Made by a program: the position numbers and the translations under genes
NCBI RefSeq assembly: GCF_022811725.1
Contig: NZ_CP094527.1
Location: 6,820,001-6,884,000 of the forward strand
Direction of reading: 5' to 3'
DNA length: 64,000 nt
Source of the DNA: Mucilaginibacter sp. SMC90
GTDB taxonomy: Bacteria; Bacteroidota; Bacteroidia; Sphingobacteriales; Sphingobacteriaceae
Part shown: positions 1-64,000 of the stretch, one piece after another
Numbering within the stretch: position 1 is the first letter of the stretch
Layout of the letters: every line of letters starts with the position of its first letter
Notes under the pieces: model-generated
Databases searched by the model: none
What the model saw: the letters and a program-made list of their open reading frames with translations, nothing else
What the model was told of the DNA's origin: nothing

Positions 1-84
1 AATTACCGGCTGGGACAAACGGAATTAAACTGGGAAACCGAAAGCCACGTATTTTTGGAGCTGGTTCAAAACGTATTAAATTGA
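1..84 (+). CDS. C-terminal end of a probable glycosyltransferase (partial)
   Basis: Frame 1 is open from the window edge to a TGA at 82-84 and gives 27 residues ending in ESHVFLELVQNVLN. The stop overlaps the TTG start of the next glycosyltransferase in a TTGA junction, as expected for translationally coupled genes. A short Trp/Glu-containing tail of this kind is common at the end of GT4-type glycosyltransferases, and the operon context agrees, but too little is visible to assign a function. The gene starts outside the window. Confidence 0.5.
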   Translation, partial: NYRLGQTELNWETESHVFLELVQNVLN

Positions 85-1364
85 ATAAAAAGCTACTCAT
101 TATTTCGCCATACTTCCCGCCGGTAAATGCAGCGGATATGCAGCGCGTGAGGATGAGCCTGCCTTATTTTGCAGCTTATGGCTGGGATGCCGAGGTTGTT
201 ACCATAGATGAGCGATATGCCGACATGGCAAAGGACGAGCTATTGCTGCAAAGCGTTCCTCCCGGCATTAAAGTTCACAAAGTAAAAGCCTTAAGCAAAA
301 CGTTCACTTCAAAAGTTGGATTAGGCAGCGTTGCTATACGTTCACTATGGTACTATCGCAAAACAGTTAACCGCCTGCTTAGGGATAACAAATTTGATCT
401 TATTTATTTCTCAACCACACAATTCCCGGTTTGTACATTGGGCGCTTACTGGAAAAAGCGCTTTGGCATCTCCTATGTTATCGATATGCAGGACCCATGG
501 CACTCAGACTATTATATCAACAAGCCGAAAAACGAGCGGCCTCCCAAATACTGGTTTGCCTATCAATTAAATAAATACCTGGAGCCAATCGCCATAAAAA
601 ATGCAGCCGGACTTATCAGCGTATCTGCAGCATACATTGACGAACTTAAATCGCGCTATCCTGTAATTCAAAGCATCCCGGCGGCAACCATAACATTCGG
701 AGCCTTTGAACCGGATTTGCAAATAGCAAAGGATAATCAAAAGCTTTTTACCAGCTTGCTTGATAAAAACTCCGTCAACATAGTATATATCGGTCGTGGG
801 GGCAAGGATATGCATAAAGCTATAAGCCCGGTGTTTAAGGCATTGCAAACGGGGCTAAAAGAAAACGGCGAGCAATACGCCAAAATAAAATTATATTTCA
901 TTGGCACCAGCTATGCCGCTGCCGGTAAGGGAATAGCTACTATACTCCCGCTGGCAAAGCATCTTGATATTGAAGACCACGTTATTGAAATTACAGACAG
1001 GATCAGCTACTATCAAACCCTGCTCACCCTGCAGCAAGCCGATGCACTTTTTATCCCGGGATCGGATGATCCTAAATATACTGCGTCAAAGATATTTCCT
1101 TACCTGCTTACCCGGAAACCAATACTGGCCATATTTAATGCTGCAAGTTCTGCAATACCTATCATGCGGCAATATGGGGTAAAGCATGTTTATGATTATG
1201 ATAATATAACCTCAGAAAAGCTTTCTGCATTTTTTGAACAATTAATTAAAGCAAATTTCAACCCTGTTGAATACAGTGCCGATGCTATTAAAAAATATTC
1301 GGCACAGGAAATGACATTGGCGCAGTGCCGCTTATTTGATAAAATTACTAATGAATGCTGTTAA
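81..1364 (+). CDS. Glycosyltransferase, GT4-like (GT-B fold)
   Basis: A 427-residue cytoplasmic protein that probably transfers a sugar from a nucleotide sugar during surface-polysaccharide assembly. The N-terminus KLLIISPYFPPVNAADMQR is the typical first strand and glycine/proline loop of GT-B glycosyltransferases. VIDMQDPWHSDYY near residue 135 is typical of the N-terminal acceptor domain. The C-terminal half has the nucleotide-sugar domain pattern, with VYIGRGGKD, LYFIGTS and FIPGSDDPKYTASKIFPYLL, although the usual EGFG/E-x7-E motif is poorly kept. Translation starts at TTG, chosen because it overlaps the preceding stop in a TTGA junction. The 3' end overlaps the next gene by 14 nt. The sugar and acceptor cannot be told from sequence. 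Confidence 0.8.
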   Translation: MNKKLLIISPYFPPVNAADMQRVRMSLPYFAAYGWDAEVVTIDERYADMAKDELLLQSVPPGIKVHKVKALSKTFTSKVGLGSVAIRSLWYYRKTVNRLLRDNKFDLIYFSTTQFPVCTLGAYWKKRFGISYVIDMQDPWHSDYYINKPKNERPPKYWFAYQLNKYLEPIAIKNAAGLISVSAAYIDELKSRYPVIQSIPAATITFGAFEPDLQIAKDNQKLFTSLLDKNSVNIVYIGRGGKDMHKAISPVFKALQTGLKENGEQYAKIKLYFIGTSYAAAGKGIATILPLAKHLDIEDHVIEITDRISYYQTLLTLQQADALFIPGSDDPKYTASKIFPYLLTRKPILAIFNAASSAIPIMRQYGVKHVYDYDNITSEKLSAFFEQLIKANFNPVEYSADAIKKYSAQEMTLAQCRLFDKITNECC

Positions 1365-2241
1365 ACGAACCGTTGGTTTTATATTAGATCATCCTTTGGG
1401 GAAAAGGCACCCTGTAAAAACATTATGGCGCCTGGTTTGGTGGCAGGTTCAGTTACAGCTTTCTCCAAAAAAACTTATTGTAAAGCGCTTTGTTGGCCCT
1501 GTTAAATTTTATGCAAAAAGAGGGTTAACGGGTATTACAAGCAATATTTATACAGGTCTGCATGAGTTTTTCGATATGCTTTTCCTGCTTCATTTTTTAA
1601 AAGCCGAAGATGTTTTTTTTGACATTGGGGCTAATGTGGGCTCCTATACGCTATTGGCATCGGGTATAACAGGTGCAAAAAGTATTGCACTTGAACCTGT
1701 AAAAAGCACATTTGATATTTTAAGCAGCAACATTGAACTTAACGCATTACAGGGAAAGGTTAAACTCATTAATGCCGGTGCCGGACCGGTACCGGGCGAG
1801 ATCAGGTTCTCGGCAGATGAAGATACCAGCAACCATGTTATTGCCGAAAATGAAAACAGCGCAAACAGCATTGCCGTACCCGTGATCACTATCGATTCAT
1901 TATTAAACCAATATCAGCCATCATTGATCAAAATAGATGTTGAAGGCTTTGAAACCGAGGTGCTGAAGGGCATGACCGCGACGCTCAATTCACCTGCACT
2001 AAAAGCTATTATTATCGAATTAAACGGCAGCGGTGCACGTTATGGTTTTAATGATCTTGATATCCATAATTTGCTGCTATCAAAAAACTTTGCTGCCTAC
2101 TATTATGATCCCTTTACGAGGCAACTAAAAAACGCCCCGTCCTACGGCACCCATAACACGCTTTATTGCCGCGACCTTGCTTTTGTACAAGAGCGAATTG
2201 AAAAAGCAACACCTGTCAAAATATTGGGCGAAGCTATTTAA
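1351..2241 (+). CDS. FkbM-family SAM-dependent methyltransferase
   Basis: Class I methyltransferase with the FkbM domain, about 296 residues. From the ATG at 1351, the SAM-binding loop DIGANVGSY is at about residues 91-99, with an acidic ribose-binding position in IALEPVKSTF. The diagnostic FkbM segment IKIDVEGFETEVLKGM follows near residue 197. In polysaccharide loci FkbM proteins usually methylate sugar hydroxyls, so O-methylation of the glycan is the likely role. The frame is open back to a TTG at 1336, but the ATG at 1351 gives the common 14-nt overlap with the upstream gene and is preferred. The stop TAA is immediately followed by the ATG of the next gene. Confidence 0.82.
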   Translation: MNAVKRTVGFILDHPLGKRHPVKTLWRLVWWQVQLQLSPKKLIVKRFVGPVKFYAKRGLTGITSNIYTGLHEFFDMLFLLHFLKAEDVFFDIGANVGSYTLLASGITGAKSIALEPVKSTFDILSSNIELNALQGKVKLINAGAGPVPGEIRFSADEDTSNHVIAENENSANSIAVPVITIDSLLNQYQPSLIKIDVEGFETEVLKGMTATLNSPALKAIIIELNGSGARYGFNDLDIHNLLLSKNFAAYYYDPFTRQLKNAPSYGTHNTLYCRDLAFVQERIEKATPVKILGEAI

Positions 2242-3405
2242 ATGAAAAAATTAGCCATCATTATTACTCATCCTATACAATACTATGCCCCGGTATTTAA
2301 GCTGCTGCATCAACGGCAAAAAATAAATATCATGGTATTTTATACATGGGGCGAAGGAAGCGCACAAAAGTTTGATCCCGGCTTTGGCAAAAACATTAAC
2401 TGGGATGTTCCGCTGCTTGAGGGCTATCCCTATGAATGGGTAAAGAATATTTCACCAGATCCCGGTTCACATCACTCAAAAGGGATAGATAACCCAGATC
2501 TTATCAATCAGATTAATAACTGGAACCCTGATGCTATAATGGTATATGGCTGGTTTTATAAAAGCCACCTTAAAACTCTTAAATATTTCAAAGGCCGGAT
2601 ACCTGTTATTTTTCGGGGCGATTCAACTTTACTTGATGATGCGGGCGGGGTTAAATCATTATTACGAAGTCTGTTTTTAAAACGAATTTACCGCAATGTT
2701 GATTACGCCCTGTATACAGGATCAAACAACAAGGCCTATTTTAAAAAATTCGGATTAAAAGAAACGCAATTATTTTTTGCACCGCACGCCATAGATAATG
2801 ACCGTTTCACTACCGGCAGAACGGATGAAGCCCTGGCCTTGCGCAATCAGTTAGGCATAACTGAACACGAAAAGCTACTGCTTTTTGCAGGCAAGTTTGA
2901 AGGTAAAAAAAATCCGCTGCTGCTGCTTGAAGCATTTATAGAAATAAACCAGCCCAATACTCACCTGCTGTTTGCCGGCAATGGCATTTTAGAGATAGAG
3001 TTGAAAAATCGGGCGAGCCGGCATAAAAACGTACACTTTATTGATTTTCAAAATCAGCTTAATATGCCGGTTGTATACCAGGCCTGTGATATTTTTTGCC
3101 TCCCCTCAAAAGGGCCCGGCGAAACCTGGGGATTGGCCATAAATGAGGCCATGGCCTGCAGCAAACCCATCCTTATATCCAACAAGGTTGGCGCCGGTAC
3201 CGACCTGGTAAAAGACAATATAAACGGTTTTATATTTAACTCAGGTGATATTGGCGATCTTAAAAGCAAATTAAATACTTTGTTTCTGTATAATAAAACA
3301 GCTTTATTTACAATGGGGCAACAGTCCAGGCAAATAATAGCCGAATGGAGCTTTGATAAACAGGTGGGGGCGATTGAACAATTAGTAATAAATGCAGCAA
3401 AGTAA
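2242..3405 (+). CDS. Glycosyltransferase family 4
   Basis: A 387-residue GT-B glycosyltransferase. The start KKLAIIITHPIQYYAPVFK is typical of this group. The C-terminal nucleotide-sugar domain runs from about residue 205, with LLLFAGKFEGKKNPLLLLEA, then HLLFAGNG, then FCLPSKGPGETWGLAINEAM near residues 285-305. That last segment carries the E-x7-E-type donor site in which the second Glu lies in NEAMA. The start codon abuts the preceding stop and the end overlaps the next gene by 14 nt, so it is part of one transcription unit. Families annotated as XrtY-associated glycosyltransferases exist in Sphingobacteriaceae, and membership is plausible but cannot be proven here. Confidence 0.85.
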   Translation: MKKLAIIITHPIQYYAPVFKLLHQRQKINIMVFYTWGEGSAQKFDPGFGKNINWDVPLLEGYPYEWVKNISPDPGSHHSKGIDNPDLINQINNWNPDAIMVYGWFYKSHLKTLKYFKGRIPVIFRGDSTLLDDAGGVKSLLRSLFLKRIYRNVDYALYTGSNNKAYFKKFGLKETQLFFAPHAIDNDRFTTGRTDEALALRNQLGITEHEKLLLFAGKFEGKKNPLLLLEAFIEINQPNTHLLFAGNGILEIELKNRASRHKNVHFIDFQNQLNMPVVYQACDIFCLPSKGPGETWGLAINEAMACSKPILISNKVGAGTDLVKDNINGFIFNSGDIGDLKSKLNTLFLYNKTALFTMGQQSRQIIAEWSFDKQVGAIEQLVINAAK

Positions 3406-4801
3406 ATCGATAGAGCGGTATATTATATTGTTTATACCATGGCTGCTGGCACTGGCATGTAAAAGTGATAGCGTATTATCATATTTTATTGCGTGGGGCG
3501 GCTCATTTTTCATATTTCTGATAACACTTACCGGCTGGGTACGCCCAATCCCTGGCGATCGTCCGATGGCCGAACAGCTGATGAGGCCCTTATTTATCAT
3601 CCAGATAATTTTTGCAGGGTACATGTGTTGTACATCTATTTTTTATTTCATGAATACGCTCGGCTATGAAAACTTCAAGCACGTTTTTATTCACACTTTA
3701 AATGATAAGGATACCTTGGGTTTAATTGCGCAATGCCAGCGTTATTATTGCCTTGGGCATGCGTCTTTTGTAATGGGCGTTCTCATTTTCATGAACTACC
3801 CGGTAGTTAAAAAATACTACATCGAAACCGAAAAGCTGGCCAACCTGCTCATGATGTCGGCTATAATCAGTTTCCCGCTTTCACTGTTATTTCTTAAGGT
3901 TCCCGGCCTTTCGCAGTTTTATTACCAGTTTAGTTCATTAAGTTTTATTGCAGGCACGTTAGCACTGGCCTTTGCTATCCCGTTAAAAAAAGCTGCTAAC
4001 ACGCTTATCTGTTTTTTACTATATGGCTTTAACTTTTATCAGGCGCTCACTTCGGGGTTTAAAGAGCCCATTATTATAAGTGTGTTGGTTTTGGGTATTT
4101 TTCTGTACCCTACCTATAAAAAATTGGTGGCTATAACTTTTATCCCCATTATCTTTTTACTATTCACTGTACTGCCCACGTATAACCATATTTACCGGGC
4201 CAACGCCTGGAATGGAGATACTAACAGCGACGAAGCCTCCCAACTGGCACTTGATGCCGCATTGAATGGAGATGATAGCGATGTTAAAGAAACTAACTGG
4301 GATTTTTTAGTATACCGCTTGAGTGAGATCGACATGTTTACCCGTTTTGTGCAGTCGACCCCTAAAACTATCGATTTTTATGGCTTTGATCTTGTAAAGC
4401 AATCAGCCATCGCTTTAATACCCCGGATATTATGGCCTTCCAAACCCATAACCGAAGACATGATCATGCAGCGTGTTTACGATGCCGGGGTTGTTAACCG
4501 CAACTCTAACGTATCGGCCAAACCTGCCTACATAGTTGATGCATATCTATCGGGCGGTGATTTGGCAATCTTCATTTTCCTTTTTGGTTACGGTGCCATT
4601 GCCCAGCTCATAGCCGTTAAGGCCGAGAAACTTTTTGGTGGATATATATTAGGCACGGCACTTATATTTTCGGGCCTGTTCCAGATCATGTGGCGCGGTA
4701 TCAGTTTCGAGTTTTTGTTCAATACTATTTTTTGGAGTTATATCAGCATGCTGCTTATTCATAAGGCATTGATAAGTTCTAAAATTTTAAAAGTGATTTA
4801 A
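3392..4801 (+). CDS. Polytopic membrane protein, Wzy-like polymerase candidate of the exosortase locus
   Basis: A 469-residue protein with about ten to twelve hydrophobic segments and one long non-membrane loop at about residues 265-350. The loop is rich in Asp/Asn/Thr and includes LALDAALNGDDSDVKETNWDF. This layout, many helices with one large loop toward the C-terminus, is what O-antigen polymerases and ligases (Wzy/WaaL) show. The position between glycosyltransferases and an exosortase matches the exosortase Y-associated Wzy-like proteins known from Sphingobacteriaceae. LWPSKPITEDMIM near residue 350 resembles a motif common in oligosaccharide polymerases of this group. The assignment is inference from topology and context. 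A flippase role is the main alternative. Confidence 0.6.
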   Translation: MQQSKSIERYIILFIPWLLALACKSDSVLSYFIAWGGSFFIFLITLTGWVRPIPGDRPMAEQLMRPLFIIQIIFAGYMCCTSIFYFMNTLGYENFKHVFIHTLNDKDTLGLIAQCQRYYCLGHASFVMGVLIFMNYPVVKKYYIETEKLANLLMMSAIISFPLSLLFLKVPGLSQFYYQFSSLSFIAGTLALAFAIPLKKAANTLICFLLYGFNFYQALTSGFKEPIIISVLVLGIFLYPTYKKLVAITFIPIIFLLFTVLPTYNHIYRANAWNGDTNSDEASQLALDAALNGDDSDVKETNWDFLVYRLSEIDMFTRFVQSTPKTIDFYGFDLVKQSAIALIPRILWPSKPITEDMIMQRVYDAGVVNRNSNVSAKPAYIVDAYLSGGDLAIFIFLFGYGAIAQLIAVKAEKLFGGYILGTALIFSGLFQIMWRGISFEFLFNTIFWSYISMLLIHKALISSKILKVI

Positions 4802-4871
4802 AGATCAACGGGGCTTAAAAGAGCCGCGATAACGAAAAACATATCAATATGCACCTGCAATTAACAAGTAT

Positions 4872-5495
4872 ATGAGCGCTTATAAAGATTACGATTATCC
4901 AGATGCAAGTCCCTGCCACGTATTTAAGGAAATCGAGAAACCGCTTATGTCGTTATTAAATAAAGATATCAACAGCAGTATTCTTGACCTTGGCTGCGGC
5001 AACGGGCACCTGGTAAACTATTTGCTTGCCAGGGGATTTAATGCTTACGGCATTGATGCATCCAAACCCGGCATTGCTATAGCTGATAAGATAAACCCCG
5101 GCAGGTTTTTCGTACATGACCTTTCTGTTGAAGGCTTGCCGCAACCGTTGAAAGGAATGCGGTTTAACACCATCATCTCAACCGAAGTTATTGAGCATTT
5201 ATACGATCCCTATGCTTTTATACGCCTTTGCCGGGATGTTTTAAGCGAATCAAAAGGAGAACTTATCATATCCACTCCTTACCACGGCTACTTAAAGAAC
5301 TTATTTTTAAGTATCCTCAACAAGTGGGATAACCATATCAGCCCCTTATGGCAGGGCGGGCATATCAAATTCTGGTCGGTTAAAACGCTTACGCAAATCC
5401 TAAATGAACACGGGTTTGAAGTAACTGCATTCAGGGGTTGCGGCAGGTTCCCCTATTTTTGGATGACCATGTTAGTTAAAGCCAAACTCAAGTGA
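4872..5495 (+). CDS. Class I SAM-dependent methyltransferase
   Basis: A 207-residue Methyltransf_11/23-type protein. Motif I ILDLGCGNGHL is at about residues 37-47, an acidic residue follows in AYGIDASKPGIA (motif II), and STEVIEHLYDP near 110 is the motif IV segment typical of small-molecule methyltransferases. It follows the Wzy-like gene after about 70 nt and overlaps the next glycosyltransferase by 4 nt (GTGA). In this setting it probably modifies a sugar or lipid-linked intermediate. It is not closely similar to the FkbM protein at 1351-2241, so the locus has two unrelated methyltransferases. Confidence 0.82.
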   Translation: MSAYKDYDYPDASPCHVFKEIEKPLMSLLNKDINSSILDLGCGNGHLVNYLLARGFNAYGIDASKPGIAIADKINPGRFFVHDLSVEGLPQPLKGMRFNTIISTEVIEHLYDPYAFIRLCRDVLSESKGELIISTPYHGYLKNLFLSILNKWDNHISPLWQGGHIKFWSVKTLTQILNEHGFEVTAFRGCGRFPYFWMTMLVKAKLK

Positions 5496-6355
5496 GCGAA
5501 ACTCTCGACATTGTAATTTTAACTTTCAATGAAGAGAAAAATATTGGCGACTGCCTGCAAAGTGCATCGGCATTAAAGGCCAATATCTATATTGTCGATT
5601 CGGGCTCAACCGATAATACTTTAACCATTTGTCAAAAATATACGCATAATATTTTCAGTCACCCGTTTGAAAACTATGCGGCCCAACGCAACTGGGCGCT
5701 GGATACCCTGCCGCTAACAGGCACCTGGGTACTTAACCTCGATGCCGATCACCGGGTAACGCCAGAACTTGCACATCAGCTAAATGACATTTTTAGTAAG
5801 CCGGTAGACCCGGAAACAAACGGCTTCCTGATAAGCAGGCGTACCATGTTCATGGGTAAGTGGATAAAACATGGTGGCCACTATCCTACCTATCACGCCA
5901 ACCTGTTCAGGAAAGGTTTTGGGCGCTGCGAGGAAAAACTATATGACCAGCATTTTAAAGTCACCGGCAAAACACAGGTACTTAAAACCGACATTGTTGA
6001 CGTTATAACTGACTCGCTTACCAGTTTCATTGCCCGGCACAACCATTGGGCAACGCTGGAAGCCCAATACCTTGTTGAGCAGCAAAACACGCCTATAATT
6101 GATGATAACGGCAAACTGGTACATCCCCGCTTATTTGGCAACCCGATGGAGCGCCGCCGTTTTATGAAAAAACGGTACGAAGCATTTCCTTTATTTGTAA
6201 GGCCTGTAATCTATTTTACGATAAGGTATTTTATGAAGCTTGGTTTTTTAGATGGGAAAACCGGATTGGTATTCCATTTTTTACAGGGCTTTTGGTTCAG
6301 GTTTTTGATTGATGCTAAAATTTATGAGTTACGAAAGGAGAGCAAAAAACGATGA
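5492..6355 (+). CDS. Glycosyltransferase family 2 (WaaE/KdtX-like)
   Basis: A 287-residue GT-A inverting glycosyltransferase. LDIVILTFNEEKNIGDCL opens the nucleotide-binding domain, IVDSGSTDNT near residue 34 binds the uridine, and the metal-binding DxD is D84-A-D86 in LNLDADHRVT. The C-terminal part has hydrophobic stretches around residues 225-270 (RPVIYFTIRYF, FHFLQGFWF), suggesting membrane association as in the LPS core beta-glucosyltransferases of the WaaE type. It starts with GTG overlapping the previous stop (GTGA) and ends in an ATGA overlap with the exosortase gene. This placement suggests it acts on the same glycan. Confidence 0.85.
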   Translation: MSETLDIVILTFNEEKNIGDCLQSASALKANIYIVDSGSTDNTLTICQKYTHNIFSHPFENYAAQRNWALDTLPLTGTWVLNLDADHRVTPELAHQLNDIFSKPVDPETNGFLISRRTMFMGKWIKHGGHYPTYHANLFRKGFGRCEEKLYDQHFKVTGKTQVLKTDIVDVITDSLTSFIARHNHWATLEAQYLVEQQNTPIIDDNGKLVHPRLFGNPMERRRFMKKRYEAFPLFVRPVIYFTIRYFMKLGFLDGKTGLVFHFLQGFWFRFLIDAKIYELRKESKKR

Positions 6356-6918
6356 AACGGCCCGCATTTTTTAACAATCCTGCAACACGGTTCATGCTGT
6401 TGTTTGTATTACTGTTTGCAGTTTTTTACAGCTTTAATATTATCTTTTTTGGCATTACCACCCCCGGCGGAAATTACAACCCTTTTTTGGCCGAACATTT
6501 AAATTACATTGCAGTTTTAAGGCAGGCTTTGCTGGATTGCAGCGTAATGATCCTGAAGTGGCTCGGGTACGCCGCTATCGATAATAATTACGAGCTATTG
6601 GTTGCAGGCAAAGGAACGCTGGCCATAGTTTACAGCTGCCTCGGTTTGGGATTGATCAGCTTTTTTTCTGCCTTTGTACTGGCTTATCCATCTCCGCTGC
6701 GCTCAAAATTGATATTTCTGATCTCGGGCATTTTAGTGATCGAATTTTTAAACGTAATGCGCTTTGTTCTGCTGGCCATCTTCTGGTCAAAAAAGGCAAA
6801 CCGGATAGTTGACCATCATACCATTTTTAATATCATACTTTACATCATTATTGCGCTTAGCCTGTATATTTGGATTAAACGTAACGACAAGCTTACCGGT
6901 ACTGATGCCCAGAACTGA
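6352..6918 (+). CDS. xrtY: Exosortase/archaeosortase family protein, XrtY-like
   Basis: A 188-residue integral membrane cysteine transpeptidase. Members of the family cut a C-terminal sorting signal of exported proteins and attach them to a surface glycan or lipid. The catalytic triad is visible: Cys96 in YSCLGLGLISFF, Arg137 in FLNVMRFVLL and His155/His156 in VDHHTIFN, the N-x2-R and H spacing of the family. Four or five hydrophobic segments surround these residues. The protein is a bare core without the C-terminal EpsI domain of the longer exosortases. The gene sits among glycosyltransferases, as exosortases do. The XrtY subtype is inferred from taxon, size and context. No substrate with a sorting tail is in the window. 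Confidence 0.82.
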   Translation: MKRPAFFNNPATRFMLLFVLLFAVFYSFNIIFFGITTPGGNYNPFLAEHLNYIAVLRQALLDCSVMILKWLGYAAIDNNYELLVAGKGTLAIVYSCLGLGLISFFSAFVLAYPSPLRSKLIFLISGILVIEFLNVMRFVLLAIFWSKKANRIVDHHTIFNIILYIIIALSLYIWIKRNDKLTGTDAQN

Positions 6919-7456
6919 TCTATCAACTTATAACAATCATCCATACAATCCGGGCGGCAATGCTTTTAAACGTATTTTATGGTATTATTTTAATGCGGTA
7001 TTCTTTAAAACAAGCATTATACCCTCAAGCGGGTTCAAAGTATTTTTCCTGAGGTTATTTGGTGCCAGGATTGGTAAAAACGTGACTATAAAGCCCTGTG
7101 TAAATGTTAAATATCCGTGGAACCTCCATATAGGCGACGAAACCTGGGTAGGTGAAAATGTTTGGATAGATAGTTTGGTACTTATCCAAATTGGGGCGAA
7201 TGTGTGCCTGTCGCAAGGGGCTGTGCTGTTAACCGGCAGCCATAATTACAAAAAAACATCCTTTGATTTGATAACCAAAGGTATAATTTTGGAAGATGGC
7301 GTATGGATCTGTGCCGGGGCAATGGTAAACCCGGGTGTAACGGCCGCATCACACGCTGTACTGACAAGCGGGTCCATCGCCACAAAAAATCTGGAAGCTT
7401 ACAGTGTTTACCAGGGCAACCCTGCAATAAAGGTCAGGGAGCGGGAAATCAGTTAA
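6905..7456 (+). CDS. Acyltransferase, left-handed beta-helix (WcaF-like)
   Basis: A 183-residue hexapeptide-repeat transferase resembling colanic-acid O-acetyltransferase WcaF. After a hydrophobic, basic N-terminal helix (KRILWYYFNAVFF) come isoleucine-rich hexapeptide turns: IGKNVTIKPCVNV, IGDETWVGENVWID, IGANVCLSQGAVLL and LEDGVWICAGAMVNPGV. The catalytic-type His is in LLTGSHNY. It would transfer an acetyl group from acetyl-CoA to a sugar hydroxyl. The open frame reaches back to 6809 inside the exosortase gene, but the ATG at 6905 overlaps the exosortase stop by 14 nt and matches the family's usual start. Confidence 0.85.
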   Translation: MPRTDLSTYNNHPYNPGGNAFKRILWYYFNAVFFKTSIIPSSGFKVFFLRLFGARIGKNVTIKPCVNVKYPWNLHIGDETWVGENVWIDSLVLIQIGANVCLSQGAVLLTGSHNYKKTSFDLITKGIILEDGVWICAGAMVNPGVTAASHAVLTSGSIATKNLEAYSVYQGNPAIKVREREIS

Positions 7457-7486
7457 AAAATTACATCATCTGCTTAAAATAACTTT

Positions 7487-9058
7487 ATGTTAAATCAAAA
7501 ACTACAAACCCATCAAATCATTTTATTGGTTATGAGCGGGATTGTTTTTATTATGGGCATTATGCTGATCTTAGCCCCGGCAGCTATTTATCCCGATCCC
7601 AGTAAGGGCTTCCAGGTTATGCGCTCAATGGAACTGGGATCTGCGTTTAATATCAACGTAAAGCCCGATCAGAGCGATATCAGCAAAAACACATCTGAGT
7701 TTTTAGCATGGTGGTCGCCGGGCCAATACCTGGTTCCTTATTTTTTCAAGCTCGTTTTTGGCGTCAACACGGGTCAGGCATCTTCTGTAGCAACTTTACT
7801 GTTCTCGTTATCCGGAATCTTCGGATTTTATTATTTTTTTAAAAAAGCAGGCTTTACGCCAATGATCTCGGCTTTAAGCGTGCTGTTCATCTTACTTCAG
7901 TTATCTTTTTTTACACCCTATGTATTTTATAACGGAGGCGAGGTACTACTTTTTGGCTATACCGGCTGGTTTTTATACGGATGCATAGCCATTGAAAAAA
8001 CCGACTGGAAACTGGCTGCATTCCTTTTTATAGGCGGGATATTCGGCTTCATTTGCAAATCGTCATTTTTATGGATGTATGCTGCCGCCTGCTGCTTTTT
8101 ATGGCTTAGGCTTTCGATGGGGAAAAAAGATATCATAAGCTGGATAAAAAATGGCGTATGGATAGGGCTCCCTGCTGTGCTTTCATTATTTACCATCTAT
8201 CATTTTTATCTTTCAAAAGGCGGTAATCCATCGTCGATAACCGGGAGCATAAAACTGGCGTGGGAAACTTTCGGCTTCCCGTTGGCCTCACCAATATTAA
8301 CCGCCTTTTCAATAGATGACCTTACCAACGGCCTCTTATTTCATGATGACCCTCCTATGTTTACCTACTTTTGGGGAGTGATAATTGTGCTGATCTGTGC
8401 TGTGTTAAGTATTTTGCTGATCTGGTTTATTGTAAAAAAGGTACACTATAAAAGTTACGTGCTGCTGCTGGTGGTTTTTTACGTAGTATCGGTATTGTTT
8501 TTTGGGCAATCATTTTTGAGACAGGCCAACATATCATATGAAGCAAGGCATTTAAGGCTCATCGGACTCATTGCTGCCCCGGGTATCATTTATTTGATAA
8601 GCGAGCTGCAAACGGGTTTCAAATACTTATTTTATTTTGTGTGTTTTGTCATAGCCTATTCAAGCTACAAATATTTTGTACCAAGTTATTTTCAAAATAA
8701 AAATATAAGTGCACATGGATATTCTGGGATAGCACAGCTATTTATCGATCAGCCATCGTTAAACTACATCCGTAACCTCGATAAGCAAAACTCCAATGCT
8801 ATTTTTGTATTTACCAGTCCTGATCTGAGCCTGGAGATTGAACATAACCGCACCATAACCGTTGAGGCCATTGGCCCCGATGTAGCAATTGATTACGACG
8901 ATTATGTTTACAAAGGTCATGCAGGTCCGCTGTATATCGTTTTGCCTTCCGATTATATCGGGCCCAAATCAACCATAATGCGCAAATGTTTTCCGGGCTA
9001 TAAGGGTTTTAAGATGACTATGTTAAGCAATAGTTATATTTTGTGGGAGGCGAAGTAA
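7487..9058 (+). CDS. Polytopic membrane protein, GT-C-like glycosyltransferase candidate
   Basis: A 523-residue protein with about ten hydrophobic helices in residues 10-415 and a soluble C-terminal domain of about 110 residues. The first extracytoplasmic loop carries YPDPSKGF and EFLAWWSPGQYLVPYFF. An acidic residue in the first loop plus a WxxPG-type stretch is the arrangement seen in GT-C enzymes that use polyprenyl-phosphate sugars. I recognise no named family, so this is inference from topology. It is the last gene of the polysaccharide operon and is followed by a 33-bp-arm hairpin at 9103-9196. Possible roles are adding a sugar outside the membrane or modifying the exosortase-linked glycan. 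Confidence 0.55.
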   Translation: MLNQKLQTHQIILLVMSGIVFIMGIMLILAPAAIYPDPSKGFQVMRSMELGSAFNINVKPDQSDISKNTSEFLAWWSPGQYLVPYFFKLVFGVNTGQASSVATLLFSLSGIFGFYYFFKKAGFTPMISALSVLFILLQLSFFTPYVFYNGGEVLLFGYTGWFLYGCIAIEKTDWKLAAFLFIGGIFGFICKSSFLWMYAAACCFLWLRLSMGKKDIISWIKNGVWIGLPAVLSLFTIYHFYLSKGGNPSSITGSIKLAWETFGFPLASPILTAFSIDDLTNGLLFHDDPPMFTYFWGVIIVLICAVLSILLIWFIVKKVHYKSYVLLLVVFYVVSVLFFGQSFLRQANISYEARHLRLIGLIAAPGIIYLISELQTGFKYLFYFVCFVIAYSSYKYFVPSYFQNKNISAHGYSGIAQLFIDQPSLNYIRNLDKQNSNAIFVFTSPDLSLEIEHNRTITVEAIGPDVAIDYDDYVYKGHAGPLYIVLPSDYIGPKSTIMRKCFPGYKGFKMTMLSNSYILWEAK

Positions 9059-9102
9059 GATGATTGCTCTTCGATATTGTTGTCAATATTGAAATCTATA
9101 AT

Positions 9103-9196
9103 AAAAAACGTCATTGCGAGGTACGAAGCAATCCCAAACTATACAGAGCGGCTCTGCTTATCGGGGATTGCTTCGTACCTCGCAATGACGTTTTTT
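9103..9196. repeat. Long perfect hairpin repeat (family A), convergent junction
   Basis: Arms 9103-9135 and 9164-9196 are perfect inverted copies of 33 bp, separated by a 28-bp spacer. The arm core is TCATTGCGAGGTACGAAGCA and the right arm ends in six T. It lies between the convergent genes ending at 9058 (plus) and 9228 (minus), so it could end transcription from both sides. Relatives lie at 20291-20399, 30113-30201, 37274-37458 and 40444-40535. Confidence 0.9.
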
Positions 9197-9227
9197 CTAT
9201 TCTATTTTTTTCCTTTTTAAACGGCTA

Positions 9228-10235
9228 TTAAATCACACTCGCGTTGATCTCTTTCCAGAGAAGGTCTTTTAGCTGATCGATGTTTTTCTGGGCTACAGAC
9301 GATATAAATATAGAGGGGATTCCATCAGGGATCTCCTTTTTCATTTCGGCCTGTAACTCATCGTCAAGCATATCGGTTTTTGTAACGGCCAGTACGCGGG
9401 GTTTGTGCATCAATTCGGGGTTATAGTCTTCCAGCTCACGCAGCAAGATCTCGTACTCTTCTTTGATGCTGCGCGATGTATCGGCAGGTACCATAAACAA
9501 CAATACCGAGTTACGCTCGATGTGCCTCAAAAACCTAAGCCCTAATCCTTTTCCCTGCGATGCACCTTCAATAATACCCGGAATATCGGCCATTACAAAT
9601 GAACGGCCTCCGCGGTATGATACGATGCCCAAATTAGGAACAAGAGTGGTGAAAGCATAATCGGCAATTTCGGGCTTAGCTGCTGATACTACCGAAAGCA
9701 AAGTTGATTTACCGGCATTAGGGAAACCAACAAGGCCAACATCAGCCAATACTTTAAGTTCGAGGATGTTCCAGTCTTCACGGCCATCTTCACCGGGTTG
9801 GGCAAAGCGCGGGGTTTGTTGGGTTGACGTTTTGAAGTGCCAGTTACCTAACCCTCCGCGGCCACCGGGAGTAAGAATTTTTGTTTCGCCGTCTTGAGTT
9901 ATCTCAAAAAGTACTTCGCCGGTTTCGGCATTTTTTACGGTTGTACCAAGGGGCACTTCCAATATTTCGTCGCGACCGGTTTTGCCTGAGCGTAATGAAC
10001 TGCCGCCCGAATCACCGTCGCCGGCAATAACGTGCTTGCGGTATTTGAGGTGCAGCATTGTCCACAATTGGGCGTTACCTTTTACAATAACATGTCCTCC
10101 CCTGCCGCCGTCGCCGCCATCAGGGCCGCCTTTTGAAGTTAATATATCACGATGCAAATGGGCAGAACCAGCACCTCCGTGGCCTGAGCGGCAACAGATC
10201 TTTACATAATCAACAAAATTAGAACCCTGCGACAT
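9228..10235 (-). CDS. obg: GTPase Obg/CgtA, ribosome assembly
   Basis: A 335-residue Obg-family GTPase that binds the 50S subunit and links ribosome maturation to nucleotide levels. The glycine-rich Obg domain fills residues 1-160, with [14 protein letters not shown] and GGRGGLGN repeats. The G domain follows, with the P-loop GFPNAGKST at 170-178, switch [10 protein letters not shown]3 DIPG at 217-220, a variant G4 TKTD at 285-288 in place of NKxD, and G5 ISSVA near 311. There is no C-terminal OCT domain, as in many Bacteroidota. It is probably co-transcribed with adk upstream, despite a palindromic repeat in the 112-nt gap. Confidence 0.97.
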
Positions 10236-10249
10236 AACTTTTTATTTGA

Positions 10250-10338
10250 ACTAAAAGTCCAAAAGTCAGTAAAGTCCGAAAGTTAAGAATATTGATGTTC
10301 CCAACCTGCGGACTTTACCGACTTTCGGACTAAAGATT
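10250..10338. repeat. Imperfect palindrome built from 'agtccgaaagt' words
   Basis: The obg-adk gap holds an inverted pair around 10252-10283 and 10311-10336. Both arms are assembled from repeated words such as AGTCCGAAAGT, AGTAAAGTCCG and their complements, with a short AT-rich centre. The arms match imperfectly. It lies between two co-directional minus-strand genes, so it is transcribed as part of the adk-obg message and could fold into a long hairpin. Confidence 0.7.
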
Positions 10339-10347
10339 TCCGAACGA

Positions 10348-10926
10348 CTATTTACTATACTCTTCTATTACATCAATTATAGCGCCGAAGATATCTTCTA
10401 CCGAACCTACACCATTGATGTTTTTAAATTTATTTTGATTTTGATAAAAGCCGGCTACAGGAGCAGTTTTATCATTGTATTCTTTAATGCGCTTGCGGAT
10501 CACCTCCGGGTTGGCATCATCCGGCCGACCTGATTCTTTACCACGCTCCAACAGGCGGCGTTCCAGCTCGTCATCGTTAACTTCAAGTGCTGTCATACCT
10601 GATATTGCCGACTGTTTTGACTCCAGCAATTGATCTAAAGCCTCGGCCTGTGCAACTGTACGTGGAAAGCCATCAAAAATAAAACCCTTAGCTTCTTTAT
10701 TAGCGTCGAGCTTATTGCTGATCATGCCAATAACTACGGCATCCGGAACTAATTTTCCATCGTCCATTAGTTTCTTGGCTTCCAAACCCAAATCTGTTCC
10801 CTGTGCAATTTCGCCGCGAAGTAAATCCCCAGTTGAAAGGTGGATCAAATCGTATTTTTCAATAAGTTTTTTCGATTGAGTACCTTTCCCGGCACCGGGA
10901 GGGCCAAATAAAACCAGATTTAGCAT
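10348..10926 (-). CDS. adk: Adenylate kinase
   Basis: A 192-residue cytosolic nucleotide kinase that interconverts ATP + AMP and 2 ADP. The P-loop GPPGAGKGT is at residues 8-16. LIHLSTGDLLR (AMP site), GFIFDGFPRTVAQAEAL near 83-99, and the short LID region around ERRLLERGKESGRPDD are all present. It is the short-LID form without zinc-binding cysteines, usual for Bacteroidota at about 190 residues. It is followed downstream by obg on the same strand. The tRNA-Arg gene lies just upstream on the same strand. Confidence 0.97.
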   Translation of the reverse strand: MLNLVLFGPPGAGKGTQSKKLIEKYDLIHLSTGDLLRGEIAQGTDLGLEAKKLMDDGKLVPDAVVIGMISNKLDANKEAKGFIFDGFPRTVAQAEALDQLLESKQSAISGMTALEVNDDELERRLLERGKESGRPDDANPEVIRKRIKEYNDKTAPVAGFYQNQNKFKNINGVGSVEDIFGAIIDVIEEYSK

Positions 10927-11026
10927 GCTCTTGATAAATTAAAAGCCTTTCGGTAATACAACAGAAAGGCTTACAGTTAATTTGTGCACCTGCGGTAGAA
11001 AAATCCTGAGCTGCAGTGCTTTATTG

Positions 11027-11100
<74 letters not shown>

Positions 11101-11160
11101 TTTCCGAAATGGAATGCAAAGATAGATTTTAAAACTTTGGTTGCAAACTTTTATTTAAAA

Positions 11161-11622
11161 TTATTTTACAATTTTCGCTATAGCCTCAAAATCAGGCAGC
11201 TGCCCGGCATCTTCAAGCACCTCGGCATAAATGATATTTTGTTCTTCGTCAATTACAAAGGCTGCACGCTTGGCTACACCCTTAAGCCCCATTACAAATT
11301 GATCATAAATAGCGCCATAGGCTGTTGATACATCTTTGTTAAAATCAGAAAGCAGGTCGAACTGGTAATTATTCTCTTCTTTAAATTTAGCCAGTGTAAA
11401 CGGCGAATCAACGGAGATACCCAGTATACTTGCATTTAAGCCGTCATAATACCCAAAACTATCGCGCATAGTGCAAAGCTGCGTAGTACAAACGCCCGTA
11501 AATGCCAAAGGAAAAAAGTGGATAACTACCTTACGGCCCTTAAAATCAGCCAATGAAACACTTTTTAATGCTGATGAAATCAAAATAAACTGTGGAGCCG
11601 CCTGGCCTGGTTGTAATGACAT
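11161..11622 (-). CDS. Peroxiredoxin (redoxin domain, AhpE-like)
   Basis: A 153-residue cytosolic thiol peroxidase of the AhpC/TSA superfamily. The active-site pattern P-x3-T-x2-C is PLAFTGVC with Pro38, Thr42 and peroxidatic Cys45; the conserved Arg is Arg118. A second Cys at position 50 (TTQLC) could be a nearby resolving cysteine, while a C-terminal resolving Cys is absent, so this is an atypical or 1-Cys enzyme. It would reduce hydrogen peroxide and organic hydroperoxides. It is transcribed divergently from the permease gene at 11815 and lies downstream of nothing on its own strand, so it is probably monocistronic. Confidence 0.9.
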   Translation of the reverse strand: MSLQPGQAAPQFILISSALKSVSLADFKGRKVVIHFFPLAFTGVCTTQLCTMRDSFGYYDGLNASILGISVDSPFTLAKFKEENNYQFDLLSDFNKDVSTAYGAIYDQFVMGLKGVAKRAAFVIDEEQNIIYAEVLEDAGQLPDFEAIAKIVK

Positions 11623-11711
11623 AATTTTTGTTTTTGTAGTGCAAATAAATCATAATTAAATATCACTTGCTAATTATGCCCATAATTATATTGTCAATTT
11701 AGCTATTGCAT

Positions 11712-11737
11712 AGTGTTTGCATGCCCAAACACTTTTT
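11712..11737 (+). other. Terminator-like hairpin in the region upstream of the first permease gene
   Basis: AGTGTTTG (11712-11719) pairs with CAAACACT (11726-11733) around a 6-nt loop, followed by four more T. This is the form of a plus-strand intrinsic terminator, yet no plus-strand gene lies upstream. The site lies about 80 nt before the permease start at 11815. It may be a leader attenuator or an operator dyad, and its role is unknown. Confidence 0.45.
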
Positions 11738-11814
11738 AACTTTATTTAACAATCAGTTTTACAATTGGTTATATACCTTAGCAAAGGTAACATCACTTAT
11801 TAACCAATCCTGTC

Positions 11815-14214
11815 ATGTTAAAAAATTTTATCCGCATAGCCTTTCGCGGGCTTTTAAAAAATAAAGCTTTCACCATCATTAATATTCTTGGGCTTGCCCT
11901 TGGCCTTGCAACCTGCCTGCTGATTGTTTTTTATGTGTTTGATGAATTGAGTTACGACAGGTTTAACCTCAACGCCAGCCGCATATACCGGGTTAACATG
12001 GATATGAAATATGGCGGCAATGTAGCTTCATATGCCATCACTCCTCCACCGCTGGCGGCAACATTAAAAAACAACTATCCCGAAGTTGAACGAAGCGCCC
12101 GGCTTATCCATGACCAGGGTGTGCGCATAAAAAAAGAAGGCGAATATGTTCAGGAAGAAAAGGTAGTTTACGCCGACTCGGAGCTTTTTGGCGTATTCAC
12201 CCTACCCCTATTGGAAGGCGATCCAAAAACTGCGCTTACCGAACCAAATACGCTGGTGATTACCGAAAGCACCGCAAAAAGATATTTCAATAATACTCAT
12301 GTACTGGGCCGGGTTATTAATTTGAGCGATAACACCAATTATAAAATAACGGGGGTAATGAAAGATATTCCCTCACAATCGCATTTTAATTTTGATTTTT
12401 TCTTTTCGATAGCGCAGCGAGCCGATGCTAAACTTGCCGACTGGAATAACTTTAGCTACACAACCTATGTGTTACTAAAGGCTGGTACAGATCCTAAAGC
12501 TTTTGAAGCCAAGTTACCTGCTTTAATGAAAAAGCAACTTGGCGAAAACTATGCGCGACTTGAGCAAAGCGGCAACTATTTTCACCTTAACATTTCGCCG
12601 CTAACTGATATCCATTTAAAATCAAACAGGCAGTACGAGCTCGGGGCAAATGGCAACGCAAGTTATGTGTACATATTTTCGGCCATAGCGCTGTTTGTGT
12701 TGCTGATAGCCTGCATTAACTTCATGAACATGTCTACCGCCCGATCAGCCAACCGGGCCAGGGAAGTTGGCGTGCGTAAAGTGTTAGGCTCTTCGCGCGG
12801 GTACCTGGTAGCCCAATTCCTTTCCGAATCGTTACTTATAACACTATGTGCCTCAATAGTAGCCATTGCAGCTGCTTGGTTTTTACTGCCTCTATTTAAT
12901 GAAATATCGGGTAAACATCTTACTGTAACATTACAAGTATTTTCATGGCTTGTGCCTGCCATGCTCCTGATCATTTTGCTGGTAGGCTTACTTGCGGGTG
13001 CTTACCCGGCATTTTACCTGTCGGCATTTCAACCTATCAATGTACTTAAGGGCAAAATATCAACCGGGTTTAAAGGCGGCAGGCTGCGTAACTTCCTGGT
13101 TGTTTTCCAATTCTCCATATCTATATTTTTAATAATCGGCACATTGGTTATTTATAACCAGCTTAACTATATCAGGCATAAAAACTTAGGCTTTAGCCGT
13201 AACCAGGTTATGGTGATCAAAGATGTTGGTGTAATGGAAAATGCTAAAATGTTTAAACAGGAAATTAAACAACTGGCGGCAGTTAAAAACGCTTCACTAA
13301 GTGGTTTTTTGCCCACCGGTGTTGTACGGGCACCCGATGCAGTATTCAGAATCAGATCTGCAAATCCTAAAAATGCGCTCTTTACCGAGGTTTGGCCTGT
13401 TGATGCCGACTATTTGTACACCATGGGCATGAGCCTTGCAAAAGGCCGCAATTTTTCAAATCAGTTTGCAACCGACTCACTGGGCGTTATCATCAATGAA
13501 ACTGCGGCGAGGATGCTGGGTTTCGCCAATGATCCACTAAACAAAACAGTATACCGTACTACCAGTCAGCCCAATCAGCCTTTAAAAGAATATCACATTA
13601 TTGGCGTTGTGAAGGATTTTAATTTCAGTTCGTTAAGGGATAATATCACCCCGGTGGTAATGTTTTTTAATGATGATGTGGGCGCACTGAGCGTTAAAAT
13701 GGAATCGAAAAATACAGCAACTTTCATAACGCAGGTGCAACAGGTGTGGAACCGCTTTGCCCCAAATCAGCATTTCTCATATTCATTTATGGACCAGGAT
13801 TTTGATGCAGCCTATCGTACCGAACAGCGTACGGGCAAGTTGTTTTTAATTTTCACCGCCCTTGCGGTGATCATTGCCTGCCTTGGCCTGTTCAGTCTCG
13901 CTGCTTATGCCGCCGAACAGCGTAATAAAGAAATCGGTATTCGCAAAATAATGGGCGCAAGCGTTTCGGCCATAACGGGTATGCTTTCAAAAGATTTTAT
14001 CAGGCTGGTTATAATTTCATTTGTAATAGCCGCTCCCCTGGCCTGGCTGGCTATGTATAATTGGCTGCAGGGCTTTGCCTACAGGCAAAATGTGCAGTGG
14101 TGGGTGATAGCAGTGTCGGGAATTGGAGCCATATTTATTGCGTTTATCACCATCAGCTTTCAATCAATAAAAGCAGCATTGGCCAACCCTATTGAAAGCT
14201 TAAGGAGCGAATAA
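11815..14214 (+). CDS. ABC transporter permease, MacB/FtsX type (copy 1)
   Basis: A 799-residue inner-membrane permease of the type with two FtsX domains and two MacB periplasmic core domains. An N-terminal helix near residues 17-40 (FTIINILGLALGLATCLLIV) leads into a periplasmic core of about 240 residues. Three helices follow around 285-405, containing the signature ARSANRAREVGVRKVLGSSR. A second core comes next, and then a second helix trio near 685-795 with AEQRNKEIGIRKIMGAS. Such permeases work with a separate ATPase, and none is encoded here. The likely role is mechanotransmission or export of an unknown substrate, or a sensor partner. The next gene is a close paralogue after 71 nt. Confidence 0.85.
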   Translation: MLKNFIRIAFRGLLKNKAFTIINILGLALGLATCLLIVFYVFDELSYDRFNLNASRIYRVNMDMKYGGNVASYAITPPPLAATLKNNYPEVERSARLIHDQGVRIKKEGEYVQEEKVVYADSELFGVFTLPLLEGDPKTALTEPNTLVITESTAKRYFNNTHVLGRVINLSDNTNYKITGVMKDIPSQSHFNFDFFFSIAQRADAKLADWNNFSYTTYVLLKAGTDPKAFEAKLPALMKKQLGENYARLEQSGNYFHLNISPLTDIHLKSNRQYELGANGNASYVYIFSAIALFVLLIACINFMNMSTARSANRAREVGVRKVLGSSRGYLVAQFLSESLLITLCASIVAIAAAWFLLPLFNEISGKHLTVTLQVFSWLVPAMLLIILLVGLLAGAYPAFYLSAFQPINVLKGKISTGFKGGRLRNFLVVFQFSISIFLIIGTLVIYNQLNYIRHKNLGFSRNQVMVIKDVGVMENAKMFKQEIKQLAAVKNASLSGFLPTGVVRAPDAVFRIRSANPKNALFTEVWPVDADYLYTMGMSLAKGRNFSNQFATDSLGVIINETAARMLGFANDPLNKTVYRTTSQPNQPLKEYHIIGVVKDFNFSSLRDNITPVVMFFNDDVGALSVKMESKNTATFITQVQQVWNRFAPNQHFSYSFMDQDFDAAYRTEQRTGKLFLIFTALAVIIACLGLFSLAAYAAEQRNKEIGIRKIMGASVSAITGMLSKDFIRLVIISFVIAAPLAWLAMYNWLQGFAYRQNVQWWVIAVSGIGAIFIAFITISFQSIKAALANPIESLRSE

Positions 14215-14285
14215 CTAAAAAATTAGTTAAAATACCCGAATAACTAAAAACTTAGTTTTAACTTTATAGCATAAATCTACATGCT

Positions 14286-16688
14286 ATGATCAGGAACTAT
14301 TTTAAAACCGCGCTGCGAAGCCTGCTGAAAAACAAGGGCTTCACATTCATTAATATTTTAGGATTGGCATTAGGGTTGGCCATTTGCCTGCTCATTACAT
14401 TTTATGTAACAGATGAATTGAGTTATGATCGTTATAATAGCAAACACGAAAGGATCTACCGGGTAAACACCGACCTTAAATTTAGCGGAACGCTTACGGA
14501 ATATGCTATAACAGCTATCCCGGTTGCCTATGTTTTAAAAACAGAATGCCCCGAAGTTGAAACAGCCGTACGTGTAACACCGGCATTAAACATCCGCTTT
14601 AAAAAAGGCGACGAAATTGTACGCGAAGATGGCGCGACATTTTACAGCGAACCCAATATCTTTGATGTATTTACCCTCCCCCTACTCTCCGGCGATGCCA
14701 AAACGGCTTTAAAAGAACCTAACTCAGTTGTAATCACAGAGACTATCGCTCAAAAATACTTTAACCGTACCAACGTGGTGGGGCAAACGCTCTTTTTAGT
14801 AACAACCGGCGCATCGCTTAAAATAACCGGGGTAATGAAGGATATGCCCGCTCAATCACACTTCAGGGCAAACTTTTTGCTGGCAACTGACCACCCAATT
14901 AATAATGATGCTCCGTGGAATAGGTTAACCGCCTTCGCTACTTATGTGTTGCTTAAACCCAACGCAAACATCAGCCGCCTTGAAACAAAACTTAATGCAG
15001 AAATGCAAAATGGCCTTAAAGGTTCAAGCACTATGAACTATAGCAAATTTTCATCGGGCGGCAATTATTTTAAACTTAGCCTGATGCCTTTAACCGACAT
15101 CCACCTTAAATCAAACAGGGTGATGGAGCTGGGCGTGAACGGTAATAGCCAATACGTTTATATCTTTTCGGCGGTGGCGATTTTTATTTTGTTGTTGGCA
15201 TGTATCAACTTCATGAACCTGTCTACCGCCCGCTCGGCCAACCGGGCACGTGAGGTTGGTGTGCGTAAAGTTTTGGGTTCATCGCGCAGGCACCTCATTT
15301 TCCAGTTCCTTGCCGAATCGTTGATCGTAACCTTTGCAGCGGCTATCATAGCGGTACTCACAGCCTTGGTTTTACTGCCAATGTTCAATCATTTATCAAA
15401 CAAACAATTAGTAATCAATCTGCAAACCATAAACTGGTTGCCACCCGCTTTGTTAAGCATTGTTATTATCGTAGGCGTTTTGGCCGGCTCTTATCCCGCC
15501 TTTTTCCTTTCGGCTTTTCAGCCAATTAATGTTTTAAAGGGTAAGATCGCCATCGGTTTTAAAGGTGGTGCTTTCCGGAGCACACTGGTGGTTTTCCAGT
15601 TTTCTATTTCGATATTTTTGGTGATAGGTACTTTGGTTATTTACAACCAGCTTAACTATATCCAAAATAAAGACCTCGGCTTTAACCGCAACCAGGTGCT
15701 TATCCTCAACAACGTTAACACATTGGAACATCCTGAGTTGCTGAAACAGCAAATTAAACAACTGCCCGGAGTTGTTAATGCCACGCTTACTGGCTTTTTA
15801 CCTACTGCCAATAACAAAGCATTAAACTATGTATCGCCAGGTGAAAAAGAGGCCCAGTCTACCCAGTTCTGGAAGATAGATGAAGATTACATCAGCACCA
15901 TGGGTATGCAGATGAAGACCGGTCGCGGTTTTTCCGGGCTGTTTAAAACCGATTCGACAGCGATGGTCATTAACGAAACAGCTGCAAAAGTATTTGGCTA
16001 CGGCAATGATGCTATTGGCAAAACCATAACCACGGGCATGGCTAAGGATTTGAAAAAATATCATGTTATAGGCGTGGTAAAAGATTTCAACTTCAGTTCG
16101 TTAAGAGATAATGTAACCCCATTGGTGATGGCATTGGATAACGACTGGCTGGCGCGCTTAAGCATCCGGGTAAATACCCATAACCTTCCTGCCCTGATGA
16201 CACAAATAGAAAAAACGTGGAAAACCATTGCCCCTAATGAACATTTTGAGTATTCATTTATGGATGCAGATTTTGACGCACTTTACCGTACCGAACAGCG
16301 TATGGGGCAACTTTTCATTGTGTTTGCAGTTTTGGCTATTGTAATTGCCTGCCTTGGCCTCTTTGGCCTTGCCGCTTATGCCGCCGAGCAGCGCAACCGG
16401 GAGATCGGAATCCGCAAGGTGCTGGGTGCAAGTATCACAGCCATCGTAACCATGCTATCGAAAGATTTTGTGAGACTGGTGATCATATCATTTATAATAG
16501 CCGCACCGCTGGCCTGGTTAACTATGAACAAATGGTTACAGGGCTTTGCTTACCGGCAAAATATACAATGGTGGGTGATAATATTAGCAGGCGCGGGGGC
16601 TGTGGTTATCGCGTTTGTTACTATCAGCTTACAATCCTTCAGGGCTGCAGCGGCTAATCCGGTTAAGAGTTTGCGTTCTGGTGATTAG
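14286..16688 (+). CDS. ABC transporter permease, MacB/FtsX type (copy 2)
   Basis: An 800-residue paralogue of the upstream permease with the same domain order. An N-terminal helix (FTFINILGLALGLAICLLIT) is followed by a periplasmic core, a first FtsX trio with ARSANRAREVGVRKVLGSSR, a second core, and a second FtsX trio with AEQRNREIGIRKVLGAS. The two proteins are near-identical around the FtsX signatures and more diverged in the periplasmic cores, consistent with tandem duplication and change of the sensing or substrate domain. No ATP-binding subunit lies nearby. The start ATG at 14286 is chosen because MIRNYFKTALRSLLKNKG matches the copy 1 N-terminus. Confidence 0.85.
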   Translation: MIRNYFKTALRSLLKNKGFTFINILGLALGLAICLLITFYVTDELSYDRYNSKHERIYRVNTDLKFSGTLTEYAITAIPVAYVLKTECPEVETAVRVTPALNIRFKKGDEIVREDGATFYSEPNIFDVFTLPLLSGDAKTALKEPNSVVITETIAQKYFNRTNVVGQTLFLVTTGASLKITGVMKDMPAQSHFRANFLLATDHPINNDAPWNRLTAFATYVLLKPNANISRLETKLNAEMQNGLKGSSTMNYSKFSSGGNYFKLSLMPLTDIHLKSNRVMELGVNGNSQYVYIFSAVAIFILLLACINFMNLSTARSANRAREVGVRKVLGSSRRHLIFQFLAESLIVTFAAAIIAVLTALVLLPMFNHLSNKQLVINLQTINWLPPALLSIVIIVGVLAGSYPAFFLSAFQPINVLKGKIAIGFKGGAFRSTLVVFQFSISIFLVIGTLVIYNQLNYIQNKDLGFNRNQVLILNNVNTLEHPELLKQQIKQLPGVVNATLTGFLPTANNKALNYVSPGEKEAQSTQFWKIDEDYISTMGMQMKTGRGFSGLFKTDSTAMVINETAAKVFGYGNDAIGKTITTGMAKDLKKYHVIGVVKDFNFSSLRDNVTPLVMALDNDWLARLSIRVNTHNLPALMTQIEKTWKTIAPNEHFEYSFMDADFDALYRTEQRMGQLFIVFAVLAIVIACLGLFGLAAYAAEQRNREIGIRKVLGASITAIVTMLSKDFVRLVIISFIIAAPLAWLTMNKWLQGFAYRQNIQWWVIILAGAGAVVIAFVTISLQSFRAAAANPVKSLRSGD

Positions 16689-16888
16689 TTTTATCAGGTT
16701 AAAGGCGAAAGGTAAAAGGATAAAGGTCAAAAATATCAACTGGCGCAAGTATGAAGGGCAGGGAAAGGAGGGCAATGGCAACTTGTGACATTTCTGCTTG
16801 TATCGTTGTACTATATCTAAAAACGAGTACGACAACGTTTTGTCCGCGTTGTATACTCGCAACGATTAACGCATAATCTCTTTTAAAA

Positions 16889-17057
16889 GACGAGGCACCT
16901 ACGGAGCCAAAATGTCACTTTATAAATTTCTATAAACACGGTACTCCTAACGGAGTTTTACTTAACGACAAATACCCCAGCGGGGGTATCGTGTTTATAG
17001 AAAATGAAAACTTTAAGGCTTCGTAGGTGCCTCGTATCAATAGGTGCCTCGTATCAA
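16889..17057. repeat. Nested inverted repeat (family B) with a 17-bp tandem duplication
   Basis: The 450-bp gap between 16688 and 17141 contains no gene. Outer arms 16889-16908 (GACGAGGCACCTACGGAGCC) and 17017-17036 are inverted copies with few mismatches. Inner arms 16927-16939 (TTTCTATAAACAC) and 16991-17003 are perfect. A 17-bp unit at 17024-17040 is repeated exactly at 17041-17057, duplicating the end of the right outer arm. Between 16800 and 16865, further words of the type CGTTGTACT and GTACGACAACG add smaller dyads. Confidence 0.8.
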
Positions 17058-17140
17058 CTATTGATTTTAAAGCGTATTACTTGCCGCTTACATCCTAAAC
17101 CAAACATTTTAGCTCTAACTTAGCTTTCAATGTTATAACC

Positions 17141-18127
17141 ATGAAAGTAATAGTGATCACCCAACCCGGCGGCCCTGAAGTTTTGCAGCTTGCCGACAGA
17201 CCAAAGCCGGCTATTGGCCCTGATGAAGTGCTGATAAAAGTAATGGCGGCCGGTATCAATCGGCCCGACGTTTTTCAGCGCAAAGGCAATTATCCGCCAC
17301 CTGCCGGTGCTCCGCCGGATATTCCCGGACTTGAGATAGCAGGCGTAGTTGCCGAAGTTGGCGCTGCGGTTACCCATTGGAAAACCGGCGACAAGGTTTG
17401 CGCATTGGTTGCCGGCGGTGGTTATGCCGAATATTGTAAAGCGCCCGAAGGTCAGTGCCTGCCCATTCCTTCAAACCTAAGTTATCTTGAAGCAGCTTCC
17501 CTCCCCGAAACATTTTTTACTGTGTGGAGCAATGTTTTTGATCGTGGCGGCCTTCAACCTGGCGAATCACTGTTGGTGCATGGAGGCTCAAGTGGCATTG
17601 GCGTTACCGCTATCCAAATGGCTAAAGCTTTAGGCAGTGCTGTTTACGTAACGGCAGGCTCTGATGATAAATGCAGCTTTTGCGAGCAGCTTGGCGCCGA
17701 TAAAGCTATCAATTATAAAACCGCCGATTTTAAACAGGAGATCAAAGCGCTGACAAATGGGAAAGGTGTTAATGTGATATTGGATATGATAGGTGGTGAC
17801 TATATGCCGGGAAATATCGATTCATTGGCCGTTGAAGGGCGACTGATTTTTATCAACGCCATGAATGGCCGTGAGGTGCAGCTTGACCTGAGCAAGGTGA
17901 TGGCTAAAAGACTGATCATTACCGGCTCCATGTTACGAAGCAGAGAAGTGGCGTTTAAAGCTGCAATCGCTAAAAACCTGGAGCAAACAATCTGGCCGCT
18001 GATTGAGTCGGGAGCTATAAAACCTGTGCTATATAAAATTTTCAATGCCGACGACGCGGCGGCGGCTCACCGGCTGATGGAAAGCAGCACACATACGGGC
18101 AAAATAGTGCTGAGTTTTGAACATTAA
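17141..18127 (+). CDS. NAD(P)H-quinone oxidoreductase, zinc-independent MDR family (PIG3-like)
   Basis: A 328-residue medium-chain dehydrogenase/reductase. The N-terminal catalytic domain has the GroES-like fold (AAGINRPDVFQRKGNYPPP, then DIPGLEIAGVV). The Rossmann domain from about residue 120 carries the dinucleotide motif HGGSSGIGVTAIQMAKALG. The zinc-ligand cysteines of alcohol dehydrogenases are absent, which places it with quinone oxidoreductases of the QorA/PIG3 type that reduce quinones with NADPH. It stands alone: nested repeats precede it and atpD follows after about 170 nt with its own candidate promoter. Confidence 0.9.
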   Translation: MKVIVITQPGGPEVLQLADRPKPAIGPDEVLIKVMAAGINRPDVFQRKGNYPPPAGAPPDIPGLEIAGVVAEVGAAVTHWKTGDKVCALVAGGGYAEYCKAPEGQCLPIPSNLSYLEAASLPETFFTVWSNVFDRGGLQPGESLLVHGGSSGIGVTAIQMAKALGSAVYVTAGSDDKCSFCEQLGADKAINYKTADFKQEIKALTNGKGVNVILDMIGGDYMPGNIDSLAVEGRLIFINAMNGREVQLDLSKVMAKRLIITGSMLRSREVAFKAAIAKNLEQTIWPLIESGAIKPVLYKIFNADDAAAAHRLMESSTHTGKIVLSFEH

Positions 18128-18201
18128 AACCCAAATTGAACAATGTTAAAATTATCGTTTAAAAAACTTGGTTCAGTATTTAAATAATTGGATAGAAATC
18201 T

Positions 18202-18209
18202 TAACTTTG
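18202..18209 (+). promoter_or_regulatory. Candidate -7 box of the atpD promoter
   Basis: TAACTTTG matches the Bacteroidota -7 consensus TAnnTTTG exactly and lies 91 nt before the atpD start. No clear -33 TTTG is found at the ideal distance, although TTG occurs at 18188-18190. Transcription would start near 18216 and leave a leader of about 85 nt. Confidence 0.45.
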
Positions 18210-18270
18210 CGCCTCTGAAATAGCATCTTATACATTCCTGTTACAAATGATGTATGTTGCTGTTCAGTAA

Positions 18271-19805
<1,535 letters not shown>

Positions 19806-19806
<1 letters not shown>

Positions 19807-19946
19807 ATATGAGATTTGAGATATGAGATTTGAGATGAAAAACTTAAATCTTATATCTCATCTTTTAATATAAGAACAAGAGATATAAGATACCAGATCA
19901 GGACAAGCAAAGTCTCACATCTCACATCTCATATCTCACATCTCAA
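19806..19946. repeat. Inverted short-word array (family C, 'gagatttgagatatgag')
   Basis: The 145-nt atpD-atpC gap consists of repeated words. ATATGAGATTTGAGAT occurs at 19807-19836 and its complement words (CTCACATCTCATATCTCACA) at 19918-19945, with a middle copy near 19849-19895. The array forms a long imperfect inverted repeat within the atpDC message. The same words recur at 30511-30550 and 34636-34833. Confidence 0.75.
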
Positions 19947-19951
19947 CAAAA

Positions 19952-20203
19952 ATGACATTAGAAATTCTTACTCCCGATAAAAAAGTTTACGAAGGCGAGG
20001 CCACCTCGGTAACCTTACCTGGTGCTTTGGGATTATTTGAAATACTGAACAACCACGCCCCTATCATTTCCACCCTTCAGGATGGCAAGCTTACCGTACG
20101 CGGTGGTGCAGCTAAAGAAGAAGTGTTTTTTATAAAAGGCGGTGTTGTGGAAGCATTAAACAATAAAGTAACTGTTTTAGCCGAAGGTATTCAGCACAAA
20201 TAA
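19952..20203 (+). CDS. atpC: F1Fo ATP synthase subunit epsilon, short form
   Basis: An 83-residue epsilon subunit. MTLEILTPDKKVYEGEATSVTLPGALGLFEIL and HAPIISTL mark the N-terminal beta-sandwich that binds gamma and the c-ring. The protein ends directly after this domain (NNKVTVLAEG), so the C-terminal two-helix domain that inhibits ATP hydrolysis in E. coli (about 139 residues) is missing. Short epsilon subunits of this size are usual in Bacteroidota, so this is likely the full gene. It follows atpD after a repeat-filled gap and is followed by an intrinsic terminator. Confidence 0.95.
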   Translation: MTLEILTPDKKVYEGEATSVTLPGALGLFEILNNHAPIISTLQDGKLTVRGGAAKEEVFFIKGGVVEALNNKVTVLAEGIQHK

Positions 20204-20229
20204 GTAATACAATATTTCATTAAAAATAC

Positions 20230-20263
20230 AAAGCCCGGATAAGTTTTTATCCGGGCTTTTTTG
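20230..20263 (+). terminator. Intrinsic terminator of atpDC
   Basis: AAGCCCGGATAA (20231-20242) pairs with TTATCCGGGCTT (20247-20258) around a short T-rich loop, followed by a run of T. It lies 27 nt after the atpC stop. It is a strong GC-rich stem with a good plus-strand U tract. Confidence 0.88.
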
Positions 20264-20290
20264 TACCCTTTTTTAAGCGGATACGTAAAA

Positions 20291-20399
20291 CATCATTATT
20301 GTAATGTACGAAGCAATCTCCTATTACCCGAGTGGCCCATGCAAAAAACTACCCCTGTAATTGCCCTGGGATTGCTTCGTACCCTACAATGAAATGGCG
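20291..20399. repeat. Hairpin repeat, family A, degraded copy
   Basis: Arms near 20291-20319 and 20369-20399 are inverted imperfect copies containing TGTACGAAGCAATC and GGATTGCTTCGTACC. It lies between the convergent atpC (plus) and the truncated TlpA-like gene (minus). The junction between that gene's homologous part and its odd C-terminus lies only about 40 nt away. Confidence 0.75.
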
Positions 20400-20411
20400 T
20401 TTAATAAAAGT

Positions 20412-20708
20412 TTATCTCAAAGCCTCGCCCAGCCCTTCCGTTTCTTCATCAATATTGATGGCGTTATTAAAATTACCATCCTTATCAACAGGTATAGTTA
20501 TAGAGTAATTGGCAAAACCGCCGGTTACAGCCATTTCCCAGTATTTATCAGTAAAATTTTTGACGTTTCCTTTAATTACATCAGTAACTTGGGGAACAGA
20601 AGAGGTCACCGGATTATTTTCGGTAATTGTTTTAACAGCCTTCTTTTTTGTTTGGGCATTTACAGTAACTGTTAAACAAAGTAGGACTAAATATAGCAGG
20701 TTTTTCAT
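20412..20708 (-). CDS. Truncated paralogue of the neighbouring TlpA-like protein
   Basis: A 98-residue predicted exported protein with signal peptide MKNLLYLVLLCLTVTVNAQT. Residues 1-90 match the first ~90 residues of the 501-residue protein at 20817-22322 closely: both have VIKG-VKNFTDKYWE, an AVTG segment and IPVDK-GNF. The similarity stops after INIDEETEG, and six unrelated residues (LGEALR) lead to the stop. The whole middle region and the thioredoxin domain are missing. A -7 box remains upstream. This is a partial tandem duplication, either a decaying remnant or a small secreted protein with only the N-terminal beta domain. Catalysis is not possible. Confidence 0.65.
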   Translation of the reverse strand: MKNLLYLVLLCLTVTVNAQTKKKAVKTITENNPVTSSVPQVTDVIKGNVKNFTDKYWEMAVTGGFANYSITIPVDKDGNFNNAINIDEETEGLGEALR

Positions 20709-20734
20709 TTTGACTGATAAGACTTAGGTTATAT

Positions 20735-20742
20735 CAAATATA
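20735..20742 (-). promoter_or_regulatory. Candidate -7 box of the truncated TlpA-like gene
   Basis: On the minus strand this reads TATATTTG, an exact match to TAnnTTTG, 27 nt before the start codon at 20708. No good -33 element is seen at the expected spacing. It suggests that the truncated copy may still be transcribed. Confidence 0.35.
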
Positions 20743-20816
20743 TAGAAATAAAACTATTCGAATAAATTCAAATCTCATTTTTAATTCTACAAATAAAGAC
20801 TGTCATTCGTTAACAC

Positions 20817-22322
20817 TCATTTATTACTCAACGCTTTATCGAGTTCGTTAGTTAGTTCAGTTCCAAATGATGGCCTTGCACTGTTATTATTTACAATTTT
20901 ACCATTTCTCCCAATTATAACATAATGAGGAATACCGGTTACATAGTATTTTTGACATACCTGATTATTCACCCAGCCTTCCGCAATAAGATTAATCCCC
21001 TCTACATTCATTGAAGCAAGGCTATTTCTCCAGGTTCTCTCATCCGAGTCAACACAAATATTCAAGAATACAATGCTCTTATCTTTATATCGCCCGTGCA
21101 AATAAGGAGTAGCATGTTGTATCTCGCTTATACAAGGTGCACAATTCACACCCCAAAAATCAATGTAAACCACCTTACCCCGCAGGCTTTGTAAGGATAT
21201 CATTTCGCCCTTATCACTCTTCAAGCTAAATTCCGGCGCGGGGCTACCTGGCTTTAACAGCAACATCGTTGCATATAACTGTTTAAGACTATCCGCATAT
21301 CTTGGTGTTCTAACTTTTGGCATCAAATCGTCGAAAATGCTTTTTGCGTCAGTGAATGAACGTGTTCCGAATTTTATTTTTAGCATGTAAGTTATATACC
21401 AATCACGTAATTCACCCGAAAAGTTGAGGTTATCGATAGCAGCACTATGCCCGCTGATCGTAGGGGTAGGATGATCTACTCCTGTTCTCAAAGCCGGATC
21501 ATTTATTCTTGTTTCCTTCAGCGCTTTACCAGAATTCAGGTAACTGTAAATAAAGTATTTATAATTATTGCAATTTCTGTAAGCAAACTCCGATTTTATA
21601 CTGTAAGCTTCCGGGCCAAAAAGCTGGTTAAGTTTTTTGGCAGCGTTGCTGTTACCGCCAACACGTAAATGATATTTACCCAATAAACCGTACTCATTCA
21701 ATAACCCGGTATATTTATAATATACATCAGTTATCAACTTTCTTGTTTCGGGATGATCAAGATTTTTAGCAGCAGTGAAAATCTCCTTATTATAAAGACT
21801 ATTGATCTTGTTAAACCTTACCGAATCGGTTATATTATCGCTGTACAAAGTATCCGACAATTCCGTTATTTCTTTTCGGTAAAGATTATAAATGGAAATC
21901 ATGGTTTGCAGGCGCTCATTTGTTCCTTTCTTTGGCGAAGAGATACTGAAAGTATTTTTGAAGTTTTTATTATCCCAGTTAATAGTTAAGATATCGTTTT
22001 TTTGAGCGCAAACTGTGATAGCTTCATCATTAAGATACAAGTATATATCTTCTGTTTCGCCATCAATGTTGATGACTTTATTGAAGTTACCGTATTTATC
22101 AACAGGTATTTTTAGTGAGTAATTAGTTAAGTCGCCGGTTACCGCCAATTCCCAATATTTATCAGTAAAATTTTTAACGTGCCCTTTAATTACGGCGGTA
22201 CTTTTAGGAGCGGAGATGATTAACGGTTTAAATATAATAGCTGTTTGAGCAGGTTTCTTTGTTGTTTGAGCAGTGAGAGTTTCCGTCAAAAACAGGAGCG
22301 CCACAAATAGCAGGTTCTTCAT
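20817..22322 (-). CDS. TlpA-family thiol-disulfide oxidoreductase
   Basis: A 501-residue exported protein with signal peptide MKNLLFVALLFLTETLTAQ. An N-terminal beta-rich domain at residues ~40-120 resembles the DUF4369-type domain found before thioredoxin domains in Bacteroidota, followed by a helical middle part. A C-terminal thioredoxin fold starts at about 358, with KPGSPAPEFSLKSDKGE and the active site WGVNCAPC (Cys394, Cys397). The cis-Pro region is in YYVTGIPHYVII. It probably reduces disulfides in the periplasm, possibly for cytochrome maturation or stress. It stands alone with a truncated copy of itself downstream. Confidence 0.85.
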   Translation of the reverse strand: MKNLLFVALLFLTETLTAQTTKKPAQTAIIFKPLIISAPKSTAVIKGHVKNFTDKYWELAVTGDLTNYSLKIPVDKYGNFNKVINIDGETEDIYLYLNDEAITVCAQKNDILTINWDNKNFKNTFSISSPKKGTNERLQTMISIYNLYRKEITELSDTLYSDNITDSVRFNKINSLYNKEIFTAAKNLDHPETRKLITDVYYKYTGLLNEYGLLGKYHLRVGGNSNAAKKLNQLFGPEAYSIKSEFAYRNCNNYKYFIYSYLNSGKALKETRINDPALRTGVDHPTPTISGHSAAIDNLNFSGELRDWYITYMLKIKFGTRSFTDAKSIFDDLMPKVRTPRYADSLKQLYATMLLLKPGSPAPEFSLKSDKGEMISLQSLRGKVVYIDFWGVNCAPCISEIQHATPYLHGRYKDKSIVFLNICVDSDERTWRNSLASMNVEGINLIAEGWVNNQVCQKYYVTGIPHYVIIGRNGKIVNNNSARPSFGTELTNELDKALSNK

Positions 22323-22466
22323 TGAGTAGATAAGATTTAGATTGGGATAAATATAAAGGAAATAAAATAATAAGAGTAAAACAGATGTACCGCTATTTTC
22401 TTATGGACTTTTGAGAATTCAAATATGAAGATTCGATATCAATTACTGTGCATCCCCATCAAAAGT

Positions 22467-22474
22467 TAAATTTG
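22467..22474 (+). promoter_or_regulatory. Candidate -7 box of the antitoxin-like gene
   Basis: TAAATTTG fits TAnnTTTG exactly and lies 19 nt before the ATG at 22493. The predicted transcript would have a leader of only about 12 nt. No clear -33 element is visible. Confidence 0.35.
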
Positions 22475-22492
22475 TATTACAGCGTATAAATC

Positions 22493-22726
22493 ATGGCAAC
22501 ATTAACTATTCGGCAAAAATTGATGATTTATTTGGCAGATGCCGATGATAGTAAGATCAAAGCTATTTACACGCTTTTGGAAAATGATATCAAGGATGAG
22601 AATACCGTTAATCTTACCAAAGAACAATTAGCAATCCTTGACAAGGAGCGTGAGATGCATTTAAGCGGTCAATCAAAATCTTATACTCGCCAGGAGGCCA
22701 ATCAGACCATCAAAGCCACACGTTAA
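22493..22726 (+). CDS. Antitoxin-like small protein without a toxin partner
   Basis: A 77-residue, charged, helical protein beginning MATLTIRQKLMIYLADADDSKIKAIYTLL. It resembles the Bacteroidota antitoxins that usually precede a RelE/ParE-type toxin: an N-terminal segment about life in the DNA-binding dimer, then LTKEQLAILDKEREMHLSGQSKSYTRQEA. The C-terminal half is where such proteins hold their toxin. The 354 nt downstream contain no toxin reading frame, so it is an orphan. Family recognition is from memory of similar sequences. It may be a solitary regulator or a leftover of a lost toxin-antitoxin pair. Confidence 0.6.
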   Translation: MATLTIRQKLMIYLADADDSKIKAIYTLLENDIKDENTVNLTKEQLAILDKEREMHLSGQSKSYTRQEANQTIKATR

Positions 22727-22855
22727 AACGTTAATCAAAACAGGGCTTCTTAACCTCCCTAATTACCAATTCCAACCCATCCTCCCCCAATTTCAGGCAG
22801 AAAATCGGCAACTTACTATGCATGCATAAAAAACATACCGAATACCGTTTTGAAC

Positions 22856-22889
22856 TTTGGTATATTTCATTAAAAATTTTATATCTTTA
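22856..22889 (+). promoter_or_regulatory. Candidate promoter of the ilv-leu operon
   Basis: TTTG at 22856-22859 (-33) and TATCTTTA at 22882-22889 (-7, one mismatch from TAnnTTTG) are separated by 22 bp, slightly more than the usual 19-21. Transcription would start near 22896 and leave a leader of about 185 nt before ilvD. The rest of the 22727-23080 gap is AT-rich, with no gene and no hairpin terminator. Confidence 0.4.
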
Positions 22890-22935
22890 TAAATAAAATT
22901 TACAGAATTAAATTCCTAATAAATAAAATAATTAA

Positions 22936-23028
22936 AATAAAATACTTATTTCAAAAAATCCGTGGCGACTATTGCTATTACCTGACGCGATGGCTACCTT
23001 ACATATATTGATTTTCGATACCAAGTAA
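22936..23028 (+). other. Possible leader reading frame with a Leu-codon run upstream of ilvD
   Basis: The frame open from 22936 to the TAA at 23026-23028 contains four consecutive leucine codons (CTA TTG CTA TTA, 22969-22980), then ATG at 22990 starting [12 protein letters not shown]. In another frame, GTG at 22962 gives VATIAIT and a stop at 22983. Branched-chain codons are therefore dense in the leader. The Leu run has no ATG before it, and no terminator or anti-terminator stem is evident afterwards, so attenuation is only a suggestion. Confidence 0.25.
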
Positions 23029-23080
23029 ACCAGTATCATCAACAAAATTAAATACTAACACTGTCTACATATCTAATAAA

Positions 23081-24787
23081 ATGAGTTCATCATCAGATAC
23101 CACCAAGGCTATAGAATTGAACAAGTATAGCAAAACCTTTACCCAGGACCCAACGCAGCCTGCCGCGCAAGCCATGCTTTACGGGATCGGCTTAACCGAC
23201 GACGATATGCGCAAAGCACAGGTCGGCGTGGCCAGCATGGGTTACGATGGTAACACTTGCAACATGCACCTGAACGACCTTGCCAAGCTGGTTAAACAAG
23301 GTATCTGGGATGAAGATATGGTGGGCCTGATTTTCCACACCATTGGTGTAAGTGATGGCATGAGCAACGGTACCGAAGGTATGCGTTATTCATTGGTAAG
23401 CCGCGATATCATTGCCGATTCTATTGAGGCTGTTACCGGCGCTCAATATTATGACGGTTTGATCACCCTGCCGGGCTGTGATAAAAACATGCCTGGTTCA
23501 ATCATGGCTATGGGCCGTTTAAACCGCCCTTCGATCATGGTTTACGGTGGTACTATTAAACCAGGTCACTGGAAAGGTGAAGACCTTAACATCGTATCGG
23601 CATTTGAGGCTTTAGGCAAAAAGATTGCCGGCCAGATAGATGACATTGATTTCATGGGCGTAATTAAAAATGCCTGTCCAAGTGCGGGTGCCTGCGGCGG
23701 GATCTACACAGCTAATACCATGGCTGCAGCTATTGAGGCATTAGGTATGAGCTTGCCATATTCATCATCAAACCCTGCCTTAAGCGAAGATAAAAAAGCA
23801 GAATGCCTTGCGGCCGGTAAAGCCATTAAGGTATTGTTAGAGAAAGATATTAAACCGTCAGACATCATGACCCGCGCGGCATTTGAAAATGCTATTGTTG
23901 TGATCATGGTATTGGGCGGTTCAACCAACGCGGTATTGCACCTGATTGCAATGGCAAAAAGCGTTGATGTTAAATTAACCCAGGATGATTTCCAGGCCGT
24001 AAGTAACCGCATCCCGGTACTGGCCGATATGAAACCAAGCGGTAAATACATGATGGAAGACCTGCACAACATTGGCGGTGTTCCGGCTGTAATGAAATAC
24101 TGTTTGGAACAAGGCTGGTTAGATGGCACTTGCCTTACTGTTACCGGTAAAACTATTGCCGAAAATCTGGCCAATGTACCGGCATTGGAATTTGATACTC
24201 AAAAGATCATCAAACCTGTTGAAAATCCGATCAAAGCTACTGGCCACTTACAGATCCTGTACGGAAACCTTGCCGAAGGCGGCAGCGTTGCCAAGATCAG
24301 CGGTAAAGAGGGTGAGCGTTTCACAGGCCCTGCCCGTGTATTTGATGGCGAGTTTGAACTGATTGCCGGGATCCAGAGTGGTCGCGTTAAAAAAGGCGAT
24401 GTTGTGGTGATCCGCAATGTAGGCCCTAAAGGCGCACCGGGCATGCCGGAAATGCTGAAACCAACCTCGGCCATTTTTGGTGCAGGTTTGGGCAGTTCGG
24501 TTGCATTAATTACAGATGGACGCTTTAGCGGTGGTACGCATGGTTTCGTCGTCGGTCACATCACACCCGAGGCTTACGATGGCGGGTTTATAGCGATGGT
24601 GAAAGATGATGATATAATTAACATAGATGCTGTTGCCAATACCATAAACGTTTCGCTGCCGCAAGAAGAAATAGCCGCACGCCGTGCCGCATGGCAAAAA
24701 CCGGCGCTGAAGGTTACCAAGGGTGTGTTATACCGTTACGCTAAAAACGTAACTACCGCTGCCGAAGGCTGCGTTACCGACGAATAG
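23081..24787 (+). CDS. ilvD: Dihydroxy-acid dehydratase
   Basis: A 568-residue Fe-S dehydratase that turns 2,3-dihydroxy-isovalerate and -methylvalerate into the 2-oxo acids, the shared third step of valine and isoleucine synthesis. The cluster-ligand cysteines are Cys60 (YDGNTCNMH), Cys133 (PGCDKNMPG) and Cys205 ([16 protein letters not shown]). The C-terminal segments [20 protein letters not shown] and [11 protein letters not shown] are typical. It is the first gene of the branched-chain operon, after a leader of about 185 nt. The length is normal for the short (IlvD/Edd) form. Confidence 0.97.
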
Positions 24788-24799
24788 TTAATGAACAAA

Positions 24800-24907
24800 A
24801 TGGCTTATTAAAAAAGCCATGAATAAAGTGAACACAAACTAAGCGCGTTCATTTTAGCAAATTAGAGAGAAATAGAGTAAAATCAATTTAGCACCCCTAA
24901 AAGTGCT
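24800..24907 (+). other. Two small hairpins between ilvD and ilvB
   Basis: ATGGCTT pairs with AAGCCAT (24800-24820), and AGCAC pairs with GTGCT (24890-24907). Neither is followed by a U tract, so they look like message-processing or stability elements and not terminators. The 142-nt gap holds no gene. Confidence 0.4.
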
Positions 24908-24929
24908 ATAAATATAAAAAAATACAGGT

Positions 24930-26666
24930 ATGGAAGTTGCACAAGATACACTAACCGCACCCGCCACCATCGAAACCGTAAAGGTTTCAGGATCGGTAGC
25001 ATTATTGGAAGCATTGATAACCGAAGGTACCGATACCATTTTTGGATATCCCGGCGGTGCTATTATGCCCATTTATGATGCTTTGTTTGATTACAATGAC
25101 AAACTGAACCACATACTGGTACGTCATGAGCAGGGCGGTATTCATGCCGGCCAGGGTTATGCGCGTACATCAGGTAAAGTGGGCGTAGTATTTGCCACCA
25201 GCGGTCCGGGTGCTACTAACCTGGTAACAGGTTTAGCCGATGCCCAGATCGACAGTACACCATTGGTTTGTATCACCGGCCAGGTATTCGCGCACCTTTT
25301 AGGTACCGATGCTTTCCAGGAAACTGACGTGATCAACATCACCACACCAGTTACCAAATGGAACTATCAAATAACCGATGCCACCGAAATTCCGGAGGTT
25401 ATTGCCAAGGCATTTTACATTGCCCGCAGCGGCAGGCCCGGCCCGGTATTGATCGACATTACTAAAAACGCACAGATCCAGCTGTTTGATTTTGCAGGCT
25501 ACAAACCTTGCGATCATATCCGCAGCTACAGGCCAAAACCAATTGTACGCACACAGTACATTGATGAGGCTGCTGCTTTGATCAACAGCGCTAAAAAACC
25601 GTTCATCCTGTTTGGTCAGGGTGTTATTTTGGGCAGTGCCGAGCAGGAGTTTAAAGCTTTTGTTGAAAAAAGTGGCATCCCTGCTGCCTGGACAGTGCTT
25701 GGCGCAGGTGCTATCCCTACAGATCATCCATTAAACGTGGGCATGTTGGGTATGCATGGCAACTATGGCCCTAACGTTTTAACCAATGAGTGTGATGTAC
25801 TGATCGCTATAGGCATGCGTTTTGACGATCGTGTAACCGGTCGTTTGGATAAATATGCAAAACAGGCTAAGGTTGTACATTTGGATATCGACCCGGCCGA
25901 AATCGACAAAAACGTAAAATCAACCGTACCTGTTTGGGGCGATTGCAAGGAAACACTTCCGTTGTTGACCAAAGCCATCGAAAAGAAAGAACACACTGAA
26001 TGGCTTGCCAAATTTAACGACTACACCCGTCAGGAAGTTGAAGCCGTTATTCATAATGAACTAAACCCAACTACCGAAGAAATGACCATGGGCGAGGTGA
26101 TCAAGCAACTTAACGAGATCACCAAAGGCGAGGCTGTTATCGTAACCGACGTAGGCCAGCACCAGATGGTAGCTTGTCGTTATGCGCAGTTCAATAACAG
26201 CCGCAGTAATGTTACCAGCGGTGGCTTAGGTACTATGGGCTTTGCTCTTCCTGCTGCTATCGGTGCCAAATTTGGTGCGCCAAACCGTACTGTGGTAGCT
26301 ATTATTGGCGATGGCGGTTTCCAAATGACCTGCCAGGAACTGGGTACCATTATGCAAAGTGGTGTTGATGTTAAGATCATCATCCTTAACAACCGTTTCC
26401 TGGGTATGGTAAGGCAATGGCAGGAGCTGTTCAATTCGCGCCGTTATTCGTTTGTTGATATTCAAAGCCCCGATTTTGTAGCATTAGCTGCTGCGTACCG
26501 CATCCCAGGCAAACTGGTTGATGACCGTGCCGATTTGATCCCCGCATTGAATGAAATGCTGAGCGCACCGGGATCATTCCTTTTGGAAGTAATGGTTACC
26601 AAAGAGAACAACGTGTTCCCGATGGTGCCGCAAGGATGCAGTGTAAGCGAGATCAGGTTAAAGTAA
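24930..26666 (+). CDS. ilvB: Acetolactate synthase, catalytic subunit
   Basis: A 578-residue thiamine-diphosphate enzyme that condenses pyruvate with pyruvate or 2-oxobutyrate. The catalytic Glu67 lies in ILVRHEQGGIHAGQGYAR. FATSGPGATNLVTG follows, and the ThDP/Mg motif starts with GDG at 460-462 and ends in IIILNNRFLGMVRQWQ. FAD-site segments such as GMLGMHGNYGPN are those of anabolic AHAS and not of catabolic AlsS. The regulatory subunit gene ilvN follows 36 nt downstream. N-terminal residues 1-20 are a short variable extension. Confidence 0.97.
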   Translation: MEVAQDTLTAPATIETVKVSGSVALLEALITEGTDTIFGYPGGAIMPIYDALFDYNDKLNHILVRHEQGGIHAGQGYARTSGKVGVVFATSGPGATNLVTGLADAQIDSTPLVCITGQVFAHLLGTDAFQETDVINITTPVTKWNYQITDATEIPEVIAKAFYIARSGRPGPVLIDITKNAQIQLFDFAGYKPCDHIRSYRPKPIVRTQYIDEAAALINSAKKPFILFGQGVILGSAEQEFKAFVEKSGIPAAWTVLGAGAIPTDHPLNVGMLGMHGNYGPNVLTNECDVLIAIGMRFDDRVTGRLDKYAKQAKVVHLDIDPAEIDKNVKSTVPVWGDCKETLPLLTKAIEKKEHTEWLAKFNDYTRQEVEAVIHNELNPTTEEMTMGEVIKQLNEITKGEAVIVTDVGQHQMVACRYAQFNNSRSNVTSGGLGTMGFALPAAIGAKFGAPNRTVVAIIGDGGFQMTCQELGTIMQSGVDVKIIILNNRFLGMVRQWQELFNSRRYSFVDIQSPDFVALAAAYRIPGKLVDDRADLIPALNEMLSAPGSFLLEVMVTKENNVFPMVPQGCSVSEIRLK

Positions 26667-26702
26667 AAAGCCCCGTTCGGGAATTTAAAAAAAATTGGAA
26701 TC

Positions 26703-27305
26703 ATGAGCGAACCAGAAGAAAAACAGGAATTTAACATCACGGTTTATACTGAAAACCAAATTGGTCTTTTAAGCCGGATAGCTATTATATTTACACGCCG
26801 TAAAATCAATATCGACAGCCTGAATACCTCTCCGTCGGAGATTGACAGTATTCACCGCTTCAATATCGTGATCAACGAATCGGAAGATGTGGTACGTAAA
26901 CTTACCCGCCAGATTGAAAAGCAGGTAGAAGTACTGAAAGTATATTATCATACCAACGAAGATGTTGTTTGGCAAGAAATGGCGTTATATAAGGTATCAA
27001 CCGATGTAATTGCCGAAAAAGTTAGCGTTGAACGTTTATTGCGCGAAAACGGTGCCCGTGCGGTAGTTATCCGTAAAGATTACACCGTGTTTGAAACCAC
27101 CGGACACCGCGAAGAAACAGACAACCTGATCAGCATTTTACAGCCTTACGGCCTGATAGAGTTTGTACGCAGCGCCCGCGTTGCCATCATTAAAGACAGC
27201 GATGGCTTTAACCGTAAGCTCCGCGAATTTGAAAGGCTTGAACCAGGTGAAGATGTGATTGAAAACGAATATCTGAACCAGGGACAAAAGGTGTTTACGA
27301 TGTAA
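26703..27305 (+). CDS. ilvN: Acetolactate synthase, regulatory subunit
   Basis: A 200-residue small subunit that activates IlvB and carries valine feedback control. The N-terminal ACT domain begins FNITVYTENQIGLLSRIAIIFTRR, with NIDSLNTSPSEIDSIHRFNIV. The C-terminal ALS_ss_C-type domain follows (ALYKVSTD, AVVIRKDYTVFETTGHREE, LQPYGLIEFVRSARVAI). The length is slightly above the E. coli IlvH size (about 163) but usual for Bacteroidota. It directly follows ilvB and is followed by a repeat-filled 208-nt gap before ilvC. Confidence 0.96.
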   Translation: MSEPEEKQEFNITVYTENQIGLLSRIAIIFTRRKINIDSLNTSPSEIDSIHRFNIVINESEDVVRKLTRQIEKQVEVLKVYYHTNEDVVWQEMALYKVSTDVIAEKVSVERLLRENGARAVVIRKDYTVFETTGHREETDNLISILQPYGLIEFVRSARVAIIKDSDGFNRKLREFERLEPGEDVIENEYLNQGQKVFTM

Positions 27306-27510
27306 GACCGCCAAAGGCGGAGAGATTAGTGATTGGAGAATAGAGATTAGGAAAAAAAGTAATCATTGAAATCATCTAATCACAAAATTATCAAAGAAGG
27401 AATCGGTGAAATCACCATCAATCGGTGAAATCCCAAAAGAATAAATTACTCATAAAACAAAATCGATGCAATCACTAAATCAGTGAAATCATCAAAATCA
27501 AACAATAAAA
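27306..27510. repeat. Short-word array (family D, 'atcggtgaaatc') between ilvN and ilvC
   Basis: The 208-nt gap opens with a small hairpin, CCGCC-AAA-GGCGG (27308-27320). It continues with GAGATTAGTGATTGGAGA-type words and then several near-copies of ATCGGTGAAATC (for example ATCGGTGAAATCACC, ATCGGTGAAATCCC, ATCAGTGAAATC). No gene is present. The same words recur at 33788-33870. Confidence 0.7.
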
Positions 27511-27513
27511 ACA

Positions 27514-28572
27514 ATGGCAAAACTAAATTTCGGCGGAACTGAAGAAAACGTAGTAACCCGCGAAGAGTTCCCTTTATCAAAAGCTCAGGAAGTATTAAAA
27601 GACGAAGTTGTAGCGGTAATTGGCTATGGCGTACAAGGTCCTGGTCAGGCCCTGAACCAAAAAGACAATGGGATCAACGTAATTGTTGGTCAGCGTAAAG
27701 GCACCAAAACATGGGATAAAGCTGTAAGCGATGGCTTTGTACCCGGCGAAACACTTTTTGAAATTGAAGAAGCCCTTGAAAAAGGAACTGTAATTTGCTA
27801 CCTGCTTAGTGATGCAGCGCAAATTGCTTTATGGCCAACTGTAAAAAAACATTTAACTCCAGGCAAAGCCCTTTATTTTTCACACGGCTTTGGTATCACT
27901 TTCAACGAGCAAACAGGCATCGTTCCTCCTGCTGATGTTGACGTGTTCCTGGTTGCTCCTAAAGGTTCAGGTACTTCATTGCGCCGTATGTTCCTGCAAG
28001 GCCGTGGCTTAAACTCAAGCTACGCTATTTTTCAGGATGCTACAGGCAAAGCTTTTGAGCGTGTTATCGCTTTAGGTATTGCTGTAGGTAGCGGTTACCT
28101 GTTCGAAACTAACTTCAAAAAAGAAGTATACAGCGATTTAACAGGCGAGCGTGGTACACTGATGGGTTGTATCCAGGGTATCTTTGCAGCTCAGTACGAA
28201 GTATTGCGCAGCAATGGTCACTCTCCATCTGAAGCATTCAACGAAACTGTTGAAGAGTTAACTCAATCATTAATGCCACTTGTTGCAGAAAACGGTATGG
28301 ACTGGATGTATGCCAACTGTTCAACTACTGCACAACGCGGTGCGCTTGACTGGTGGAAAAAATTCCGTGACGCTACTAAACCGGTATTTGCCGAGCTTTA
28401 TGACAGTGTTGCTACAGGCAAAGAATCACAACGTTCTATCGATTCAAACAGCCAGCCAGATTACCGCGAAAAACTGGATGCCGAACTGAAAGAATTACGC
28501 GAAAGCGAATTATGGCAGGCAGGCAAAACCGTACGCAGCTTGCGCCCTGAAAACCAGGTTGTAGAAGCGTAA
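27514..28572 (+). CDS. ilvC: Ketol-acid reductoisomerase (NADP+)
   Basis: A 352-residue enzyme that isomerises and reduces acetolactate and acetohydroxybutyrate. The Rossmann motif GYGVQGPGQALNQ is near residue 37. The cofactor-specificity loop follows in VIVGQRKGTKTW. The single knotted domain has DLTGERGTLMGCIQGIFAAQYEVL and ELTQSLMPLVAENGMDWMY, with the metal-binding Asp/Glu residues. One knotted domain and this length make it a class I-like enzyme and not the 490-residue E. coli type. It is flanked on both sides by non-coding word repeats. Confidence 0.96.
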   Translation: MAKLNFGGTEENVVTREEFPLSKAQEVLKDEVVAVIGYGVQGPGQALNQKDNGINVIVGQRKGTKTWDKAVSDGFVPGETLFEIEEALEKGTVICYLLSDAAQIALWPTVKKHLTPGKALYFSHGFGITFNEQTGIVPPADVDVFLVAPKGSGTSLRRMFLQGRGLNSSYAIFQDATGKAFERVIALGIAVGSGYLFETNFKKEVYSDLTGERGTLMGCIQGIFAAQYEVLRSNGHSPSEAFNETVEELTQSLMPLVAENGMDWMYANCSTTAQRGALDWWKKFRDATKPVFAELYDSVATGKESQRSIDSNSQPDYREKLDAELKELRESELWQAGKTVRSLRPENQVVEA

Positions 28573-28575
28573 TCC

Positions 28576-28658
28576 AAGTCTTGAGTCGGAAGTACTAAGT
28601 ATTAAGTTAAAATCTTTTCACTTGGTACTTCTGACTTAATACTTTAGACTTAATACTT
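28576..28658. repeat. Imperfect palindrome (family E, 'agtcggaagtactaag') between ilvC and leuC
   Basis: Arms 28576-28608 and 28620-28658 are inverted copies made from words such as GAGTCGGAAGTACTAAGT and their complements, with an 11-nt centre. It fills the entire ilvC-leuC gap. A relative with the same GTCGGAAGT core lies at 51861-51960 in the respiratory cluster. Confidence 0.75.
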
Positions 28659-28664
28659 AAAAAA

Positions 28665-30083
28665 ATGGGACAAACATTATTTGATAAGATCTGGGATGCG
28701 CACGTCGTCAGTAGCAATGAGGGCTTTCCGGATATTTTATACATCGATACACATTTCATTCACGAAGTAACCAGTCCGCAGGCATTTGATGGTTTGCGTA
28801 CAAGGGGGTTACCCGTTTTCAGGCCAAAACAAACAGTGGCCACTGCCGATCACAACGTTCCAACCATTGATCAGCACCTCCCCATTAAAGAAGAACTTTC
28901 ACGCTACCAGGTAGATATGCTCACTAAAAACTGTGCAGCATTCGGCATCGAGCTTTACGGCTTGGGCCACCCATACCAGGGTATCGTTCACGTTATAGGC
29001 CCCGAGCTGGGCATCACCCGTCCGGGTGGTACTTATGTTTGCGGCGACAGTCACACTTCAACCCACGGCGCTTTTGGTGCCATTGCCTTTGGTATTGGTA
29101 CATCGCAGGTTGAGCAGGTGTTGGCTACACAATGTTTACTGCAATCGCGCCCTAAAAGGATGAAGATTGAAGTAAACGGCAAATTACAAAAAGGCGTTGG
29201 CGCAAAGGATATCATCCTTTACATCATTTCGCAGATCTCGGCTGCCGGTGGTACCGGCTATGCTGTTGAATATGCCGGCGATACCATTCGCTCACTAAGC
29301 ATGGAAGGCCGTATGACCATCTGCAACATGAGCATCGAAATGGGTGCCCGTTGCGGTTTGATCGCACCCGACGAAACAACTATTGAATATGTAAAAGGCC
29401 GCGAATTTGCCCCTAAAGGCGAAGACTGGGATAAGGCCGTAGCTTACTGGAAAACTTTATACTCTGATGCTGATGCATCTTTTGATGAAGTGTTATCCTT
29501 TAAAGCCGAAGATATTGAGCCGATGATCACCTACGGAACCAATCCGGGTATGGGCATCGGTGTTACACAACACGTTCCTGAAACTGCTTCATTTGAGGCC
29601 AAAGAGCAGGGATCATACAAAAAAGCCCTTGATTACATGGGCCTGCATGATGATGAAACACTATTGGGCAAACCAATTGATTACGTATTCATCGGCAGCT
29701 GCACCAACTCGCGTATTGAAGACCTGCGCCAGGTAGCCGAGTTTGTAAAAGGCAAACACAAAGCTGATAATGTTACCGTATGGGTAGTTCCCGGCTCCAA
29801 ACAAGTACAGCAGCAAGCCATTGCCGAAGGACTGGACAAAATATTTAACGAAGCCGGTTTCCCGCTCCGCGAACCAGGTTGCAGCGCATGCCTTGGCATG
29901 AACGAAGACAAGATCCCGGCAGGTAAATACTGCGTATCAACCTCAAACAGAAACTTTGAAGGAAGGCAAGGCCCTAACAGCCGTACTTTCCTTGCCAGCC
30001 CGCTTACTGCGGCCGCAAGTGCGATTACAGGGGTGGTTACGGATATCCGCACCTTTCTGAAGGAAGAGGAATTAGTAAGTTAA
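28665..30083 (+). CDS. leuC: 3-isopropylmalate dehydratase, large subunit
   Basis: A 472-residue aconitase-family subunit that, with LeuD, converts 2- to 3-isopropylmalate. The 4Fe-4S ligands are in [13 protein letters not shown] (first Cys) and in GCSACLGMN (the CxxC pair). [27 protein letters not shown] and the C-terminal [11 protein letters not shown] are diagnostic for LeuC. The partner gene leuD is unusually separated by a repeat and a monooxygenase-fold gene, where most bacteria have leuC and leuD adjacent. Confidence 0.97.
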
Positions 30084-30112
30084 TAACCATCATTAAGAGG
30101 AGCGAAAACCAG

Positions 30113-30201
30113 TATGTCATTGCGAGCGTAGCGTGGCAATCGCATACTATACAGGGCGAACCTACAGAGTTCGCGATTGCTTCGTACCTCGCAATGACAT
30201 A
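30113..30201. repeat. Hairpin repeat, family A, inside the leuC-leuD interval
   Basis: Arms near 30113-30143 and 30173-30201 are inverted copies of TATGTCATTGCGAG and CTCGCAATGACATA with an imperfect inner part. The loop region carries words shared with the copy at 37302-37359 (CAGGGCGAACC). This copy lies between co-directional genes and is part of the operon message. Confidence 0.85.
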
Positions 30202-30215
30202 GGTAGAGAAAACAA

Positions 30216-30551
30216 ATGATACTCGAAGTAGCCATACTTAACGTAATCCCCGGCAAAGAAGATGCCTTTGTCGAAGCATTTTCAAAAGCCCGGGACATCA
30301 TAGCAAAAATGGCAGGCCATATCTCACATCAACTTAAAAGATGTGTAGAAAATAAAAGCCAGTTTGTTTTACTGGTTGAGTGGGAAAAACTCACCGACCA
30401 TACAGTAGGCTTCAGAGGATCAAAAGAATACCAGGAGTGGAAAGGATTACTACATCATTTTTATGATCCTTTCCCAACTGTTGAACATTATACAGACATT
30501 GAGTTGGAGGGTTCAAATTCTCATATCTCATATCTAACATCTCAAATCTAA
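30216..30551 (+). CDS. Antibiotic biosynthesis monooxygenase (ABM) domain protein
   Basis: A 111-residue dimeric ferredoxin-like alpha+beta barrel protein. [25 protein letters not shown] is the typical first strand and helix, followed by [30 protein letters not shown]. Related proteins are quinol monooxygenases (YgiN) or small cofactor-free oxygenases, and many have no known function. The last ~12 residues ([12 protein letters not shown]) are encoded by a family C short-word repeat, so the original stop was probably lost to a repeat. It sits between leuC and leuD, but no role in leucine synthesis is known. Confidence 0.8.
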
Positions 30552-30556
30552 AAAAG

Positions 30557-31147
30557 ATGGCAACTAAAATATTTAAACACATTCAAACCAGCGTGGTGCC
30601 TTTGCCTATCGAAAACATCGATACGGATCAAATTATCCCTGCAAGGTTTTTGAAAGCCACTACTCGCGATGGTTTTGGTAATAACTTATTCCGCGATTGG
30701 CGTTTTGATGGCGACGATAATCCTAAACAGGATTTCGTGCTTAACAACCCAAACTACAGCGGAAAGATCCTGGTTGCCGGCAAAAACTTCGGTTGCGGCA
30801 GTAGTCGCGAGCATGCTGCCTGGGCCATTGCCGATTATGGCTTTGATGCTGTGGTAAGCAGCTTCTTCGCCGATATTTTTAAAGGCAACGCGCTTAACAA
30901 CGGTTTGCTACCGGTGCAGGTAAGCGAAGATTTTTTAAAGAAGATCTTCGATGCCGTTTATGCAGATGAGCACGCCATAGTTGAGATTGACCTGGTTGAT
31001 CAGTTCATCAAAATAGTAGCAACAGGCGAACAGGAAAGCTTCGAGGTTAACCCCTACAAAAAAGCCTGCATGACCAACGGTTACGATGATATCGACTACA
31101 TCCTGAGTAAAAAGGACGAAATAGCCGAATTTGAGTTAGCGAGGTAA
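30557..31147 (+). CDS. leuD: 3-isopropylmalate dehydratase, small subunit
   Basis: A 196-residue swivel-domain subunit of isopropylmalate isomerase. Diagnostic motifs are [17 protein letters not shown] at about residue 17 and the substrate-binding [17 protein letters not shown] at about 75-91. The C-terminal [18 protein letters not shown] is also typical. The length matches the family (about 200). It follows the ABM-domain gene after 5 nt and is followed by a repeat array. It needs LeuC, encoded about 470 nt upstream. Confidence 0.97.
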
Positions 31148-31262
31148 AAGGCGAAAGGTTAAAGGCAAAAGGTAAGAGAGATCAAAAAATGACTCAATGA
31201 CCTAATGACGCGAAGCTAATGAACAGACAAGCCCAATGAACTAATGAACCAGTGAACTAATG
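31148..31262. repeat. Short-word array (family F, 'aatgaactaatgaacc') upstream of a methyltransferase
   Basis: After AGGCGAAAGGTTAAAGGC words, the gap contains near-tandem copies of ACTCAATGACCTAATGA, CAATGAACTAATGAACC and AGTGAACTAATGAACC. The last copy supplies the ATG start of the next gene. The same word family precedes ftcD at 39151-39180 (minus strand). Confidence 0.65.
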
Positions 31263-32054
31263 AACCAAAAACACATCCAGAGAGAAGGTAAAGGTACTGC
31301 CAAGTTATTTGACGAACGGAGTTTAGCGAATGATTATGCAACCCTTGCCCCCCTGCTCAAACCAGGCCTGAAGGTGCTGGATGTGGGTTGCGGTACAGGC
31401 GCTATCTCTAAAGATATTGCTGCATTAGTTGGTGAAAGCGGTCATGTTACGGGCATTGATAACACCGAATATTTTATCCAGAGCGGTAAGGAAACTTATG
31501 CTTCAGTTCAAAATATGGAGTTGATCTATACCGACCTGTTCAGCTTTGCGCCGGAGGAAAATTACGACCTTATTGTTTCGGCAAGGGTATTACAATGGTT
31601 GAACAATCCGGTTGAGGCTTTGAAAAAAATGTATTCGCTGTTAAAACCTGGTGGTACAGTGTCCATTTTGGATTATAACCACGAAGCTTTGGAATGGCAA
31701 CCGCAACCGCCCGCAAGCATGCAGCGCTTTTATGCTACCTTTTTAAGGTGGCGGGGCGATGCCGGCATGAACAATCATATTGCCGAAGACCTGCCCGAAT
31801 ATTTGCAGGAAGCAGGCTTTACTGGGATCGAGGTTTTTAATGCCGATGAAGTTTACCAAAAAGGTGAAGCAAACTTTGTACACAAAGCAGGCATCTGGGC
31901 AAAAGTAGCCCAGTCAAAGCAAATGGTTGAGGAAGGCTATATTGATGATGAATCGCGCCTGCTGGCTATTGATGAGTATACCCAATGGGTAGAAAACGAC
32001 GCTGAGCAAATGGTGATGAAACTAAAAGAAGTACGCGGCGTAAAACCCGAATAA
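31260..32054 (+). CDS. SAM-dependent methyltransferase inside the leu operon (copy 1)
   Basis: A 264-residue class I methyltransferase. Motif I VLDVGCGTGAISKDIA is at residues ~39-54, VTGIDNT is the motif II acidic position, and SARVLQWLNNPVEALKKM near 105 and LLKPGGTVSILDYNHEAL follow. The core resembles UbiE/Tam-type small-molecule enzymes. It sits between leuD and leuB, in the same direction. The reading frame begins within a word repeat. Its substrate is unknown. A carboxylate of the leucine pathway is an attractive but unproven guess, because yeast Tmt1 methylates 3-isopropylmalate. Confidence 0.8.
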   Translation: MNQKHIQREGKGTAKLFDERSLANDYATLAPLLKPGLKVLDVGCGTGAISKDIAALVGESGHVTGIDNTEYFIQSGKETYASVQNMELIYTDLFSFAPEENYDLIVSARVLQWLNNPVEALKKMYSLLKPGGTVSILDYNHEALEWQPQPPASMQRFYATFLRWRGDAGMNNHIAEDLPEYLQEAGFTGIEVFNADEVYQKGEANFVHKAGIWAKVAQSKQMVEEGYIDDESRLLAIDEYTQWVENDAEQMVMKLKEVRGVKPE

Positions 32055-32106
32055 ATAAAACATCTATAAAACAAAAACACCGCTGCCTATGGCAGCGACA
32101 AGGGTT

Positions 32107-33183
32107 ATGGGAATTAAAAAACACATTTTAGTAATACCCGGCGACGGGATAGGCCCCGAGGTTACCACCTGGGGTAAAGCAGTTTTAGAAAAGATAGGTC
32201 AGGATCATGGCCACGAATTTACTTTCGACGAAGCCCTGATGGGCCACGCCGGTATCGAAGCAACCGGTAACCCGCTGCCTGACGAAACACTGGCTAAAGC
32301 TAAAGCAAGCGATGCTATCCTGTTTGGCGCTATCGGTCACATCAAGTATGATAATGATCCTTCGGCAAAAGTTCGTCCGGAGCAAGGGTTGTTAAAGATC
32401 CGTAAAGAGCTTGGCCTTTATGCTAACCTGCGCCCTATTATGTTGTTTGATGAGCTTCTGGATGCGTCAAGCCTTAAGCCCGAGATATTGAAAGGTACCG
32501 ATATCCTTTTCTTCCGCGAACTAACCGGCGACGTTTACTTCGGAGAGAAAAAACGCAGTGAAGACCGCAATACAGCATCTGACCTGATGATCTATTCACG
32601 TTACGAAGTTGAGCGTATCGCTATCAAAGCTTACGAAGCAGCCCGTGTACGCGGTAAAAGGTTATGCTCTGTTGATAAAGCAAACGTACTGGAAGCGTCA
32701 CGCTTATGGCGCGAGGTAGTACAGGAAATTGCGAAACAATACCCTGATGTTGAAACCGAGCACATGTTTATTGACAATGCAGCCATGCAGCTGGTTAAAA
32801 ACCCTAAAAAGTTTGATGTGGTATTAACTGCCAACCTTTTTGGCGATATCCTTACCGACGAGGCATCACAAATTGCAGGTTCGATGGGGATGCTGGCCTC
32901 GGCTTCGGTAGGTGATGGTACAGGATTTTTTGAGCCAATCCACGGTTCGGCACACGATATTGCCGGTCAGGATAAAGCAAATCCGCTGGCCTCTATCCTA
33001 TCGGTTGCCCTGATGCTTGAAATAAGCTTCGGCCTTAAAGAGGAAGCTAAAAAGATTACGGATGCCATTGATAAAACGCTTAAAGACGGCTACCGCACCG
33101 GCGATATCGCTGATGCCAATACCGACAAAGCCAAAATTTTAGGCACTACGGCAATGGGCCAAAAAGTGCTTGAATATTTATAG
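32107..33183 (+). CDS. leuB: 3-isopropylmalate dehydrogenase
   Basis: A 358-residue NAD-dependent beta-decarboxylating dehydrogenase, converting 3-isopropylmalate to 2-oxoisocaproate. Visible motifs are HILVIPGDGIGPEVT at the N-terminus, the Arg-rich substrate loop KIRKELGLYANLRP, the metal-ligand strand LTANLFGDILTDEASQIAGSMGMLAS, and GTGFFEPIHGSAHDIAGQDKANP for NAD. The start MGIKKHILVIPG at 32107 is preferred to the ATG at 32089 because it fits the family's N-terminus. The upstream alternative adds six residues (MAATRV). Confidence 0.97.
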   Translation: MGIKKHILVIPGDGIGPEVTTWGKAVLEKIGQDHGHEFTFDEALMGHAGIEATGNPLPDETLAKAKASDAILFGAIGHIKYDNDPSAKVRPEQGLLKIRKELGLYANLRPIMLFDELLDASSLKPEILKGTDILFFRELTGDVYFGEKKRSEDRNTASDLMIYSRYEVERIAIKAYEAARVRGKRLCSVDKANVLEASRLWREVVQEIAKQYPDVETEHMFIDNAAMQLVKNPKKFDVVLTANLFGDILTDEASQIAGSMGMLASASVGDGTGFFEPIHGSAHDIAGQDKANPLASILSVALMLEISFGLKEEAKKITDAIDKTLKDGYRTGDIADANTDKAKILGTTAMGQKVLEYL

Positions 33184-33198
33184 TAGATAGTTATTGTG

Positions 33199-33582
33199 AT
33201 GATGACAAAGTTCAGCATCTTCATGATGATATTGTTCCTCTTCTGTGGCTATGGAGTCAATAACGGAGGAGGCACATTTGCTTTCATTGAGGTGCTGATG
33301 GCCATGAGCATGGATGATAACGAAAAGCTCGAAAACCTGGTGCTATTATTTGCGATAGCAGGACAGATAGCCGGCGTTTATGCCATCATCCGCTCAAACA
33401 ACAAACTGATGCTATGGGCGATTATAGCTTTGAGCCTGGTGGTAATAATTGTAACTGCTGCTTCGGCTGATGCCATTGGCAAGGTAATTTGGGTGAATAG
33501 CTTTTTTGTGTTGTGTGCAATAACCTATGTGTTAACGTACTTCAGGAACAAAAACAAAGAAGAAATCGTTATATCTAATTGA
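33199..33582 (+). CDS. Small membrane protein of unknown function
   Basis: About 127 residues with four likely hydrophobic segments: near residues 4-18, 44-62, 69-89 and 95-115, ending in the basic tail RNKNKEEIVISN. The reading frame starts GTG ATG ATG (33196), and the ATG at 33199 or 33202 is the likely start. It lies 15 nt after leuB on the same strand, and is therefore probably co-transcribed. I recognise no family. It could be a membrane scaffold or transporter subunit, but nothing in the sequence decides this. Confidence 0.6.
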   Translation: MMTKFSIFMMILFLFCGYGVNNGGGTFAFIEVLMAMSMDDNEKLENLVLLFAIAGQIAGVYAIIRSNNKLMLWAIIALSLVVIIVTAASADAIGKVIWVNSFFVLCAITYVLTYFRNKNKEEIVISN

Positions 33583-33616
33583 GATAACGGGATAATAAAA
33601 AGTGCCCGCGCTTTTA

Positions 33617-33776
33617 AATTCCCCTCTTGAGAGGGGGCGCGGAGGAAACGAGCGAAAGCAGGGGTGTGTTATGCAAGCGATAAGCAAAATGTAGAAACAC
33701 ACCCCTCCACCCCTCTCAAGAGGGGAACCGCACGAATCCAGGGCTCTTTTAAGCTAAAGACCCTCCCAAGGGAGGG
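33617..33776. repeat. Inverted repeat (family G, 'cccctcttgagagggg')
   Basis: Left arm 33617-33670 contains TTCCCCTCTTGAGAGGGGG and AGGGGTGTGTT; right arm 33696-33728 contains AACACACCCCTCC and CCCCTCTCAAGAGGGG. Each CCCCTCTTGAGAGGGG is itself a palindrome. A third palindrome, CCCTCC-CAAG-GGAGGG, lies at 33761-33776. The element fills most of the gap before the second methyltransferase. Confidence 0.8.
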
Positions 33777-33787
33777 AACTAAAAAAA

Positions 33788-33870
33788 GTAATCGGCGAAA
33801 TCATCAATCAATTGGTGAAATCCCAAAAACAAAAATCGGTGTAATCAAAAAATCATCGGTGTAATCATAG
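33788..33870. repeat. Short-word array (family D) before the second methyltransferase
   Basis: Words AATCGGCGAAATCATC, AATTGGTGAAATCCC, ATCGGTGTAATCA and ATCATCGGTGTAATC follow one another up to the start codon at 33877. They are the same word type as in the ilvN-ilvC gap (27306-27510). Confidence 0.65.
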
Positions 33871-33876
33871 AAAACA

Positions 33877-34635
33877 ATGAAATGGAACGCTGATTTATAC
33901 GACCAAAAGCATGCCTTCGTATTTAAATACGGTGAGGATGTGCTTGAGTTTTTGGATGTGAAACCTGGTGAGCGCATCCTTGACCTGGGTTGCGGCACAG
34001 GCCATTTAACTAAACAAATACAAGATAAAGGTGCCATTGTAAAAGGCACTGATTACTCGCCCGAAATGATAGCCCAGGCTAAGCAACTTTACCCGGATGT
34101 TGATTTCGCGGTGGAGAATGCTGCTGATTTTTTCACTGATGAAAAGTACGATGCCGTTTTTTCAAACGCGGCTTTGCATTGGGTACTTGATGCTAACGGC
34201 GCAATCCGTAGTGTGTTTAACAGTCTAAAAAAAGGCGGCAGGTTTGTGGCCGAAATGGGAGGCAAAGGCAATGTTGAGCGGCTGATAGATGCCACTAAAC
34301 AGGTACTGCATAATCATGGTTACAATGAAAAGGCTGACACCAAAGTTTGGTACTTCCCTTCGGTAGGCGAATACACAACCAAACTGGAAGAACACGGATT
34401 TAGGGTAACTTACGTTATTCATTATGACCGTAAAACACCGCTTCAGGATGGCGACCAGGGCGTTGCCAAATGGGTTACTATGTTTGGTGCGCAATTTTTA
34501 GATGGCATCCTGGCAGAGGAAAAAGAACAGATCCTGGCTGAGATCACCAAAAAACTCGAGCCTTTTTATAATGAGAATGGCCAATGGTATGCCGATTATA
34601 AAAGGCTCAGGTTTATCGCTATAAAAGAGATTTGA
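33877..34635 (+). CDS. SAM-dependent methyltransferase, Tam-like (copy 2)
   Basis: A 252-residue class I methyltransferase. The N-terminal WNADLYDQKHAFVFKYGEDVLEFL is followed by motif I ILDLGCGTGHLTKQIQ at about residues 33-48. KGTDYSPEMIAQAK and VFSNAALHWVLDANGAIRSVF come next, with the segment HW typical of trans-aconitate methyltransferase and related enzymes. A KKGGRFVAEMGGKGN segment and a variable helical C-terminus complete the fold. It sits between the small membrane protein and leuA. Together with copy 1 it makes two unlinked methyltransferases in one biosynthetic operon. Confidence 0.82.
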   Translation: MKWNADLYDQKHAFVFKYGEDVLEFLDVKPGERILDLGCGTGHLTKQIQDKGAIVKGTDYSPEMIAQAKQLYPDVDFAVENAADFFTDEKYDAVFSNAALHWVLDANGAIRSVFNSLKKGGRFVAEMGGKGNVERLIDATKQVLHNHGYNEKADTKVWYFPSVGEYTTKLEEHGFRVTYVIHYDRKTPLQDGDQGVAKWVTMFGAQFLDGILAEEKEQILAEITKKLEPFYNENGQWYADYKRLRFIAIKEI

Positions 34636-34833
34636 AACGTGAGATTTGAGATATGAGATTTTTTTCTCTAACTTGAATATTCGCTATTTCAAATAGTTAT
34701 AAAATAAAATACAAACAGATGAAAAAAGGATTCATATATCCTATACAACATCTCAAACTAAAATAAAAAACAATTGATAGAGGGTAAGAGTCTCAAAGCT
34801 CATATCTAACATCACAAATCAAAATAAAAAGAT
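34636..34833. repeat. Short-word array (family C) between methyltransferase and leuA
   Basis: The 198-nt gap has no gene. It begins GTGAGATTTGAGATATGAGA (from 34639) and ends with AAGCTCATATCTAACATCAC (from 34797) before the leuA start at 34834. These are the same words, in both orientations, as in the atpD-atpC gap. The middle is AT-rich with no clear structure. Confidence 0.55.
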
Positions 34834-36000
34834 ATGTTACACGATCCCAACCGCGTTTATGTTTTTGATACTACGCTCCGCGATGGCGAGCAGGTACCGG
34901 GTTGCCAGTTAACAACCCCCGAAAAGATTGAGATAGCTAAGGAACTGGAACTACTGGGCGTGGATATCATTGAAGCAGGTTTCCCGGTTTCAAGCCCGGG
35001 CGATTTCCAAAGCGTTGTTGAAATTTCAAAAGCTGTAAAAGAGCCAACTGTTTGCGCGCTTACCCGTGCCAACAAAGGTGATATCGATGCAGCTGTAGCA
35101 TCTCTGCAATATGCAAAACGTCCGCGCATCCATACGGGTATCGGTTCGTCTGATATGCACATCAAGCATAAATTCAACAGTACCCGCGAAGAGATTTTAG
35201 AGCGAGCCGTTGAAGCTGTTAAATACGCTAAAAAATCTGTCGAGGATATCGAATTTTATGCCGAAGATGCCGGCAGGGCAGATGTGGTTTACCTTGCGCA
35301 AATGGTTGAGGCCGTTATCGCCGCCGGTGCTACTGTAGTAAACATTCCGGATACCAACGGCTATTGCCTGCCTGATCAATACGGCAGCAAGATCAAATTT
35401 TTGAAAGAGAACGTTAAAAATATTGATAAGGCTATCATCTCCGTTCATTGCCATAATGACCTTGGTTTGGCTACCGCCAACTCTATCGCCGGTTTACAGA
35501 ACGGTGCCCGCCAGATTGAAGGTACCATCAATGGTATCGGCGAGCGCGCAGGTAACACTTCTATCGAAGAAGTGGTGATGATCCTGAAAACGCATCAAAC
35601 CTTAGGTTTGCATACCAACATCGATTCTAAAAGATTCTATGAATTAAGCCAGATGATTCGTACGCAAATGCGGATGCCTGTACAGCCTAACAAGGCTATT
35701 GTTGGTGCAAATGCTTTTGCCCACAGCTCAGGCATTCACCAGGATGGCTTTTTGAAAATGCGTGAAAATTATGAGATCATTCGTCCTGAAGATGTAGGCT
35801 TTCCGAGCGCCACAATAGTGCTAACCGCGCGCAGCGGCAGGCATGCTCTGAAGTTCCATCTGGAACGTTTAGGCTTCAGTTTAGATAAGGAAGAACTGGC
35901 CCAGGTATACAACAAATTTTTAACGCTTGCAGATGCCAAGCTTGATATAAACGACCAGGACCTGCAAGGCTTAATGGCCCACAGGCTGGTAAAGAACTAA
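34834..36000 (+). CDS. leuA: 2-isopropylmalate synthase, short form
   Basis: A 388-residue HMGL-like TIM-barrel enzyme that condenses 2-oxoisovalerate with acetyl-CoA. [17 protein letters not shown] carries the catalytic Arg-Asp and metal Asp, with [19 protein letters not shown] supplying the metal His pair. [14 protein letters not shown] and [18 protein letters not shown] close the barrel and lid. The protein stops at about 388 residues, where E. coli LeuA continues for about 135 more as the leucine-binding regulatory domain. Feedback control by this domain therefore seems absent. ilvA begins 2 nt after the stop. Confidence 0.95.
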
Positions 36001-36002
36001 CA

Positions 36003-37253
36003 ATGGAAACTGACACAAAAAGCCAGCTTGATTTTGAAGCGGCATATGAGCGGATAAAGGACGTTGTGAAACGCACTCCGCTGCAATATAACGCCGGTCT
36101 TTCGGCAAAATATGAATGTGATGTTTATTTAAAACGCGAAGACCTGCAGGTCGTTCGCTCCTATAAGTTGCGCGGCGCATACAACATGATCAGTCAGTTA
36201 AATGACGATGAATTGAGCCGCGGCGTAGTTTGCGCCAGTGCGGGTAACCATGCTCAGGGCGTAGCCTTTTCGTGTAATAAAAAGAATATCAAAGGCGTAA
36301 TTTTTATGCCCGAGATTACCCCCAAACAAAAGGTTAAACAAACCGCTATGTTTGGTAACGGTAATATAGAGATTGTGCTTACAGGCGATACTTTTGATGA
36401 TTGCCTGGCCGAAGCGCTCATTTACACCGAAAAAAACAAGATGACTTTCATCCCTCCTTTTGATGACTACCGCGTTATTGAAGGCCAGGGAACCGTAGGT
36501 GTTGAGATACTGCAGGACCTGCCAGATGTTGAAGTCGCGATTATGCCCATCGGCGGTGGCGGTTTTGCGTCGGGAACAGGTACTTATCTTAAAAACAATG
36601 TCCCAAATATCCATCTGATAGGCGTTGAGCCTGAAGGTGCCCCATCAATGCTGGGAGCTATAAACCATGGCAAACCCATTACATTAGATGAAATAGACCG
36701 CTTTGTTGACGGTGCTGCCGTTAAGCGTGTTGGAGCATTAACTTATGATATCTGTAAAGAGATCCTGAATGATATGCTACTGGTACCTGAAGGTAAAATT
36801 TGTACCACCATACTGAAACTTTACAACGAGGATGCCATAGTGGTTGAACCAGCCGGCGCATTATCTGTAGCTGCACTTGATGCCTGTAAAGAGCAGATCA
36901 AAGGTAAAAAGGTGGTTTGTATCATCAGCGGCGGTAATAATGATATTGCCCGGATGCAGGAGATCAAAGAAAAATCACTGCTGTACGAAGGCCTGAAACA
37001 TTACTTCATTGTTCGTTTCCCGCAGCGTCCAGGTGCTTTGAAACTGTTTGTGAATAGTGTATTAGGCCCTGGTGACGATATTACCCGTTTCGAGTTCATC
37101 AAAAAGAACGAGAAAGAAAACGGCCCGGCGCTGGTAGGTATTGAGCTAAAAAATGCCGAAGATTATCCTGCGCTATTACAGCGTATGCACGCGCACCGTT
37201 TCAATGTTATTGAATTGAATAAGGATCAGACTTTGTTTGAGTATTTGGTGTGA
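36003..37253 (+). CDS. ilvA: Threonine ammonia-lyase (threonine dehydratase)
   Basis: A 416-residue PLP enzyme producing 2-oxobutyrate, the isoleucine precursor. PLP Lys55 is in VRSYKLRGAYNMI, the glycine phosphate-binding loop is IGGGGFASGTG near 180-190, and the serine/threonine site is in ASAGNHAQGVA. The C-terminal domain (HYFIVRFPQRPGALKLFVN, FEFIKKNEKENGPALVGIEL) is an ACT-like regulatory domain. One such domain is present, where E. coli IlvA has two. It is the last gene of the operon and converges on ftcD. Confidence 0.96.
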   Translation: METDTKSQLDFEAAYERIKDVVKRTPLQYNAGLSAKYECDVYLKREDLQVVRSYKLRGAYNMISQLNDDELSRGVVCASAGNHAQGVAFSCNKKNIKGVIFMPEITPKQKVKQTAMFGNGNIEIVLTGDTFDDCLAEALIYTEKNKMTFIPPFDDYRVIEGQGTVGVEILQDLPDVEVAIMPIGGGGFASGTGTYLKNNVPNIHLIGVEPEGAPSMLGAINHGKPITLDEIDRFVDGAAVKRVGALTYDICKEILNDMLLVPEGKICTTILKLYNEDAIVVEPAGALSVAALDACKEQIKGKKVVCIISGGNNDIARMQEIKEKSLLYEGLKHYFIVRFPQRPGALKLFVNSVLGPGDDITRFEFIKKNEKENGPALVGIELKNAEDYPALLQRMHAHRFNVIELNKDQTLFEYLV

Positions 37254-37273
37254 TACACTAAGTTTCAAACTTA

Positions 37274-37458
37274 CCGTCATTGCGAGGCACGAAGCAATCC
37301 CCGATTTGCAGGTTTGTCCTGTATAGTTCGCGATTGCTTCGTTCCTCGCAATGACGTTTTAAAAAGAGCTTCGGCTACCCTAACCCGATTTGCAGGTTCG
37401 CCCTGTAAAGTTCGCGATTGCTTCGTTCCTCGCAATGACGTTTCGGGAAGCGCTTCCG
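37274..37458. repeat. Hairpin repeat family A with an 84-bp tandem unit reaching into ftcD
   Basis: Left arm 37274-37300 pairs with 37329-37359 across a 28-bp centre. The block 37302-37359 is repeated at 37386-37443 with an 84-bp period and near-identity. A further 84-bp step lines up the TAG and preceding codons of ftcD (37459) with a remnant at 37375. In that remnant, minus-strand codons read LQIGLG-stop, like the real end AKIGLG-stop. The element lies between the convergent ilvA and ftcD. Confidence 0.82.
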
Positions 37459-39150
37459 CTATCCCAACCCTATTTTCGCATTCACCAACGCAATGATCTC
37501 CGCTTCCAGCGCAATGGCTTTCCGCTCAATTTCATTGCCCCGGTAAATAATATCAATCACATAATCTTTATCCTTATAGCCCGAAGCGTTGATTTTCACA
37601 TTCATGAACGCTCCTAATACCGCGGTACGGGCACAGAGGGCGGCTACACCTGCATCCGTTATGGAATTGGGATTACCGGTCAGCGTCATTGCTTTAATTA
37701 CCTCCATGCTATCCAAAGCGACCTCCATCACTTTAAAGGGAATTTCAATAGCATAGCGGGTAGCATCCTGTATAGCTATATCACGGGCAGCCTTTTCTTC
37801 ATCGTTTGATTTTGGTAAGGAGAAAGCCTCCATGATCTGGTTAAAGGCTGTGGTATCCTGGTCAACCAATGCCAGCAGTTCATTTTTAAATTGCTGTCCT
37901 TTTTGCGCCCAGTCGCTAAATTCCTGCCAGCGGCTGTCCCATCCTTTTTTGTGCGAGCTCAGGTTAGCCACCATGGTAGCCAACGACGCACCTAATGCAC
38001 CAACAGCCGCCGAAATAGAACCGCCACCCGGTGCCGGACTTTCGCTGGCCGTTTCATCGGCCAGGTCGGTAAGGCTCATGCTGATGAGTTCACCGTCGGC
38101 TTTATTTTTCAGCAAATATTCAATGATGCGTTCTTCGGGTTTAAACGGCGAAAGCTCATCCAATCCCATTGATTTAATGGCGATCCTGATCAGTTCCTTT
38201 TCGCTTACTCCTACCGAGCGCTGCTGTTTCTCCAAAAAATACCCGCCTGCATCAAGCATCGCTTTCAATGGGATCAATCCAACCAGCTCACTGCCTGTCA
38301 CCCTGATGCCGCGTGCAGCAGCTTTATCGCACACTTCATCAAATGCCTTGTGAACCGGGGTAACGTTGATATTGGTTAAATTCATAGAGATCTGGGCAAC
38401 GCCGTATTCCTCTATAAACCAGCCGATGGCTTTTACCGCCTTTAATGAACCGGGAATAGTTTTGGCTTTGCCATGTTCGTCATAAACTATTTTACCGTTA
38501 ACCGGATCGCCCTCACGCAGGGTGCGACCAGCCTCGCGCACATCAAAAGCAATAGAATTTGCCCTGCGAACGGATGTAGTGTTCAGGTTAACGTTATAAG
38601 CCACCAGAAAATCCCTTGCACCAATTACAGTAGCCCCACGTTTAACATCATTCTCTGCCGGACCGAAATCGGGTGCCCATTCCGGTTGCTTGATCTTTTT
38701 AAAGAAACCTTCGTACTCCCCCGCACGGATCACAGATAGGTTGCTCCGGCTTTTGTTAGGTTGTGCTGCCTCGTACAAATAAACCGGGATCTGTAACTCC
38801 TCACCCACACGCTTGGCCAGCTTTGTCGCATATTCGGCAGTTTCCTCCATCGTGATATTACTAATCGGGATCAGTGGACAAACGTCCGTTGCGCCCATTC
38901 TTGGGTGCTCGCCTTTTTGTCTGCTCATATCAATCAGCTCACCAGCTTTTTTAATGGCGAGGAATGCAGCTTCAATTACCCTTTCCGGTTCGCCAACAAA
39001 GGTCACTACGGTACGGTTAGTTGCCTTTCCCGGATCAACATTAAGTAACCTTACTCCGTCAACAGACTCAAATGCATCTGTTATCTGTTTAATGATATCA
39101 AGGTTTACACCTTCGCTAAAATTGGGTACGCATTCTATTAATTTGGTCAT
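37459..39150 (-). CDS. ftcD: Glutamate formimidoyltransferase / formimidoyl-THF cyclodeaminase
   Basis: A 563-residue bifunctional protein finishing histidine degradation. The formimino group of formiminoglutamate is moved to tetrahydrofolate and then converted to 5,10-methenyl-THF with release of ammonia. The N-terminal transferase starts IECVPNFSEG and includes HPRMGATDVCPLIPISNI and YEAAQ around residues 80-130. The cyclodeaminase domain begins near residue 360 with ETASESPAPGGGSISAAVGAL. Fusion of both activities is as in mammalian FTCD. The last codons are flanked by a tandem repeat. It is the last gene of the hut operon, 52 nt after hutI. Confidence 0.95.
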   Translation of the reverse strand: MTKLIECVPNFSEGVNLDIIKQITDAFESVDGVRLLNVDPGKATNRTVVTFVGEPERVIEAAFLAIKKAGELIDMSRQKGEHPRMGATDVCPLIPISNITMEETAEYATKLAKRVGEELQIPVYLYEAAQPNKSRSNLSVIRAGEYEGFFKKIKQPEWAPDFGPAENDVKRGATVIGARDFLVAYNVNLNTTSVRRANSIAFDVREAGRTLREGDPVNGKIVYDEHGKAKTIPGSLKAVKAIGWFIEEYGVAQISMNLTNINVTPVHKAFDEVCDKAAARGIRVTGSELVGLIPLKAMLDAGGYFLEKQQRSVGVSEKELIRIAIKSMGLDELSPFKPEERIIEYLLKNKADGELISMSLTDLADETASESPAPGGGSISAAVGALGASLATMVANLSSHKKGWDSRWQEFSDWAQKGQQFKNELLALVDQDTTAFNQIMEAFSLPKSNDEEKAARDIAIQDATRYAIEIPFKVMEVALDSMEVIKAMTLTGNPNSITDAGVAALCARTAVLGAFMNVKINASGYKDKDYVIDIIYRGNEIERKAIALEAEIIALVNAKIGLG

Positions 39151-39180
39151 TGGTTCATTAGTTCAATGGTTCATTGGTAG
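39151..39180. repeat. Short-word array (family F) before ftcD
   Basis: On the minus strand the hutI-ftcD gap reads ACCAATGAACCATTGAAC followed by TAATGAACCAATG, directly ahead of the ftcD start. These are the same words that precede the methyltransferase start at 31260. Confidence 0.5.
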
Positions 39181-39202
39181 CTAAGCAAATCATAAAACCT
39201 GC

Positions 39203-40429
39203 TTAATCGTTATTTTCAGACGTCCAAACCCGGACTGGTTTTAGTTTTCCTTGCTGATATAGTATCTCACGATAATCTTTACACGGGTAAGCCTGCATAT
39301 CGGCAAGCTTTCCCTTGATTAAGATGCCGCGGTCGTTTAGCTTTAACGCTTGCGCTGCTCTAAAAGTTAAACCTGCAAAAACTTCGGCTGTGTTTAGTTT
39401 TTCGGAGGCAGCCATTACTGAAGCCTGCATCAGCAGATCGCCCATCGGGGCCGAGCCGGGGTTCCAGTCGCTGGCTATGGCGAGGCATGCTCCGGCATCA
39501 AGCAGCTTTCGGGCAGGGGCATAACCCATTCCCAAACCCAGCGAGGCACCGGGTAAAGTTACAGCAACAGTATCTGAATTGGCTAATAATTTTATCTCAT
39601 AATCGCCGCTGGCTTCCAGGTGATCAGCCGATGCTGCCCTTGCCTTAACTGCAACCTCGGTGCCGCCGGTAGTAAACTGATCGGCATGAACAGTAGCTTC
39701 AAAACCTATTTGCCTGGCTTTACTCAAGTAAAACAGGGCATCGCTGGTATTAAATGCGCTTTGCTCAATAAAAATATCAACCCGGTTGGTCAGGCCCTGT
39801 TGTTTTATTTTCGGTAACAGATCGTTTAACAGATGCTTCAGATACTCACTTTCGGCACCATCAAAATCTTTGGGTTTGATATGTGCAGCAAGACAGGTTG
39901 GGATAATATGCGCATGTGTTTTATCAGCTGCCTGCTGAATAGCCCTAAGTTGTTTTAACTCCTCTGTTGCAGATAAACCGTAACCGCTTTTAACTTCGAT
40001 AGTGGTTAACCCTTCTGCTAAATGACGGGCTATCCGTTTCGTCAGCAAATTGCTTAATTCAGCTTCGGTGGCTGCACGGGTTTGTGTTACCGAATCCCAG
40101 ATGCCGCCGCCAGATGCCGCAATCTCCAGGTAGCTTTTCCCTGCATTACGCATGGCATAATCCTTAGCTCTGCTTCCGGCAAAACAGATGTGCGTATGGC
40201 AATCTACAAAGCCGGGCAGTAATACATGATCTCCGGTGATTTCCTCTACTTGTGCCGATGTATAGTTTTTGCGAAGCGTTTCGAAATTATCTACAGCGAG
40301 GATTATCCCATCTTCGGTTAATACCCCGCCATTGATAATGATGTGCAGCTGCTCATCATTCAACATACCCTTAAGCGGCAAACCGGTTAAAGGTATTATT
40401 TGAGTGAATGGACCTATTAGTTTTTTCAT
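39203..40429 (-). CDS. hutI: Imidazolonepropionase
   Basis: A 408-residue amidohydrolase that opens imidazolone-propionate to formimino-glutamate. The metal motif is DCHTHICFAGSRAKDY near residue 76, preceded by VLLPGFV. GGGIWDSVTQTRAA, EVKSGYGLSATEELKQL, HADQF (the second metal-His region) and LAIASDWNPGSAPMGDLLMQAS (metal Asp) follow. The length is normal (about 410). It lies between hutU and ftcD on the minus strand, with a 348-nt repeat-filled gap upstream toward hutU. Confidence 0.96.
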   Translation of the reverse strand: MKKLIGPFTQIIPLTGLPLKGMLNDEQLHIIINGGVLTEDGIILAVDNFETLRKNYTSAQVEEITGDHVLLPGFVDCHTHICFAGSRAKDYAMRNAGKSYLEIAASGGGIWDSVTQTRAATEAELSNLLTKRIARHLAEGLTTIEVKSGYGLSATEELKQLRAIQQAADKTHAHIIPTCLAAHIKPKDFDGAESEYLKHLLNDLLPKIKQQGLTNRVDIFIEQSAFNTSDALFYLSKARQIGFEATVHADQFTTGGTEVAVKARAASADHLEASGDYEIKLLANSDTVAVTLPGASLGLGMGYAPARKLLDAGACLAIASDWNPGSAPMGDLLMQASVMAASEKLNTAEVFAGLTFRAAQALKLNDRGILIKGKLADMQAYPCKDYREILYQQGKLKPVRVWTSENND

Positions 40430-40443
40430 CGTTCTATCTTAAA

Positions 40444-40535
40444 CCGTCATTGCGAGGTACGAAGCAATCCCCAAACTGTACAAAGGAACTTGCATAGCTG
40501 TCCGCTTATCGAGTTGATTCGTTCCTACCATGACA
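40444..40535. repeat. Hairpin repeat, family A, degenerate right arm
   Basis: The left arm near 40444-40471 contains CCGTCATTGCGAGGTACGAA. The right arm (40514-40535, GATTCGTTCCTACCATGAC) is worn, with deletions. It lies in the hutU-hutI gap, between co-directional minus-strand genes. Confidence 0.7.
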
Positions 40536-40546
40536 AGTTAAAAACG

Positions 40547-40699
40547 TTTGTCATGCTGAGTAGGCAAAATCCAAAGACTCTGAAGGGAAAAAGATGAAAT
40601 TGCCCCTTTGTCATGCTGAGGTACGAAGCATCTCCTTCGCCCTGTACAGCGGCTTTGCCTATAGAAGAAGATCCTTCGCTATCGCTCAGGATGACAAAG
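40547..40699. repeat. Hairpin repeat (family H, 'tttgtcatgctgaggtacgaag')
   Basis: A full element spans 40606-40699. Its left arm CTTTGTCATGCTGAGG pairs with the right arm CGCTCAGGATGACAAAG, with GAAGCATCTCC and GAAGATCCTTCG in the interior. A half copy (TTTGTCATGCTGAG) stands at 40548-40561 just before it. This family differs from family A in its arms but shares the GTACGAAGCA core. The remaining 40700-40777 holds no gene. Confidence 0.75.
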
Positions 40700-40777
40700 A
40701 GTTATCGGGTCGATGTCATTTCACCTTCAGAGCCTGCCGGATTTAAAACTCGCAATAACACTTTTATATTTTATGTT

Positions 40778-42451
40778 TTACCAAACCTTTAGATTAAACT
40801 TATCCGCCCATTCGGCAGCCTTATCGTATCCTGCATCAGTATGCCTGAAAATACCCATGGCCGGGTCATTATACAGCACCCTTTTTAAACAGGTAGCTGC
40901 GCGATGGCTGCCGTCGGCCAGTACTACCATGCCTGCGTGCTGGGAGTAACCCATGCCCACCCCGCCACCATGATGGAACGAGACCCAGGTTGCACCTCCT
41001 GAGGCATTGGCCATCAGGTTGAGCAGCGGCCAGTCGGATACTGCGTCGGAGCCATCAAGCATAGCCTCCGTTTCACGATTGGGTGATGCCACCGAGCCGC
41101 AATCCAAATGGTCACGACCAATCACTATCGGGCCTTTTACTTTACCGGATGCTACCAGTTCATTAAATATCAGTCCGGCCTTTTCACGTTCGCCCATTCC
41201 AAGCCAGCAAATGCGGGCAGGTAATCCCTGGAAAGCAATTTTCTCCCTTGCTTTTTTAAGCCAGGTAATTAATGGTTTATTTTCGGGGAAAGCCTCTATC
41301 AGCGCCTGATCGGTAGTATAAATATCCTCGGGGTCGCCGGATAAGGCTACCCACCTGAACGGGCCTTTCCCTTCACAAAACAGCGGACGGATATAAGCCG
41401 GCGTAAAACCCGGGAAATTAAAAGCATCGGCCTCGCCGCCCTGCCTGGCAAACTCACGGAGGTTGTTGCCATAGTCAAAAGTAATAGCCCCTTTGCTTTG
41501 CAGCTCCAGCATTAAGCCTACATGCCTCGCCATACTTTTCAGCGACCGCCGTTTATACTCTACCGCATCCTCTTTCCTTAAAATGGCTGCCTCATTTAAT
41601 GACAGATCATTAGGGATATAACCATTCAAGGGATCATGCGCCGAAGTTTGATCGGTAAGCATATCAGGGATGATATTATCCTTCAACAGTTTTTCAAGCA
41701 GATCACCTGCATCGCTTACCAGGCCAACCGAAAGCGTTTCTTTTTTGGCGATGGCTTCCTTTATCCAAGTGATGGCTTCATCGTACGAAGCCGTCATCCG
41801 GTCGATGTATTTCGTGTCAACCCGTTTTTGAATCCGGGATGCATCCACATCGGCACCTAAAAATACAGCGCCTGCCATAGTCGCTGCCAATGGCTGAGCA
41901 CCACCCATCCCGCCTAAGCCGGCGCTTACAATGAGTTTGCCCGCCAAATCGCCATTGAAATGTTGGTTACCGCACTCAACAAAAGTTTCGTACGTGCCCT
42001 GCAAAATACCCTGCGTACCAATATAGATCCAGCTGCCGGCCGTCATCTGTCCGTACATCATTAGGCCTTTTTCGCGCAGCTCGTTAAAATGCTCCCAGTT
42101 GGCCCAAGCAGGTACAAGGTTGCTGTTGGCTATCAAAACTCGCGGTGCTTCAGGATGACTCCGGATAATTCCCACCGGTTTGCCCGACTGGATCAGTAAC
42201 GAATGATACTCATCAAGCTCCAGCAACAACTCAATAATTCTACGAAGCGCCTCCGGGTTACGTGCAGCCTGACCGATCCCCCCGTAAACTACCAGTTCAT
42301 CGGGGTTTTCGGCTACCTGGCCGTCGAGGTTGTTAAGCAGCATCCTGAGCGGGGCCTCGGTTTGCCAACTTTTGGCATGAAGTTGCATACCACGCGGTGC
42401 CTTATACACCGGGTGGTTGGCATAGGTTTTAATAAATTCCGAACTCGTCAT
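40778..42451 (-). CDS. hutU: Urocanate hydratase
   Basis: A 557-residue NAD-dependent lyase converting urocanate to imidazolone-propionate. Motifs include [59 protein letters not shown] for the NAD site near residue 185, and [21 protein letters not shown], where the Cys is the active-site residue near 410. The C-terminal [13 protein letters not shown] is diagnostic. The start overlaps the 3' end of hutH by 23 nt, implying translational coupling. Confidence 0.97.
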
Positions 42452-43988
42452 GACTTAAATCTATTTGGTGAGCAATAGCTGCTTCGCCTGCGGTTTGCAG
42501 CAGGGAGCCATCTGTAATCAGTTTGTGGAGACTGTTAATATCATCGGCAAAAACGCGGTCATCCTGTATAAAAGCTACATGCTGCCTTACCAGTTCATGG
42601 CAGGCTTCAATAACCGGGGTCGATCTTAGCGGTCTGCGGAAATCCATAGCCTGGGCCGCGTAGAGCAACTCTATAGCCTGGATATATTCAATATTATCTA
42701 TTACCTGGTGCAGCTTTCGCCCACTGATGGAGCCCATGGATACATGGTCTTCTTGTCCAAGCGAGGTTGGCACGCTATCGGCACTGGCGGGGAAGCACAG
42801 GGTTTTATTTTCGGTAACGAGGGCCGCGGTGGTATACTGCGGAATCATCAAACCCGAATTAAGCCCGGCATCATGTGTAAGCAGTTTGGGTAAACCGTAA
42901 CGGCCTTCGCTCATCAGGTAACAACGCCTGTCGGCAATGTTACCAATTTCGGCCGCTGCGGTTGTTGCATAATCAAGCGGCAAAGCCAGGGGCTGCCCGT
43001 GGAAATTGCCGCCGCTGATGGTATCATCGGCATTAAAAATAACCGGATTATCTGTAACAGAATTGAGCTCAATTTCGGTAAGCTCTTTCAGGTGCAGCCA
43101 TGCGTTGCGGGATGCGCCGTGCACCTGCGGCATGCAACGTAACGAATATGGATCCTGTACCCTATCGCAGTTGATGTGTGACGAATTAATTTCAGACCCA
43201 TCAAGTAAAGTAAACAGGCGATGAGCTACCATACGCGTACCTTTAAACGGGCGAATGTTATGCAACCGCTCATCAAATGGACGGATAGAACCCATTAGCC
43301 CTTCTAACGAAATAGCGCCTATCAAATCAGCACGGTTAAGGGCATCATCCAACCTTTGTACAGCTTTTATAGCGAACGAAAGAATAAACTGTGTGCCATT
43401 GATAAGGGCGAGGCCTTCTTTAGGGCCAAGCAATAAGGGCTGTAAACCATGTTTATTTAACAACCTCGAAGCAGGTTGCCGCTCCCCATTTTCAAATACT
43501 TCGCCCAAACCAATCAATGGCAAAAACAGGTGTGATAAGGGGGCCAGATCGCCTGAAGCGCCTACTGAACCTTTTTCGGGTACAACCGGGACAATATCAT
43601 TGTCGATATGCCAGATGATCCGCTCAAGCGTTTTTAAGGCAATGCCCGAATAGCCTTGCGCCAAAGCATGCACTTTGGTGATCATCATAAGCTTCGCTAT
43701 TTCCTGCGGGATGGGTTTCCCCACACCTACGCTATGGCTTTTAAGGATATTGCTTTGCAGTAAACTTGTATCGTCTTCCGAGATCCGGGTATCACACAGC
43801 GGACCGAAACCGGTATTAATTCCATAAACCGGGTGGTGGCTATGCACAATCTTTTCTACCTCACGCCATGAGGCCTGGATCATGTCTGCGGCTTCTTTAT
43901 TAATGATTCCTTTAATTTTGCCAGATGCTATGTCGAGGCAGATACCTATGGTAAGATGATCGGTGCCGTAATTAAATATATTACTCAT
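42429..43988 (-). CDS. hutH: Histidine ammonia-lyase
   Basis: A 519-residue enzyme that deaminates histidine to urocanate. The autocatalytic MIO prosthetic group forms from Ala144-Ser145-Gly146 in [33 protein letters not shown] near residue 53 and the segment [21 protein letters not shown] are also typical. The start overlaps the MarR gene by 8 nt, so the regulator and the first pathway gene are probably translated from one message. The length agrees with HutH proteins (about 510). Confidence 0.97.
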
Positions 43989-44490
43989 TGCCGGCGGGTT
44001 TTAAGTTGGTATTTAGTTTTTCAACAATATTATCGGCCAGTTTACTCTGGCGGAAGGTGTTTTCAAGTGCAGTAACTGCAGGCAGTAATTGAAGTGCTGT
44101 TTCGTCGCCTTCAACCAATTGGGTCATGGCTTCAGTGATTGCAGCCCAAACAGGCATGATCTGTGCCAGTAATTCGCGCCCGCTGGTTGTAAGGGTAACC
44201 AATTGACGGCGGCCGTCATCACTACAGGTATCGGTGCTTACAAGTCCGCGCTTTTTAAGGTTAGTGATCAGTTGACTGGCAGCAGGATGTGATACTTCTA
44301 TCTGCTCACTTAATTCTTTGATAGATAAGGCATCATTTTTCGACAGTAAATAAAACACAGGAAACCAGCTGGCATCAAAATCAATTCCGGCATTTTGATA
44401 AGCACGATTAATTTCGGCCAGAAAAGCTTCACTCAGCCGCCGCAAGCGACTGCCCAAAACCAGGTATCCTAAACTTTGATATAAATTCAT
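43981..44490 (-). CDS. MarR-family regulator of the hut operon
   Basis: A 169-residue winged-helix protein. The DNA-binding part is KNDALSIKELSEQIEVSHPAASQLITNLKKRGLVST at about residues 51-86, with wing residues CSDDGRRQLVTLT. It leads the operon and overlaps hutH. A palindrome lies just upstream of its start. MarR proteins usually repress their own operon and release on ligand, so control by histidine or urocanate is the likely arrangement, inferred from context. Other bacteria use HutC (GntR) or HutP for this job. Confidence 0.85.
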   Translation of the reverse strand: MNLYQSLGYLVLGSRLRRLSEAFLAEINRAYQNAGIDFDASWFPVFYLLSKNDALSIKELSEQIEVSHPAASQLITNLKKRGLVSTDTCSDDGRRQLVTLTTSGRELLAQIMPVWAAITEAMTQLVEGDETALQLLPAVTALENTFRQSKLADNIVEKLNTNLKPAGNE

Positions 44491-44499
44491 GATGCAATT

Positions 44500-44517
44500 T
44501 ATATAAGTGCTTATATA
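44500..44517 (-). promoter_or_regulatory. Candidate operator of the MarR-type hut regulator
   Basis: TATATAAG-TG-CTTATATA is a perfect dyad of 8-bp arms with a 2-bp centre, 10 nt before the marR start. Longer, imperfect symmetry extends to GCAATTT on one side and AATTGC on the other. An AT-rich dyad of 16-20 bp at the promoter or start of a MarR gene is the usual autoregulatory site. Confidence 0.6.
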
Positions 44518-44548
44518 ATTGCAAATTTTATTTTCGGGGTTGTTTAAA

Positions 44549-44650
44549 TGTAGAGACGTATAATTGCGTCTTCCGCATGCAACTTAAGGTAGTTAAACCT
44601 ATTACAAAGCGGCTTGTCCTGCGGCGAGACGCAATTATGCGTCTCTACAT
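44549..44650. repeat. Inverted repeat (family I, 'gtagagacgcaattatgcgtct')
   Basis: Arms 44549-44572 (ATGTAGAGACGTATAATTG start) and 44627-44650 (ending GCGTCTCTACAT) are near-perfect inverted copies with a 54-nt loop. The loop ends GCGGCGAGACGC. It lies between the marR-hut operon and the OmpA-type gene, both on the minus strand. Confidence 0.8.
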
Positions 44651-44660
44651 GAAAACATCT

Positions 44661-44692
44661 AAAACAAAAAACTCCCGGCGATTTGCCGGGAG
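44661..44692 (-). terminator. Intrinsic terminator after the OmpA-type gene
   Basis: On the minus strand the stem CTCCCGGC-AAATC-GCCGGGAG (44672-44692) is followed by TTTTTTGTTTT. It lies 11 nt after the stop codon of the gene ending at 44703, so it closes that transcript. Confidence 0.85.
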
Positions 44693-44702
44693 CTTTCATT
44701 TA

Positions 44703-45530
44703 TTACTTAGTGATCAGGTTGTATAACTCATCGAGCTTAGGGGTAAGCACGATCTCTATTCGCCTGTTCTTTGCGCGGGCTTCATCAGTACCGGTGGCAT
44801 CTATCGGCTGAAACTCGCTCTTACCTGTTGCGGTAAGCCTATGCGGGTCAACACCTTCTGTTTCGGTCAGGTAGCGGGTAACCGAGGTAGCGCGCAATAC
44901 GCTCAAATCCCAGTTATCCTTGATCTGGCCAAGGTTCTTCACCTTCTTATCATCAGTATGGCCTTCTACTGCCATATTGATATCCGCTTCCTTGTTAACC
45001 ACCACAGCAAGCTGTTTCAAGGCAGCCTTTCCTCTTTCATCAATAATAATACTGCCCGAAGGGAACAATAGTTTATCAGCTAATGACACATAAACCTTGC
45101 CATTTCTGATATCTACCGTTAAACCACTTTGTTGAAAGCCGTAAAGCGCCTTCTGTAATTTATCTCTTAAAGCATTGGTAGCCTCATCGCGTTTTTTCAA
45201 AATGTCCTCTACTTCTTTCAAACGTGCTTCGCGTTTTTTCAAATCTGCAGCCAGTCTTGTTGTTTGAGCAGCTAATTCATTAGCTTTTGACGATGTCGCA
45301 TCCAGGTTACTGTTTAACACGCTTTTATTTTTGCGTAAATCATTAAGCTGTCTGTGCAAACGCGCTGTATCCGATTGCAATTGTGCAAGCTCCCCCTCGA
45401 GGGTTGTTGTGCGGGTAGCTAATGAGTCACGTTCTGCTACAAGGGTTTTGTATGCTTTTGGGGACATTACCTTGCATGAGTACATCGTTAAACATACAGC
45501 AGCGGCTAAAAACGTATATCTAATTTTCAT
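44703..45530 (-). CDS. OmpA-family lipoprotein with coiled coil
   Basis: A 275-residue outer-membrane protein. The N-terminus MKIRYTFLAAAVCLTMYSC has a lipobox-like Cys19. Residues ~25-125 are a heptad-rich coiled coil of Leu, Lys, Arg and Asp. The C-terminal OmpA-like domain from about 140 has LLFPSGSIIIDERGKAALKQL and VEGHTDDKK. The peptidoglycan-binding NRRIEIVLTP motif is near residue 258. It probably tethers the outer membrane to peptidoglycan. It is followed by a strong terminator and preceded by the DUF2461 gene on the same strand. Confidence 0.9.
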   Translation of the reverse strand: MKIRYTFLAAAVCLTMYSCKVMSPKAYKTLVAERDSLATRTTTLEGELAQLQSDTARLHRQLNDLRKNKSVLNSNLDATSSKANELAAQTTRLAADLKKREARLKEVEDILKKRDEATNALRDKLQKALYGFQQSGLTVDIRNGKVYVSLADKLLFPSGSIIIDERGKAALKQLAVVVNKEADINMAVEGHTDDKKVKNLGQIKDNWDLSVLRATSVTRYLTETEGVDPHRLTATGKSEFQPIDATGTDEARAKNRRIEIVLTPKLDELYNLITK

Positions 45531-45556
45531 ATTATATTGAGGGTTATAAAATCGTA

Positions 45557-46219
45557 TTATGCCAGGGCGTTCTTCAAAAATACATTAAGCGGATGGATCC
45601 TGCTGCACATATCTACCACCGTCTTTTCCGATCCGGGTTGGGTTAATTCTTTATCTGTAAGTTTATGCCAGCCCACAAAACTTTTTAGTTTTATCAGGTC
45701 GAGGTTATCATTATCCGGTTCATAACCTTTCGGCAATGATTTAAGCTGTTCCTGTTTCCTGAAATCGCCAAATAGTTTAATAAACTCCTGATCGTCTATG
45801 ATCTTTTTCAGGTCGGCGGCATTATAGTCAATTTCCTGGCGAATAGCTTTCAGATGCGGTGCTTCGGGCATCCAGTATCCGCCACCGATAAATGAATTGC
45901 CGGGCTGAATGTGCAGGTAGTATTCAACGCCGCCGCCTTTTAAACCGGAGGTTGGGAAACTTACTCCAAAGTTATTTTTATAAGGCGCTTTATTTTTACT
46001 GAAACGAATATCGCGGTAAATGCGCATCACGCATTTTTTGGCGTCAAGGTTCTCGTCCATCCCTGCCTCTATTTTACGTACGCCCTCAAGCACCTTCGCT
46101 GTAAAATCAATTATATTTTCACGGGCCTTATCGTAATGCTCTTTATTTGCAGCAAACCATTCGCGGTTATTATTTTCGGCGAGGTCTTTTAAAAACTCAA
46201 TACTTTCCTGGTATATCAT
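45557..46219 (-). CDS. DUF2461 family protein
   Basis: A 220-residue protein of the TIGR02453/DUF2461 family. Diagnostic features are the N-terminal ESIEFLKDLAENNNREWFAANK, MRIYRDIRFSKNKAPYKNNFG near residue 65 and YYLHIQPGNSFIGGGYWMPE near residue 100. Function is unknown for the family. It overlaps the upstream DUF983 gene by 23 nt, which points to co-translation. Confidence 0.9.
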   Translation of the reverse strand: MIYQESIEFLKDLAENNNREWFAANKEHYDKARENIIDFTAKVLEGVRKIEAGMDENLDAKKCVMRIYRDIRFSKNKAPYKNNFGVSFPTSGLKGGGVEYYLHIQPGNSFIGGGYWMPEAPHLKAIRQEIDYNAADLKKIIDDQEFIKLFGDFRKQEQLKSLPKGYEPDNDNLDLIKLKSFVGWHKLTDKELTQPGSEKTVVDMCSRIHPLNVFLKNALA

Positions 46220-46601
46220 CGGTATCTAAATAGTTTTGGTAGTGTATTTTGGGTGATAACCAATACAACAAAAACACACGCGAATATCTGAAATTTACAG
46301 GAGCAAGGAAAAAACACCCTAAAATTATAGTACCAAGATATAACCACGGCGAATCCTGATTATGGCTAACCAGGTAGGTAAGCCATGCTATCCCCAGGGC
46401 CTCACCAACATTCAGGGCATAACTCACATACATTGCTGCATAAAAGTAACCGGGCTCTATCTCAAAAAACAGGTTACAATGCGGGCAGTTAAGGTTGATT
46501 TTATTGGAGAAACTGTAAGGGCTACCCTTAAACATATCGCCCCGCCTGCAGCGTGGACATTTACATTTAAGCATAGCCCATGACTTTGGTGTTTGGGACA
46601 C
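46197..46601 (-). CDS. DUF983 family zinc-ribbon membrane protein
   Basis: A 134-residue protein. Two CxxC pairs form a zinc ribbon (CKCPRCRRGDMF and CPHCNLFFEIEPGYFYAAMYVSYALN), followed by two hydrophobic segments (residues ~59-75 and 90-115). DUF983 proteins are often found next to cytochrome oxidase genes and may take part in oxidase biogenesis. This one lies at the end of the act-cox cluster, separated by a small membrane protein. The DUF2461 gene overlaps its 3' end by 23 nt. Confidence 0.85.
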   Translation of the reverse strand: MSQTPKSWAMLKCKCPRCRRGDMFKGSPYSFSNKINLNCPHCNLFFEIEPGYFYAAMYVSYALNVGEALGIAWLTYLVSHNQDSPWLYLGTIILGCFFLAPVNFRYSRVFLLYWLSPKIHYQNYLDTDDIPGKY

Positions 46602-46658
46602 GATAAAGTATCTTATAAGATTATCAAAGCGCCGGCTAACGGGGCGTTTCGCTGCCTG

Positions 46659-46937
46659 TTAATTCAGATTAAGTTTTTCGGGGCGCATCTCCAGCTTAAC
46701 ATCTTTACGACGGTATTTTTTATACCAGATGTAACCACCCAATGCTACAGCAAAATAAGGAGCACCCAATAAAAACAGGATGCCGTTGTTTAAACCTCTT
46801 GTTTTTGAGCTGCCGCTTTGCGCATTGGTTTCAACTGTGGCAGCACATTGTGCACACTGGGCTTTTACCGGCTCACGGGCAATCAGCATCAAGCCAAGGG
46901 CCATTACAAAAAGGATAACTTTAAAACCTTGTTTCAT
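46659..46937 (-). CDS. Small Cys-containing membrane protein of the oxidase cluster
   Basis: About 92 residues from the ATG at 46937; the frame is open to 46955. An N-terminal hydrophobic signal segment is followed by AQCAQCAATVETNAQSGSS, a CxxC pair on the exported side. A second helix, LFLLGAPYFAVALGGYIWY, comes next, and the tail is positively charged. I recognise the AQC-x2-C-x-ATVE pattern as one common near cytochrome oxidase genes in Bacteroidota, but it has no named function. A role in redox or copper handling during oxidase assembly is possible and unproven. Confidence 0.7.
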   Translation of the reverse strand: MKQGFKVILFVMALGLMLIAREPVKAQCAQCAATVETNAQSGSSKTRGLNNGILFLLGAPYFAVALGGYIWYKKYRRKDVKLEMRPEKLNLN

Positions 46938-46962
46938 AAGTACAAATTTAACCAATTATAAA

Positions 46963-47538
46963 TTAAAAATGATAAAACGGACGGATCATTAAATAAACAA
47001 CCACGCCGCTTGCTGTAACATACAACCAGATAGGGAATGCCCAGCGTACCAGTTTACGGTGCTTTTCAACCTGCATTTGCAACCCGCGGTGAAAACTCAA
47101 TAATATTAACGGTAAAACGGCCGCTGCAAGTATAATATGAGGCGTTAAAATGGATAAGTATATTGTCCGTAAAGATCCAGCCGAAGCCCGTTCTGCATCC
47201 GACAAATGTCCATCTCCATTAAGGTCTCCATAAACAATTTCGTTACGCATCAGGTAGTGAAACAGAACATACGAGGCCAGGAAAAGCGCCGAAAGGCAAA
47301 ACGTGATAATGTTAAGCCGTTTGTGCAAGCTTATGTTACCTTGTTTAATTTGGTATAGCGACAAAAGTAACAATACAGTACAGGTGCCGTTAAGCACCGC
47401 GTTAAGCATTGGCAAATACGGTGTAAAAGCAGGGGCAACTGCCGGCCCCGGGATAAGGTGCCTGTTTAAAAGAATAACAAGTGCAATTACAACTATGGTA
47501 ACAACCGCTACAAAGCGGATTATAAATTTATCGCTCAT
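46963..47538 (-). CDS. DUF420 protein of the oxidase cluster with an EF-hand-like loop
   Basis: A 191-residue membrane protein of the DUF420 (CtaM-like) family, which helps assemble heme-copper oxidases in other bacteria. Five hydrophobic segments are visible at about residues 8-24, 44-62, 76-96, 126-150 and 165-185. FHYLMRNE and ILTPHIILAAAVLPLIL hold the family's His residues. Between helices 3 and 4 is DLNGDGHLSDAE at residues 105-116, a canonical 12-residue EF-hand loop with acidic or polar residues at positions 1, 3, 5 and 12. It lies 6 nt downstream of sco. Confidence 0.82.
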   Translation of the reverse strand: MSDKFIIRFVAVVTIVVIALVILLNRHLIPGPAVAPAFTPYLPMLNAVLNGTCTVLLLLSLYQIKQGNISLHKRLNIITFCLSALFLASYVLFHYLMRNEIVYGDLNGDGHLSDAERASAGSLRTIYLSILTPHIILAAAVLPLILLSFHRGLQMQVEKHRKLVRWAFPIWLYVTASGVVVYLMIRPFYHF

Positions 47539-47544
47539 GGCTAA

Positions 47545-48243
47545 TTAATATAGGGCCTTATCAACTTTACGAAGCTCTTCGGCTATCAATACTTTTATCT
47601 CGTCGTTAAGGCGGTTCACCTCTGGCGTTACTGCAGCCTTGTAATATCCTCTGATGCGGTGTTCCTGATCAATAAGTACAAAGTTATCGCTGTAAACAAA
47701 ATCGCTGCCGGCTTGCGCTGCGTTAACATAAAGGCCATTGCGGGCAAAACTGTAAACGGATGAGGTATCGCCGCTGCACATCAGCCAGCGGTTTGATTCG
47801 GGCTTGAAGGTTTGCAGGTATTTATTAAGTACCTCCGGGGTATCATGTTCCGGATCAACCGTGATGGTTAAAAAGTAAACCATCTTATTTTTATAATAAG
47901 TGCCCACCAGCCAACTCATGTTTTTGTTGATGGTTTGACAAACGGTGGGGCAATTTTTATAAAAGAAGTTAATTACAAATATCTTTCCTTTCAGGGTAGC
48001 CAATGTAACCGCCTTGCCTTCCTGATCGGTTAGTTTAAAATCGGGAATGGTATGGTAAATGGTATCCGGAATGAACTTGCCATGAAACTTATGGCCTGTT
48101 TTGGCAACCACCTTTGGCCCAAAAACAGCAAGGGGTTTATACCTGTTTTTACCCTTAGCGGTAAGTAAATAATATAAAAATCCCGGTACTGCTAAGATGA
48201 GTACCAGGATCATGATCTTTTTTAAGATGGAAGCTTTGTTCAT
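47545..48243 (-). CDS. SCO1/SenC family copper chaperone
   Basis: A 232-residue membrane-anchored thioredoxin-fold protein. An N-terminal anchor (IMILVLILAVPGFLYYLL) is followed by the domain with CxxxC as Cys98-P-T-V-Cys102. TVDPEHDTPEVL and LMCSGD are as in the family. The third copper ligand, normally a His just before the strand FVLID, appears to be Tyr184 (FVYSDNFVLID, codon TAC). The protein would load CuA of subunit II. It overlaps the subunit IV gene by 1 nt. Confidence 0.88.
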   Translation of the reverse strand: MNKASILKKIMILVLILAVPGFLYYLLTAKGKNRYKPLAVFGPKVVAKTGHKFHGKFIPDTIYHTIPDFKLTDQEGKAVTLATLKGKIFVINFFYKNCPTVCQTINKNMSWLVGTYYKNKMVYFLTITVDPEHDTPEVLNKYLQTFKPESNRWLMCSGDTSSVYSFARNGLYVNAAQAGSDFVYSDNFVLIDQEHRIRGYYKAAVTPEVNRLNDEIKVLIAEELRKVDKALY

Positions 48244-48590
48244 TAGAACACCGGGCGCAGGTCAACCCAATGGTGGCTTTCGTTTGTTAGCACCAGGATT
48301 AAGCCAATTATAAATATTATTGGGATCACTAATGATAGGATCAAACCCATTTTTTCGAACTTCAAGTGCATAAAGTATGCAACTATATAAAATGCTTTAA
48401 ACAATGTTAAAACGATATATACAGGGTTAGCATATTTTAAAAGCTCCGGGTGACTTGGAACTATAGCAAGCGCGATGATGAACTCTATACAAGTAATGAA
48501 GGTTAATATCCCTGCTACTTGCCATATACGCTTTTTGCTCATTGATTCGTGCTCACCATCGTGGTGAACTTCGTGCGATTCTGCTGACAT
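48243..48590 (-). CDS. Cytochrome c oxidase subunit IV-type protein
   Basis: A 115-residue small subunit (COX4 prokaryotic type). A His-rich cytoplasmic N-terminus (SHEVHHDGEHE, four His) is followed by three helices, at about residues 24-46, 56-74 and 82-102. The segment FKAFYIVAYFMHLKFEKMGL is typical of the bacterial subunit IV family (CaaD/CyoD). It follows subunit III in the act-cox operon and overlaps sco by 1 nt. Confidence 0.85.
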   Translation of the reverse strand: MSAESHEVHHDGEHESMSKKRIWQVAGILTFITCIEFIIALAIVPSHPELLKYANPVYIVLTLFKAFYIVAYFMHLKFEKMGLILSLVIPIIFIIGLILVLTNESHHWVDLRPVF

Positions 48591-48603
48591 ATGATAAATG
48601 TTT

Positions 48604-49323
48604 TTAAACTAAGTAAAAGAATGTAAATACGAATACCCAAACAAGGTCTACAAAGTGCCAGTACAGACCAACTTTTTCAACCATTAAATAACTACCGCGT
48701 TTTTCGTATGTGCCCATTAACACGTTAACAGTGATAATGATATTAATAATGACACCCGTAAATACGTGGAAACCGTGGAAGCCGGTAATGGTAAAGAAAA
48801 GGTTAGCAAATTCCTGAGAGGTCATATGCTGTACAGCTTCCGTGCCACCGGTAAACAATTTTTTCAATTCTTCTGCCGGAGGAACGCTTCCCCACCAAAA
48901 ACCTTCGTGGTGTAAATGTCCCCATTCCAGAGCCTGGCAACCGAGGAACATGAAACCACCTATAACGGTAGCTATCATCCAACCAACTACCTCTTTTTTT
49001 GCATTACGGTGACCAGCCTCAACAGCTAATACCATGGTAACAGAACTTGCAATGAGGATGAAGGTCATTAAACCCACAAACACCAATGGTGCGCCATGAT
49101 CAACTAATCCGGGTACTGATTGAAAAACTTTATCTGCACCTGGCCATACGCTTGCGCTGAAACGCAATGAACCGTAAGCTATCAATAATGATGAAAAGGT
49201 GAACGCATCCGAAAGGAGGAAAAACCACATCATTATTTTTCCGTACTCCACGTTGAACGGGGATCTTCCTCCCGACCAGGGCGAAGTTTTTACTTCGTCA
49301 ATTTGTGAAACTGTTGTACTCAT
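48604..49323 (-). CDS. ctaE: Cytochrome c oxidase subunit III
   Basis: A 239-residue subunit with about six or seven helices. The family motifs are WPGADKVF, EWGHLHHEGFWWG, GFHGFHVFTGVIINI with the conserved His pair, and YWHFVDLVWVFVFTFFYLV at the C-terminus. The N-terminal EVKTSPWSGGRSPFNVEYGKIMMWFFLLSDAF is typical. It is separated from a shorter subunit III-type protein by 21 nt. Confidence 0.92.
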   Translation of the reverse strand: MSTTVSQIDEVKTSPWSGGRSPFNVEYGKIMMWFFLLSDAFTFSSLLIAYGSLRFSASVWPGADKVFQSVPGLVDHGAPLVFVGLMTFILIASSVTMVLAVEAGHRNAKKEVVGWMIATVIGGFMFLGCQALEWGHLHHEGFWWGSVPPAEELKKLFTGGTEAVQHMTSQEFANLFFTITGFHGFHVFTGVIINIIITVNVLMGTYEKRGSYLMVEKVGLYWHFVDLVWVFVFTFFYLV

Positions 49324-49344
49324 CTGTACTAATCTATGGGTGTA

Positions 49345-49929
49345 TTAATTATGATTCAAAAGTAAAAAAACATACAGATAAATCCATATAATATCGAGAA
49401 AATGCCAGAAAATGGAGGTTAATTCCATCTTAAACATGTTCCTTACCTGGGGGATATTACGGTATGTACCTATAAGTGTATTTATTAGCAATAACAAGGC
49501 GGCTAAAATGTGTACCAAATGCGCGCCGACAAAAACGTAAACAAACGAGCGCGAAGCATTAGGATCAACAAAATAGATCTGCATTTTGTAGGTTAACACA
49601 TAGCAGGCATAAATTTGCAGGGCAAAAAACGCCAAACCCAGGCCCAATGTGATCCACAAATACAGCTTCTGTTTATCAAATTGCAAGGCTTTTGCAGCCT
49701 TTGAAGCCAAAAACAACGTGCCGCTGCTCAATACTATAACAATAGTGCTATACAAAAAAGATTGCGGCATAATCACGTTTAAACCGTGACCACTACCTCC
49801 CGAATAAACGATAAAGCCACTGGTAAAAGCCGCGAAAAGCATAAACGATGTGAATATAAAGATCCACATGTTAAACTTTTTGGCACCCAGGTTAAGCCTG
49901 TCGTTATCTTGTTCCATCCTTGCCATCAT
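49345..49929 (-). CDS. Second, shorter cytochrome c oxidase subunit III-type protein
   Basis: A 194-residue membrane protein with about five helices. VGAHLVHILAALLLL and FWHFLDIIWIYLYVFLLL match the C-terminal signature of subunit III, but the protein is shorter than the 239-residue neighbour. Two adjacent subunit III-type genes are common in Bacteroidota oxidase operons. One probably forms part of the oxidase and the other may be an accessory. The start MMARM gives three nearby ATG choices, and the first is kept. Confidence 0.85.
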   Translation of the reverse strand: MMARMEQDNDRLNLGAKKFNMWIFIFTSFMLFAAFTSGFIVYSGGSGHGLNVIMPQSFLYSTIVIVLSSGTLFLASKAAKALQFDKQKLYLWITLGLGLAFFALQIYACYVLTYKMQIYFVDPNASRSFVYVFVGAHLVHILAALLLLINTLIGTYRNIPQVRNMFKMELTSIFWHFLDIIWIYLYVFLLLNHN

Positions 49930-49930
49930 C

Positions 49931-50788
49931 TCACTTAACTATAAAATCTACTAAAAACATTATCTGAACTAACGGCAGGTAAAAAAACGAGCCGAACATT
50001 AATTTACGCGCCTCAGGTATTTGACGGGTACGCAGCAGCATAAATGACTGGTATAAAAATATCAGGCTGCATATCAATGATACACCACCTACCCAGTAAC
50101 CACCGTAACCGTAAATAGTTGGTAACAAACTCACAGGTACTAATACGATGGCAAATATAAAGGTAATTACTGCACTTGTTAAATCTCTTTTACCCGACGG
50201 CAGTAACCTGAAACCCGCCAGTTTATAATCGTCATCCAACACCCAGGCAATAGCCCAGAAATGAACAAACTGCCAGATAAACTGAATGGAAAACAGGATC
50301 ACAGCAATTGTATCTATTTTTCCGTGTGCAGCTACGTAACCTATAAGCGGAGGTAATGCCCCCGGAAAAGCTCCCACAAAAACAGCAATTGGCGATTTCT
50401 GCTTTAGTGGGGTGTAAGCAAACGCATATAACAAGATAGAAAATACAGATAACAAACCGGTTAATAGGTTCAAACTGCCTAACAGATAAGTACCTGCAAT
50501 ACCCATACCCAAGCCCAATACTAGCGCTTGTCCAGTAGTCATTGTTCCCGACGGGATTGGGCGATCCATGGTACGTTTCATGAGTTTATCCAAATCCTTT
50601 TCAATGATTTCATTGAATGAATTAGCTGCTGATGTAACCAGGAAACCTCCGATAATCAATTTAATCCAATCAATCCAAACGATATGTCCGTTAGCGCGGC
50701 TACCTATTAAAAATGAAATTGATGCTGAAAACACTACCAAAGAGGTAAGTCTCGTTTTGATCAATTTTGAAAAATCAGCCCATTTCAT
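49931..50788 (-). CDS. ctaB: Heme o synthase (protoheme IX farnesyltransferase)
   Basis: A 285-residue prenyltransferase with eight or nine helices that adds farnesyl to heme b. The first Asp-rich motif is NSFNEIIEKDLDKLMKRTMDRPIP at about 60-83, and the second region is YTPLKQKSPIAVFVGAFPGALPPLIGY near residue 125. VHFWAIAWVLDDDYKLAGFRLLP follows. Together with CtaA it makes heme A for the oxidase. Its start overlaps the end of ctaA by 4 nt. Confidence 0.95.
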   Translation of the reverse strand: MKWADFSKLIKTRLTSLVVFSASISFLIGSRANGHIVWIDWIKLIIGGFLVTSAANSFNEIIEKDLDKLMKRTMDRPIPSGTMTTGQALVLGLGMGIAGTYLLGSLNLLTGLLSVFSILLYAFAYTPLKQKSPIAVFVGAFPGALPPLIGYVAAHGKIDTIAVILFSIQFIWQFVHFWAIAWVLDDDYKLAGFRLLPSGKRDLTSAVITFIFAIVLVPVSLLPTIYGYGGYWVGGVSLICSLIFLYQSFMLLRTRQIPEARKLMFGSFFYLPLVQIMFLVDFIVK

Positions 50789-51843
50789 CTGCTTGCCTCC
50801 CTACCCTTAACACCCTGAAATAAATTCAAAAGCAAATAAAATTGCGCTCCAAATATTAAACTCGCCAATACGATATGCGCTGCTTGCGCTACCGGTGGTA
50901 AAGCGAGGTATGATAATAAGATCCCTGTAACTATCTGCAGCGTGATCATTAAAAATGTAAAACTCATTAACTGCTGCTGAATAGAATGCCTGTTAAAACC
51001 TCTGCGCACCAAAACAAACAAAGCAACATTCAATACCAATACCAAAACGGCTATATCCCTGTGGTGCTGAAATATTTCACCTGCATTGGTAATCCAATCT
51101 TTACGGTACCCACCTTGAAAATGATTGGCAACAGCATCTATCTTTTCTCTAACTTCGGTACCAAAAGCAATCTGCAGAATACTTACAAACAGTGAAGCCA
51201 GCGTTACGATGTAAACCAACGGCGAAGTTCCTGCAGTACTTTTTCCAGAGATCCTTGCTACGTGGTAGGTATAAATACAGATTGCTAAAATAGCCAGTGC
51301 CAAAAGCATGTGTACCGTAACTATCCAGGCTACCAAATTGGTTGAAACCACAATTGAACCCAACCAGGCCTGAAAACCCACGAGCACCAGGTTGAAAATA
51401 CTCAGGATAGCTATACGCTTATCTGCTTTCCAATAACTGAATGAAAAAACAACAGAAAGCAAAAGAAAAAAACCTGATAAAGCACCAATGAGGCGGTTCA
51501 CATATTCAGTCCATGTTTTGCCGGCGTTAAACTCTTCAGGTACCAGAATGGAGCGATCTTCGCGTATGCGTTTTGCCATATCGCTATAGCCAAATACATC
51601 AAGTGTTTTTGCAAAACGCTGGTTCTTTTCAATGCGCTTAGCTACGTACTTCTGTTTGTAATCTTTAGGAAGGTCGTTTATGTCGGTAGGCGGAATATAT
51701 CTTCCGAAACATTTTGGCCAGTCGGGGCATCCCATGCCTGAACCTGAGCTACGTACAACACCACCGGCAAGAATCAAAACAAAGAGCAGAACAATGGTTG
51801 TAATATTGATCTTTTGAAACCTATTTTTTGCGGCTGTGCTCAT
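50785..51843 (-). CDS. ctaA: Heme A synthase (COX15/CtaA)
   Basis: A 352-residue integral membrane monooxygenase that converts heme o to heme a. Family motifs are GGVVRSSGSGMGCPDWPKC near residue 26, EFNAGKTWTEYVNRLIGAL around residue 121, HHRDIAVLVLVLN and AQAAHIVLAS, with His residues expected as heme ligands. About eight helices are predicted. Upstream, the 137-nt gap to coxA contains a long palindrome (51861-51960). The next gene, ctaB, overlaps by 4 nt. Confidence 0.94.
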   Translation of the reverse strand: MSTAAKNRFQKINITTIVLLFVLILAGGVVRSSGSGMGCPDWPKCFGRYIPPTDINDLPKDYKQKYVAKRIEKNQRFAKTLDVFGYSDMAKRIREDRSILVPEEFNAGKTWTEYVNRLIGALSGFFLLLSVVFSFSYWKADKRIAILSIFNLVLVGFQAWLGSIVVSTNLVAWIVTVHMLLALAILAICIYTYHVARISGKSTAGTSPLVYIVTLASLFVSILQIAFGTEVREKIDAVANHFQGGYRKDWITNAGEIFQHHRDIAVLVLVLNVALFVLVRRGFNRHSIQQQLMSFTFLMITLQIVTGILLSYLALPPVAQAAHIVLASLIFGAQFYLLLNLFQGVKGREASR

Positions 51844-51860
51844 CTAAATGTTTCTAAAAA

Positions 51861-51960
51861 TTTAGGGTACCTTGTTAAGTCGGAAGTTCTAAGTTTTAAG
51901 TTCAAAGCTGCTTAACTTAGGACTCAAAACTTCCGACTTAAGACTTAACCGGTACCCTAA
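51861..51960. repeat. Long palindrome (family E) between coxA and ctaA
   Basis: Outer arms TTAGGGTACC (51861-51870) and GGTACCCTAA (51951-51960) are perfect. The inner parts are repeats of GTCGGAAGT and TTAAGT words in opposite orientation. This is the same word family as at 28576-28658. It is inside the oxidase operon. Confidence 0.78.
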
Positions 51961-51980
51961 AAGATCAGATAAGTATTAAT

Positions 51981-53870
51981 TTATTTTACTTGTTCGTTTG
52001 CTTTCAGCGTACTTGTAAACTTATTTAGTTCTTCCAAACCTGCAGGATTATCTTCAAAATCATGCGGCTGGTTTGAGCTCATAGTTTGCGAGTAAGGAAC
52101 AGTTTGCGGGATGTAATCCTCTTCTGCACCAGGTTTGCTGTAATCATATGGCCAACGGTAAACTGTTGGGATCTCACCTGGCCAGTTGCCATGCAGGTGC
52201 TCAACAGGGGTAGTCCACTCTAATGTATTTGACTCCCATGGATTTTGAGTTGCTTTTTGTCCTTTGAATATCGATACAAAGAAGTTATAAAGGAAACCAA
52301 ACTGTGTAAGCGCAGCGATAATAGCGGCCCAGGTAACAAATGTATTTATGGTTAACCATTTCTGCATTGAAGCAAATTCGGTGAAAGCATAATACCTACG
52401 CGGTACGCCGTCAAGACCCATAAAGTGCATTGGGAAGAATACCAGGTAAGCACAGATAAATGTTAACCAGAAGTGCAGGTAACCTAATTTCTCATCCATC
52501 ATGCGGCCGAACATTTTAGGGAACCAGTGGTAAACACCAGCAAGCATACCAAATATTGCAGCCGAACCCATTACCAGGTGGAAGTGGGCAACTACGAAAT
52601 AAGTATCGTGTAAGTTGATATCCAAAGCAGCGTTACCCAGGAAAATGCCTGTTAAACCACCAGAGATAAAGAACGACACCATACCGATAGCGAACAGCAT
52701 AGCAGGCGTAAACCTGATATTACCGCGCCAAAGTGTAGCAAGCCAGTTAAATGTTTTTACCGCCGATGGTACCGCAATGATCAGCGTAGTGATCATGAAC
52801 ACACCGCCCAGAAACGGGTTCATCCCCGTAACAAACATGTGGTGGCCCCATACAATGAACGATAATACTGTGATACCGATCAGGGAGTAAACCATCGCAT
52901 GGTAACCGAAGATCGGTTTACGTGAATTTACCGACATTATCTCAGATGAGATACCCATCGCTGGCATAATTACAATGTATACTTCCGGGTGACCCAGGAA
53001 CCAGAATAAGTGCTGGAACAGGATCGGGCTACCACCTTCAAATGGTTGCTGTACGCCGTTTAATACGATATCAGATAAATAGAAGCTTGTACCAACACTG
53101 CGGTCAAATATCAACAATACAACACCGGCAACTAAAACCGGGAATGCAAGGATACCTAATATAGCAGTAAGGAATAAAGCCCAGATAGTTAAAGGCATTT
53201 TCCAAAGGTCCATACCTTTTGTACGCATGTTTAATACAGTACTCACGTAGTTGATACCACCCATTAATGATGATGCTACGAACAATACCATACTGATAAG
53301 CCACAAGGTCATACCTTCACCAGAACCTGGCATAGCTTTAGGCAATGCAGATAAGGGAGGATAGATTGTCCAGCCACCGCTGGCAGGCCCTTTTTGAACA
53401 AAGAACGATGACAACATGATAACACTGGCTAAAAAGAAGAACCAGTATGAAAGCATGTTCATGAATGGCGAAGCCATATCACGCGCACCTACCTGCAATG
53501 GAATCAATAAGTTGGCAAAAGTACCGCTCAAGCCGGCAGTTAGTACGAAGAACACCATGATGGTACCGTGTATGGTAACCAAAGCAAGGTAAAAATCGGG
53601 GCTGATACGTCCGTTAGGGGCAAAACGACCTAACAAAGTGGTTAACAGCGGGAATGTTTTATCAGGGTAAGCAAGTTGGATCCTAAACAGGATTGACAAA
53701 ATCATTGCGATAACCGCCATAGTAATACCTGTGATCAGGAATTGCTTGGCAATCATCTTGTGGTCCATGCTAAATACATATTTAGACAGGAATGATTGGT
53801 CATGGTGGTGTTCGTGACCGTGTTCGTCGTGGTGTGTGCCTGCGTGGTCGTGAACTGCTAATGTTGACAT
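51981..53870 (-). CDS. ctaD: Cytochrome c oxidase subunit I
   Basis: A 629-residue heme-copper oxidase core with about twelve helices. WFLGHPEVYIVIMPAMG carries the CuB/Tyr-His motif, HDTYFVVAHFHLVMGSA the heme a and CuB histidines, and SMDHKMIAKQFLITG opens the core. The N-terminus is His-rich: nine His between residues 7 and 23 (VHDHAGTHHDEHGHEHHHD). It reduces oxygen to water and pumps protons. It follows the subunit II gene after 20 nt. Confidence 0.97.
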   Translation of the reverse strand: MSTLAVHDHAGTHHDEHGHEHHHDQSFLSKYVFSMDHKMIAKQFLITGITMAVIAMILSILFRIQLAYPDKTFPLLTTLLGRFAPNGRISPDFYLALVTIHGTIMVFFVLTAGLSGTFANLLIPLQVGARDMASPFMNMLSYWFFFLASVIMLSSFFVQKGPASGGWTIYPPLSALPKAMPGSGEGMTLWLISMVLFVASSLMGGINYVSTVLNMRTKGMDLWKMPLTIWALFLTAILGILAFPVLVAGVVLLIFDRSVGTSFYLSDIVLNGVQQPFEGGSPILFQHLFWFLGHPEVYIVIMPAMGISSEIMSVNSRKPIFGYHAMVYSLIGITVLSFIVWGHHMFVTGMNPFLGGVFMITTLIIAVPSAVKTFNWLATLWRGNIRFTPAMLFAIGMVSFFISGGLTGIFLGNAALDINLHDTYFVVAHFHLVMGSAAIFGMLAGVYHWFPKMFGRMMDEKLGYLHFWLTFICAYLVFFPMHFMGLDGVPRRYYAFTEFASMQKWLTINTFVTWAAIIAALTQFGFLYNFFVSIFKGQKATQNPWESNTLEWTTPVEHLHGNWPGEIPTVYRWPYDYSKPGAEEDYIPQTVPYSQTMSSNQPHDFEDNPAGLEELNKFTSTLKANEQVK

Positions 53871-53890
53871 ATCTCTATTTCTTATCTTTA

Positions 53891-55075
53891 TTAATTATTT
53901 AACGCTAACCTATTTGTTGAAGCACCGCTTTGTGCATTGTCTGCTGAAGCAAAATGAAGCTCTTTCCTTAAAGCATCATTTAGGTAAGGCTTTTGCCTTG
54001 ACAGCCATGACTGATATTCGGCTTCGGTAACAACACGTACAACTTTTTGCATGTTGTAGTGGCTTCCACCGCATATTTTGTTGCAGTAAAGGGTATATTC
54101 AAATTTAGGGTCGTCTAATTTGGTACGCATCTCTGCGGTAGTAATAGTCGGGGTAAACTTAAAGAAGGTTGGTAAACCCGGTACAGCGTTCAATTGAACC
54201 CTGAAGTGAGGCATGTAAACGCTATGGATCACATCCTGTGCAAGGATATTTAACCTGATTGATTTATTTACAGGCAAATACATGGTATCAACCCTTAAAT
54301 CATCAAAGCTGCTTTTCTTTTTAAAGTTAACACCTAAAAGGTTAGCACCGGTTACCAAACGGAAATCCTTAGGGCCTAATACGCCATCTTTACCAGGGTA
54401 ACGCAACTCCCACGCAAACTGGTGACCAGTTACGTCGATGTTGATATCGTCTTTCAGATTTTCGCTGTTCATGATCTTCTGCCAGGTAAAGAAACCGAAT
54501 ACCACCAGGATGGTTAAAACTATAGCCGGAGCAATGGTCCAAACTTTTTCAATGGTATTGTTGTGCGGCAGGAAGTGTGCACGGCGTTTATCAGAATGAC
54601 GGTATTGGAACAGGAATCCAAAAAGCAATATCTGGGTAACAAAAAATACTATCATAGTTAAAACAGTAGTGACGGTAAACATCTCATCTATTTTAACCCC
54701 GTGTGCTGAAGCCGCTTCAGGTAAGGTCATACTGCCTTGTTCGGTAAATGACCAGTAAGCGCCATAAAGACCAACAACAAGGAAAATGATGCAAATTACA
54801 GCCATCACGGTATTCCACTTGATGCCTTTTTTGCCCTGCATTTTCAGGGTAAGATCATATACTTTAAGGATCTTGCCAACAATAGCAATACCTAAGCAGA
54901 TCAGGAAAAATATCAGCACATAATATGCCACCCCGGTCCAGTCAACCTTGGGGGCTTCTTCCTGGGCCGCACCGGCAGCCGCAGTTTGCGCCATCAGCAG
55001 GTTTGTGCCCAGAAGCATAAACGCAGCGAAGAACGATAGTAGTTTTTTAGAATTTATTAGTTTTCTGAATCCCAT
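53891..55075 (-). CDS. ctaC: Cytochrome c oxidase subunit II
   Basis: A 394-residue protein with a signal or anchor, three hydrophobic segments (residues ~12-30, 48-68, 87-107) and two further helices at about 133-152 and 180-200. The periplasmic CuA cupredoxin domain has the motif CNKICGGSHYNM near residue 352 with the Cys-x3-Cys-x3-His-x2-Met pattern. It accepts electrons from cytochrome c. The length exceeds the usual ~300, mainly from N-terminal membrane segments. It follows actF by 49 nt. Confidence 0.95.
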   Translation of the reverse strand: MGFRKLINSKKLLSFFAAFMLLGTNLLMAQTAAAGAAQEEAPKVDWTGVAYYVLIFFLICLGIAIVGKILKVYDLTLKMQGKKGIKWNTVMAVICIIFLVVGLYGAYWSFTEQGSMTLPEAASAHGVKIDEMFTVTTVLTMIVFFVTQILLFGFLFQYRHSDKRRAHFLPHNNTIEKVWTIAPAIVLTILVVFGFFTWQKIMNSENLKDDINIDVTGHQFAWELRYPGKDGVLGPKDFRLVTGANLLGVNFKKKSSFDDLRVDTMYLPVNKSIRLNILAQDVIHSVYMPHFRVQLNAVPGLPTFFKFTPTITTAEMRTKLDDPKFEYTLYCNKICGGSHYNMQKVVRVVTEAEYQSWLSRQKPYLNDALRKELHFASADNAQSGASTNRLALNN

Positions 55076-55124
55076 TTTAGTAAGCTGTTTGGTATTCTGT
55101 ATTTTGGTGCAAATGTAATAATTA

Positions 55125-56393
55125 TTATATGTGATGATGAAGGCTTTCCTGTAAGAACGGGTGTTTTTTAGGAACCAGCGACTTAAACTTGGTTAAAGCT
55201 ACCATCGCAGTGAAAGTAAACAAACCTCCGAATCCAACAAATGTGCCTATCTCAATCCAGCTGATTTCAGTTAACCATGATGAAGTTGGGCCAACTGTAC
55301 CAGGCATAATCATCATAAAGTAATCTAACCAGTGACCAACGATCAGGATGATACACATAATTTCAACAGTACGATAGATACGCTTAGAATCACGTGACAT
55401 AAATACCAGCAATGGTGCAAGGAAGTTGATCACGATATTGATCCAGAACCATGGTTTAAATTCAGGCTCCCATCTTTTAAAGAAGTAAACTGTTTCTTCC
55501 GGGATGTTAGCGTAGTAGATCAACAGGAACTGTGCAAACCAAACGTAAGTCCAGAAAATAGAGAAACCGAAAATGAACTTGGTTAAGCTATGCATGTGGT
55601 CTTCAGTAACCCAATCGAAGTAACCGATACGTTTAAGCCTGATCAATGTAAGTGTAATAACAGATAAACCGCTCACCCACATTGCTGCAAAGTTATACCA
55701 GCCAAACATAGTTGAGAACCATTCAGCCTCTAATGACATGATAGTATCAAAAGCATATATTGGAGTAGTAAAGCCAAAAATCACTAAAAACAGACATGAC
55801 ATATTGAAGCTTTTTTTGTAGTAAAACATACCACCAACTTCATCTTCCGACTCTGAATATTTAGCCAGTAACCAGCCAAATACACAATATGAACCAAGGA
55901 AACAAACCAAACGAACTACGAATCCTATTTTGTTCATATACCCGGATTTACCGGCTATAATAGCATTGTAGTTTTCATTGTGAGGATCTGTAACACCAAC
56001 GGCTGCCCAAATTTTATATAAATAAGGGGCAACAACCTGTTTACCTTCTTCGTTGGTTACTGTATGGGTTAATGAAAACCCTGCAATAACTACAACAATA
56101 AGTGTAATTGCAGCAACCGGAAGAACTTTCCCAAAAGCCTGGGGAATCCTGATCATTGAAGCAGACCAACCCGCTTGCGCAGCATACTGTACCGCGCAAA
56201 AGAAAATACCGCACATACAAACCGCAGCAAAGTAGTAGCTCATCAGCAGCAGGTTAGCAAAAGTGCGCTCAGCGTAGCCGGTTGCAAAACCAGCAAGGAT
56301 GACAACCAAACCAATCACGATGCATATCAAGCTCCATGTTTTGGCTTTGCCGACAAATTCGAATTGCCCGTCAAAATTATTATGAGTCTTCAT
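55125..56393 (-). CDS. actF: Alternative complex III, membrane subunit ActF
   Basis: About 422 residues from the ATG at 56393 (MKTHNNFDGQFEFVGKAKTW), a polytopic quinol:cytochrome c oxidoreductase subunit with about ten helices. YRTVEIMCIILIVGHWLDYFMMIMPG and FGWYNFAAMWVSGL are typical of the NrfD-related ActC/ActF subunits. The open frame extends to 56432, but that end overlaps the ActE region and the ATG at 56393 fits the family. It is part of the quinol-oxidising, membrane-embedded half of the complex. Confidence 0.9.
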   Translation of the reverse strand: MKTHNNFDGQFEFVGKAKTWSLICIVIGLVVILAGFATGYAERTFANLLLMSYYFAAVCMCGIFFCAVQYAAQAGWSASMIRIPQAFGKVLPVAAITLIVVVIAGFSLTHTVTNEEGKQVVAPYLYKIWAAVGVTDPHNENYNAIIAGKSGYMNKIGFVVRLVCFLGSYCVFGWLLAKYSESEDEVGGMFYYKKSFNMSCLFLVIFGFTTPIYAFDTIMSLEAEWFSTMFGWYNFAAMWVSGLSVITLTLIRLKRIGYFDWVTEDHMHSLTKFIFGFSIFWTYVWFAQFLLIYYANIPEETVYFFKRWEPEFKPWFWINIVINFLAPLLVFMSRDSKRIYRTVEIMCIILIVGHWLDYFMMIMPGTVGPTSSWLTEISWIEIGTFVGFGGLFTFTAMVALTKFKSLVPKKHPFLQESLHHHI

Positions 56394-56406
56394 TAATATC
56401 TTTTTC

Positions 56407-56982
56407 TTATAAGGTTTGTAAATGGTGAACATACATGATCACTTTCCAGCGTTCTTCGGGAGCAAGCTGAGAAGCGTATGAACCCATAGCATTTACACCG
56501 TAAGTAATGGTATGATAAATTTTACCGTCTGTAAGGTCTTTCATGTTACCACCGCGTGATGACTGGCCTTTTGAATATGATGGCGGCGCCGGATAACCGT
56601 GCTGAACTACCAATCCATCACCCTGACCGTTAACACCGTGGCAAGGAGAGCAGAAGTGCTCAAATAAGATCTTGCCGTCGGCATAGTTAGCCTGGGTTTG
56701 TGCCAGTACTGATTTAACCTCAACGCTGGCTAATTCATAACCCTCTTTGGTATTTGGATAATCAAATTTGGTAAAACCAACTGGTATAGTTCCCGCTGGC
56801 GGCAACTGAGCAGTTTTCCCATCTTTAAAGTTGTTATTTTTCTGATCCGGATCGTATGCCAAATGCTCGTACATATTAGGTGCATACTCCCAGCCGGTGC
56901 TCCTTTTATCCTTGCACGATGTAAAAATTATCGAAGCAGCGATAATAGTAACTATTGTTCCTAATATTTTAATTTTATTCAT
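56407..56982 (-). CDS. actE: Alternative complex III, monoheme cytochrome c subunit ActE
   Basis: About 191 residues from the ATG at 56982. A lipoprotein signal (MNKIKILGTIVTIIAASIIFTSC, Cys near residue 23) anchors it in the membrane. The heme c site is CSPCH in FEHFCSPCHGVNGQGDG. MGSYASQLAPEERW carries the axial Met. It would accept electrons from the complex and pass them to the oxidase. The gene overlaps actD at its start by about 8 nt. An alternative start at 56991 adds three residues. Confidence 0.92.
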   Translation of the reverse strand: MNKIKILGTIVTIIAASIIFTSCKDKRSTGWEYAPNMYEHLAYDPDQKNNNFKDGKTAQLPPAGTIPVGFTKFDYPNTKEGYELASVEVKSVLAQTQANYADGKILFEHFCSPCHGVNGQGDGLVVQHGYPAPPSYSKGQSSRGGNMKDLTDGKIYHTITYGVNAMGSYASQLAPEERWKVIMYVHHLQTL

Positions 56983-57511
56983 AGCTAACATATTTTCTGT
57001 CGTTATGCTTAACTTCTGTAGCGCCCGCTTCTTTTAGTAAATTAGTTATATCGTCGTGTGGAATATTCCCTTTAGCATTGATAGCAATTACAAACTTATC
57101 ATCAGTTGCACGCAGGTCCATTACCCTTGGCGCACGCCCCGGGAAAAGGTGAGTTGCGAAGAAGAAGGTAAATGTCATACCAAAAGAGGTCCATAATACC
57201 GTCCACTCAAATGTAACCGGGATAAAATCCGGGATAGCAAAAAAGTTTTTACCACCGATGTTGATAGGCCAGTCATGAACAAGCATATAATAAACCATGC
57301 TGAACATAATGGTACCGCCTAAACAACCGAACATAAATGCTGCATAACCAAGACGCGAATCTTTGATGTTCAATTTAGCCTCGATACCATGGATAGGCAT
57401 AGGCGTATAAACGTCATAAATAGGTACGCTGTTCTTTTGCAGCTTATCGATCCCGTGCATCATATCATCGGGATCATCAAAAACGCCTAATATATATTTA
57501 GTGCTACTCAT
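56975..57511 (-). CDS. actD: Alternative complex III, subunit ActD (DUF3341)
   Basis: A 178-residue membrane protein with two helices at about residues 56-80 and 98-122. The N-terminal KYILGVFDDPDDMMHGIDKL and the segment YTPMPIHGIE are characteristic of the DUF3341 family, the ActD subunit. It has a small soluble domain on one side. It overlaps actE by about 8 nt and lies 5 nt after actC. Confidence 0.93.
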   Translation of the reverse strand: MSSTKYILGVFDDPDDMMHGIDKLQKNSVPIYDVYTPMPIHGIEAKLNIKDSRLGYAAFMFGCLGGTIMFSMVYYMLVHDWPINIGGKNFFAIPDFIPVTFEWTVLWTSFGMTFTFFFATHLFPGRAPRVMDLRATDDKFVIAINAKGNIPHDDITNLLKEAGATEVKHNDRKYVSYE

Positions 57512-57516
57512 TAGTA

Positions 57517-58989
57517 TTATGCTTTTAAGTATTCAGACTGTTCAACACTATCAAATTTCTCAAGTGAAGCGATATAAAACTCTGCTTCGGCAGGTACAAC
57601 ATGGCCTTCGTCCATAAGTTTCTTTTTAGCCTGCTCGCTCGAGCTTTTCAGCAGCAATTTCACTTCGGCCATTGCAACTGAAGGTAATACCCTGATAAAC
57701 AACAGGAACATGGTAAAGAATACACCTATCGACCCGATGAACACGCTTACGTCAACCCAGGTTGGATAGAACATAGCCCAGCTTGAAGGTATAAAGTCGC
57801 GGTGCAGTGACGTAACGATAATTACGAAACGTTCAAACCACATACCGATGTTAACCACAATTGATAATACCCATGACAATGGAATGTTGGTACGGATCTT
57901 TTTGAACCAAAACAACTGCGGGGTAATTACGTTACAGGTCATCATGCTCCAGTAAGCCCACCAGTACGGACCGGCAACACGATTTGCGAAAACATACTGC
58001 TCATACTCATTTTGTGAATAGAACGCGATGAACAACTCTGTTAAGTAAGCCACACCTACTATCGAACCGGTTAACATGATGATCTTGTTCATCGATTCAA
58101 TGTGGAACATGGTGATATAGTTTTCCAGGCCTAAAACCTTACGTGCAATAAGCAACAGGGTTTGTACCATGGCGAAACCGGAGAAGATCGCACCCGCAAC
58201 GAAGTATGGAGGGAAGATGGTGGTGTGCCATCCCGGTTCCAGCGAAGTTGCAAAGTCCATTGATACGATGGTGTGTACCGAAAGTACCAGTGGTGTTGAA
58301 ACACCTGCCAGGATCAACGATACAGTTTCAAAACGCTGCCAGGTTTTTACTGAACCTGTCCAGCCGAATGAAAGTACCGAATAAATACGGCGGCGTAAGC
58401 CTTGAGCACGGTCACGGATGGTAGCGATATCAGGCAATAAACCAGTGTACCAGAATACCAATGAAACCGAGAAGTAAGTTGAGATCGCAAATACGTCCCA
58501 GATAAGCGGCGAGTTCCAGTTTACCCATAATGAACCGTATTGGTTTGGTAATGGTAACGAATAAACTGCCATCCAGGGGCGGCCCATGTGAGCGGCGATG
58601 TAAGTTGCCGCACAGATAACCGCGAAGATCGTCATCGCTTCGGCAGAGCGGTTAATGGAGTTACGCCAGTTTTGACGGAACAGTAATAATACCGCCGAGA
58701 TCAGCGTACCCGCGTGACCGATACCTACCCACCATACGAAACCGGTGATATCCCATGCCCATCCTACTGTTTTGTTCAAGCCCCACTCTCCTAAACCGAA
58801 CCAGAAAGTCCAGCTGATTGCGAAAACCCAAAGCGAGGCGCCAAGCGAGGCTACACTAAAACCGATCCACCAGGCTTTACCCGGCATATTTTCTACAGGG
58901 CGTAATACATCATTCGTAATTTTTCCATACGTGATGTCTTTACCCGTAATTAACGGTTCCCTTATTATTGATTCACTATGAGATGCCAT
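57517..58989 (-). CDS. actC: Alternative complex III, membrane subunit ActC (NrfD-type)
   Basis: A 490-residue polytopic protein with about ten helices, family NrfD/PsrC, the quinol-binding membrane subunit. Typical segments are WWVGIGHAGTLISAVLLLFRQ near residue 88, YVFANRVAGPYWWAYWSMMTCN and ERFVIIVTSLHRDF near the quinone site. It is related to ActF and forms a pair with it in the membrane. It lies 26 nt after actB, with actD 5 nt downstream. Confidence 0.95.
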   Translation of the reverse strand: MASHSESIIREPLITGKDITYGKITNDVLRPVENMPGKAWWIGFSVASLGASLWVFAISWTFWFGLGEWGLNKTVGWAWDITGFVWWVGIGHAGTLISAVLLLFRQNWRNSINRSAEAMTIFAVICAATYIAAHMGRPWMAVYSLPLPNQYGSLWVNWNSPLIWDVFAISTYFSVSLVFWYTGLLPDIATIRDRAQGLRRRIYSVLSFGWTGSVKTWQRFETVSLILAGVSTPLVLSVHTIVSMDFATSLEPGWHTTIFPPYFVAGAIFSGFAMVQTLLLIARKVLGLENYITMFHIESMNKIIMLTGSIVGVAYLTELFIAFYSQNEYEQYVFANRVAGPYWWAYWSMMTCNVITPQLFWFKKIRTNIPLSWVLSIVVNIGMWFERFVIIVTSLHRDFIPSSWAMFYPTWVDVSVFIGSIGVFFTMFLLFIRVLPSVAMAEVKLLLKSSSEQAKKKLMDEGHVVPAEAEFYIASLEKFDSVEQSEYLKA

Positions 58990-59015
58990 ATATCTTAATC
59001 TCTGTATATAAAAAT

Positions 59016-62000
59016 TTATGCCTGAGCTTCAGTTTCTATTATATTTCTAACTTTTGTCTGGTAACCAATACCTGGTTGTACGTTAAGTTCTTCAAGCACG
59101 TAGTAAGTTCTTTCACTTGCAAGTGCTTTTGAAACTTCAGAGTTAGGATCATTCCTGTTACCGAACACGATAGCGTTGGCAGAACATGTTTGCTGACAAG
59201 CCATTTTGATTTCGCCGTCTTTAAGCGGACGTTTTTCAATTTTAGCTTTCAGTTTACCAGCCTGGATACGTTGGATACACATTGAGCATTTCTCCATAAC
59301 ACCACGGAAACGTGTAACCACATCCGGGTTAAGTACTAATTGTGTATGCTCACCTTGCAGGTAGTTATCAAAACGTGCATCGTTCCAGTAGTTGAACCAG
59401 TTAAAGCGACGTACTTTGAACGGACAGTTGTTAGCGCAATAACGGGTACCAACACAACGATTGTAAGCCATGTGGTTTAAACCTTCTGAAGAGTGAACGG
59501 TAGCTAATACCGGGCACACAGTTTCGCAAGGTGCGTGGTCACAGTGCTGGCAAAGCATTGGCTGGTGAACAACCGATACATTGTCAAAGTTATCAAGCTT
59601 ATCAATTTCCTTTTCTTTGGTAACTGCTTCTTCGCTGTCGCCATGGTCATTGTAGCTGTAGTAACGGTCAATACGGATCCAGTGCATTTCACGGCGGCGT
59701 GAAACTTCGTCTTTACCTACAACCGGAATATTATTTTCTGCAGAACATGCAACCACACAGGCACCGCAACCGGTACAAGCGTTAAGGTCGATAGCCATTA
59801 CCCAGTCATAAACAGGGCGGTCATGGTTATCCCAAAGTGATTCGCCGTTATAGTCTTTACGACCATGTTCGTTACCACTGCCAGCTGCCGGGTTCTTTTT
59901 GTATTCAACAAAAGTAGCCTCGCGGATCACGCTCCTACCCTCGTATGAGTGGTGGGTTTGCGTTTGAGCAAGCGGCGATTTGTAACCAGCTGGTTTAAAT
60001 GATGCTACAGCAGCAGTTTGGAAAGTACCATTGCTTAAGCTGAAGAATGGATAAGCATTTTTACCAACATTGTTACCAACCGGACCAGCATTTGTACGGC
60101 CGTAACCTACAGCAACTGATAAAGTACCCTGCGTTTGACCAGGCTGAGCCAATACCGGTAACTCTACAGAGTAACCATTAGCGTCAATCTTGATCACATC
60201 GCCTTCTTCAATTTTCAATTTCTTCATATCAGAAATTGACATGGCAGCAAAGTTATCCCAGGTAACTTTTGAAACCGGATCAGGAAGCTCCTGCAACCAT
60301 GGGTTATTGGCACGTTTACCGTCGCCTATAGCCTGGCTAACATAAAGCTGTAATTCAAACTTGTCACCATCGGCGGCAACAGCTTTGCTCTGGGTTAATA
60401 TTTTTTGGGTTACACCGGCAAGGTCAAGGCTAAAGCTGTAAGCGCCCGCTGTTGCAGGAGCAGCTATCACCATACCTGTTTGCAATAGGGTTTCCCAGCC
60501 TTTTTGGCCAGATAAGCCACCTTTTGCCAACAAACCTGCATCCCAGGTTTTGCGTACGTAAGTGTAGTAATCTTTTATTGGGTTTTCCATCCAAACCAGT
60601 AAGCTATGCTCGGCCTGGCGGGTGTTATAAACCGGGTTAATGGTTGGCTGCACTACAGTGTAGTAACCTTCAACAGCGTTGGCATCACCCCATGTTTCCA
60701 AATAATGGTGGTTTGGAGCATTAACAGTAGCCAATAAAGCTGTTTCATCATCATGATCAGCAAATGACACGTTTAAACGAACGTTTTTAAGCGCTGCTTT
60801 AAACTCATCATTTTTATAGTAATCATAAGCAGGGTTAGCATTCAGGAATAATACTGCACCAACATCGCCGCGTTTTACTTCGCTTACAAATTCAACAAAT
60901 GCAGCGTCGTTACCTGCGTATTGCTTTGATGGGTTATCTAAATCGATAGTTGTACCGTAGCTGCCTAATAAAGAGTTGATAGCATTAACCAACACTTGAG
61001 TAGCAACATCATTTGAACCTGAAACAACCAACGCTTTACCTTTAGCAGCTACCAGTTCTTTAGCAGCCAACTGAATAGCGGTATCAACTTTTTTACTGCC
61101 GGTTGCTTTTGAACCAGGTAAAGTAGTACCAGATATTGCGTTATAAAGGTTTATTAATGCAACACCAATTTCAGATGGTTTGGTAGTGATACGGGCATCG
61201 GCGTTAGTACCGGTCATGCTCATACCAGTTTCAAACTGAATGTGGCGGGACATTTTTTTGTTTGCCAGCGATTTGCTGTTACGGTTTGAAACGTACTGAC
61301 GGGTAAATTCCTCGCCCGAGATCCAGGTACCTAAGAAATCGGCACCGAAACTTACAATTACATCGGCTTTATCAAAGTTGTAGTGAGGCAATACTGCTTT
61401 ACCAAAACTGTTTTGATTAGCCTGGATGATGCCGGTATATGAAACCGCATCGTAATTGATATGTTTTGTAGTAGGATATTTGGCAATGAACTCGGCGATA
61501 ACTGCTAAAGTTGAAGGGCTGTATACAGTTGAGGTAACCAAACGGATTCCCTTACCTGCTGCAGCAACAGCCGCAAGCTCTTTCATTACATAAGCATCAA
61601 CCTCGGCCCAACCTGCTTCTTTACCTTTTAATTTAGGATCTTTTAAACGGTTAACATCGTACAGGTCAAGTACCGAAGCCTGAGCCTGCGCACTTAAACC
61701 GCCTTTTGAAAACAAGTCGTTAGGATTACCTTCAACTTTGATAGGGCGGCCTTCGCGGGTTTTAACCAAAATAGCCTGACCTTCATAAGTTGAAGAGTAG
61801 TAGTTAGCCACACCCGGGGTAACCTCTTCAGGTTTGATCAGGTATGGAATTGATTTATGCACCGGCACTTTCTGACAAGCCGCCAATGTAACTGCACCAA
61901 CACCAAAACCAAGCGCCTTTAAAAAGTCGCGGCGTGGAGTTTTAGCTGATAAACCAGATCCGCTAAGCACTTCCTCGATAGGAATTGGCTCTGCAAATTC

Positions 62001-62078
62001 GTTTTTATTTTTCTCAACAAATTCTGGTGTTCTGTTTAGTTCTTCTAAACCTTTCCAGTATTTTTTATTGCTGTCCAT
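59016..62078 (-). CDS. actB: Alternative complex III, iron-sulfur/molybdopterin-fold subunit ActB
   Basis: A 1020-residue periplasmic subunit. A twin-arginine motif (TPRRDFLKALGFGV) near residue 48 follows an N-terminal extension of about 45 residues. The next ~700 residues are a molybdopterin oxidoreductase fold, which in alternative complex III holds no Mo cofactor. The C-terminal 250 residues carry four Fe-S motifs: CTGCGACVVACSAENN, CQHCDHAPCETVCPV, CVGTRYCANNCPFKVRRF, and CSMCIQRI with a later CQQTCSANA. They predict three 4Fe-4S clusters and one 3Fe-4S cluster. It carries electrons from quinol to the c-hemes of ActA. Confidence 0.96.
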   Translation of the reverse strand: MDSNKKYWKGLEELNRTPEFVEKNKNEFAEPIPIEEVLSGSGLSAKTPRRDFLKALGFGVGAVTLAACQKVPVHKSIPYLIKPEEVTPGVANYYSSTYEGQAILVKTREGRPIKVEGNPNDLFSKGGLSAQAQASVLDLYDVNRLKDPKLKGKEAGWAEVDAYVMKELAAVAAAGKGIRLVTSTVYSPSTLAVIAEFIAKYPTTKHINYDAVSYTGIIQANQNSFGKAVLPHYNFDKADVIVSFGADFLGTWISGEEFTRQYVSNRNSKSLANKKMSRHIQFETGMSMTGTNADARITTKPSEIGVALINLYNAISGTTLPGSKATGSKKVDTAIQLAAKELVAAKGKALVVSGSNDVATQVLVNAINSLLGSYGTTIDLDNPSKQYAGNDAAFVEFVSEVKRGDVGAVLFLNANPAYDYYKNDEFKAALKNVRLNVSFADHDDETALLATVNAPNHHYLETWGDANAVEGYYTVVQPTINPVYNTRQAEHSLLVWMENPIKDYYTYVRKTWDAGLLAKGGLSGQKGWETLLQTGMVIAAPATAGAYSFSLDLAGVTQKILTQSKAVAADGDKFELQLYVSQAIGDGKRANNPWLQELPDPVSKVTWDNFAAMSISDMKKLKIEEGDVIKIDANGYSVELPVLAQPGQTQGTLSVAVGYGRTNAGPVGNNVGKNAYPFFSLSNGTFQTAAVASFKPAGYKSPLAQTQTHHSYEGRSVIREATFVEYKKNPAAGSGNEHGRKDYNGESLWDNHDRPVYDWVMAIDLNACTGCGACVVACSAENNIPVVGKDEVSRRREMHWIRIDRYYSYNDHGDSEEAVTKEKEIDKLDNFDNVSVVHQPMLCQHCDHAPCETVCPVLATVHSSEGLNHMAYNRCVGTRYCANNCPFKVRRFNWFNYWNDARFDNYLQGEHTQLVLNPDVVTRFRGVMEKCSMCIQRIQAGKLKAKIEKRPLKDGEIKMACQQTCSANAIVFGNRNDPNSEVSKALASERTYYVLEELNVQPGIGYQTKVRNIIETEAQA

Positions 62079-62114
62079 TTAAGCTATATAAACTGTAATG
62101 CTAAATTCTTTTTA

Positions 62115-63395
62115 TTAATAGTGACACTTACCGCACTCGATACCACCTAACACGGCAGCTGTAACTTTCTCACCTTTCTTGATCTTATCGTGTGCAGCCA
62201 GGATGCTGTCATAGTAAGCATTGCCTTTACCGTTAACTTCGGTACGTTTGTGGCACTGGATACACCATTTCATGGTAAGCGGAGAGTATTGGTAAACCTC
62301 TTTCATTTCCTGTACCGGACCATGGCACTGCTGACATTTAATACCGCCAACTTTTACGTGTTGAGAGTGGTTAAAGTAAGCCAGGTCAGGCAGGTTGTGG
62401 ATACGTACCCACTGAATTGGTTTAGCTGCAGTGCTGTCATACTTCTGTGTTTTTGGATCGTAACCCAAAGCGTCATAGATCTTATGTATCTCTTCCGACT
62501 CGGTTTTAACAACCTTGTGGCAGTTCATACACACGTTTAATGAAGGGATAGAAGCATTTTTTGACTTGTAAGCCCCTGTGTGACAGTACTGGCAATCAAT
62601 TTTCATGATACCGGCGTGCAATTCGTGCGAGTACTTAATAGGTTGCACCGGCTGATAACCCTGGTGAACGTTGGTATTCCATAAAGTAACCCAACCCCAG
62701 CTGCTCATTGCAACAGTACCGGCAACCAATATAAAGAATACCAGTTTTTTGTTTTTAAGGATCTTGGTGATGAATTCCTTCTTAGCGTCAACCGCTACAG
62801 CGCCATCGGCAGTAACAACTTCATCCTCAATGATCAGGTCTTTGTTTTTAAGCAGGATACGCTCTAAAGAACCTACCACCCTGTTCAATACCAGGATAAC
62901 GATGAAAGCGATAATGATGATACCGATCAAACCGAAAACAACCATATCACTTGGGCCGCTTTCAACTTTGGCACCAGGAGTTGCAGCATTTGCCGCAGGC
63001 TGAGACTTCATGTCTTTCCAGGTAGTACGAACGTAGGTTAAGATATTGCCTACATCGGCATCGCTAAGGTCAGCGAATACGGTCATGCCCGACTGGTTAT
63101 ACTCATTATATATTTTGAGTGCCTTAGGGTTTTTTGCAGCAATCAGAGCCTGGTTGTTCTGGATCCACTGGATAAGATATTTATCATCAGTTTCTTCAGT
63201 AAGTTGCGGGCCTAATGCCGGACCAATTAAACGGGTGTCGATTTTGTGACAGGTAGTACATTTTGATTTGAAAATGGCCTCGCCTTTAGCAGCGTCAGTT
63301 TGCGCGAACGCAGTAGATAAACTCCAAAAAGCAAACCCGGCAATCAGTAAAACCGACCTTGAGAATTGTTTAAGAATCAATGAGAAACTTCTCAT
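62115..63395 (-). CDS. actA: Alternative complex III, multiheme cytochrome c subunit ActA
   Basis: A 426-residue protein with signal peptide (SVLLIAGFAFWSLSTAFA). Six CxxCH sites are visible. CTTCH near residue 46 lies in a monoheme cytochrome c domain of about 110 residues. After helices near residues 152-171 and 222-241, five more follow: CQYCH, CMNCH, CQQCH, CIQCH and a terminal CGKCH. The five C-terminal sites correspond to the pentaheme ActA. The N-terminal domain is an extra monoheme unit in this protein. It starts the act-cox operon, 36 nt before actB, with a candidate promoter upstream. Confidence 0.93.
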   Translation of the reverse strand: MRSFSLILKQFSRSVLLIAGFAFWSLSTAFAQTDAAKGEAIFKSKCTTCHKIDTRLIGPALGPQLTEETDDKYLIQWIQNNQALIAAKNPKALKIYNEYNQSGMTVFADLSDADVGNILTYVRTTWKDMKSQPAANAATPGAKVESGPSDMVVFGLIGIIIIAFIVILVLNRVVGSLERILLKNKDLIIEDEVVTADGAVAVDAKKEFITKILKNKKLVFFILVAGTVAMSSWGWVTLWNTNVHQGYQPVQPIKYSHELHAGIMKIDCQYCHTGAYKSKNASIPSLNVCMNCHKVVKTESEEIHKIYDALGYDPKTQKYDSTAAKPIQWVRIHNLPDLAYFNHSQHVKVGGIKCQQCHGPVQEMKEVYQYSPLTMKWCIQCHKRTEVNGKGNAYYDSILAAHDKIKKGEKVTAAVLGGIECGKCHY

Positions 63396-63477
63396 ACAGT
63401 GTATTTATGCTAAATAATTTTTATATTAATGATTGAAACTGTTGTAAGATGTATGTTTCATCGGATATTTACAGGCA

Positions 63478-63485
63478 CAAAAGTA
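63478..63485 (-). promoter_or_regulatory. Candidate -7 box of the act-cox operon
   Basis: On the minus strand this reads TACTTTTG, an exact match to TAnnTTTG, 83 nt before the actA start. An AT-rich dyad, GTATAATTTTATAC, overlaps it at 63483-63496. The -33 element is not clear. The remaining 63396-63647 region is AT-rich and holds no gene. Confidence 0.45.
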
Positions 63486-63647
63486 TAATTTTATACACTA
63501 TCGGTGACACATAAATGACACCAACCTATAATTTATAATCGTTCTAAATAGACAAAAAACTGCGTTTAAACGCTGCTAAATGCATATTACTGTCATTTGA
63601 CATTTTTTTAGAAGAATTACAATCCAACTTTAATTATAAAATTTTAT

Positions 63648-64000
63648 CTATTGTTTTAGTAACCAGGCAAAAATAAGCGGTGCAACAATAGTTGCGTCAC
63701 TCTCTACTATAAACTTAGGCGTGTGAATGTCAAGCTTGCCCCAGGTTATTTTTTCGTTAGGAACAGCGCCCGAGTACGAACCATACGAAGTAGTTGAATC
63801 AGAGATCTGGCAGAAGTAGCTCCAGAAAGGCACATCATGCATTTCCATATCCTGGTAAAGCATCGGTACAACACATATTGGGAAGTCACCTGCTATACCA
63901 CCACCTATCTGGAAAAAGCCGATGCCTTTGCCCGATGAGTTTTTAGTATACCAATCGGCCAGCCATGCCATGTATTCGATACCGCTTTTCATGGTTGATG
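63648..64000 (-). CDS. Deoxyhypusine synthase family protein (partial)
   Basis: The C-terminal ~117 residues are visible and the N-terminus lies outside the window. FFQIGGGIAGDFPICVVPML, QISDSTTSYGSYSGAVPNE and the active-site segment ITWGKLD, with the conserved Lys that forms the enzyme-imine intermediate in eukaryotic DHS, are present, followed by FIVESDATIVAPLIFAWLLKQ. In eukaryotes the enzyme modifies eIF5A using spermidine. Bacteria lack that protein, so members here probably act as homospermidine-type synthases or on an unknown target. It runs toward the window edge on the minus strand. Confidence 0.85.
   Translation of the reverse strand, partial: STMKSGIEYMAWLADWYTKNSSGKGIGFFQIGGGIAGDFPICVVPMLYQDMEMHDVPFWSYFCQISDSTTSYGSYSGAVPNEKITWGKLDIHTPKFIVESDATIVAPLIFAWLLKQ

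Follow-up and report, generated by a model that had tools for sequence, protein, structure and literature searches.

Exosortase Y in Mucilaginibacter and a Pedobacter-like genus: candidate small secreted substrates and a glycosyltransferase partner

Introduction

Among the sorting systems described so far, the PEP-CTERM system comes close to the locus studied here: its enzyme, exosortase A (EpsH), is also encoded inside an EPS operon, as set out in the parts of PMC1569441 cited here. The section cited from PMC7468200 calls the partner to which exosortases attach proteins an unidentified compound, places next to exosortase genes an asparagine-synthase-like gene that matches P. gingivalis PGN_1234, and treats T9SS type A sorting, with PorU and a linking sugar. 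In Flavobacterium johnsoniae, biofilm is poor in xrtF mutants as well as in T9SS mutants, and the XrtF substrates were left for future work in the excerpt cited (PMC10936215). The XrtX/PID-CTERM pair (NF046081/NF046080) involves small secreted proteins with a motif, a helix and a basic tail, and the MYXO-CTERM motif contains an invariant Cys that is predicted to be lipidated (PMC11980579, in the part cited).

For exosortase Y (XrtY), a set of models exists that covers the enzyme (NF046083), an associated Wzy-like membrane protein (NF046084) and an associated glycosyltransferase, XYAG1 (NF046085). Its tag, its substrates, a GT2–XrtY fusion and a T9SS-type neighbour are absent from the models that we scanned and the literature that we searched, and the literature search returned no relevant XrtY paper. 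Here we describe candidate substrates of XrtY and the glycosyltransferase that accompanies it.

Results

The starting point was a 64-kb stretch (the window) of the genome of the soil bacterium Mucilaginibacter sp. SMC90; an earlier note had described an XrtY-type exosortase there in a compact glycan operon. All nine ORFs at 81–9058 were present on recheck (Table 1), and family searches matched the glycosyltransferases, the Wzy-like protein, the two methyltransferases and the WcaF-family enzyme that the note had named. The overlaps that it reported at most junctions hold (five of eight; one junction abuts and two are gaps of 70 and 30 bases), but the operon is far longer than noted. Judged from ORFs of at least 50–100 aa, it is a Wza/Wzc polysaccharide operon of ~43 kb on one strand, starting with a Wza-type gene ~34 kb before position 1 of the window and carrying xrtY at its 3′ end. 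It shares Wza, Wzc and an AsnB-like amidotransferase with the PEP-CTERM/EpsH system; the amidotransferase scores 369 bits against the XrtA-system model, below that model's cut-off.

Table 1 The nine ORFs at the 3′ end of the SMC90 polysaccharide operon (window coordinates)
Feature	Coordinates	Strand	Best evidence
GT4-type glycosyltransferase, start uncertain	81..1364	+	PF13579, 30.0 bits, barely above cut-off 29.7
FkbM-family methyltransferase	1336..2241	+	TIGR01444, E 4.7e-30
GT4-type glycosyltransferase	2242..3405	+	PF00534, E 2.4e-30
Exosortase Y-associated Wzy-like membrane protein (polymerase or ligase)	3392..4801	+	NF046084, 747.9 bits, cut-off 420
Class-I SAM-dependent methyltransferase	4872..5495	+	PF13489, E 1.4e-21
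GT2 glycosyltransferase, XrtY partner	5492..6355	+	PF00535, E 1.4e-15
Exosortase Y (XrtY)	6352..6918	+	NF046083, 242 bits, cut-off 160
WcaF-type O-acetyltransferase	6905..7456	+	NF007797, 233.8 bits, cut-off 192
523-aa protein at operon 3′ end (earlier label "GT-C-like")	7487..9058	+	no Pfam/NCBIfam match

The acetyltransferase was assigned to the right family in the note; the start of its ORF, 6809, is corrected here to an ATG (6905) inside the end of xrtY, giving a product of 183 aa, as is usual in relatives. An -AAN end that is common in XrtY proteins was considered as a signal and rejected, being the overlapping acetyltransferase start in another frame. The "GT-C-like" label of the last ORF is unproven, because its product matched no Pfam or NCBIfam family. 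The note was right in placing an XrtY-type exosortase in a glycan operon; the methyltransferases and the GT-C-like gene are missing from some XrtY loci, and the FkbM enzyme occurs in only some of them. In a set of 36 loci, 26 with XrtY and some cut by contig ends, the clusters of the first and last proteins of Table 1 were found in 22 and 20 loci, respectively. XYAG1 is not among the nine proteins (2242–3405 reaches 33 bits with its model; cut-off 400); in a relative (L038), it is encoded in the same operon as xrtY and scores 564 bits.

The family search places the 6352–6918 protein inside the exosortases, as the note had proposed (exosort_XrtY in NCBIfam, E 3e-72), and this protein and the Wzy-like protein both lie far above the cut-offs of the exosortase Y set; Pfam PF09721 gave 22.5 bits, under its cut-off of 25.7. 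The catalytic residues had been numbered correctly: across 19 XrtY sequences, Cys96, Arg137 and His156 never vary, and His155 almost never does. This conservation, together with the tail families tracking XrtY that are described below, argues against a role of the exosortase core in glycan assembly with no protein substrate. Such a role would suit the fusion of XrtY to a glycosyltransferase and the finding of no tail gene in the SMC90 operon; we hold it to be very improbable. When the XrtY alignment was searched against PDB sequences, there were no matches at E<=1, and a fold search with a model of the GT2–XrtY fusion (mean pLDDT 72) did not illuminate the exosortase part, because glycosyltransferases and synthases filled the matches listed.

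The note had suggested that a family of proteins with a shared C-terminal sorting tail would co-occur with the exosortase, and had named the lack of such a family as an outcome that would refute it; genome searches found such proteins, and they track XrtY, which bears out part of the note's interpretation. In Mucilaginibacter, the candidate substrates are small secreted proteins whose C-terminal end is mostly C-x(0-2)-P-[LI]-D-[TS]-[WY], followed by a helix and a basic tail; none of the tail proteins scanned exceeded an NCBIfam or Pfam cut-off. The tail is present in 24 of 26 XrtY-positive genomes of the genus and in 1 of 11 without XrtY (tail E<=1e-3, SMC90 included); six of the 26 supplied the tail query, and 18 of the other 20 have the tail. 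In a larger set of 75 genomes, the counts are 43/46 and 2/29 (Fisher p 8e-15, no tree correction); among tree-corrected pairs about three agree, none disagrees and two show no difference, an underpowered comparison (sign test p 0.25). Matches and misses in the 400-genome runs are approximate, because scoring there was limited to the top 8 or 19 candidates of each genome. XrtY was accompanied by no Mucilaginibacter tail in G015 (71% complete), G018 (61% complete), G191 and G266, the last two having CP[LI]DD proteins in its place. Conversely, a tail but no XrtY was found in G012 (83% complete) and G388 (92%), and G372, of another genus, gave one weak tail match (E 9.3e-4) and no XrtY. G428 was dismissed as an exception; its xrtY is truncated at a contig end.

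Two tagged mini-proteins were found in the SMC90 genome, encoded far from the polysaccharide operon and unlinked to xrtY. Their genes adjoin those of giant proteins with T9SS-like ends: one neighbour, of 2124 aa, scores 28.3 bits with TIGR04183 (cut-off 23) and 32.5 with PF18962 (cut-off 27), and the second, of 1175 aa, reaches 25.8 bits, slightly below a cut-off of 27. Across Mucilaginibacter, an ORF with a T9SS-like end lies directly upstream of 48 of 50 tail genes, and in one MAG (locus L086) the tail gene lies between the GT2 gene and xrtY.

The predicted mature peptide has a median length of 20 residues and two Cys in 47 of 47 cases, and in 25 of 25 tails in one alignment (A5) the motif P is preceded by a Cys at a distance of one or three residues. 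This regularity, and the parallel with the predicted lipidation of the invariant Cys in MYXO-CTERM, could mean that the Cys is lipidated and that XrtY merely trims the helix. We consider this unlikely: the place of the Cys is not constant (CPLD, CDVPLD), some related tails, such as VPIDDG in L147, lack it, and the mature peptide of Mucilaginibacter has exactly two Cys, this one included, a pattern that a disulfide loop would fit equally well.

A second tail family was found in a Pedobacter-like genus. CP[LI]DD-tailed proteins, ~90–190 aa long and mostly encoded at the head of the polysaccharide operon, occur in all 59 genomes with XrtY at E<=1e-60, a limit set after the scores were seen, two of the 59 being query sources. 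A tail gene lies within 60 kb of xrtY in 46 of 54 genomes examined; these genes number 89, all on the opposite strand and 86 of them upstream. In each of four loci read through, the tail genes diverge from the Wza/Wzc-like end, with XrtY at or near the opposite end. Twenty-one genomes with a weaker XrtY gave no CP[LI]DD match, and five of them match the other profile weakly, so the tail there must differ or be absent. Two genomes (G130 and G147) have the tail but no XrtY was found. In P. duraquae (L147), a tail gene and a T9SS-type giant lie ~4.5 kb after xrtY.

The tails differ from those of other systems. At E<=1, PID-CTERM (NF046080, cut-off 26 bits) had no match in SMC90, and its best scores among genomes that have XrtY but gave no match for an XrtX-like enzyme were 24.8 and 24.4 bits; the XrtY tails thus stay below the cut-off in the Mucilaginibacter genomes searched. 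In three genomes of the genus that have an XrtX-like enzyme and lack XrtY, the tail is of the PIN type and there is no CPLD match at E<=0.05; two with both enzymes have both tail types. With the PEP_CTERM model (TIGR02595), neither SMC90 tail gene was among the six matches at E<=10, of which two exceeded the cut-off and one is the XrtN target; the model matches 12 of 14 control genomes, two of them over the cut-off.

These data bear on whether the tail proteins are XrtY substrates at all. They might instead be small T9SS or polysaccharide-export membrane proteins co-inherited with XrtY, their tail being a plain anchor or the target of another protease, as the T9SS-like ORFs beside the Mucilaginibacter tail genes, the four genomes with a clear tail and undetected XrtY, and the non-significant tree-corrected test would allow. 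On the other hand, one tail type recurs on differing bodies with differing neighbours in two genera and tracks XrtY in both, genomes with only the XrtX-like enzyme have another tail, and the sub-threshold matches are to a model of a protein-sorting domain, so that co-inheritance without processing seems distinctly unlikely. That XrtY processes the CP[LI]D tail is, from these comparisons, a strong inference.

XrtY has its closest partner in the GT2 glycosyltransferase, often part of the same polypeptide. Directly upstream of XrtY, it is fused to it in 40 of 81 loci and adjacent in 37, the SMC90 locus included; in the remaining four, the tail gene splits the pair (L086), the GT2 was not found (L134) or the frame is broken (L148, L149). 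Two loci (L140 and L150) have GT2, XrtY and acetyltransferase genes without an EPS operon in the sampled stretch. Fusion or adjacency in 77 of 81 loci and these two reduced loci suggest that a sugar step is tied to the exosortase itself. The same evidence weighs against the reading in which XrtY processes the CP[LI]D proteins but joins them to lipid, the operon supplying a coat only and the GT2 acting in coat synthesis. Archaeosortase substrates are lipid-anchored (PMC7157517 and PMC11980579, in the parts cited), and EpsH-type exosortases recur near EPS loci generally (PMC1569441, likewise in part), so the neighbourhood of XrtY need not imply a glycan acceptor. We take this lipid alternative seriously without favouring it.

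Discussion

We think it likely that XrtY is an exosortase that sorts small secreted proteins ending in CP[LI]D or C-x-x-P-[LI]-D, a membrane helix and a short basic tail; its product would be a peptide linked to the glycan or glycolipid of the locus, where the note had pictured a methylated and acetylated glycan as the attachment site. By its tail the protein would stay in the inner membrane; Cys96 would attack the motif, and the C-terminus so formed would be handed to an acceptor. In Mucilaginibacter, the combined action of signal peptidase and XrtY would yield an acidic, two-cysteine peptide ~20 residues long. Since the GT2 most likely makes or completes the acceptor on a lipid carrier, the product would be the conjugate proposed above. 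The fused glycosyltransferase points to the maker of the acceptor, and candidate substrates make the chemistry of XrtY testable. These are so small that intact mass spectrometry could cover the mature product in full. Many Pedobacter-like genomes combine the candidate substrate with the polysaccharide and the enzyme in a single region.

In Mucilaginibacter, the mini-peptide probably serves the adjacent giant T9SS-type protein, a tie of gene order only. Like the cargo of T9SS type A sorting, the larger SMC90 giant has a type A end above cut-off, whereas the mini-protein has an exosortase-like tail and no T9SS end. The pairing points to a concrete connection between two systems of surface display. 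A bolder and rather doubtful extension is that GT2–XrtY is a single-polypeptide protein-to-glycan ligase, whose cytoplasmic domain builds the acceptor and whose membrane domain joins disulfide-looped peptides of ~20 residues to it, and that the resulting peptide-capped glycan keeps giant T9SS adhesins with lectin domains at the cell surface. If true, this would identify an exosortase acceptor and bring exosortase sorting together with polysaccharide assembly and T9SS display in a single apparatus.

XrtX small proteins resemble the candidates described here in their motif, helix and basic tail, but they adjoin their own enzyme and have a P[IL][DN]xG-like motif, as against CP[LI]D[TD] in the XrtY tails; the tag of the PEP-CTERM system differs from the XrtY tail as well. 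A first scan round XrtY loci (25 candidates from 2196 ORFs) missed the mini-proteins because of its 100 aa minimum, and its gain was the XrtX-type tails. At three XrtX-like loci (L063–L065), a giant protein lies beside the small one, as with the XrtY tail proteins.

XrtY and its operon

The window (C1:6820001–6884000 of the own genome, G000; here C, G and L numbers denote contigs, genomes and loci read) is part of an 8.13-Mb contig. The ORF that the earlier note had taken for an exosortase matches the exosortase Y (XrtY) family above its cut-off, and Cys96, Arg137 and His155/156 lie where that note had placed them; across 19 sequences, Cys96, Arg137 and His156 never vary and His155 hardly does. 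The note's description of the neighbouring genes also held, apart from that of the 523-aa protein, for which a family search returned no match, and of the acetyltransferase start. The xrtY and acetyltransferase genes overlap at 6905–6918, as also in relatives, and this overlap determines the C-terminal residues of XrtY.

Features of the xrtY locus (window positions) and of the tail genes in the same genome (contig positions)
Feature	Position	Evidence
XrtY-associated Wzy-like protein, 469 aa	3392–4801	family match, 748 bits
Exosortase Y	6352–6918	NF046083, 242 bits (cut-off 160)
Acetyltransferase	start at 6905, within xrtY 3′ end	
Tail gene	C1:5059154	E 1.6e-18
Tail gene	C1:3996867	E 2.4e-12

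The operon extends upstream on one strand, through stretches L003 and L004, as far as a Wza-type gene near 6,785,756. This part encodes Wza, Wzc, an UpxY antiterminator, an ABC export pair, an MBOAT protein, many glycosyltransferases and an AsnB-like amidotransferase, which scored 416 bits with TIGR01536, above the cut-off, and 369 bits with TIGR03108 (XrtA-system amidotransferase), under the cut-off.

One further PF09721 match in the genome (E ≤ 0.001), at 198,090, adjoins an XrtN-type VIT protein and was taken as a system separate from XrtY. There (C1:197879–198731; L005, L152), the XrtN-type VIT-domain target lies directly upstream of the second exosortase. The Wzy-like gene occurs in three tandem copies within one locus elsewhere (L060/L124).

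XrtY and the adjacent glycosyltransferase form one unit

XrtY forms one unit with GT2, the glycosyltransferase encoded just upstream. Among 26 loci with XrtY (25 relatives plus our own), the two constitute a single ORF of about 470 aa in 14 and adjacent genes in 12, and the 14 fused proteins show no variation in the glycosyltransferase DxD or in the Cys, Arg and His of the exosortase. A larger set of 81 loci, our own and 80 from named genome contigs, comprised 40 fused, 37 split and 4 assignable to neither state: L086 has a gene in between, no GT2 was found in L134, and the frame is broken in L148 and L149. These last two are GT2-XrtY copies of Mucilaginibacter phenanthrenivorans, each broken inside XrtY. 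The fused or split state requires four changes on the protein tree, of which at least three fall on well-supported branches. L140 and L150 carry a three-gene cassette of GT2, XrtY and acetyltransferase beside a lipid transport operon that, to judge from its sequence, resembles the Mla type; the stretch read holds no EPS operon. Together with the fusions and adjacencies, these cassettes define the core as GT2-XrtY, usually with the acetyltransferase; the Wzy-like protein, the methyltransferases and the 523-aa protein occur in many XrtY loci, not in all.

A C-terminal tail family co-occurs with XrtY

A search of the operon itself found no tail-bearing protein. A PID_CTERM scan of 60 relatives gave weak matches to secreted proteins of about 75 aa, in genomes with XrtY and without an XrtX-like match, whose C-terminus reads C-x(0-2)-PLD-TW followed by a helix and a K/R tail. 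A profile built from six such tails (A4; E ≤ 1e-3) matched 24 of 26 same-genus XrtY-positive genomes, our own included, versus 1 of 11 XrtY-negative ones; with the six query sources set aside, the count was 18 of 20 positives. A tail family of the kind that the earlier note had proposed to search for is present. The two positives without a match are 71% and 61% complete, and the matching negative 83%.

Across 400 genomes sampled from the order, with scoring limited to the best 8 or 19 candidates of each genome, the Mucilaginibacter-type profile A5 (E ≤ 1e-3) matched 71 of the 73 same-genus genomes whose XrtY exceeds the cut-off, our own excluded; the remaining two (G191, G266) have a CP[LI]DD form instead. 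Five same-genus genomes had an A5 match and no over-cut-off XrtY: G407 (XrtY E 3.7e-42), G430 (partial, 4.2e-26), G428 (xrtY truncated at a contig end), G388 (XrtY not found) and G088 (weak tail match, E 7.7e-4). In G266, three CPLD-tailed proteins of 138–152 aa precede Wzc-like and XrtY-type Wzy-like genes (L336), on a different contig from xrtY.

Shared ancestry was addressed with a PNPase tree covering 75 genomes. The relatives set contributed 35 of its 37 same-genus genomes, the other two having no marker match; the remaining 40 came from 58 further searched genomes and include all 18 XrtY-negative ones among these. XrtY and the mini-protein, as we call the small secreted protein, were both present in 43, both absent in 27, and present singly in 3 (XrtY) and 2 (mini-protein), giving a Fisher p of 8e-15 with the tree ignored. 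Each requires eight changes on the tree. Independent pairs were about three concordant, none opposed and about two without difference (sign test p 0.25), so few that the test was unable to reach significance; by itself it leaves shared descent possible.

Tail forms and gene order in a Pedobacter-like genus

A profile from eight CP[LI]D[DST] tails (A7) matched 79 of the 400 genomes. Within a Pedobacter-like genus, which includes P. duraquae, it matched 59 of 59 genomes with XrtY at E ≤ 1e-60 (two being query sources) and 0 of 21 with weaker over-cut-off XrtY, the limit having been chosen after the scores were known. Genomes with weaker XrtY carry VPIDGG or VPVDGG tails in L271 (G219), L273 (G085), L274 (G383) and L277 (G314), which suggests a tag that varies with the XrtY subtype. 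A tail without an XrtY match occurs in G130, where it lies near a contig end, and in G147.

Among the matches listed, down to E 2.4e-5, a tail gene lay within 60 kb of xrtY in 46 of the 54 genomes for which both positions were listed; in the other eight it was farther away on the same contig (one) or solely on other contigs (seven). Of the 89 near tail genes among these matches, 86 were upstream and all 89 on the opposite strand, at a median of 35 kb. The loci of G267, G113, G404 and G168 account for this bias: the tail genes, usually arrayed in tandem, are divergent from the Wza/Wzc-like end (so identified by size and sequence), and GT2-XrtY lies at or near the opposite end of the operon, adjoined in G404 and G168 by obg and adk. 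Closer arrangements occur in Mucilaginibacter sp. RYN_310 (L086), in which GT2 and xrtY flank the mini-protein gene, and in P. duraquae (L147), where a tail gene and a T9SS-type giant protein follow xrtY by about 4.5 kb.

Mini-proteins adjoin T9SS-type giants

A simple pattern for the end of the signal peptide, rather than a predictor, fits 47 of 51 distinct mini-proteins. In these 47 the mature part up to PLD has 15 to 28 residues (median 20), is rich in Asp, Gly and Pro, and contains exactly two Cys. Pedobacter-type tail proteins listed have about 90–190 aa and, after the signal, mostly a GC...IY-like stretch. Tail proteins gave no match above cut-off with NCBIfam (eight searched) or Pfam (seven).

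In the first 21 target loci read in the genus, one ORF family adjoined the mini-protein gene in all 21, encoding a giant except in L221, where a remnant of 90 aa lies at the edge of a contig. By a T9SS-like C-terminus model built from 8 of the 50 loci, 48 of 50 distinct mini-protein genes, two being second members of tandem pairs and many orthologs, had a same-strand ORF with such an end stopping 100–900 bases before the mini-protein stop, compared with 7 of 111 other ORFs in the same loci. The gap was at most 20 bases, or an overlap, in 39 of the 48; of the other two loci, L203 has its giant downstream and L205 was not assignable. Public models were applied to three giants. Our 2124-aa giant, which stops 11 bases before its mini-protein gene, carries lectin domains (laminin-G/concanavalin-like) and, above cut-off, a T9SS type A end; the T9SS end was just below cut-off in our 1175-aa giant and above it in that of P. 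duraquae.

Proposed mechanism

The exosortase active site faces the periplasm. Sequence comparison shows the enzyme, its putative tag, the partner and their linkage. XrtY would cut at CP[LI]D and transfer the C-terminus to an acceptor built with the help of GT2; a strong rival is that the acceptor is a lipid. For the acceptor made with GT2, the operon's AsnB-like amidotransferase may add an amide or amine, because an asparagine-synthase-like gene recurs beside exosortase genes, according to PMC7468200. The peptide may act as a surface partner of the giant. An active-site Cys is given for ArtA in PMC11980579.

Tails beside XrtX-like exosortases

In the literature searched, no paper on exosortases came up under XrtY, exosortase Y, XrtX or exosortase X, and none at all under PID-CTERM; earlier mentions are possible in subscription papers, a 2012 exosortase survey (10.1128/JB.06026-11) among them. 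In XrtX-like loci, which are distant matches, small proteins with a PID-CTERM-like tail adjoin the enzyme. Three same-genus genomes with an XrtX-like enzyme and without XrtY (G007, G024, G030) have a PIN-type tail and no A4 match at E ≤ 0.05; two with both enzymes (G026, G029) have both tail types. Small PID/PIN-tailed proteins lie near or beside XrtX-like exosortases in L063–L065 and L067–L070. The first three of these loci also encode a large protein, of 946 aa (truncated where the contig begins), 1416 aa and 1962 aa, with a T9SS-like end, judged by eye, in L063 and L065.
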